Shown: positions 1 through 33,600 of the stretch, piece by piece
Numbering within the stretch: the stretch's first letter is position 1
How the letters are laid out: the number at the start of each line of letters is the position of its first letter
Origin: Candidatus Nomurabacteria bacterium
Lineage (GTDB): Bacteria > Patescibacteriota > Minisyncoccia > Phycocordibacterales > UBA9973
Length of the DNA: 33,600 nt
Direction: 5' to 3'
Assembly: GCA_026395995.1 (NCBI GenBank)
Contig: JAPLXQ010000012.1
Location: forward strand, 1 to 33,600
Program-made: the position numbers and the translations under genes
The notes under the pieces: model-generated
Database searches by the model: none
Told to the model about the DNA's origin: nothing
What the model saw: only the letters and a program-made list of their open reading frames with translations

Positions 1-207
1 AACAGGATTATTTGTATTTACTGGTAAATTATTTTGTGGAGAATTTGTAACAACAGGATTTTGTACTGGAATATTTGTTACAGGAATTTGCGTATCACTA
101 ACATCATTTTTATTCGCATTTTGTGGTTTCAAAAAAGCCACATAGCCGAGAATTAAAATAATTATTATTAACAGAATTATGACGATTGTATTTTTTTTAT
201 TTTCCAT
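1..207 (-). CDS. N-terminal part of a membrane-anchored hypothetical protein, truncated by the window edge
   Basis: Reverse frame reads MENKKNTIVIILLIIIILILGYVAFLKPQNANKND... from ATG at 207: one N-terminal TM helix followed by a Pro/Asn/Val-rich linker running off the window. Confidence 0.7.
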   Translation of the reverse strand, partial: MENKKNTIVIILLIIIILILGYVAFLKPQNANKNDVSDTQIPVTNIPVQNPVVTNSPQNNLPVNTNNPV

Positions 208-221
208 AAATTTTTATGTTA

Positions 222-563
222 TTAAGCAAATAATTTTTCTTCTAAAGTTTCAATTCTTTTATCGTGATTCATTACAGTATCTTGTAAATCATCAAATTTT
301 TCATTTAGTTCCTTAAAATTTTCCTTTGTATCATTTTTAAAAGATTTTAAATCAGTCTCTAAATTATTAAAATGTATATTTGTATCTAATTTAAAAATTT
401 CTAAATCTTTCTTAGTGGCCATTTTTTCTATTTTTTCTTCTATCTTTTGAAATCTAGATTCTACTTTTGAAAAGCCACCTGCGATGGCTTCTAAAAGTTC
501 TGAATTTGTTACCTCTTTTTCCATGTTCACATTATAAACCCGTCCTAAAAAATCCGCAAACAA
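222..563 (-). CDS. Small coiled-coil protein; likely true start at the internal Met (MEKEVTNS, about 524)
   Basis: Charged heptad-like repeats (KIEEKIEKMATKKDLEIFKLDTNIHFNNLETDLKSF...). The upstream extension overlaps a terminator-like region. Confidence 0.6.
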   Translation of the reverse strand: MFADFLGRVYNVNMEKEVTNSELLEAIAGGFSKVESRFQKIEEKIEKMATKKDLEIFKLDTNIHFNNLETDLKSFKNDTKENFKELNEKFDDLQDTVMNHDKRIETLEEKLFA

Positions 564-564
564 A

Positions 565-597
565 AAACCACCCTTTTGGGGTGGTTTTTTGTTTTTT
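565..597. terminator. Intrinsic terminator hairpin
   Basis: aaaaaaccacccttttggggtggttttttg: GC stem with A/T tracts on both sides, between two minus-strand genes. Confidence 0.8.
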
Positions 598-604
598 ATT
601 TATT

Positions 605-2083
605 TTATAACCAACACGCTAGACCAGTAATTGAGCTATAACCAGAAGTTGAAAGACAACCTACTGGTAAAGGAATAGTAGCCACACTTCCATTACATGA
701 CAAACCAGTTGTTAAACTGTAACCTGCAGTTGAAGTACACCCTGCTGGGTATGTTGGATATGTTGCAACTCCAGAACATGGTAAACCGGTTGTATAACTA
801 TATCCAGCAGTTGAAAAACAACCGGGTGGTAATGTACTTAATGTAGTTCCATTACATGGAAGTCCTGTAGTCATACTGTAACCTAATGCTGAGGTACATC
901 CAGCTGGATATGTTGCAACTCCAGAACACGGTAAACCAGTTATAGAACTGTAACCAAGAGTTGAATTACAGCCGACAGGTAATGTAGAAGTTGGAAGATT
1001 AATTGGTGAATGGTTTGTATTAGTAGTAGTTGTAGCACAATGTTTTCCATCGAAATCACAATTTTCTGAAGAAGTAGGTAATTTTTTTAATTCATTTGCT
1101 TTGTATAAATTCAAAGCAGCTTGAGTCGCATTACCAAAATATCCAGTTGGAGTTTTTATATTTAATAACTTTTGAGCAATCAAAACTTTTTGAAGTTCAA
1201 TAACATCATTACCTGTTGAACCAACAACGAAGGTCTTAGCGGGATTTATTATAGGTGTTCTCGTTGTAACAATATCTTCTCTTGAACGTAAGGCTGCATT
1301 TATTGTAAATAAACCGTTAGAAAGATCATCTCCAATATATGGAGGAGAAATTCTTTTTACTGTAAGTTCATATGTACCTGTAATAGCTGTATTTAAAGTA
1401 ACAACTTGTGAACCATCATTAGGAGTTTGACCAGAAAGTGTTACCCACATTCCATTAGGGACATTAATTGTATTAGCTGGAACCATTTCAATGGTAACAT
1501 CATCAGTAGCAGGAATATTACAACTATTCCAAGTAACATTTATTTGTTGTCCAGTAGTATACACTTCCCCACCATTTGGTGAAGTTACAGTGATTGAAGG
1601 TGTAGAAGAAGAATTACATGTAGTAGGAGCAACAATAGTAAATGGTGCATCACTCACATCCCAAGAAGTATTAAATGGAACAGAGAAATTAATATTATTT
1701 AAATTATTTGAATCTCGTGTGGCGATAATTATTTTATATTGACCAGGAGCAATATTCCAACAAGAAATATGTCCCATATCACACACTTGTTGTGCAGACC
1801 AATTAAAAGAACCATTTGCAATTCCAGTAGTTGTGAGCCATCCAATGAGGTGATATGGATTACCGACAGGGTTAACGGCATTAGTAGTATTCGCATCTAC
1901 TATTCCAACATACACACTAGAGTTACCTCCTTGCCATGTAATAGAATTATTTGAACTTTGAATTAAAGTCTCTCCACCGTTTGGTGAAGTAACCCTAAAA
2001 GAAGATCGTGAAGTTTGTGCATATGCATGAACACCTATTAAAAGAAAACTTAAAACCATCATTGTACCTAATATTTTTTTCAT
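605..2083 (-). CDS. Secreted surface protein with signal peptide, Ig-like Ser/Thr-rich domains, a peptidoglycan-binding-like domain and five C-terminal Cys repeats
   Basis: N-terminal signal MKKILGTMMVLSFLLIGVHAYAQ; two 'SPNGGE' Ig-like domains; 'VVGSTGNDVIELQKVLIAQKLLNIKTPTGYFGNATQAALNLYKA' resembles PG_binding_1; C-terminal repeats of the form P.GC.S..GYS..TGL.C. Confidence 0.8.
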   Translation of the reverse strand: MKKILGTMMVLSFLLIGVHAYAQTSRSSFRVTSPNGGETLIQSSNNSITWQGGNSSVYVGIVDANTTNAVNPVGNPYHLIGWLTTTGIANGSFNWSAQQVCDMGHISCWNIAPGQYKIIIATRDSNNLNNINFSVPFNTSWDVSDAPFTIVAPTTCNSSSTPSITVTSPNGGEVYTTGQQINVTWNSCNIPATDDVTIEMVPANTINVPNGMWVTLSGQTPNDGSQVVTLNTAITGTYELTVKRISPPYIGDDLSNGLFTINAALRSREDIVTTRTPIINPAKTFVVGSTGNDVIELQKVLIAQKLLNIKTPTGYFGNATQAALNLYKANELKKLPTSSENCDFDGKHCATTTTNTNHSPINLPTSTLPVGCNSTLGYSSITGLPCSGVATYPAGCTSALGYSMTTGLPCNGTTLSTLPPGCFSTAGYSYTTGLPCSGVATYPTYPAGCTSTAGYSLTTGLSCNGSVATIPLPVGCLSTSGYSSITGLACWL

Positions 2084-2096
2084 AATAATTTTTTAT

Positions 2097-2117
2097 ATCG
2101 AGGTTTAACCTCGATAA
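2097..2117. repeat. Perfect 21-nt palindrome upstream of the 605-2083 gene
   Basis: tatcgaggtt-t-aacctcgata, 10-bp arms, 14 nt upstream of the ATG. Confidence 0.7.
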
Positions 2118-2231
2118 TTAATAAACTAATAAATTTAAACCTTACTTTATATATGACGTATTATACGCCTATATCTTACATACCCATAATTATACCCCCC
2201 CGACAGGTTTTTACTAATTAGTTATGCACAT

Positions 2232-2372
2232 CTATAGATTTTGGTAAATATCCTTTCTATGGCCAATGGCAAATAAAATAACATTTTCGCCATTTAAGCG
2301 AAAAATGCCTCTGTAGGCTCTGGTAATTCTAAAAGAATATACATGATCTTCGGGAAAGAATTTCTTTTTTAT
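2232..2372 (-). pseudogene. Remnant of a RelE/ParE-family toxin C-terminus
   Basis: Reverse-strand frame reads KKFFPEDHVYSFRITRAYRGIFRLNGENVILFAIGHRKDIYQNL*, matching the typical RelE C-terminal pattern (RITRAYRGIFR..., FAIGHRKDIY), without its N-terminal half. Confidence 0.65.
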
Positions 2373-2586
2373 TGATATAAGCATCAATACTTTCAGTCGG
2401 CAATTTAGAAATAGTGATACCTTGATTTATCACAAATTGTCGCAAGGATGCATTCACCACGTCTGCCAAAGAAAGCCCTAAATCGTGTGCTAAACTTTGA
2501 GCTTGTAATTTTATGTCCTTTTTTGTTTTAATTAATATTGTTGTATCCATATTCAAAAGTATATACAAATGAATATATCCTGTCAA
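2329..2586 (-). CDS. RelB/DinJ-like antitoxin, probably with a disrupted C-terminus; likely start at MDTTILIK
   Basis: MDTTILIKTKKDIKLQAQSLAHDLGLSLADVVNASLRQFV resembles RelB/DinJ RHH antitoxins; the reading frame overlaps the toxin remnant out of frame. Confidence 0.65.
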   Translation of the reverse strand: MTGYIHLYILLNMDTTILIKTKKDIKLQAQSLAHDLGLSLADVVNASLRQFVINQGITISKLPTESIDAYINKKEILSRRSCIFF

Positions 2587-2589
2587 GTC

Positions 2590-3267
2590 TTATTTATTCA
2601 AAATATCACTAATGATATTCCCATCAGCCATAGTGATAGTACGGTCGGCGAGGAGTGCATAATCGAGTTCATGAGTCACCATTATTATAGTCTGCCCTTC
2701 TTTATGTAAATCCAAAAAGACATGCATCACTTGTTCTGAAGTTTCAGAGTCGAGGTTCGCTGTCGGCTCATCAGCAAAAATTATTTTAGGATCATGAGCG
2801 ATAGCACGAGCGATAGATACGCGTTGTTGTTGTCCTCCTGAAAGTTCACTCGGTAAATTATTTTCACGATCGAGAAGTCCCACTTTTTTCAAAGCCACAC
2901 GAGCTTTGTCTTCAGCTTTTTTCATATCATATCCCTGCATCAAAAGTGGCAACATTGTATTTTCGAGAGCTGTGAGCGAAGGCAAAATAGCATAGTCTTG
3001 AAAAATATATCCGAGATCATTTAGGCGAATTGCTGTACGTTCTTTTTCAGAAAGTTTTACTAAATCTTTTCCACCGAGCAATACTTCCCCTTCTGTCGGC
3101 AAATCGAGAAGTCCGAGCTGGTAAAGAAGTGTGGATTTTCCGGAACCAGACTTTCCTGTGACAGTGAGGAATTGTCCTTCGGGAACATTAAAAGACAAAT
3201 TGTTTACTGCGACAATTCTAGCGTCTCCACTCTTGAATGCTTTTGTAAGTTTTTTTATTTCTAACAT
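2590..3267 (-). CDS. ABC transporter ATP-binding protein (MacB/LolD type)
   Basis: Walker A GKSGSGKST, signature LSGGQQQR, Walker B IIFADEPT, H-loop VTHE. Start placed at MLEIKKL rather than the ORF-track start at 3318, which overlaps the permease. Confidence 0.92.
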   Translation of the reverse strand: MLEIKKLTKAFKSGDARIVAVNNLSFNVPEGQFLTVTGKSGSGKSTLLYQLGLLDLPTEGEVLLGGKDLVKLSEKERTAIRLNDLGYIFQDYAILPSLTALENTMLPLLMQGYDMKKAEDKARVALKKVGLLDRENNLPSELSGGQQQRVSIARAIAHDPKIIFADEPTANLDSETSEQVMHVFLDLHKEGQTIIMVTHELDYALLADRTITMADGNIISDILNK

Positions 3268-3274
3268 CTTATTT

Positions 3275-4552
3275 TTATCTTCCCAAGATTGCTGATAATG
3301 TATTTTGTTTGATGACAATTCTAGCCGGAATATAACCAGCCACCATTGTGGTTATCAATAATATTGTCGCACGCCAAAGTGATGTCGGAAGTGTAGCTAC
3401 AAGGATACCATCAGAAAACGGAAAGTTTATCGGATGTGCTGCAAAATATGGTTTGATTAAAAAGAAAATTAAAGACATACCAATAATTATTCCAAATCCA
3501 GCATAAATAAATGCTTGATAAATATATGAATAAAGTATCGCTCTTTTATTCAAACCAATACCTTTCATAATACCGATATATCGGCGACGTGTAATAGCAT
3601 TCACAAATATTACGATGAAAATAGTAATAGATGCCACGACAAGTCCAATACCAGAAATAGCACTACCGAGAATTCCAAAAGTCACTTTCATATCTTTCAA
3701 AAATTTTGGCGAAGCGTCATCAGCAGTTTGCACACGAGCATAATCCCCCACCCCACTTTTTATCAAAAAGTCACGAGCAAAAATAGGATCAGCATTTGGT
3801 TTTAGTTTTATAGCGATTGATCCAGCATCGAGAGTGGTTTGTCCTGTTAACTTTCTTACTTCAGAATCGAGAGCCACCACAGATGTATCAAATACATCTA
3901 CCTTGGATGACAATATTCCTTTTACAAAATATTCTTTGGAATAATCTCCCACAGTAAGACGAACTCTTTGACCAATGACAATATTTTTTAAAGTTTGAAA
4001 ACCAGGGGCTTCGATAGGTGTAAATTCGTATAGAAGATTTTTACCGAGTAACACACTATCCTGATCATTTGATTCTAAATATGAACCACGAATTACAAAC
4101 TTTGATACACCAGAAAAATCTTGTTCTTGTTTTGGATCAATTCCGAGAAGAGAGCCAGAGACACCATCTCTCTTGTCCCCTGGCTTTATAGTATCTCGAT
4201 AATTTGATTCTACTAATGCACCACCAGTATAACGTACAGAATAATTTTTAAAATCTGGCAAAGTCTTTACGATAGATTCTACTTTTGGTGTCTGATCGAT
4301 ATATGAGCGATTTAAAAAAGAAGATATCACTACATCTCCAGTAGAATATTTTTTTTGTGCATCTTCAGAACCCTGAATAAGCCCTACCAATATACCAGAC
4401 ACGACGATAAGGTTTAAAAAAGTTAATGTCATCACGAAAATAATCAAAGCTGTGGTCCATTTATTTGCATGCTGAATATCACGTTTAGCCAAAAACCATC
4501 CGACGATTAAATTCTGAGAAAAAGAATTTTCAATTTTTATTTTATCTTCCAT
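3275..4552 (-). CDS. ABC transporter permease (MacB/FtsX family)
   Basis: N-terminal TM, periplasmic MacB-like domain, three C-terminal TM helices; adjacent to the ATPase and membrane fusion protein. Confidence 0.85.
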   Translation of the reverse strand: MEDKIKIENSFSQNLIVGWFLAKRDIQHANKWTTALIIFVMTLTFLNLIVVSGILVGLIQGSEDAQKKYSTGDVVISSFLNRSYIDQTPKVESIVKTLPDFKNYSVRYTGGALVESNYRDTIKPGDKRDGVSGSLLGIDPKQEQDFSGVSKFVIRGSYLESNDQDSVLLGKNLLYEFTPIEAPGFQTLKNIVIGQRVRLTVGDYSKEYFVKGILSSKVDVFDTSVVALDSEVRKLTGQTTLDAGSIAIKLKPNADPIFARDFLIKSGVGDYARVQTADDASPKFLKDMKVTFGILGSAISGIGLVVASITIFIVIFVNAITRRRYIGIMKGIGLNKRAILYSYIYQAFIYAGFGIIIGMSLIFFLIKPYFAAHPINFPFSDGILVATLPTSLWRATILLITTMVAGYIPARIVIKQNTLSAILGR

Positions 4553-6054
4553 TAGTTTGTGTTCAAAACTACTTTTTCATTTTCACTTAATCCAGAGACT
4601 ATTTCAACCAAATTATTATCACCAATAAAACCAGTGACGACTTCTCTTCTTTTATTTGATTCACTATTATCATTTGTAATAATATCTACAAAACTTTTTT
4701 CTCCTTGTCTTGTTATAGCAATATTAGGTACAGCTAAAACATTATTTTTTTGTCCTGCTAAAACATTTATATTTGCATTCATCCCTGGACGAATAGTCTC
4801 ATCGCTTTTATCTATACTCACTTTTATTTTATAATTTACAACTCCATTATTTGTCTGAGCCGATGGATCTATTTGAGCAATCACTCCTGTAAATTTTTTA
4901 TCTTTTCCAAAAGCATCAAAAGTAATTTCTACACTTTGTGCGACTTTCAATAAAGAAATATTGGCTTCATTTATCAATGCTTCTATATATAGATTTTTTA
5001 TATCTTGAACAGTGATCACAGATTTACCAGCATTTGCCAATTCACCATATTTTATATCTACCATTGTCACAGTTCCATTTGCTGGTGCACGAATTATAGT
5101 ATCTTCGTATGTAGCTTCTGCTGATTGTAATACTCCCTGAGCAAAAACTATTTCTGCCCCACCGACAGAGAGCTCAGCTTTTTTCTGAGCAAGGACTGAC
5201 TCAGCATTGGACACAGCAATATCACGAGCCTTCAAAGCATCTTGATAAGCATTATAATTTTTTAAGTAATCAACAGAATGCTTATTTGGTATATTTATCT
5301 CAAAATCAATACTCGTCTGAAGTATTTTTGTTTTATCGAAAGATAAAAATAATCCACAATTTCCTAATGCTCTAGGAGCATCCGTTATTAAAATATTTCC
5401 ATTTTCAATTCCATAGTAATTTATAGAAACTCCACCCATTGAACCATATGTACTCAAATTATAAGTACCTTCTTTTTGACATGTATAATTTCCAGTTATG
5501 ATTGGAGCATCATAAAAATCTTGCTGATTAATAGCTTCTGCTTGAAGAGTAGAATTCAAAAGTGTTCGATATGCATTATCAACTAAAATATCTTGTGCTT
5601 TTTTTATATTTTCTAAATCAATTTGAGCAGAAGTAAATGAAACCTCTGACAATGCATTACCATTATTAGTAGAGCTAGAACCATATTTTGCTTGTGCTGA
5701 CATTAGACCTCCACGAGCTTGAGTGAGTGAAGCTTGAGCTTGACCTTGATCTAAAGTAGCCAAAATTTGGCCAGATTGAACAGTGTCACCTACTTTTACT
5801 TTTAAAGATTTTACTACACCACTCTTATTAAAAGAAAGATTTAAATCTGTATTAGAAATGACTTGACCAGTAGCACGCACAGATTGAACCAAATTAGTAA
5901 CTTTTACAATTTCTGTATTTAAGGTGTTAGTCTTATTTGAACGAAAAATAAAAAAACAAATTACAATTATAATAGCCAAAATAATTAGTACAGCTTTCTT
6001 TTTTAAGACAAGAAAAATTTTTATTTTTTCAAAAGTATTTTTTAATTTATCCAT
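4552..6054 (-). CDS. HlyD/MacA-family membrane fusion protein (efflux RND/ABC periplasmic adaptor-like)
   Basis: N-terminal TM, 'VKVGDTVQSGQILATLDQGQAQASL' lipoyl/barrel-sandwich motif, 'IIRAPANGTVTMVDIKYGELANAGKSV', 'IRPGMNANINV'. Confidence 0.88.
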   Translation of the reverse strand: MDKLKNTFEKIKIFLVLKKKAVLIILAIIIVICFFIFRSNKTNTLNTEIVKVTNLVQSVRATGQVISNTDLNLSFNKSGVVKSLKVKVGDTVQSGQILATLDQGQAQASLTQARGGLMSAQAKYGSSSTNNGNALSEVSFTSAQIDLENIKKAQDILVDNAYRTLLNSTLQAEAINQQDFYDAPIITGNYTCQKEGTYNLSTYGSMGGVSINYYGIENGNILITDAPRALGNCGLFLSFDKTKILQTSIDFEINIPNKHSVDYLKNYNAYQDALKARDIAVSNAESVLAQKKAELSVGGAEIVFAQGVLQSAEATYEDTIIRAPANGTVTMVDIKYGELANAGKSVITVQDIKNLYIEALINEANISLLKVAQSVEITFDAFGKDKKFTGVIAQIDPSAQTNNGVVNYKIKVSIDKSDETIRPGMNANINVLAGQKNNVLAVPNIAITRQGEKSFVDIITNDNSESNKRREVVTGFIGDNNLVEIVSGLSENEKVVLNTN

Positions 6055-6087
6055 ATAACTAAAGAATAACAATTTTTACTGTTATTT

Positions 6088-6126
6088 GCAATAAAAAAAA
6101 CACACCTAGGTGGTGTGTTTTTTTAA
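6088..6126. terminator. Intrinsic terminator hairpin
   Basis: aaaaaaaacacacctaggtggtgtgttttttt: symmetrical stem with A/T tracts. Confidence 0.8.
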
Positions 6127-6140
6127 AAATAAAATTTATT

Positions 6141-6833
6141 TTATTGATTACGAGTGTCTTGTCCAAGTTTTTCTATAAATCTACCAGCAGCATCTTTACC
6201 TCCTAGTCCGAAAGCAATAGCTCCGGCAATAGCAAGCATTCCAATGATTCCAGTAAATAATATTTGCATGTAAGCAGCTGCGATTCCAAGTTGACCTAAT
6301 GCTATTATGAAAGCAAAAACCCAAATTGCGTAACGAGCTACAGAACCGAGCATATTTGCTGAACGTAAGTTCATAGCCTTTGCTCCAGCGACAATTGATT
6401 TTGAAATTGCTTCAGAAACAATAGTAGCGATAAGGAGTATAAAAGCAGCAATGATAACTCTTGGTAAGAACATAAGAACGTCTTGTGAAAGAAATCCTGA
6501 AACAGAATCCAATCCCATAAGACTAAGTGAAGGAATAAGGAAAGCGATTAAAATAAACCACTTTACTATTTCTCCCAAAAAGTATCCTGTGTTCAACTTC
6601 ATGCCCATTCTTGAAAGCATTCCATCCATACCAACAGTTTGGAAAAGCTTGTCTACCTTTAAAGCAGTGATAACATTCTCAAATGCTTTTGAAACTAAAC
6701 CAGCTAAAACCCAACCAATTATAAAGAAAACAACTGCTAAGATTAACTTTGGAGCGAATTGAACAAATCCCCACCATAAGTTTTGAAGTGAGGCATTAAA
6801 AACGTCACCCCATGAAAGCCAAATATTACTCAT
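6141..6833 (-). CDS. MscS-like conserved TM-helix protein (small-conductance mechanosensitive channel family)
   Basis: Multiple TM segments, 'KLILAVVFFIIGWVLAGLVSKAFENVITALKVDKL' and a Gly/Ala-rich final TM 'AIAGAIAFGLGGKDAAGRFIEKL'. Confidence 0.7.
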   Translation of the reverse strand: MSNIWLSWGDVFNASLQNLWWGFVQFAPKLILAVVFFIIGWVLAGLVSKAFENVITALKVDKLFQTVGMDGMLSRMGMKLNTGYFLGEIVKWFILIAFLIPSLSLMGLDSVSGFLSQDVLMFLPRVIIAAFILLIATIVSEAISKSIVAGAKAMNLRSANMLGSVARYAIWVFAFIIALGQLGIAAAYMQILFTGIIGMLAIAGAIAFGLGGKDAAGRFIEKLGQDTRNQ

Positions 6834-6910
6834 ATATTATAATAAAATCATAAATTTATAAAAACTTTAAAGTTCGACCTTATAAAGTCATAAATTAATT
6901 ATATCACTTT

Positions 6911-7510
6911 TTAATTTTTTTTAAGCATCTGTGTGGATAACTCTTTTGTTTCCAATACAACTTCATATGGAAAGTCAAGGATATCTCTGACTAGTTTGTC
7001 GTACATTTCGATGCGATAGAAAAATTCAGCTGTATCAAAAATAGAGTAAGTGAGCTCTGAACCTATTTCCGCTTCCAATTTTTTTAAACCTTCTTCGACG
7101 ACTTTACGTTTTATATTGTCCCCTACTATTAGTAAGTCTACTCGGCTTTCTTTATTCTTTATAAAAGTCCCAGCTACGAGCAAAAGCTTCACACGTCCAG
7201 CTTTTTTAAATATTCCAGCGATTACTTCTTTATTCAATTTATCTGCTCCGACTAGGAGACTTTCTATTTGATCAGCATAAATAAAATTTGGATTAAAACT
7301 CCAACCCTTTTTGGTTTTTTTAATAAAATCAATTGCTGCTAAATGAGAGATATCTTTACGTACAAGAATTGGCTGAACTCGACTTCTTTTAGAGATTTCT
7401 TTATTCTCAAAAACTTGATCGGGATTCAATAAAAAAAGACGCATTATTTTCACTCGAGATACCCCACCCAATAATTTTGCTAATATTTCCATAATTTTGT
7501 TATTATACAA
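6911..7510 (-). CDS. Winged-helix transcriptional regulator-like protein with a nucleotidyltransferase-like C-terminal domain
   Basis: 'LLGGVSRVKIMRLFLLNPDQVFENKEISKRSRVQPILVRKDISHLAAIDFI' wHTH; 'RVKLLLVAGTFIKNKESRVDLLIVGDNIKRKVVEEGLKKLEAEIG' is NTase-like. Confidence 0.6.
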   Translation of the reverse strand: MYNNKIMEILAKLLGGVSRVKIMRLFLLNPDQVFENKEISKRSRVQPILVRKDISHLAAIDFIKKTKKGWSFNPNFIYADQIESLLVGADKLNKEVIAGIFKKAGRVKLLLVAGTFIKNKESRVDLLIVGDNIKRKVVEEGLKKLEAEIGSELTYSIFDTAEFFYRIEMYDKLVRDILDFPYEVVLETKELSTQMLKKN

Positions 7511-7534
7511 GAATAGAAAAAATTATCAACAAAA

Positions 7535-7567
7535 AATCCCCCAGATTTAACTTGAGGGATTTTTTGT
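7535..7567. terminator. Intrinsic terminator hairpin
   Basis: aaaaaatcccccagatttaacttgagggattttttg. Confidence 0.7.
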
Positions 7568-7576
7568 TTAAGTTAA

Positions 7577-7620
7577 GCTTAAAGAAATGCATGAGGGTAG
7601 CCCTCATGCATTTCTTTAAA
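7577..7620 (-). terminator. Long inverted repeat, probable terminator of rplL
   Basis: ttaaagaaatgcatgaggg-tag-ccctcatgcatttctttaa, near-perfect ~19-bp arms immediately after the rplL stop. Confidence 0.7.
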
Positions 7621-7983
7621 TTATTTCAACTCGACTTTTGCTCCTGCTTCCTCTAATTTCTTCTTTAATTCATCAGCTTCAGCTTTTTTCATTCCTTCTT
7701 TCAAAGTAGCTGGAGCACCATCAACTAAATCCTTAGCTTCTTTCAAACCGAGGCCAAGAACTTCTTTGACGACTTTCATAACAGCGATTTTTTGTTCACC
7801 TGCACCAGCCAATACTACTGTGTAAGAATCTTTTTCTTCAGCAGCTTCAGCAGCGACAGCGGGACCTGCTACAGCAGCAGCAGAAACTCCAAATTTTTCT
7901 TCTAATGTCTTCACTAATTCGTGAAGATCTAATACTGACATACCTTCTATTTTTTCTATGATATCTTTAAATTTTTCTGACAT
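7621..7983 (-). CDS. rplL: Ribosomal protein bL12 (L7/L12)
   Basis: 120 aa with the L7/L12 C-terminal '[72 protein letters not shown]'. Confidence 0.97.
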
Positions 7984-8018
7984 AATTTTTTTAATTAATT
8001 TTTATAATTGATTTTATT

Positions 8019-8105
8019 CCTCCTCCCCTTCGCTAAGGGGAGGAATGAGGAGGGGTGCAGAAATTCAACACCCCCACCCGCCTCCCCCTTAGCGAAGGGG
8101 GAGGA
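8019..8105. repeat. Head-to-head pair of CCTCCCCTTCGCTAAGGGGAGG-family palindromic repeats between rplJ and rplL
   Basis: cctcctccccttcgctaaggggaggaatgaggaggggtg...cacccccacccgcctcccccttagcgaagggggaggag; same family as the copies at 27.2-28.4 kb. Confidence 0.85.
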
Positions 8106-8112
8106 GAAATTC

Positions 8113-8595
8113 TTACACTTTTGACTTTGCGATTTGATCCAACACAACAGCAAAGCGTTGTATAGGAGAATTGATAAGGTTAACAAATTGAGCAAGGAGA
8201 ACTTCACGTGGAGGAATAGTAGCGATAGTCATCATCTTTTGAGCGTCAACGAAATGACTTTCAAAAATTCCACCTAAAATGTTCAGACTGATTTTATTTG
8301 TTTTTGCAAAGTTGTAAACTTCACGAGCTGGAGCTAGCATGTCATTACTGTAAGCGACAGCCACTTCTCCAGAAAGCTCTGGGATTTCTCCTTCAGCTTT
8401 TCCAGCGAGGGCACGCTTCAATAATGTCTTTCTTGAAACTTTGTAATTTACTCCACTATCACGAAGATTGCGTCGTAGCATTGTTTCATTCTGAGCAGTT
8501 AATCCGTGAAAGTTTAAGAAAACTACAGACTGACTACCTTTGATAGCACTCTCCAAATCTTTTATAATTGTTTCTTTTTTTGATTTTAATAACAT
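8113..8595 (-). CDS. rplJ: Ribosomal protein uL10
   Basis: MLLKSKKETIIKDLESAIKGSQSVVFLNFHGLTAQNETMLRRNLRDSGVNYKVSRKTLLKRAL, L10 family, upstream of rplL. Start placed at MLLKSK rather than the ORF-track start at 8679, which lies in the leader. Confidence 0.95.
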   Translation of the reverse strand: MLLKSKKETIIKDLESAIKGSQSVVFLNFHGLTAQNETMLRRNLRDSGVNYKVSRKTLLKRALAGKAEGEIPELSGEVAVAYSNDMLAPAREVYNFAKTNKISLNILGGIFESHFVDAQKMMTIATIPPREVLLAQFVNLINSPIQRFAVVLDQIAKSKV

Positions 8596-8615
8596 AATTG
8601 TTTTGATTTTCCAAT

Positions 8616-8740
8616 AAAAAAAACGGTAAACCAGAAAACTGGTACCGCATTGCCTCCCAAATAAATGGGAATCGACCACTAAACAGGAATTATGAGGTTT
8701 TCACTCCTCCCCTGTCTTCTTTGCAGCAGATATACTATAT
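8616..8740 (-). ncRNA. Ribosomal protein L10 leader with a terminator-like hairpin before rplJ
   Basis: Reverse strand: GAAGACAGGGGAGGAGTGAAAACCTCATAATTCCTGTTTAGTGGTCGATTCCC...GGGAGGCAATGCGGTACCAGTTTTCTGGTTTACCGTTTTTTTT. Resembles the known L10 leader in sequence and position and ends in a stem plus U-tract. Confidence 0.85.
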
Positions 8741-8761
8741 CATAAACAGTACAAAATGCAA

Positions 8762-8857
8762 CTACCCGAAATGACTAGATAAAAACACTCCTATCAGTCC
8801 GAGGACGATGATAAATAAAAAAGTAAATAAAATTTTGAAGAAGTGTTTTGTGACCAT
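8762..8857 (-). CDS. Putative 31-aa single-TM small membrane protein
   Basis: ATG at 8857 gives MVTKHFFKILFTFLFIIVLGLIGVFLSSHFG*. It begins 24 nt downstream of the VanY-like gene on the same strand; not in the supplied ORF track. Confidence 0.5.
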   Translation of the reverse strand: MVTKHFFKILFTFLFIIVLGLIGVFLSSHFG

Positions 8858-8881
8858 AAATATATAATAACAAAAAAATAT

Positions 8882-9784
8882 TTATTTATCAAAAAGATTT
8901 ACCAAATAACTATCGATGACGCGCTGATCTTCATCATAAAAATATTTATTCTCATTGTGCAATTTTGTAGCCAGAGCGACACCGACAAAACGCCAATGCC
9001 AAGGTTCAAATTTATAATAAGCATTACCACTAGGATAAGAAATTATAAAACCATATTTATTGGCATTTCCCAAAAGCCAATTGTATTCTATTGTCTTATC
9101 AAATCCTTCGAGAGCACCTTTTGTCTTTAATGTAGTGAAGTCCAGTGCTGTGCCGAGCTGATGCTCTGAATATCCTTGATCCGCTGAAAATTTATTGGCC
9201 CCTGCACCATAGCTGACTTTGTAGCTCGTCTTCAAATTCAATTGAGTAATAAAAGAACGATAAGCTGAAAAAGCTTTTAAAGAAACTCCATCTCTATTCC
9301 CCGCCTCAATTAATTTTTCTAAAAAAGGAAGCACATCAGAATCGATTTGATAATTTATACTTTTCTCACTTCTATAATCTACTCCAATTTCCGATAAAGA
9401 TATCGGTGAATAATGTTCATTTAAAAAATACACTTTCGAATATTTTTTCAAAAGCTCTGGATCAGTCGTACTCAATTTTTTTAAAACTCCGACAGTGTCT
9501 GCGACTTGATTAAATTGATCACTCAGCTGTAAATTGTTTTGTTTTTCTTTAGCTAGTACATCTGTGATATTTGATTGCGTATTGTATACCAGATCATAGA
9601 CATCTTTTATATCTTTTTTATTTTGATTGTCGACGATAGACAAATTTTTCTCAGATAAATTAACCATCTTTTCTAAATTAGAAAAACGGTAATCAATATA
9701 CCTAATCAGTCCAAATACAGACAGGCCAATTATTAAAAGAGCCAATACGTTTAGATTTAAAAATCTTTCCAAAAAAGCTTTCAT
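8882..9784 (-). CDS. D-alanyl-D-alanine carboxypeptidase, VanY-like peptidase M15B
   Basis: 'FSAYRSFITQ', 'GYSEHQLGTALDFT', 'YNWLLGNANKYGFIISYP', 'EPWHWRFVG': M15B zinc-ligand and catalytic motifs; N-terminal TM anchor. Confidence 0.92.
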   Translation of the reverse strand: MKAFLERFLNLNVLALLIIGLSVFGLIRYIDYRFSNLEKMVNLSEKNLSIVDNQNKKDIKDVYDLVYNTQSNITDVLAKEKQNNLQLSDQFNQVADTVGVLKKLSTTDPELLKKYSKVYFLNEHYSPISLSEIGVDYRSEKSINYQIDSDVLPFLEKLIEAGNRDGVSLKAFSAYRSFITQLNLKTSYKVSYGAGANKFSADQGYSEHQLGTALDFTTLKTKGALEGFDKTIEYNWLLGNANKYGFIISYPSGNAYYKFEPWHWRFVGVALATKLHNENKYFYDEDQRVIDSYLVNLFDK

Positions 9785-9847
9785 AAAAATGATTATATCA
9801 CAGAAATAGCTTTACTAATACACTAAATTTAAGTATAGTATACGAAT

Positions 9848-11140
9848 ATGAATAGAATTTGGCTTATAGCTTTCGGGGATTTTATATCCTTCTGGATATC
9901 TTTTTTTATTATCCTCGGCATACGATATGGTAATCTGTTAAATTACAATATTATCCAAAGACACTTTGTGCCATTTTTAATTTTATACCTTTCTTGGGTA
10001 CTTACTTTTTTCTTATTTGGACTTTATGATTTATTTACAATCAAGCCGACTATCCCCCATTTACGACGTTTTGGTCTAGCACTCCTAGTCTCTTTTATTG
10101 TCGGAATTTTATTCTTCTACCTCGTTTCAATTTTCGGCATTGCACCAAAGACGACACTATTTTATCAAGTCATATCTTTTGGAATAATTTCTTTTTTACT
10201 TCGCCGAGTCGTCTATATTCTTTTTTCTAAACAAATTACAAAACCTGTGATCCTCGTAGGAGAGACTCCATATATAGAAGAATTACACAATACTATCGTA
10301 TCCAATCCTCACCTAGGGCTCACATTAGTTTCTTATACAAAAAATCTTCATGAGTCATTACAAAAATATGCACAATTGAAAAATGCTGTTTTTATTTTTG
10401 AAGGCACCTTACAAGAAATACCCAAAAAAGATATTGTGACTTTATATCAAAACAAAACCGAGATCATCGATGTCGCCGAAGCCTATGAAAGATATTTACA
10501 CAAGGTACCTATTGGCTATATTTCACAAGCTTGGGTCATAGAAAATATAAAAACAAAAAAAGATTTAATTTATAGTTTTATCACTAGAACTTTAGATATC
10601 ATTATTTCTATAATTATCCTCATCGTCTCTTCTCCTTTTACTATCATCAGTGCTATTCTGATTTATTTACAAGACCATGGCCCAATTTTTTATTCTCAAG
10701 AAAGAGTCGGGCTAAATAATAAAGTCTTCAAATTATACAAACTTCGATCAATGATCATTGAATCAGAAAAAAATGGAGCTGTGTGGTCCAAAGCCAATGA
10801 CTCTCGCGTCACCCCTATCGGTAAAATAATCCGAAAATTACACATCGATGAAATACCTCAAATGATTAATATTTTAAAAGGAGAGCTCACCCTCGTAGGC
10901 CCTCGTCCTGAACGCCCAGAATTCGTCACCCCCCTCGAGCAATCCATCCCCCATTACGAACTCCGCCATATCATCCGCCCAGGATTCACCGGCTGGGCAC
11001 AAATAAAATATCACTATGCCAATACGACAGAATCTTCAAAAGAAAAATTTGAGTACGATTTATATTACATAAAAAACAGAAACTTCTTCCTCGACTTCGG
11101 TATCATCTTAAAAACAATTCAAATCATTTTTACGCATTAA
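9848..11140 (+). CDS. Polyprenyl-phosphate sugar-1-phosphate transferase (exopolysaccharide glycosylphosphotransferase, WbaP/WcaJ type)
   Basis: N-terminal TM bundle; C-terminal bacterial sugar transferase domain: 'GPIFYSQERVGLNNKVFKLYKLRSM', 'KLHIDEIPQMINILKGELTLVGPRPERPEFV', 'RPGFTGWAQIKYHY'. Confidence 0.95.
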   Translation: MNRIWLIAFGDFISFWISFFIILGIRYGNLLNYNIIQRHFVPFLILYLSWVLTFFLFGLYDLFTIKPTIPHLRRFGLALLVSFIVGILFFYLVSIFGIAPKTTLFYQVISFGIISFLLRRVVYILFSKQITKPVILVGETPYIEELHNTIVSNPHLGLTLVSYTKNLHESLQKYAQLKNAVFIFEGTLQEIPKKDIVTLYQNKTEIIDVAEAYERYLHKVPIGYISQAWVIENIKTKKDLIYSFITRTLDIIISIIILIVSSPFTIISAILIYLQDHGPIFYSQERVGLNNKVFKLYKLRSMIIESEKNGAVWSKANDSRVTPIGKIIRKLHIDEIPQMINILKGELTLVGPRPERPEFVTPLEQSIPHYELRHIIRPGFTGWAQIKYHYANTTESSKEKFEYDLYYIKNRNFFLDFGIILKTIQIIFTH

Positions 11141-11142
11141 AA

Positions 11143-11403
11143 TTATTTATAAAGATCGTGATCTCCTATAACTAAAAAGGCTACTTCATCTTTATTCTGC
11201 CATTCAAAAACAATTCGAATTTTATAATTAACATAAAAACTATATTGATTTTTAAATCTTCCATGAAGTTTGTGCACTTTTAAGCTTTCATGATTTTTAG
11301 AATCTTTAAATAACTCTATTTTTTCAAAAGCTTCGTCTTGAAGATCTTTTTCCAATTTCTCAAATTTTCTTACAAAAATTGGAGCGTAAATTACTTTTAG
11401 CAT
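11143..11403 (-). CDS. RelE/ParE-superfamily toxin
   Basis: 'MLKVIYAPIFVRKFEKLEKDLQDEAFEKIELFKD...LKVHKLHGRFKNQYSFYVNYKIRIVFEW' RelE-like fold pattern; immediately downstream of an RHH-type antitoxin. Confidence 0.85.
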   Translation of the reverse strand: MLKVIYAPIFVRKFEKLEKDLQDEAFEKIELFKDSKNHESLKVHKLHGRFKNQYSFYVNYKIRIVFEWQNKDEVAFLVIGDHDLYK

Positions 11404-11406
11404 AAA

Positions 11407-11628
11407 TTACTTTATTGTTTTTATTAATTCTCTCAAATTACCAGACAAGCCATTCCCTAGTGAAATTTCCTCTCTAGCACGGAGCACGTCGTTAACAGCT
11501 TCTTCTTCAGCGAGTCGAATTATCGCACGGCGAACAACGTCGGCTTTATTTGAGCCATAGCCACTTTTTATTAAATTTTCTACTGATTCCATCAAGCTAG
11601 CTGATAGGGGTACAGATATTGTAGTCAT
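11407..11628 (-). CDS. Ribbon-helix-helix antitoxin (ParD/CopG-like)
   Basis: 'MTTISVPLSASLMESVENLIKSGYGSNKADVVRRAIIRLAEEEAV': RHH DNA-binding pattern; overlapping TA operon arrangement. Confidence 0.85.
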   Translation of the reverse strand: MTTISVPLSASLMESVENLIKSGYGSNKADVVRRAIIRLAEEEAVNDVLRAREEISLGNGLSGNLRELIKTIK

Positions 11629-11715
11629 ATTTTTATATTTGTATTAAATTATAATATGATATTATCATACTTTATTTTCACTAAAAAGTAAATAGGTCTG
11701 TGGAAAACATCCACC

Positions 11716-11742
11716 TACCCCATAGGCCTTGCCTATGGGGTA
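11716..11742. repeat. Palindromic element P1, copy 1 (loop CTT)
   Basis: taCCCCATAGGC-CTT-GCCTATGGGGta. Confidence 0.9.
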
Positions 11743-11801
11743 GCCACTTCCCAATCCCCTAATTAACTATATTAATACTAAAAATAAACTACTTTTTATA
11801 G

Positions 11802-11843
11802 TTATCCACAATAGTTTGCTTTTATTATTCTTTTTGTTATAAT
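11802..11843 (+). promoter_or_regulatory. Predicted promoter with an upstream DnaA box
   Basis: TTATCCACA (11802-11810), 5-nt gap, -35 TTGCTT (11816-11821), 16-nt spacer, -10 TATAAT (11838-11843). Confidence 0.6.
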
Positions 11844-11870
11844 ATAAACAACTTTGGCTTCGGCCTCCGA

Positions 11871-11892
11871 GAAACCCCCGCAAGGGGGTTTC
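11871..11892. terminator. Strong hairpin with GCAA tetraloop on the + strand
   Basis: GAAACCCCC-GCAA-GGGGGTTTC between a + strand promoter and the convergent PemK-like ORF; no clean U-tract. Confidence 0.55.
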
Positions 11893-11897
11893 GTTGT

Positions 11898-12269
11898 TTA
11901 TATATATTTCTTTACTTCATATCTTATATTTTCAAATTCCTCAATTAAAATAACGCCTATTTTTCTAGTAAGTCTTTTTGTATCGAATAGTCTAATTTGT
12001 GGAATTATAGCTGAAGAATTTGTAGATTTTATTTCTACATACCAAGAACCTTTCTTTTTAATTGAAGTTAAAGGTAGTCCAATAAAGGTATTCAAACTAA
12101 CTTTTTTCAAAACTAAAACAGGTCTTTCAAAGAGCTCATGTTTACCGTCCTGTTCGCTACCCACATTAATACCCACAGAACAAAACCAAATATCTCTTTC
12201 AGAGACATAAATAGTATTACGATTTTCTAATTCTTTTTTTAATATATTCCAATCATCAAAAGATTTCAC
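11898..12269 (-). CDS. PemK/MazF-family endoribonuclease toxin-like protein with no adjacent antitoxin
   Basis: 'ERDIWFCSVGINVGSEQDGKHELFERPVLVLKKVSLNTFIGLPLTS': PemK/MazF N-terminal pattern (GDIWW..G.N.G.E..K.RPVLV). Confidence 0.85.
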   Translation of the reverse strand: MKSFDDWNILKKELENRNTIYVSERDIWFCSVGINVGSEQDGKHELFERPVLVLKKVSLNTFIGLPLTSIKKKGSWYVEIKSTNSSAIIPQIRLFDTKRLTRKIGVILIEEFENIRYEVKKYI

Positions 12270-12307
12270 AATAAAATTATATCAAAAAGATAAAACCATG
12301 CAATCCA

Positions 12308-12330
12308 CCCCATAGGCAAGGCCTATGGGG
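12308..12330. repeat. Palindromic element P1, copy 2 (loop AAG)
   Basis: CCCCATAGGC-AAG-GCCTATGGGG. Confidence 0.9.
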
Positions 12331-12397
12331 TAGGTACCTCCCAATCCCCTAATTAACTATTTTATGCTAAAATGCCTAAATACCAGATATTCTGCAT

Positions 12398-12450
12398 CTC
12401 GATTTCGGTATCATCTTAAAAACAATTCAAATCATTTTTACACATTAAAA
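12398..12450 (+). repeat. Duplicated 3' end of the sugar transferase gene (copy 1)
   Basis: ctcgatttcggtatcatcttaaaaacaattcaaatcatttttacacattaaaa versus the gene's own ctcgacttcggtatcatcttaaaaacaattcaaatcatttttacgcattaaaa at 11090-11142. Confidence 0.95.
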
Positions 12451-12465
12451 TAACTACTTTTATAG

Positions 12466-12507
12466 TTATCCACAATAGATTGCTTTTATTATTATTTTTG
12501 TTATAAT
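12466..12507 (+). promoter_or_regulatory. Predicted promoter with an upstream DnaA box (second copy)
   Basis: TTATCCACA (12466-12474), 5-nt gap, TTGCTT (12480-12485), 16-nt spacer, TATAAT (12502-12507). Confidence 0.6.
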
Positions 12508-12521
12508 ATTTATATTCATTA

Positions 12522-12548
12522 GAAAACGCCCACCTGTGGGGCGTTTTC
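12522..12548. terminator. Hairpin directly downstream of the predicted promoter
   Basis: GAAAACGCCC-acctgtg-GGGCGTTTTC followed by atttta. Confidence 0.65.
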
Positions 12549-12560
12549 ATTTTATAATAA

Positions 12561-13169
12561 TTAATTTATACTTTTTTCAATTATTTTTCTCAATAAATCT
12601 AGATCTACAAAAATAACTCTATCTTTATAAATACTTGTTAAGTTTCTTAATTTTATTGCTAATCTAGACCTGCCTTTTATCATAACTGGACTAGAAAAAA
12701 TGTAAACTCGTGATTGAATATTGTCTTTCATTAATTTATCTACCAATGGTTTAAAATCACCATCTCCAGTAAAAAGTAAAACTCTAACTGCTTTATTTTT
12801 AGAAATTTCTATAACATCAATTGTTAAATCAACATCACAGTTACATTTCCAATCCAATCTTCCTGGTATTTTTTTAATTAATTCATTTTTACAAGTAGGA
12901 CAATCTATAGAATAGATTTTATCTTTTAGACGATACTTTTTAAAGAATTTTGGTTTAATAAAAGAATTTTTAGAAATTATAGAATCAAATTCTTCCGTTC
13001 TTTCTATATCACCCTCCTCAATTCCTAAATAAAAATAATTTCCTTTCGAAGAATATTTAAAAGTTAAATGATCTGCCATCTTTTTCCAGTCAATAACAAA
13101 ACCTAAAAAATCAGCTGTACCTTCAGTATTCTGAACGTCTATAAATGCATAAGTTTCTATTTCTTCCAT
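12561..13169 (-). CDS. NYN-domain (PIN-like, LabA/DUF88-type) putative ribonuclease with a CxxC...CxC zinc-ribbon-like insertion
   Basis: 'YAFIDVQN', 'CDVDLTIDVIE', 'VLLFTGDGDFKPLVDKL' acidic motifs; 'DCPTCKNELIKKIPGRLDWKCNCD'. Confidence 0.85.
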   Translation of the reverse strand: MEEIETYAFIDVQNTEGTADFLGFVIDWKKMADHLTFKYSSKGNYFYLGIEEGDIERTEEFDSIISKNSFIKPKFFKKYRLKDKIYSIDCPTCKNELIKKIPGRLDWKCNCDVDLTIDVIEISKNKAVRVLLFTGDGDFKPLVDKLMKDNIQSRVYIFSSPVMIKGRSRLAIKLRNLTSIYKDRVIFVDLDLLRKIIEKSIN

Positions 13170-13259
13170 TTTTTTATTTTAACAAATTATTTTAAACAAA
13201 TCTATATATATAACGAATTATACCCATTAGAAAGATATTTTATATATTGTTATATTTAC

Positions 13260-13282
13260 CCCCATAGGCAAGGCCTATGGGG
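13260..13282. repeat. Palindromic element P1, copy 3 (loop AAG)
   Basis: CCCCATAGGC-AAG-GCCTATGGGG. Confidence 0.9.
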
Positions 13283-13348
13283 GGCCACTTCCCAATCCCC
13301 TAATTAACTATTTTATGCTAAAATGCCTAAATACCTTATATTCTGCAT

Positions 13349-13400
13349 CTCGACTTTGGTATCATCTTAAAAACAATTCAAATCATTTTTACGCATTAAA
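13349..13400 (+). repeat. Duplicated 3' end of the sugar transferase gene (copy 2), abutting the flippase start codon
   Basis: ctcgactttggtatcatcttaaaaacaattcaaatcatttttacgcattaaa(a), then ATG at 13401. Confidence 0.95.
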
Positions 13401-14849
13401 ATGGAAAAAATTAAAAAATTTCTTTTTATAAATACCAGCACAAAACAAACAGTAATCAAAAATACTTTTTGGTTATTTTTTGGTGAAATTATTGGAAGAA
13501 TTCTAAAGTTAGTAATAGTTGTCTTTTCGACACGCAAGCTCGGAGTTGAAGGTTGGGGTTTGTTTTCATATGCTATGGCATTCATTTCACTTTTCTTTAT
13601 CTTGGGAGATTTTGGAATAAATACTTTTATTACAAAAGAAATGTCTAAAGACAATAATAATAAACACAAATACCTTGCGACATCTATTATCATAAGACTA
13701 TTTATGATCGCTGTATTTTGTTCTACTGCATTATTGCTTGCTCCAAATTTAGGAAAAATAAAACTAGGATTTGGTATTGTTTTTATCTTTACACTATTCT
13801 TTGTCTCTGAATCATTACGTGAAATTGCAATGTCTATAAACCGTTCATTAGAAAAAATGGAGGTTGAAGGATTTTCAAAAATATTAATAAATTTAAGTAT
13901 TACAGTTTTTGGTTTAATTTTATTAATTAATAATGTTGACCCTATATCTCTTGCAATGGCTTATATGATAGGAAGTATTATCTCCACTATTTATATAGTC
14001 TGGTCAATTAGAAAAGAACTTAAAGGAATTGAATGGAAATTCTCCAAAGAGAATTGGAAAGTAATTTATCAATTTTCTTGGCCAATAGTCATTATGAGTT
14101 TTTTTGGATTCCTGTTTAGCTTAGATACTATAATGTTAGGACAAATGAAATCTGCTGTCGATGTTGGCCTATATACAATGGCTCAACGCTTAATTTCAGT
14201 CTTCTCAATAATCCCAGGTTTTATTGGAGCTTCATTGTTCCCTATTCTTTCAAGAAATGAAAACGATAATAATAAACTCGGATATATATTTGAAAAAATA
14301 ATGACTATTATTTTAGCCTTAGGTATTCCTATAACAATCATTGGTGTATTTTTTAGTAAAGAAATTATTTTACTTATAGTCGGACCAGCATATATCGCTG
14401 GGGCCTCAGTATTGGGTGTTTTAATGATTTCAATTCTTGCCTCTTTTCCAAATATATTTCTGACCAATTTAATTTTTTCAAAAAATCTTCAAAAGATCTT
14501 TATCACTGCGACAATATCTGGAGTTTTACTCAATATTCTTTTAAATTTTTGGCTAATACCTAAATACGGTGCACTTGGAGCAGCCATATCTACAACTATA
14601 GCTGAATTATTAATAATGGTTACTAATTGGAAAAGACTAAAGAAAATTATTCCTTTTAGTGTTATTCCTAAGCTTGGTAAAATAGCACTATCAAATATGG
14701 TAATGTTAATAATCATAATTGTATTACACTTGATTGGACTTAATTTTATAATTATTACTTTTATTGCAATAGTTACCTATATATTAATATTAAACATGTT
14801 AGAAGAATCAAACTTCAAAGAAATATATTCTTTAGTAAAGAATCATTAA
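13401..14849 (+). CDS. Polysaccharide/oligosaccharide flippase (Wzx/MOP family)
   Basis: About 12-14 TM helices; 'TFWLFFGEIIGRILKLVIVVFSTRKLGVEGWGLFSYAMAFISLFFILGDFGI' is the typical N-terminus. Confidence 0.9.
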   Translation: MEKIKKFLFINTSTKQTVIKNTFWLFFGEIIGRILKLVIVVFSTRKLGVEGWGLFSYAMAFISLFFILGDFGINTFITKEMSKDNNNKHKYLATSIIIRLFMIAVFCSTALLLAPNLGKIKLGFGIVFIFTLFFVSESLREIAMSINRSLEKMEVEGFSKILINLSITVFGLILLINNVDPISLAMAYMIGSIISTIYIVWSIRKELKGIEWKFSKENWKVIYQFSWPIVIMSFFGFLFSLDTIMLGQMKSAVDVGLYTMAQRLISVFSIIPGFIGASLFPILSRNENDNNKLGYIFEKIMTIILALGIPITIIGVFFSKEIILLIVGPAYIAGASVLGVLMISILASFPNIFLTNLIFSKNLQKIFITATISGVLLNILLNFWLIPKYGALGAAISTTIAELLIMVTNWKRLKKIIPFSVIPKLGKIALSNMVMLIIIIVLHLIGLNFIIITFIAIVTYILILNMLEESNFKEIYSLVKNH

Positions 14850-14903
14850 AATCATTTGTTTACAAAAACATCTGTGTTAAAATAATTTAACTTTACATAA
14901 GCC

Positions 14904-15860
14904 ATGACAATAAAAATAAACAATAAAATGATTAAACAGATAAAGACTATTTTTTCAAAAATACAACGCAAATTGATATTAAAATCAATAATATTAAAAC
15001 AAAGAATTAGTATATTTTTACGAAAAGAAAAAAAGAATCGACAATATAGTATGAAGCTAGGTGTCGCTTATAATTTATTTGATGGTGAAGAATTGCTTGA
15101 ATATTCAATAAAAAGTATTAGAAAAAACGTTGATTTTATATGTATAATTTGGCAAAAAATATCAAACCATGGGGAAAAATGTAACGATGGAGTGGAAGAA
15201 CTTTTAGATAGATTAGTTTCAGAAGGCTTAGTAGATAAGCTTTATTTATATGAACCTAATATTGTAAACACAAGCGGTGAAAATGCATCACATAATGAAA
15301 CCAAAAAAAGAAATATAGGATTAGATTTATGTAAAGAAAATGGTTGTAATTATTATATGACCATTGATACAGACGAATTCTATACAGATGAACAATTTAA
15401 ATTTATGAAAAAAGAAATGTTGACTGGTGATTATGGTACTGGTTATTGCCAACATCGACAATACTATTATGACTCTATTTATCAACTAAAATATCCTGAA
15501 AAAGAATATGTCGCTACTATTGAAAAAATAACACCTAATACAAAATACGTTTATAACGTTCCATGTGTGGTTTCTGTTGATCCGACAAGAAAAACAAACA
15601 ATGTAACAGAAAACAATCTACCCTATCGTATCTTTTCTAGAAAAGAATGTGAAATGCATCATATGTCTTTTATTAGAAAAGACATCAAAAAGAAATTATG
15701 GAATCACTCTTCAAAAAGATTTTTTACAGAAAACCATGTAAATAAAGTTGTGAAATATTATAAAAATTGGAAATATCCACAAAAATGTATGTGGGCTGGA
15801 GGAAAACTACTAGAAGTTGTTGAAATACCTAGGAAATTTGAGATTTATAAGGTTGATTAG
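14904..15860 (+). CDS. Putative glycosyltransferase (GT2-like)
   Basis: 'MKLGVAYNLFDGEELLEYSIKSIRKNVDFICIIWQ', 'YYMTIDTDEFYTDEQF' DxD-type motif; polysaccharide locus context. Confidence 0.7.
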   Translation: MTIKINNKMIKQIKTIFSKIQRKLILKSIILKQRISIFLRKEKKNRQYSMKLGVAYNLFDGEELLEYSIKSIRKNVDFICIIWQKISNHGEKCNDGVEELLDRLVSEGLVDKLYLYEPNIVNTSGENASHNETKKRNIGLDLCKENGCNYYMTIDTDEFYTDEQFKFMKKEMLTGDYGTGYCQHRQYYYDSIYQLKYPEKEYVATIEKITPNTKYVYNVPCVVSVDPTRKTNNVTENNLPYRIFSRKECEMHHMSFIRKDIKKKLWNHSSKRFFTENHVNKVVKYYKNWKYPQKCMWAGGKLLEVVEIPRKFEIYKVD

Positions 15861-15888
15861 TATATCTACGTAGTATAGTATACATAAT

Positions 15889-16581
15889 ATGAACTTATTA
15901 AGTGTATGTATACCCACATATGAAATGAAGGGTCTAGGAGTAGAATTTCTAAAATATAGTTTTGATATTTTATCAAAACAAACTTTTAAAGATTTTGATG
16001 TTATTATCTCTGACCATTCAAAAGATGATTTTATAGAAAAATTATGTAATGAATATAAAAATAAATTAGATATTCATTATTATAAAAATACGAAAAATAT
16101 AGGTAAATCTTCATCAAATATTAATAATGCTATTATACATGCTACTGGTAAATTAATTAAAATATTATTTCAAGATGATTTTCTTTTTAACGAAAAATCT
16201 TTAGAAGAAATTGTTAAAAATTTTGATTTAGAAAAAGATAAATGGCTTATAACTGCATGCATACATTCAAAAGATGGTATCAATTTTTTCAAACCATTTT
16301 ATCCAAAATACAATAATAAAATACATTTAGGAAATAATACCATAAGCTCTCCTTCTGTTTTAACTATACTCAACAAAAATCCATTACCTTTCGATGAAAA
16401 TTTAATTTGGTTAATGGATGTTGAATACTATAAAAGATGTTATAATAAATTTGGAAATCCTAAAATAGTTAATGAAATTAATGTTGTAAATAGAATTGGA
16501 GAACATCAGGTAACAAATTCAAAAATAAATATATTAATTAAAATAAAAGAAACTTTTTATACATTATTAAAGAAAAAATGA
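15889..16581 (+). CDS. Glycosyltransferase family 2
   Basis: 'LSVCIPTYEMKGLGVEFLKYSFDILSKQTFKDFDVIISDHSKDD', 'ILFQDDFLFNEKSLEEIV'. Confidence 0.88.
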   Translation: MNLLSVCIPTYEMKGLGVEFLKYSFDILSKQTFKDFDVIISDHSKDDFIEKLCNEYKNKLDIHYYKNTKNIGKSSSNINNAIIHATGKLIKILFQDDFLFNEKSLEEIVKNFDLEKDKWLITACIHSKDGINFFKPFYPKYNNKIHLGNNTISSPSVLTILNKNPLPFDENLIWLMDVEYYKRCYNKFGNPKIVNEINVVNRIGEHQVTNSKINILIKIKETFYTLLKKK

Positions 16582-18284
16582 TAATAACAGAATTTTACAA
16601 AGGGCAAGGATTAGGAAATCAGCTTGCCTGCTATATAGCCACTAGGGTTATAGCCAAAGACAGAGGTTATAACTTTGGAATCATGCATCCAGAAAAATTT
16701 AAAGGTTTAGATTTTTTTAATTTGGATTTTGGAGAAAAAGTAATAGGTGGAAAAGGACCAGAGGGTGGACCAGTAGTAGAACTTCCACAAGGAATTAAAT
16801 ACTACTACAATGAAAGAAAAATTACTCATCCAGAAAATGGTGCAGATATTAGACTGTATGATAAAGACTTGGTAAATGTTTTAGATAATACAAAGATAGA
16901 TGGCTGTATGCAGGATGAACAATATATTATCCACAGAAAAGATGAGATTCGTGAATGGCTAAAAGTAAAAGAAGAATATGAATACTATGACTACTCTAAT
17001 GAAAATACTTGTGTCATTAATTTTAGAGGTGGAGAATATACACGTCATAATGACTTTTTCTTAAATAAAGACTACTGGATAAATGCTATTAATCATATGC
17101 TAAAAATTAACAAAAATTTTAGGTTTATTGTTATCACTGATGATGTATATACTGCTAAAAAATTCTTCCCTCACTATGAAGTTTTTCATTTTAGCATTGC
17201 CAAAGATTATGTAATTATAAAAAATGCACATTATCTAATTCTTTCAAATTCAAGTTTTGCATGGTTCCCTGCTTGGTTGAGTGAGAATTTAAAATACTGT
17301 ATAGCACCTAAATACTGGGGACGACATAATATATCAGACGGATACTGGAGTTTGGGATACAATATTACTAAAGGATGGATGTATTTAGATAAAAAAGGAA
17401 ATTTGTCTGATTATGATTCTTGCTTAAAAGAATTTAATGAATATATAAAAAAACACGGAGATTATTTCCTACCAACAAAAATAAAAGATAATTTTTTAGT
17501 AGTATCTAATTACAATAATGATATACGTTGGGTACCAGAATATACTGATAAATATATAATTTATGATCGAAGTGATCAAATTGAAATACCTAATACAATA
17601 TCTAAAGATAAGATAATAAAAAGTCCCAATCTTGGCTATAATCTTTATGATTATTTTACTTTTATTATTGATAATTATGATAACCTACCTGAATGTACAA
17701 TCTTTGTAAAAGGTAATATGTTTCCTAGACATATAACTCGAGAATATTTTGATAAAATTGCCAATAATAGCTATTTCACACCAATAGAAGATTGGAAAAT
17801 GCATAAAACCTATTGGCCTATATGTTTTATCTCTGCTGATGGTGGTTTCTGTGAAATAAATAATAGCTGGTATATGAAACATCATCCAAACAAATACTTT
17901 AAGAACTACAATAGTTTTATGTCTTTTTTGTTTAAAGACTCCTCTATCCCAAAATACACTAGGTTTGCTCCTGGTGGTAACTATATTGTTCCAAAAGCAA
18001 ATATTCTTAAATATCCAAAAGTTTTTTATGAAAATTTGAGAATGATTATCTCTTATTGTCCACTTCCAGGGGAGGCTCATATATTAGAAAGAGCCCTACA
18101 TACACTATGGACATGTAGTTTTGAATTAAGTAATGAAATACAAAAAAAATTAGATGAAAACTTCTCTTTACCTAAAAAAACGTTAAAAGATATCTTAAAA
18201 GAAAAAACACCTAATCAAATAAAAAATTTGATTAAATACACTATAATTAAAATTAGGAATAAATTATCAAATGTTTTTAAATAA
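16578..18284 (+). CDS. Two-domain glycosyltransferase: N-terminal GT11-like (alpha-1,2-fucosyltransferase) and C-terminal DUF3431-like domain
   Basis: N-term 'GQGLGNQLACYIATRVIAKDRGY', 'NTCVINFRGGEYTRH', 'LILSNSSFAWFPAWLS'; C-term 'VVSNYNNDIRWVPEYTDKYIIYDRSD...FVKGNMFPRHITREYFDKI...RFAPGGNYIVPKANILKYPKVFYENL'. Confidence 0.7.
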   Translation: MIITEFYKGQGLGNQLACYIATRVIAKDRGYNFGIMHPEKFKGLDFFNLDFGEKVIGGKGPEGGPVVELPQGIKYYYNERKITHPENGADIRLYDKDLVNVLDNTKIDGCMQDEQYIIHRKDEIREWLKVKEEYEYYDYSNENTCVINFRGGEYTRHNDFFLNKDYWINAINHMLKINKNFRFIVITDDVYTAKKFFPHYEVFHFSIAKDYVIIKNAHYLILSNSSFAWFPAWLSENLKYCIAPKYWGRHNISDGYWSLGYNITKGWMYLDKKGNLSDYDSCLKEFNEYIKKHGDYFLPTKIKDNFLVVSNYNNDIRWVPEYTDKYIIYDRSDQIEIPNTISKDKIIKSPNLGYNLYDYFTFIIDNYDNLPECTIFVKGNMFPRHITREYFDKIANNSYFTPIEDWKMHKTYWPICFISADGGFCEINNSWYMKHHPNKYFKNYNSFMSFLFKDSSIPKYTRFAPGGNYIVPKANILKYPKVFYENLRMIISYCPLPGEAHILERALHTLWTCSFELSNEIQKKLDENFSLPKKTLKDILKEKTPNQIKNLIKYTIIKIRNKLSNVFK

Positions 18285-19320
18285 CATAAAAAAAATAACT
18301 CGAAAAATTACTCCTATTCCAGTTATATGTGTAATTAAGATATTTCTAAATGATATTTATAATTTAATTGATAAAATTACATTACCGTTTAATTTAATCA
18401 AAGAATATCGAAGAAAAAAAACATGGTTGTCTAACCATGAAATTGTCGAATATAGAAAAAAAATAAAAATATATGATGTTTTCAATTTTTATAATGAACT
18501 TGAAACTCTTGAAATAAGACTTAATGTTTTAAATAACTATGTAGATTATTTTGTTATAGTGGAATCAACTTTAACTCACTCTGGATTACCAAAAGAATTA
18601 TTCTACGAAAACAATAAAGATATTTTTAAGAAATTTGAAAATAAAATAATTCATTTAGTTATAAATAATTCTCCAAAAAGTTTTGAGGAAGTTAAAGAAA
18701 GGTTAAAAAACATAAATATATCAGAGTTTGAAAAAGAAGTCTTAGAATATGCACTATCTTCTCCTAATATAAAAAAAGGGGAAGCAAACTTTTTAAGAGA
18801 TTTTTACGAAAAAGAATATATAAAGAAATCATTAATAGGATTATCAGATGATGATTTTTGCTTTGTATCTGATTTAGATGAAATTTGGAACCCAAAATTA
18901 ATTATTGATTATTCTAGTAATGATATTTTCAAGTTTAAGCAAGATTCATATATGTACTATTTAAATAACCGATCAAACGATAACTGGAGAGATTGGACTG
19001 GGACTATAGGCACAAAATATAAGAATATAAAGAATAGTTGTTTAAATCATCTCAGGACTCAAAATAAATCAAAATACACAATATTAAGAAATGGTGGTTG
19101 GCACTTTTCTTTCCAAGGTGGTTTAAATAGAGTTATTAAAAAAATTGAATCCTATAGCCATCAAGAAATAAATAACCTTAAAATAAAATCAGAAATCAAG
19201 AATGATTTACTTTACCAAAAAGATATTAGAGGTAGACACATTAAATTCTGGAAGGATGAATCTAACTTACCAGAATATCTATTAAAAAATAAAGATAAGT
19301 ATAAAGAATTATTTAAATAA
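18271..19320 (+). CDS. GT17-like glycosyltransferase (beta-1,4-N-acetylglucosaminyltransferase III-like)
   Basis: 'IYDVFNFYNELETLEIRLNVLNNYVDYFVIVESTLTHSGLPKELFYENN', 'DDDFCFVSDLDEIWNPKLI', 'NGGWHFSFQGG'. Confidence 0.8.
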   Translation: MFLNNIKKITRKITPIPVICVIKIFLNDIYNLIDKITLPFNLIKEYRRKKTWLSNHEIVEYRKKIKIYDVFNFYNELETLEIRLNVLNNYVDYFVIVESTLTHSGLPKELFYENNKDIFKKFENKIIHLVINNSPKSFEEVKERLKNINISEFEKEVLEYALSSPNIKKGEANFLRDFYEKEYIKKSLIGLSDDDFCFVSDLDEIWNPKLIIDYSSNDIFKFKQDSYMYYLNNRSNDNWRDWTGTIGTKYKNIKNSCLNHLRTQNKSKYTILRNGGWHFSFQGGLNRVIKKIESYSHQEINNLKIKSEIKNDLLYQKDIRGRHIKFWKDESNLPEYLLKNKDKYKELFK

Positions 19321-19321
19321 A

Positions 19322-20290
19322 ATGGAAAATACTAAAAAAGTTTTTATTACAGGAGCCACAGGATTTGTAGGTCAAAATCTAGTAAATTCACTTATAAAAA
19401 AAGAATATGAGATATATGTATTGACAAGAAATGGATCATCTATTTTTTCTAATAATAAAAATGTAAATATTATAATTGGTGATATTACTGATGATATTTC
19501 TATTCCGGAAGATATAGATACTATATATCACTGTGCAGGAGTTGTTTCGAGTAAATATGAGATGGAACGAATAAATATTTTAGGTACAGAAAACATTGTT
19601 AAAATTGCATTAAAAAATAAATGCAAACTAATATATCTCTCTAGTGCTGGAGTAATAGGTAAAACAAAAAAAGATATTTTAGATGAAACTACAGTTTGTA
19701 ATCCAGAAAATGACTATGAAATATCAAAATACAAGGCTGAGCAGATTGTATTAAAAGGAATACAAAATGGTTTAAAAGCTCAAATCTTGCGACCAACTAC
19801 AATTTTTGGGATTGGGCAAAACTCCAAAAATGATAGCTTTTTTCAGCTTGTTAAAAGCATAAGAACTGGTTTATATAAAAACATAAATACTGGAATTTAT
19901 AATATTGTACACATTGATGAGGTAATAAAAGCCCTAGAATTATTGGACGAAGAAAATCTACCAAATGGCGAAATTTATATAGTAAATAATACAATAAGAT
20001 ATAAAGACATGAATTTGATTGTTAAAAACTTACAACCAGTTATTACGAAAAATACACAATCAATACCCTATCCGATTGCTTACATAGCTACAGTAGTATT
20101 AACCATATTTTGTTTTTTGATAAACAAAAAAAATCCTTTAACTTTTTCTAGACTAAAAGCATTAACTAACAAAAAGATCTATTCACAAAGTAAAATTGAA
20201 AAAACTATAGCATTTAAAAACACCCTACCCATAGAAGGATACATTAAAAGTATTTGCGAAAAGTATATCTCACTAAAATTAATACATTAA
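19322..20290 (+). CDS. NAD-dependent epimerase/dehydratase (extended SDR)
   Basis: 'VFITGATGFVGQNLVNSLI' Rossmann motif, 'LIYLSSAGVIG', 'YEISKYKAEQIV' YxxxK catalytic motif. Confidence 0.92.
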   Translation: MENTKKVFITGATGFVGQNLVNSLIKKEYEIYVLTRNGSSIFSNNKNVNIIIGDITDDISIPEDIDTIYHCAGVVSSKYEMERINILGTENIVKIALKNKCKLIYLSSAGVIGKTKKDILDETTVCNPENDYEISKYKAEQIVLKGIQNGLKAQILRPTTIFGIGQNSKNDSFFQLVKSIRTGLYKNINTGIYNIVHIDEVIKALELLDEENLPNGEIYIVNNTIRYKDMNLIVKNLQPVITKNTQSIPYPIAYIATVVLTIFCFLINKKNPLTFSRLKALTNKKIYSQSKIEKTIAFKNTLPIEGYIKSICEKYISLKLIH

Positions 20291-21106
20291 TTACATTTTT
20301 TTATGTAATTTTAAAAGTACACCCTTCACCTTCACAGGAAGAATATTAAAAATTGGTGTAAAAATAATTTTTGCCCAACCAAAGAATACTGAATAAAGAT
20401 AATTTGGATAAAAACCCTTATGTTCTTTTGTAAAAAGTAAATTCTGTTTCAAACGTAATATTTTATCTTGAGAATTATATCCACTAGGACTAAAAAGATA
20501 TTTTACTGAATATTCTTGAAAATTGTAAAACTTTCCCATTCTGCCTATTCGAAGCCATAAGTCATGATCTTCAGACATTTTTTCTACAGTATAACCACCT
20601 ATCTTTTTTACCAATTCTTTTCTATACAAAACACTTGAATGAATAAAACAATTGGCTCGTAAGAGCTTTTTTCTAATTTCTAAATTAGTCTCTGGCATAA
20701 GATATCTAGCCAATTCTATTCCATTTATATCTATCATAATAGCCCCTGTTCCCACTAAAACATATTCATTATTTTTTTCTAAAAAATCAATTTGTTTTTG
20801 TAGTTTATTTTTATCTAGCCATTCATCATCTTGATCAATTTCTGCGATATATTCACCTTGAGCCAGATCTAGAGCAATATTTCGTGTTTTTTGTACCCCT
20901 AAATTATGTTCATTTTTAATGTATCTTATTCTTTTGTCTTGTTCTGCTAATTTTAAAACAATTTCTTCTGTATTGTCTTTAGAACAGTCATTTATGATGA
21001 TAAATTCAAAATTGGTAAAAGATTGAGACAAAGCACTTAAAACAGCTTTTTCAATCCATTTAGCCCCATTATATGTCGGTAATATTATTGATATTGATTT
21101 TTCCAT
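20291..21106 (-). CDS. Glycosyltransferase family 2
   Basis: 'SISIILPTYNGAKWIEKAVLSALSQSFTNFEFIIINDCSKDNTEEIV', 'EIDQDDEW', 'SEDHDLWLRIGR'. Confidence 0.95.
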   Translation of the reverse strand: MEKSISIILPTYNGAKWIEKAVLSALSQSFTNFEFIIINDCSKDNTEEIVLKLAEQDKRIRYIKNEHNLGVQKTRNIALDLAQGEYIAEIDQDDEWLDKNKLQKQIDFLEKNNEYVLVGTGAIMIDINGIELARYLMPETNLEIRKKLLRANCFIHSSVLYRKELVKKIGGYTVEKMSEDHDLWLRIGRMGKFYNFQEYSVKYLFSPSGYNSQDKILRLKQNLLFTKEHKGFYPNYLYSVFFGWAKIIFTPIFNILPVKVKGVLLKLHKKM

Positions 21107-21107
21107 A

Positions 21108-21989
21108 TTATATTTGAATCCATTCTTTTGGGATTAAATCCCAGCTATTAATATTTTCATCTCTAATCCATTCCTTTGGACAAATAACTATTTTATCTTT
21201 ATATGGAGATAAATACGCCGCCCACCAAGAAAAAGTACTGTTTGGAATTATAAAATTTTTACAAGCTGACATTAAAATCATATGCCCTTCATCTTTTTCA
21301 CCAGAATATTCATCACCGACAAACATTACCAGAAATTCAAATTTCAAATTCTCTTCACACCATTTTATATCATCTGAAAATATATATATTTTGTCTATTT
21401 TAGTTCGTTCTTTAATATACTCTATACACTTAGAGTAATAATCCTTACCGACAATTTCATGGTGAATATTGCCGACATAATCCCCTCTGCGTATATGAAT
21501 ACATAAAGAATTATTTTCTTTTATTTCTTTCAAAAGATTTTTTATTTTTTCTATTGGTTCATTTTTAAGAGTAAAATCTTTTCTGATTATATCTAAAATA
21601 TCAGAAAAATATTCTGGATTTTGCCACCAGCCTTCTAAATATGCATTTGGTCCTAGCTTCATTATTTCAGGGTCAAAATAATAATTTTTCTTTTCTTTAC
21701 CTGGAGTCGATAAAAGTTTACGACGAATATAATCAATATATCTCATAAAAAATCCTAAATTATATTTTCTATATAAAAATGGAATATCTTTTTGTTCCAC
21801 AATAGTGGCTTGTATATTAAAACTATCGAGCTGGTATTCACGAAAAGTAAAATTTGGTATCGGTGTACGATCTAAAAGAAAAGTTAAATCCAGTCCGAGT
21901 GGTACGTTATTTTTTATCGACAAAGCTCGACCCAATGCATATTGGAACATTTGATTCCCTAGCCCACCTTGTATTCGTATAATAATCAT
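21108..21989 (-). CDS. Alpha-1,2-fucosyltransferase (GT11)
   Basis: 'IIRIQGGLGNQMFQYALGRALS', 'SLCIHIRRGDYV', 'IPNSTFSWWAAYLS': canonical GT11 motifs. Confidence 0.93.
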   Translation of the reverse strand: MIIIRIQGGLGNQMFQYALGRALSIKNNVPLGLDLTFLLDRTPIPNFTFREYQLDSFNIQATIVEQKDIPFLYRKYNLGFFMRYIDYIRRKLLSTPGKEKKNYYFDPEIMKLGPNAYLEGWWQNPEYFSDILDIIRKDFTLKNEPIEKIKNLLKEIKENNSLCIHIRRGDYVGNIHHEIVGKDYYSKCIEYIKERTKIDKIYIFSDDIKWCEENLKFEFLVMFVGDEYSGEKDEGHMILMSACKNFIIPNSTFSWWAAYLSPYKDKIVICPKEWIRDENINSWDLIPKEWIQI

Positions 21990-21990
21990 A

Positions 21991-22596
21991 TTAATCTAAA
22001 ATTACTTTCGTATAATAAATACTTCCGCCTTGACCATTTTGTTTAATCTTCCCTTCTTTCTTTAAAATATTTAGATAGCCAGTGGCAGTCTCATCAGCAA
22101 TGTGTAATAAATCTCGAACATCATGATTTTTAATTTTTTCTTTTTTTGTAAATAAATTCATAATCTTTTCTAATTTTTGCTTCTTTTTTGTTTGAACAGC
22201 AAATCTAGCTTTCACCAGCAATTCCCTCGCCCTTACCATATTGGCCTTAAAAACAGAAGCTACGGGGTCGATAACTGAAACAGGTATTGAAGATACAGAT
22301 GATGAAGAATTAACTAAATTTGTAGTTTCAACAGGTTTTAAAACCTCATTTTCAGGCTTAATTTGAGGCTCTACAGTAGTATTTTCCACCAAAGGTGGTT
22401 TCTCTACTTCTTGAATTATAGGATTATTTTCAGCCTTATTTTCACTGTTATTTACCTCCATAACAAGCTGATTTGCCTCTTTTGCAGGGAAATCAGCTTG
22501 TATTATATTTGGAACTGCCTCTGAAACAGACAAAGCTTCAGCTGCAGACTGTTCTATTATTTTTTCTTCTGTTGGATTTATATTTTCGTCTGACAT
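21991..22596 (-). CDS. Protein with a disordered acidic N-terminus and C-terminal winged-helix domain
   Basis: E/P/N-rich N-terminus; 'KIKNHDVRDLLHIADETATGYLNILKKEGKIKQNGQGGSIYYTKV' wHTH-like. Confidence 0.6.
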   Translation of the reverse strand: MSDENINPTEEKIIEQSAAEALSVSEAVPNIIQADFPAKEANQLVMEVNNSENKAENNPIIQEVEKPPLVENTTVEPQIKPENEVLKPVETTNLVNSSSSVSSIPVSVIDPVASVFKANMVRARELLVKARFAVQTKKKQKLEKIMNLFTKKEKIKNHDVRDLLHIADETATGYLNILKKEGKIKQNGQGGSIYYTKVILD

Positions 22597-22605
22597 AAAT
22601 AAATA

Positions 22606-24633
22606 TCAATCTTTCATAACGAAACCTGGTATATCTTTTTGTGCTTGAGTTAAAGCTTGATCATAAAGTTTCTGATTACCTGTACCTTTAGCAAATTTAA
22701 GTAAAAGTTGATGAGAATCTGGAATACTAGCATCGACTGCAATCGCTTTATTATAGGAATCTACTACACCATTATAATCTTGTTTCCATATATATGTTTG
22801 AGCCATAATCCAATAAGTTTCTGGATTATTAGAAGAAAGATATTTCATATTATCAAGAAGTTTAAAAATATGGTCTCCGAGTACTGGATCATAAGGATTG
22901 TCAGTATAATAATTTAATGTATTATATAAAGCTATAGTACTAATATTCAACCTAGCATCATGATGATTCTTGGCTAAAATTTTCTCAGAATATGCTATCA
23001 ATGCTTTTATGTCTGTTATTGCATAGGGCGCCATTGTTTTATCGTTTTTAATTTTTACAGGGTCTTGATTATAAAGTTTATAAATATGACTCACTATTTC
23101 ACTCACATCCCAATCCTGTCCGAGAGATGACCCTTCAAGTAAATCTACATAATGATCCCCTCTTGTATTCATAGACATTTGAGCAACAGTATAATAATTA
23201 AAAACTTTTATCATTGGTCGAATTGAAAAAAATATTAAAAGAATCAAACAAATTACACCCAATATACTAGGAAGAATATCTTTCGTAAAAGTATTCAAGG
23301 GTTTTAATGTATGTTTTTCTTCTTTTGTATCATTAATAAAAATAAAGACAATTCCTGCTAATACATACAAGACCATAACAGAAAGAGCTGAATCAAAAAC
23401 GAATAAGTTTTGAAATACATAACCTATTATTAATCCAGCTAAAATGGAAATTTGTATATTATTAAACATCTCTCTGTTACGTAAAAGATACAAGCCATAT
23501 AATATAGACAAAATAAAGAAAGCATAAAATGCTATGGCCGGATATCCACCAGATACACCCGTATCATAATAAATATTATGACCTCTATCCGCCCAAACTT
23601 CATAATTATATGCAGAAAGGGCCATTTTAGGATTTAAATTTTCCTGAAAAGCTATCATATAATTCTCAGGACCATAACCAAAATATGGATATTTATCCAT
23701 TGATTTTTGTGAAATCTCATCAAAGACAAAGCGTGTTCCGGAAGCTACTTCTGTAAATTTTTGATGAAGTTTTGTATTAGGATTTATTAATTGAATCCAT
23801 ACAAAAGAAAAAGCTACGATTCCAAAGATAATTCCTAAACCACCCAAAATTCTTAGAACTTTCTTTTTTGAAATAAATAAATAAAATACCAACGCTACAC
23901 CTACACTGACAATGAGACCAAGTGTCGCTCCACGAGCTACACCAAAAAGACTGTCCCCAGTCATAAATCCATGAATATTTATAAATAATGGTGAGAATAA
24001 TATGACAGCTAATTTAGTTATCAACCATCCCTTTTTTTCTATAAAAGTAGATTTAGAAGTTAGAATAAAAACACCAAAAGCTAAGACAAACATCAAATAA
24101 GGAGCAGCCAAAGATGAGTTACCCATCAATCCCCCACCGGAACTATTCTCTAAAAATGGAATCCAATCAAATCCTTGGTTTCCAAATAAAATAGAAAGTC
24201 CCAAAATAAAACCTCCATTAATAAACCAATGCATTAATTTATATAAATAACTAAGACCATTACGTTTTATTAAAGAAGCGACAATTAAAGCAAAAAACAA
24301 AGAGTGATATAAGGTTAATAATCCTGTTCCTCTACCGATTGATGACCAAAATGCTAAATGTGGATTCACTGCCACAACGCCTGAAATTGTCATCCAAACA
24401 ATGAAACCAAATAAAGGTAAAAAATATAATAAGGTTTTTTTACTTAATCTATATGATGGATCTACTACTAGAGCATAAATCCAAAAAGCTGTCAGTATTT
24501 CTACTAAACCATAAAATAAAAAAGTTTTAGGTCCAGTATAAGGATAAAAAGTAACACCAATATAAAAAATTGGTAAAATAAAAACTAATAAATAACTTCC
24601 GTATTTCAATATATCATTTATTTTTTTAAGCAT
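22606..24633 (-). CDS. O-antigen ligase/polymerase family membrane protein (Wzy/WaaL) with C-terminal TPR-like repeats
   Basis: More than 10 TM helices, 'GYGPENYMIAF', 'AHNxx'-type 'DRGHNIYYDTGVSGG' motif; C-term 'ETYWIMAQTYIWKQDYNGVVDSYNKAIAVDASIPDSHQLL' TPR. Confidence 0.88.
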   Translation of the reverse strand: MLKKINDILKYGSYLLVFILPIFYIGVTFYPYTGPKTFLFYGLVEILTAFWIYALVVDPSYRLSKKTLLYFLPLFGFIVWMTISGVVAVNPHLAFWSSIGRGTGLLTLYHSLFFALIVASLIKRNGLSYLYKLMHWFINGGFILGLSILFGNQGFDWIPFLENSSGGGLMGNSSLAAPYLMFVLAFGVFILTSKSTFIEKKGWLITKLAVILFSPLFINIHGFMTGDSLFGVARGATLGLIVSVGVALVFYLFISKKKVLRILGGLGIIFGIVAFSFVWIQLINPNTKLHQKFTEVASGTRFVFDEISQKSMDKYPYFGYGPENYMIAFQENLNPKMALSAYNYEVWADRGHNIYYDTGVSGGYPAIAFYAFFILSILYGLYLLRNREMFNNIQISILAGLIIGYVFQNLFVFDSALSVMVLYVLAGIVFIFINDTKEEKHTLKPLNTFTKDILPSILGVICLILLIFFSIRPMIKVFNYYTVAQMSMNTRGDHYVDLLEGSSLGQDWDVSEIVSHIYKLYNQDPVKIKNDKTMAPYAITDIKALIAYSEKILAKNHHDARLNISTIALYNTLNYYTDNPYDPVLGDHIFKLLDNMKYLSSNNPETYWIMAQTYIWKQDYNGVVDSYNKAIAVDASIPDSHQLLLKFAKGTGNQKLYDQALTQAQKDIPGFVMKD

Positions 24634-24656
24634 AGCTAGATTATACAATTTTAAAT

Positions 24657-24690
24657 AACAAAAAACCACTCATTTCTGAGTGGTTTTTTG
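24657..24690. terminator. Intrinsic terminator hairpin
   Basis: aaaaaaccactcatttctgagtggttttttg. Confidence 0.8.
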
Positions 24691-24756
24691 AATACTTTTT
24701 AAGGTGTATTAGCCAGAAATCGTCACTTAACTTAATTAAGAATTCTTAGTTTAAAA

Positions 24757-26694
24757 CTAGAATGCTGCGTTAAGATTAAGAGCTGACAATCCAGATGTGA
24801 TTGTAGAACCAGTACCAGATGTAGTTGTACCGTAATTGATTACAGTAGCTTTCATCATAGTAGCACCAGCATTAGCACCACGTAGAACAGCTGCAAATGT
24901 GAATGTACGAGCTGATCCTGTAGGAATTGCGTAGTATGTGCCAGAAGCATCATCACCACTAACTGTTGAAGGATCAACTGTTACACTTGTCAATGCAGAT
25001 GTAGCTGCTGTAGCACCACCTGTTGTTGTTGTTGTTACGAATGTTCCTGGAGTAGCACTTACATACAAGTCGTTATTACTATTGTTTGTAAGAGTAAATG
25101 CATAAGTAGCATTGTATCCAGTTGTTATATTACTTTGTACGATAGCAGCACCAAGGTGTGCTGAAGTAGCACTTACAGTAACTGAATTTTGAGTCAAAGT
25201 AAGAGTGTTTGATGTTCTTGATCCTGATTCAATAGTTGCAGTTCCATAATTAGCATCTGTTACTACAACATTACTTGTTGTAGGGTTCAAAGCTAAGTTA
25301 ACTGTACCAGATGAAGCAGCAGCAATATCAGCTTTGATTGTAAAATCAACCCAAGCATCTGTTGCTAAAGGAGCAGTTAAATTACTAAATGTAATAGTAG
25401 CACCACTCAATGTTCCACCAGCAATACTTGAACCTCCGACATATAGTCTGAAGTTACTGAAGTCTGTAGAAGCTGTAGCTGTACCACCAATAGTTACTAA
25501 TAATGTATTTAATGTTGCAGAGTTGTTTGTAGATTTCAAACTAAATGCACCAAGATTTACATCTGTAGTTGTATTGTTAGCATTAACAACTTGTTGTCCT
25601 GTTAATGGTGAAGAAGGAGCGATTCTTGAGTAAACATCTGCAACAGATCCTGTTGAAGTTAATGTTACAGTGTTTGCTTGAGATACTGTAGGAGCATCAA
25701 CATATCCAACTTCACTTGTTGTTCTCATTGCTGAGAATGTTGATGTTACAGATTGACCACCTGAAGGAATCTTGTCTGTTGCAGGAAGAACTGATGTACT
25801 AAGAGCTAAGTCAGGATTTGTTCCTGGAGTAACTACATAGTTAAGACCATCAAATCTAACTTGGTAAAGAGATCCAACATTAAGTTCTGTTGTATCAGCG
25901 ATACTTGAAAGAGTCTTTGTTGCTAGGACATGTCCTGCATTGTCATGCAATGCGACTGTACCGAAGAACAACCAAGGTCGTACGTTGAATGTTACATCTA
26001 CGCGATTAACCTTAACTGGACCATCAGTTGCTTGTAATCTTACTGCAACAACGTCTTTTGTTTCACCTTTCTTAAGAGAAATACCAGATGAAACATATGA
26101 TGAAGTTGAAGCTGTGATTGATCCATCAGTTGAACCTGTACCATATGTAGTTGAACCAGCAGCTGCTGCTCCATTACATGAAGCACCAGTTGTTGTACTG
26201 AAACCTACAGCTGAAGTACATCCTGCTGGGAAAGAAGTTGCAACGGCACATGAAGCACCAGTTGTTGAACTAAATCCTGTAGCTGAAGAACATCCTGCTG
26301 GGAAAGAAGCAACTACTGTAGCACATGATGCACCAGTTGTTGAACTAAATCCTGTAGCTGAAGAACATCCTGCTGGGAAGTTTCCTGTTACTACTGCAGC
26401 TGCACCATTTAATGATGCACGTGTAAGTGGACCAACAGTTCCTGTTGCACTTATTCCGTGAGCTGTTTGGTAAGCGATAACAGCAGCCTTAGTGATTGAA
26501 CCGAAGTATCCAGTAGCTGGAGTTACTCCTAATTTTGTTTGGAGACAAGTTACGTTTGCTCCAGAAGCTTTCATCGCGATGTTAGCAGTGATTGAACAAT
26601 CAGCTGAAACCTTTGTACTTTTTACAGTAGCAGCAGTTACAACTAATGCAACAATCATTAAACCAAAGGCGATTGATTTTAATAATTTATTCAT
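24757..26694 (-). CDS. Major surface/S-layer-like protein with signal peptide, PG_binding_1-like domain, three Cys repeats and Thr/Ser/Ala-rich beta domains
   Basis: 'MNKLLKSIAFGLMIVALVVTAATVKSTKVSA' signal; 'ANVTCLQTKLGVTPATGYFGSITKAAVIAYQTAHGISATGTVGPLTRASLNG'; FPAGCSSATGFSSTTGASC repeats. Confidence 0.82.
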   Translation of the reverse strand: MNKLLKSIAFGLMIVALVVTAATVKSTKVSADCSITANIAMKASGANVTCLQTKLGVTPATGYFGSITKAAVIAYQTAHGISATGTVGPLTRASLNGAAAVVTGNFPAGCSSATGFSSTTGASCATVVASFPAGCSSATGFSSTTGASCAVATSFPAGCTSAVGFSTTTGASCNGAAAAGSTTYGTGSTDGSITASTSSYVSSGISLKKGETKDVVAVRLQATDGPVKVNRVDVTFNVRPWLFFGTVALHDNAGHVLATKTLSSIADTTELNVGSLYQVRFDGLNYVVTPGTNPDLALSTSVLPATDKIPSGGQSVTSTFSAMRTTSEVGYVDAPTVSQANTVTLTSTGSVADVYSRIAPSSPLTGQQVVNANNTTTDVNLGAFSLKSTNNSATLNTLLVTIGGTATASTDFSNFRLYVGGSSIAGGTLSGATITFSNLTAPLATDAWVDFTIKADIAAASSGTVNLALNPTTSNVVVTDANYGTATIESGSRTSNTLTLTQNSVTVSATSAHLGAAIVQSNITTGYNATYAFTLTNNSNNDLYVSATPGTFVTTTTTGGATAATSALTSVTVDPSTVSGDDASGTYYAIPTGSARTFTFAAVLRGANAGATMMKATVINYGTTTSGTGSTITSGLSALNLNAAF

Positions 26695-27069
26695 AAAAGT
26701 TATTCTAATATCTCAAGTCTGGTTCTTTATCTTTAATTTTTAAAAATTATTAATGTGATAAAAAATTCAGAATGAGTTGTTGTGCGCCATTAATTAGTTT
26801 CGACAAAACCAAGGACGCACATTTTTTTCTATCACTATTTCCACTCTCCTTTTTAACGAAGAATGAACACAGTGGACAGAGACAAACTAAATCGAAAAAC
26901 ATATAACTAAATCAAACAGGACTAACTCCTGTGAGATCTTTTTATTTATTTTTCAATGACCTTTCATTTCACTTTCTTTTGAAATTCTTTCGACAAAATT
27001 TCAAAACAAAATGTTGTAAGTGTGCATCAAGTACAACGTAAAATATACGCGACTTCATAGCACAATACT

Positions 27070-27114
27070 ATTATAATACTCCACCGTTGAAACGGCAAAA
27101 CATTATGTGGATAA
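27070..27114 (-). promoter_or_regulatory. Predicted promoter of the S-layer-like gene with an upstream DnaA box
   Basis: Minus strand: TTATCCACA (27114-27106), 7-nt gap, -35 TTGCCG (27098-27093), 17-nt spacer, -10 TATAAT (27075-27070). Spacer contains the palindrome CCGTT-GA-AACGG. Confidence 0.7.
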
Positions 27115-27234
27115 CTAAGGCTTTTAACCTCTTTTTCCACTTCCCTATCTTCTCATATTTTGGACCAAAATGCAAGTTTGTCGGGATACTATATATGACG
27201 CATTAGGAGGTTTTTTCTTACAAAAATTTTTGAG

Positions 27235-27277
27235 CTCCTCCTCCCCTTCGCCAAGGGGAGGAATGAGGTGGGGTGCT
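27235..27277. repeat. CCTCCCCTTCG..-family palindromic repeat overlapping the stop codon of the adjacent ORF
   Basis: ctcctcctccccttcgccaaggggaggaatgaggtggggtgcta. Confidence 0.85.
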
Positions 27278-28256
27278 ATAAAAAATAATGAGACCATCTC
27301 TTTTCTCCGGCCTTCTTAAGGACACCGTCCTTGACCATTGAGACTAGCTCTCTTTGCAAAGTTTTCTCTCCGCAAGATATCAAGACACCGTGTTTTGTGT
27401 CCTTGATGTCTTTGATAGTGAGACCTTGAGTATTAGGAAAATTTTTCTTATTGTTCTTTATTATTGAAATGATATCTTCTCTTCTTTGCTTCTTTAATTG
27501 GTCGAAGGAAGATCTCTCCTCACCCTTCGCTAACCCTCCAGAGCCCAGGGAGGATGGGAGGGGGTGTTTATCAAAATTATTGTGAGGTGAATTTGAATTC
27601 TTCGGCTTAATGTCCGATATAGCCTTCAACAAAGTATGTCCGTTTTGGACACCGATTCGGGTTCCATTTTGTTTTTTTTCTACAGGCACAAATGGATGTC
27701 TTTGAAACATTTGTCCTTTAGGAAAATTCCCTTCCCCCTTCGCTAAGGGGGAAGTTGGATGGGGGTGCTGATGTGTAGGAAGAAAATTATTTTCTTCCTC
27801 ATTCTCAAAAAAATCTGATATAGAAACTTCCTGATTGTATGAACTTTCTGTCATTGAATTATACAGTTCACCAAACTCCTTTTTTAAAATATTTTTATTC
27901 ATTTCAGAGATCATCCCTACAGAAGAAGCGATGTCCATGAAGTTCACAATTTCAGTAATTCTACCTTTCATTACGGACACTAAAGAACGAGCCTCATTGG
28001 CATGTTTGTTTGTTAGAAGATTGATGTCCGAGATGATATTTGCACCAGCTGTCCGTAACTTATTTCGTATTATTTCTTCTTTGTCCATTATGTCCGTAAC
28101 CATATATAAAGCTGTAATAAGCTTGTTTATTTTTGTATAGGACATGTTTTGAGACCCGTCCAATATAGGCAATGAAAGAGCTGAAGAAGCATAAGAATTT
28201 GAATTAGCGTCCGTGTCTGTTTGAGAGCTTTTGAGGTTTTTATTTTCCATCAACAT
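27276..28256 (-). CDS. Hypothetical protein with C-terminal winged-helix domain and two in-frame palindromic repeat insertions
   Basis: C-term 'RREDIISIIKNNKKNFPNTQGLTIKDIKDTKHGVLISCGEKTLQRELVSMVKDGVLKKAGEKRWSHYFL' wHTH; linker contains HQHPHPTSPLAKGEGNFPKG and KHPLPSSLGSGGLAKGEERSS. Confidence 0.7.
   Translation of the reverse strand: MLMENKNLKSSQTDTDANSNSYASSALSLPILDGSQNMSYTKINKLITALYMVTDIMDKEEIIRNKLRTAGANIISDINLLTNKHANEARSLVSVMKGRITEIVNFMDIASSVGMISEMNKNILKKEFGELYNSMTESSYNQEVSISDFFENEEENNFLPTHQHPHPTSPLAKGEGNFPKGQMFQRHPFVPVEKKQNGTRIGVQNGHTLLKAISDIKPKNSNSPHNNFDKHPLPSSLGSGGLAKGEERSSFDQLKKQRREDIISIIKNNKKNFPNTQGLTIKDIKDTKHGVLISCGEKTLQRELVSMVKDGVLKKAGEKRWSHYFL
27516..27570. repeat. Long-subtype palindromic repeat inside the ORF
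   Basis: tctcctcacccttcgctaaccctccagagcccagggaggatgggagggggtg; in-frame coding. Confidence 0.85.
27730..27770. repeat. Short-subtype palindromic repeat inside the ORF
   Basis: ccttcccccttcgctaagggggaagttggatgggggtgctg; in-frame coding. Confidence 0.85.
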
Positions 28257-28303
28257 AAGTCCTATTATATATAAAGGACAGAGAAATGCAATAGGAAATT
28301 AAT

Positions 28304-28405
28304 TCCCCTCCCTGGGCTCTGGAGGGTTAGCCAAGAGGGAGGTTGGGAGGGGGTGCAAAATATTTAACACCCCACCTCATTCCTCCCCTTGGCGAAGGGG
28401 AGGAA
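28304..28405. repeat. Composite pair of palindromic repeats (long and short subtype, opposed) between the wHTH gene and ftsK
   Basis: cccctccctgggctctggagggttagccaagagggaggttgggagggggtgcaaaatatttaacaccccacctcattcctccccttggcgaaggggagga. Confidence 0.88.
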
Positions 28406-28479
28406 GAAGAAAAATATCCGTGCAATTTTTTATATGAGTTCTGCGAACCTATTTTTTTTATGCTAAAATATATTCATAT

Positions 28480-30702
28480 ATGGCAAAAAATGATAAAAAT
28501 AAAAAAGAAAATTTTAAAGATAAAAAATCAAACAATATCGAAAAAAAGAAACTAAAAGCAGAAACTAAACACACGATACTCGCAGTTGTTTTTTTTGTTT
28601 TAGCACTCTTCTTAATACTCGCAGGTTTCAATTCAGCAGGTGTCGCTGGAAAAATATTTAAAGATATTTTTTCTTATCTTCTCGGTGTCGGATATGTACT
28701 CTTACCAATACTTTTTATTATGCTCGGTTACTCTTTTATCAAATCAGAAAAACCAGAAATAGGTATCAGTCGTGCCCTCAGTTCTAGTTTGTTTTTACTC
28801 TCAAGTTTGGGACTCTTTGATATCGCTTCAAAGAATCATGCCGGAGGTGTCCTAGGACAATTGACTGCCACTCCATTCGTCTCACTTTTTGATTGGCTAG
28901 CGAGTATCTTTTTTCTCGGAGCAATACTCATTATTTCTATTTTAGTAATGTTCGATGCGAAGCCAGTCTTGATACCATATTTAGAAAAATTCTGGATGTT
29001 CTTGAAAGGTAAAAAATCTGAAAATTTTGAAGATGAAGATTACGAAGAACCTATTAAAAAAGTCGCAGTCGAAGAAGAGGAGGACGAGGAAGAAGTAGTA
29101 GAAAAAGTAAGTAAAGAAAAAGTTCAAAACCAAGAAAAAAATAAGAAAGAAATTAAACTAAAAGAGGACGAAGATTTACCTCCACCAGCAGGTGCCAGAT
29201 ACGTCTCTCATGCCTATGTCCCACCACCACTTTCACTCCTTGAAGAAGACAAAGGAAAACCAAATACCGGAGACATCAAAGCGAATGCAAATATCATAAA
29301 ACGTACTCTTCAAAATTTCGGTATCGAAGTCGAAATGGATGAGATCACTGTCGGACCATCAATCACGCGTTATGCTTTGAAGCCAGCCGAAGGAGTAAAA
29401 CTTTCTCGCATCGTCGGACTCCAAAGTGACCTCGCACTCGCCCTCGCTGCCCACCCTATCCGTATCGAAGCTCCGATCCCGGGCAAGTCACTCGTCGGTA
29501 TTGAAATTCCAAACAAAGTAAAATCTACAGTCGGCCTCGCTACACTTCTCGCTGATGAAAAATTTGCAAATTCTTCAAAGCCACTCACTATCGCTCTCGG
29601 TCGTGGAATATCTGGAAAGGCTACATTCGCAAACCTCGCAAAAATGCCACACGCCCTCATCGCCGGTACCACTGGATCTGGAAAATCTGTCACCATTCAC
29701 TCAGTCATTACTTCCCTACTATATAGAAATGGACCAGACGATTTGAAATTTATCATGGTTGATCCAAAACGTGTCGAGCTTACTCTTTACAACAAAATTC
29801 CTCACCTCCTCACCCCTGTCATCACTGATGCCAAGAAAGCCATCCTCGCACTCAAATGGGCAGCCAAAGAAATGGATCGCCGATATGACATCCTCCAAGA
29901 AGAATCTGTCCGCGATATCAATTCTTACCATGAGACTATTTTTCCTAAATTAGAAAAAGCTTTCCTCAAGTCTCAAGAGAAGGAAGACTTTGAAGCAAAA
30001 CGACCAGACCGACTACCATATATAGTAGTCATCATCGACGAGCTCGCCGATATTATGACAGCTTACCCTCGTGAACTCGAATCAGCCATCGTCCGCCTCG
30101 CCCAAATGTCTCGTGCTGTAGGTATTCACATCATTCTTTCTACTCAACGTCCTGAAGTAAACGTCATTACTGGTTTGATTAAAGCAAACATTCCTGCTCG
30201 TGTCGCCCTAAAAGTTTCTTCTGGAATCGATTCACGTACCATTCTCGATGCTACAGGTGCCGAAAAACTTCTCGGTCAAGGAGATATGCTCTATTCTTCT
30301 GGTGAAGCTCAGCCTGAGCGTCTACAATCAGCCTTTATTTCTGAAGGTGAAGTGAAAAAGGTTGTAAAATACCTTGTCGATAGTTATGCTGACGAGCTTT
30401 CAGATGAAATTTCGTTCTCCAACGAGAGTATTAATCGTGATAAAAGTATTTTTGAAAGTAATCTCGAAGATCCAAACGATGATACTGATGAGATGTATGA
30501 AGAAGCTCGAGCTTGTGTGATGGAGGCTGGTAAGGCATCGACTTCATATTTACAAAGAAAATTGAAGCTGGGCTATGCTCGTGCAGCAAGATTAATGGAT
30601 ATGCTCGAAGAAAAAGGTGTTATTAGTGCTGGAGAAGGAGCTAAGCCACGTGAAATCTTAGAAAAAATAAATCGTGATGAGAATGGAGACAATGTGATGT
30701 AA
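28480..30702 (+). CDS. ftsK: DNA translocase FtsK/SpoIIIE
   Basis: Four N-terminal TM helices, Walker A 'AGTTGSGKSV', 'YIVVIIDELADIM', 'GIHIILSTQRP', C-terminal gamma wHTH 'STSYLQRKLKLGYARAARLMDMLEEKGVI'. Confidence 0.97.
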   Translation: MAKNDKNKKENFKDKKSNNIEKKKLKAETKHTILAVVFFVLALFLILAGFNSAGVAGKIFKDIFSYLLGVGYVLLPILFIMLGYSFIKSEKPEIGISRALSSSLFLLSSLGLFDIASKNHAGGVLGQLTATPFVSLFDWLASIFFLGAILIISILVMFDAKPVLIPYLEKFWMFLKGKKSENFEDEDYEEPIKKVAVEEEEDEEEVVEKVSKEKVQNQEKNKKEIKLKEDEDLPPPAGARYVSHAYVPPPLSLLEEDKGKPNTGDIKANANIIKRTLQNFGIEVEMDEITVGPSITRYALKPAEGVKLSRIVGLQSDLALALAAHPIRIEAPIPGKSLVGIEIPNKVKSTVGLATLLADEKFANSSKPLTIALGRGISGKATFANLAKMPHALIAGTTGSGKSVTIHSVITSLLYRNGPDDLKFIMVDPKRVELTLYNKIPHLLTPVITDAKKAILALKWAAKEMDRRYDILQEESVRDINSYHETIFPKLEKAFLKSQEKEDFEAKRPDRLPYIVVIIDELADIMTAYPRELESAIVRLAQMSRAVGIHIILSTQRPEVNVITGLIKANIPARVALKVSSGIDSRTILDATGAEKLLGQGDMLYSSGEAQPERLQSAFISEGEVKKVVKYLVDSYADELSDEISFSNESINRDKSIFESNLEDPNDDTDEMYEEARACVMEAGKASTSYLQRKLKLGYARAARLMDMLEEKGVISAGEGAKPREILEKINRDENGDNVM

Positions 30703-30715
30703 AGACTTACTATAT

Positions 30716-31060
30716 ATGACCCAAGATTTAAAAAAAATATTAAAAATCTCTTCCCTTTCACTATTATTTTTAATAATTATTATTTTTGCTTTCTTTCGGT
30801 CAAAAGATTTGGTCTTTGGGGTAAAAATTAAAAATGTAAACATTGTCGATGGATCAAAAATGACAGGAAGTATCTTACCAATCATAGGAAATGCCAAAAA
30901 TGCAGTCGAGGTGACTATTGACGGTCGAGAAATTTCAGTCGATCAAAATGGAAATTTCAATGAGACTATTGCCTTACTCCCCGGTTATAATATAATAGAT
31001 ATAAAAGCAGTCGATAAATTTGGGCACAAAGATGAAAAAATTTATAAGTTAATTTATTAG
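30716..31060 (+). CDS. Membrane-anchored hypothetical protein with an Ig-like/cadherin-like domain
   Basis: N-term TM '[17 protein letters not shown]'; '[49 protein letters not shown]' Ig-like fold pattern. Confidence 0.65.
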
Positions 31061-31165
31061 GCGAAGAATTGTTTTAGAAAATGCCTTAGGAGTGCGACTG
31101 GCACGAGCACGAGGAATTTTTCACCAGAAAAATATCCGTGCATTTTATAGAATAATTCTTCGCCT
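31059..31165 (+). other. Nested inverted-repeat element (26-bp outer arms and two inner hairpins) in the recA leader
   Basis: Outer arms aggcgaagaattgttttagaaaatgc / gcattttatagaataattcttcgcct; inner GTGC-gactg-GCAC and GCACGAGGAATTTTTcaccagAAAAATATCCGTGC. Confidence 0.85.
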
Positions 31166-31175
31166 CAAACAAAAT

Positions 31176-32231
31176 ATGATAAAAAAACCAAAAAAAGCAG
31201 GAAATAGTGAGACAATGAACGACCGAGGACTTGATGATACACTCAAGGCTATTCAAGCAAAATTCGGAGAAGGTTCTATAATGAAGCTTGGCGAAAAGCC
31301 AAAAGTGGATATCGACGTCATCCCTACTGGTTCCCTCGGCCTCGATATGGCTCTAGGTATCGGTGGTGTGCCACGTGGTAGAATTTTAGAAATCTTTGGT
31401 CCAGAATCATCTGGAAAGACTACTCTCGCATTACATATCGTCGCTGAAGCTCAAAAGAAAGGTGGTATTTGTGCGTTTATCGACGCTGAACATGCTATGG
31501 ATCCTGTCTATGCAAAAGCTCTCGGAGTAAAAATTGATGACCTGCTCATCTCTCAGCCAGATACAGGAGAACAAGGCTTAGAAATTACTGAATCCCTCGT
31601 GCGTTCAGGAAAAATAGATGTCATTGTTATCGACTCTGTCGCAGCCCTCACTCCAAAAGACGAAATCGAAGGAGATATGGGTCAAGCACATGTCGGAAGA
31701 CAAGCACGTCTAATGTCTCAAGCACTTCGTAAACTCACAGCTATCACTGCCCGCTCAAAGACTACAGTTATTTTCATCAACCAAATCCGTATGCAGATCG
31801 GAGTAATGTTCGGTAATCCTGAAACTACTCCAGGAGGAAAGGCTTTGAAATTCTATACTTCTGTCCGTCTCGACATCCGCCGTATTGCTCAAATTAAAAA
31901 AGGAGAAGAAGTTGTCGGAGGACGAACTCGTGTGAAAGTTGTTAAAAACAAAGTCGCTGCTCCATTCAAACAAACAGAATTCGATATTATCTATGGTGAA
32001 GGTATTTCACACGAAGGCGAACTTATGGCTCTCGGAGAAAAGCTCGGCATTATTGAAAAGTCTGGTGCTTCATATAGTATGAAAGATAAAGAAGGAAATA
32101 AAATTTCAATGGGACGCGGTTATGATGCTACACGCACATGGCTCAAAGAAAATTCTAAAGTAGCCAAAGAAATAAAGAAAGAAATCGAACACCGCTTCGG
32201 AGAAATCCAAGTCACTAGTGCTGGGGAGTAA
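31176..32231 (+). CDS. recA: Recombinase RecA
   Basis: '[43 protein letters not shown]', '[21 protein letters not shown]', '[28 protein letters not shown]'. Start placed at 31176; the ORF-track start at 31092 lies in the hairpin element. Confidence 0.98.
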
Positions 32232-32234
32232 AAA

Positions 32235-32648
32235 CTAAGAATTTAGAAAATTATCTATAAGCTTAATATCTTGTAGGTCTTTTTCTCTACCAATTTCTAT
32301 TTTTATCTTCTTTAAATGCTCAAGACTCATAAATTTTATTCCATCTAAAATATCTCCTTTTTCAAAAATTTCATCCTTAGGTACTATTACTGAATTACCA
32401 AATATTGAATCTTTAGGGTTTACGATTTCAATATCATTTTCTAAACATATACATTCAACCCCAAAATCATTTGAAATAACCTGATATTTTTTTATCATTT
32501 CATTCCACAAAGAATCAGTAACCATAATATCTATGTCCTTAGCTTCACGTATCCCCCTCACAGCCAAAGGACCTGAGCCAATAACCACATATTGATCAAT
32601 TGGTAAGTTTAATTTTTTTAAGTTTTCTAAATTTTTTTCAAAATTCAT
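32235..32648 (-). CDS. Nucleotidyltransferase-like protein
   Basis: 'DQYVVIGSGPLAVRGIREAKDIDIMVTDSLW': GS...R..KDIDI NTase-fold motif. Confidence 0.7.
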   Translation of the reverse strand: MNFEKNLENLKKLNLPIDQYVVIGSGPLAVRGIREAKDIDIMVTDSLWNEMIKKYQVISNDFGVECICLENDIEIVNPKDSIFGNSVIVPKDEIFEKGDILDGIKFMSLEHLKKIKIEIGREKDLQDIKLIDNFLNS

Positions 32649-32709
32649 AATATAAAAATTATATCATTTTTATGGACATATAAAGAAATAAAAAAGAAGT
32701 TCTTTTGCC

Positions 32710-32730
32710 TGTAGACGTCCGACGTCTACA
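32710..32730. repeat. REP-like palindrome, left copy (contains the RAYT stop codon)
   Basis: TGTAGACGTC-C-GACGTCTACA. Confidence 0.92.
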
Positions 32731-33391
32731 AATCAATAAATTCTTCAGGAGAAATTTCTGACTTATTTCTCCCTTCTCTTAAAATAGAAATAATTTCTTG
32801 TGCATGTTTTGATAACTTCTCAAAACCATTAAACATTTCCAAAATCTTTTCAGCTTCTTTTTCGTTTACTATATAAAAGTTTTTATTCTTATACTCACTT
32901 AAACTTGATCTAATCAAAGACAGTTTGTTTTGTGGAATATTGTGCATTTTATTATTCCACATGACATATGCACAAAGAAGTTCAAAATAATTTTCTTTTT
33001 CAGCAAAAACAGATTTAAACTTACCTTGAAATAATACTCCACTTCTTTTATGTTTATCATTAAAATATCTTGTATATCCACCCTGGAGCCGTTTCATAAA
33101 TTCACTAATACCTCCATCTATTTCTTGTTTCAGTAAAAAATGAAAATGATTTGGATTTAGACAATACATAACAACAGAAACTAGCTTCTCATCTTTTTGT
33201 AGACGTCCGACCTCTACAGAATTATCTCGTAAAATGACTTGTATACTTCGAGTTGGAATCTTATTCGAAAATAATTCTATACTCAATAAAAATCTTTCTA
33301 CATCTTTTTGGTCAGCAAAAATATCTCGCTTGTCGGTACCACGATTATAAATGTGATAATATGACCCAGTTACAAAAGCTTCTTTTCGCAT
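32726..33391 (-). CDS. REP-associated tyrosine transposase (IS200-like, HUH/Y1)
   Basis: 'SYYHIYNRGTDKRDIFADQKD', 'NHFHFLLKQ' HUH motif, 'MKRLQGGYTRYFNDKHKRSGVLFQGKFKSV' Tyr motif. Confidence 0.92.
   Translation of the reverse strand: MRKEAFVTGSYYHIYNRGTDKRDIFADQKDVERFLLSIELFSNKIPTRSIQVILRDNSVEVGRLQKDEKLVSVVMYCLNPNHFHFLLKQEIDGGISEFMKRLQGGYTRYFNDKHKRSGVLFQGKFKSVFAEKENYFELLCAYVMWNNKMHNIPQNKLSLIRSSLSEYKNKNFYIVNEKEAEKILEMFNGFEKLSKHAQEIISILREGRNKSEISPEEFIDL
33198..33218. repeat. REP-like palindrome inside the RAYT coding sequence (one mismatch)
   Basis: TGTAGACGTC-C-GACCTCTACA, translated in the RAYT as part of NSVEVGRLQK. Confidence 0.9.
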
Positions 33392-33406
33392 ATTTATATT
33401 ATATCA

Positions 33407-33427
33407 TGTAGACGTCGGACGTCTACA
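33407..33427. repeat. REP-like palindrome, right copy (reverse complement of the left copy)
   Basis: TGTAGACGTC-G-GACGTCTACA. Confidence 0.92.
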
Positions 33428-33489
33428 GTTTGATTATTTAGTCCATTTTTGATAGGATAACTATATTAAAATTTAAATAAAATACATTT

Positions 33490-33600
33490 ATGGCAACACT
33501 AGAATACAGTGAAATAAGAGAGAAAAAGATAATATTACATGATGATGAACCATGTGAAGTGGTAGAATCACACGTAGCTCGTACTCAACAAAGAAAACCT
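33490..33600 (+). CDS. efp: Translation elongation factor P, N-terminal part (truncated by the window edge)
   Basis: MATLEYSEIREKKIILHDDEPCEVVESHVARTQQRKP resembles the EF-P KOW-domain N-terminus (MAT...S..R.G..I..DGEP.EV...). Confidence 0.75.
   Translation, partial: MATLEYSEIREKKIILHDDEPCEVVESHVARTQQRKP

What the first reader, a model, noticed from the sequence alone, without database searches (positions are those of the whole stretch)
11090..13400. Tandem toxin/RNase cassette array inserted at the 3' end of a sugar transferase gene, with the gene's last ~52 bp duplicated at cassette ends
The end of the transferase gene (ctcgacttcggtatcatcttaaaaacaattcaaatcatttttacgcattaaaa, coding LDFGIILKTIQIIFTH-stop) occurs three times: in the gene (11090-11142), at 12398-12450, and at 13349-13400, where it directly abuts the flippase ATG (stop TAA, one nt, ATG). 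The simplest reading is that transferase and flippase were once adjacent and ~2.3 kb of cargo was inserted between them by events that regenerate the gene end, like att-site duplication or tandem accretion at a gene 3' end. All cargo is minus strand, opposite the operon, and RNase/toxin-like: a RelE-type TA pair, a lone PemK/MazF-like protein and an NYN-domain protein. Each cargo unit is followed by the same palindrome (CCCCATAGGC-NNN-GCCTATGGGG) and linker (cccaatcccctaattaacta...), and two of the three linkers are followed by the transferase-end copy. No integrase is visible in the window, so the mechanism is unknown. This is the best candidate for an undescribed mobile-cassette system here.
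Basis: partly seen in the sequence, partly recalled or inferred. Interest (0 to 1): 0.8.

Follow-up and report, generated by a model that had tools for sequence, protein, structure and literature searches.

The report
Toxin cassettes flanked by gene-end copies
In a tiny-genome candidate-phylum bacterium, small toxin genes have piled up behind a sugar-transferase gene, each followed by a leftover copy of that gene's end; relatives show toxin genes spreading this way at several genes without an integrase of their own, and two of the toxin families carry a conserved, undescribed small RNA.

Summary
The window is one contig of a 760-kb Candidatus Nomurabacteria-like genome. The transferase end occurs at 11090-11143, 12398-12451 and 13349-13402. 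Empty sites (transferase stop, about one base, flippase ATG) are common in relatives. Three more genomes have toxin or Fic cargo between the transferase and extra copies of its end (50-197 bp). Homologues of the cargo at other genes (rpsG end, rpmB end, rsmI start) are also hugged by long direct repeats: 11/56 toxin ORFs against 7/263 control ORFs. The copies differ from the local gene almost only synonymously (55 of 66 changes, about 15 expected), so they are remnants of other functional alleles, not a fixed att site or a simple local duplication.

Best reading: toxin modules spread by host recombination with one-sided homology, leaving long, donor-derived target duplications, as in 'insertion with long target duplication' of restriction-modification genes. 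No dedicated integrase was found. The palindrome is a dispersed RAYT-type REP, not part of the toxin module.

Unexpected: lone PemK and NYN toxins face a conserved small RNA with its own promoter. The PemK RNA covaries strongly, has no Rfam match and occurs in 143 of 397 genomes of the order: a candidate RNA antitoxin.

The parts
9848..11140 (+). Bacterial sugar transferase gene (target gene)
   Evidence: Pfam PF02397 E 1.6e-63
11090..11143 (+). Gene 3' end, copy 1 (functional)
11143..11403 (-). Unit 1 toxin, RelE/HigB-like
   Evidence: Pfam PF05015 E 3.9e-5, just under the curated cut-off; 46 of 146 family genomes have homologues
11407..11628 (-). Unit 1 antitoxin, RHH-like (no Pfam match; assigned by position and sequence look)
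   Evidence: same pair follows the transferase in G074 and in G126 of another genus
11718..11740 (.). REP-like palindrome 1 (CTT loop)
11741..11783 (.). Linker 1 (no gene-end copy follows)
11816..11843 (+). Promoter (TTGCTT - 16 nt - TATAAT) of the PemK-tail RNA
11850..11900 (+). PemK-tail RNA: two hairpins, second is a terminator ending at the pemK stop codon
   Evidence: covariance model R2, E 5.3e-20 (member of the model); covariation
11898..12269 (-). Unit 2 toxin, PemK/MazF-like, no antitoxin gene
   Evidence: Pfam PF02452 E 2.1e-10
12308..12330 (.). REP-like palindrome 2 (AAG loop)
12331..12397 (.). Linker 2
12398..12451 (+). Gene-end copy 2 (remnant; two synonymous differences)
12480..12507 (+). 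Promoter of the NYN-tail RNA
12515..12553 (+). NYN-tail RNA / terminator (TTCATTAGAAAACGCCC...)
   Evidence: terminator; shared by NYN loci of other genomes
12561..13169 (-). Unit 3 toxin/RNase, NYN domain, no antitoxin gene
   Evidence: Pfam PF01936 E 1e-10
13260..13282 (.). REP-like palindrome 3 (AAG loop)
13283..13348 (.). Linker 3
13349..13402 (+). Gene-end copy 3 (remnant; one synonymous difference), abutting the flippase start
13401..14849 (+). Flippase gene (native downstream neighbour)
   Evidence: Pfam PF01943 E 1.1e-37
32726..33391 (-). RAYT/Y1 transposase, flanked by a different palindrome at 32710-32730 and 33407-33427
   Evidence: Pfam PF01797 E 3.1e-9

Best explanation
Small toxin modules were inserted again and again just after the transferase stop codon: a RelE-like/RHH-like pair, and lone PemK or NYN toxins with a convergent small RNA. 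They spread among related Nomurabacteria by ordinary host recombination after DNA uptake. Incoming DNA carries a module next to a piece of the neighbouring gene. Homology on one side guides it to the same gene in the recipient. The other junction is illegitimate, or is made by a single crossover of a circle. The resident (or donor) allele's end is then left behind as a direct repeat beyond the cargo. Repeated events make an array. Shown: recurrent same-site insertion, empty sites, direct repeats of variable length at several loci, allele-like (synonymous) divergence of copies, no integrase in the cargo. Inferred: DNA uptake as the route, the one-sided or Campbell-type event, and selection for insertions that keep the downstream gene's start or terminator.
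For: Empty sites: about eight relatives have transferase stop then flippase ATG after 1 to ~10 nt. Extra copies with cargo: G068 AbiEi/AbiEii then copy; G127 HicA-like pair, RhuM-Fic, Fic, AbiE-like pair, Xre-Panacea with three copies plus a partial one; G132 NYN then a 197-bp copy then Fic. Other loci: direct repeats hug NYN, RelE and PemK modules, made of the rpsG end+terminator, rpmB end+terminator, rsmI start or other terminators. Toxin ORFs flanked 11/56 vs 7/263 controls, p = 2e-5, or 4/260 (p = 2e-6) after removing the three array-cargo ORFs. Allele origin: 47/57 differences synonymous vs 13 expected at the transferase, plus 3/3 rpsG, 4/4 rsmI, 1/2 rpmB; a model in which only the copy drifts freely is also rejected (p = 1e-4; G132 alone 0.001). 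Same-site reuse across species: RelE at rsmI start in G017, G021, G077; at rpmB end in G029, G030; at transferase end in G000, G074, G126. ComEC is present in this genome; recA is in the window (by sequence look).
Against: Units 2 and 3 of this window share identical 5' and 3' borders. That needs an extra step (tandem duplication followed by cargo exchange) or is better explained by a site-specific cassette. Most toxin loci (45/56) show no flanking repeat. In several same-site cases no remnant is seen. Counts pool related copies, so the p-values are optimistic. No donor or intermediate molecule was observed.
Confidence: 0.6

Rival explanations
1. Site-specific tandem accretion: a trans-acting tyrosine recombinase (phage integrase or Xer) integrates circular cassettes at an att site in the transferase end, as for CIME/ICE accretion or dif modules.
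For: Gene 3' ends are classic att sites (general knowledge). Units 2 and 3 of the window share both borders. Most family genomes have at least one tyrosine recombinase.
Against: Copy lengths and 5' ends vary. The same toxins sit at unrelated genes with unrelated repeats, including a gene start. No integrase in any array examined, and none detected in G127. No hit of a degenerate gene-end pattern in viral contigs.
Confidence: 0.14
2. True target-site duplication: a break or transposition-like event (perhaps RAYT/REP single-strand chemistry) duplicates the local sequence around each insert.
For: REP palindromes sit next to several junctions in the window and G127. A RAYT is itself cargo in L133. 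Some repeats are 98% identical.
Against: Synonymous divergence of most gene-derived copies. RAYT/IS200-type elements are not known to duplicate targets (general knowledge). Many repeats have no REP nearby. The cargo core shared with homologues excludes the palindrome.
Confidence: 0.12
3. Local duplication and deletion: unequal crossing-over duplicated a toxin unit with the gene end, and the cargo then diverged or was exchanged.
For: Units 2 and 3 share the promoter region and the palindrome+linker+gene-end module. L128 has two NYN units with 131-bp repeats.
Against: Does not explain first insertion, different cargo families, or allele-like differences between copies.
Confidence: 0.1

Closest known systems
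Insertion with long target duplication (ILTD) of restriction-modification genes (Nobusato et al. 2000, as cited in PMC3031569)
   Same: Selfish addiction-type genes inserted in chromosomes with long, variable direct repeats of the target and no mobility gene; repeats allow tandem amplification
   Different: Cargo here is TA/RNase/Fic in candidate-phylum bacteria; arrays of different cargo; copies are donor-like alleles
Minimal mobile elements (variable cargo between conserved genes, moved by transformation; from memory)
   Same: Different cargo at the same conserved site, no mobility genes, DNA-uptake gene present
   Different: Minimal mobile elements need not leave remnant gene ends
Homology-facilitated illegitimate recombination (e.g. 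PMC3240628)
   Same: One homologous and one illegitimate end
   Different: Not demonstrated here; inferred from anatomy
dif modules of Acinetobacter plasmids (e.g. PMC13141974)
   Same: Small accessory modules, toxin-antitoxin genes included, shuffled in arrays without their own recombinase
   Different: No constant dif-like core; repeats are locus-specific gene ends
Microcystis ParE/ParD-like TA module flanked by 152-bp direct repeats (PMC7935541)
   Same: TA module fenced by long direct repeats downstream of a gene
   Different: Repeats there begin after the neighbour's stop codon; single case
RNA-controlled toxins: AbiF with RCd22 RNA (PMC12373285) and ToxIN type III
   Same: Lone toxin with a structured small RNA
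   Different: Here the RNA is convergent, at the toxin's 3' end; no Rfam match; antitoxin action untested

Membership tests
Insertion with long target duplication | Insert present against empty relatives | tested here: met
   Empty sites in about eight relatives
Insertion with long target duplication | Long, variable direct repeats of the target hug the insert | tested here: met
   25-212 bp at many loci
Insertion with long target duplication | No mobility gene in the insert | tested here: met
   exception L133, where a RAYT is part of the array
Insertion with long target duplication | Copies are duplicates of the local sequence | tested here: inconclusive
   Copies differ synonymously, which suggests another allele
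Site-specific integrative element / CIME accretion | Constant att core with one identity border | tested here: not met
   Variable lengths and different genes
Site-specific integrative element / CIME accretion | Integrase in cis or nearby | tested here: not met
   None among the ORFs after the transferase; one Xer-type recombinase in the genome
Integron gene cassette | attC sites and IntI | tested here: not met
   Repeats are coding gene ends, direct and locus-specific; a single tyrosine recombinase in the genome, elsewhere
dif module | 28-bp Xer sites in alternating orientation | tested here: not met
   Repeats are direct and gene-specific
RAYT/REP | Palindrome dispersed at unrelated sites and flanking a RAYT gene | tested here: met
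   17 of 80 genus genomes; inside truB; flanks or abuts RAYT in L087, L020, L061
Type III toxin-antitoxin (for the PemK RNA) | RNA of tandem repeats upstream of the toxin on the same strand | tested here: not met
   Single RNA, convergent, ending at the toxin stop
Type III toxin-antitoxin (for the PemK RNA) | RNA binds and neutralises the toxin | not testable with these tools
   Needs expression assay

The most novel reading that the evidence does not exclude
The mobile unit is a new class of addiction module: a lone RNase toxin (PemK-like or NYN) with a dedicated, convergently transcribed structured RNA that acts as its antitoxin. It is widespread in one order of candidate-phylum bacteria and spreads between genomes without any recombinase of its own, using pieces of host genes as homology.
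Probability: 0.4. Interest if true: 0.82.

Novelty: new variant of a known kind. Interest (0 to 1): 0.62.

Why it matters
Toxin modules are known to be mobile, but how integrase-free ones move is an old question. Here the repeats keep the codon pattern of functional alleles, which points to exchange of host genes and not to duplication of the local sequence, and gives a test that can be repeated on any genome set. It also shows a recurrent gene-end niche for toxins in reduced-genome bacteria. The conserved RNA at the tail of lone PemK toxins, in 143 of 397 genomes of the order, would explain how these toxins are held in check without a protein antitoxin.

Tried and rejected
att-site model: searched the family for extra copies and for tyrosine recombinases, and viral contigs for the gene-end pattern; nothing supports it. 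Palindrome as cassette end: rejected, because it is dispersed, inside truB, flanks RAYT genes, and is absent from homologous cargo cores. DnaA-box (TTATCCACA) as a cassette-end motif: two copies lie in the array leads, but there is no consistent occurrence at other flanked loci. Small ORF in the PemK RNA: rejected by eye, because hairpin 1 changes length by 8 nt and breaks the frame. Rfam match for the array: none up to E = 1. Phage source: no viral-contig match. Order-level search for the gene-end model gave no further arrays. Mosaic test between single crossover and one-sided replacement was not done: too few informative sites.
Full report
WHAT IS THERE. The window is a whole 33.6-kb contig of a 760,693-base genome; matching records of relatives are mostly titled Candidatus Nomurabacteria or Paceibacterota. 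Between a sugar transferase (9848-11140) and a flippase (13401-14849) lie 2.26 kb with three toxin units on the minus strand. The transferase's last 54 nt occur three times; palindrome, linker and gene end form one module of about 144 nt in units 2 and 3. Unit 1 keeps palindrome and linker but no gene-end copy. Units 2 and 3 also share a start: a promoter (11816-11843, 12480-12507) followed by a hairpin RNA.

EMPTY SITES AND OTHER ARRAYS. A sequence-only model of the gene end (R1) found it in 40 of 147 family genomes. In about eight of them the flippase follows the transferase stop within 1 to ~10 nt, so the two genes were adjacent. Extra copies occur in four genomes: this one, G068 (AbiEi/AbiEii, then a copy, then rfbA), G127 (a HicA-like toxin with partner, RhuM-Fic, Fic, an AbiE-like pair and Xre-Panacea, with three full copies and a partial one) and G132 (NYN, then a 197-bp copy, then Fic). 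G126, of another genus, has the same RelE/RHH pair directly after its transferase, without a distal copy. In G074, the nearest relative, the contig ends inside the array.

THE COPIES ARE REMNANTS OF OTHER ALLELES. Aligned to the local gene, the copies always run to the stop codon but begin at different points, 50 to 197 bp upstream. Over seven copies, 47 of 57 differences are synonymous against 13 expected. Gene-derived repeats at other toxin loci agree: rpsG end 3/3, rsmI start 4/4, rpmB end 1/2. If the copy simply drifted after a local duplication while the gene stayed under selection, about 61% of changes would be synonymous; 83% are (p = 1e-4; G132 alone 0.001). Copies within one genome are related, so these p-values are optimistic, but the direction is the same in every transferase copy.

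IT IS GENERAL. Homologues of the three cargo types elsewhere in the family are often hugged by direct repeats of 25 to 212 bp made of the neighbouring gene's end, start or terminator. Flanked: 11 of 56 toxin ORFs against 7 of 263 control ORFs; of those seven, three are array cargo (two in this window, one in G127) and two are RAYT genes flanked by their own palindromes. Several sites are reused: RelE at the rsmI start in three genomes, at the rpmB end in two, at the transferase end in three.

NO INTEGRASE; WHAT THE PALINDROME IS. This genome has one Xer-type tyrosine recombinase, and G127 has none detected. The gene-end pattern has no match in viral contigs. The palindrome occurs in 17 of 80 genus genomes, once in frame inside truB here, and flanks or abuts RAYT genes in L087, L020 and L061. 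It is therefore a REP. The RAYT in this window has a different palindrome (32710-32730, 33407-33427). Comparison with NYN and PemK homologues puts the mobile core at about 12464-13184 and about 11766-12294, without the palindrome. REPs do sit at or near several cargo/gene-end junctions, in the window and G127, so they may help recombination; that is not shown.

MECHANISM. The simplest account is host recombination after DNA uptake. ComEC is present. A module travels with part of its neighbour gene; homology on one side targets the same gene; the other side joins illegitimately, or a circle integrates by one crossover; a gene end is left over. Keeping the transferase end directly before the flippase start preserves that gene's start region, and keeping terminators preserves neighbours' transcription, so such insertions may be favoured (inference). 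Known precedent: restriction-modification genes inserted with 'long and variable target duplications' (PMC3031569, citing Nobusato et al. 2000, which I could not read). The borders shared by units 2 and 3 need an extra step and are the main weakness.

A NEW SMALL RNA. PemK-like and NYN toxins here have no antitoxin gene. Downstream of PemK, in nearly all loci examined, a promoter reads back toward the toxin and makes a 50-60-nt RNA that in the main class ends at the pemK stop. Sixteen sequences give 15 pairs, 9 with changes on both sides; covariation score 0.459 against 0.136 in shuffles (0 of 500 reach it). No Rfam match in the array region up to E = 1, nor at gathering level in thirteen other PemK loci. 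Model R2 finds it in 143 of 397 genomes of the order. Of 29 of the best places inspected, most face a PemK-like ORF that ends at, or reads through, the RNA, one faces an NYN-like ORF, and a handful have no clear partner (PemK and NYN assignments there are by sequence look). NYN loci have a different convergent RNA. The RelE/RHH pair, which has its own candidate antitoxin, lacks one here. Rfam already holds RNAs named after DUF3800, two of which are matched in G127's contig, and a DUF3800 gene follows the transferase in G135. The RNA as antitoxin is an inference; a convergent regulator or insulator is not excluded.

VERDICT. A real, recurrent phenomenon; a new variant of a known kind (integrase-free insertion with long target duplication), with a possibly more novel RNA-toxin module inside it.

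Noticed in passing
window 11850-11900 and relatives L168-L196, L197-L226: Conserved convergent structured RNA at the 3' end of lone PemK-like toxins, with its own promoter; no Rfam family; in 143 of 397 genomes of the order.
   Followed up: yes
window 12515-12553 and L127-L134, L076, L058: A different conserved convergent RNA/terminator (TCATTAGAAAA...) at the 3' end of NYN toxins.
   Followed up: partly
L012 5059-5081 (own genome C13:113058-113080): REP palindrome inserted in frame inside truB.
   Followed up: partly
window 32726-33391, palindromes 32710-32730 and 33407-33427: RAYT gene flanked by inverted-type palindromes TGTAGACGTC(C/G)GACGTCTACA.
   Followed up: partly
L133 1317-3502: Array terminator-repeat, NYN, repeat, RAYT, repeat: a RAYT as cargo between long direct repeats.
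   Followed up: no
window 11718-11740 versus L056 4070-4092: The palindrome loop is inverted (CTT versus AAG) between two close relatives at the same place.
   Followed up: no
window 8018-8058 and 27236-27276: 41-bp dispersed direct repeat, 95% identical, 19 kb apart; looks like another interspersed repeat family.
   Followed up: no
L071 1899-1961 and 14320-14434: Rfam DUF3800-II and DUF3800-V RNAs in the contig of the G127 toxin array.
   Followed up: no
L174 872-2227: Two PemK genes each preceded by a diverged copy of the same membrane-anchored protein gene (repeat 212 bp).
   Followed up: no
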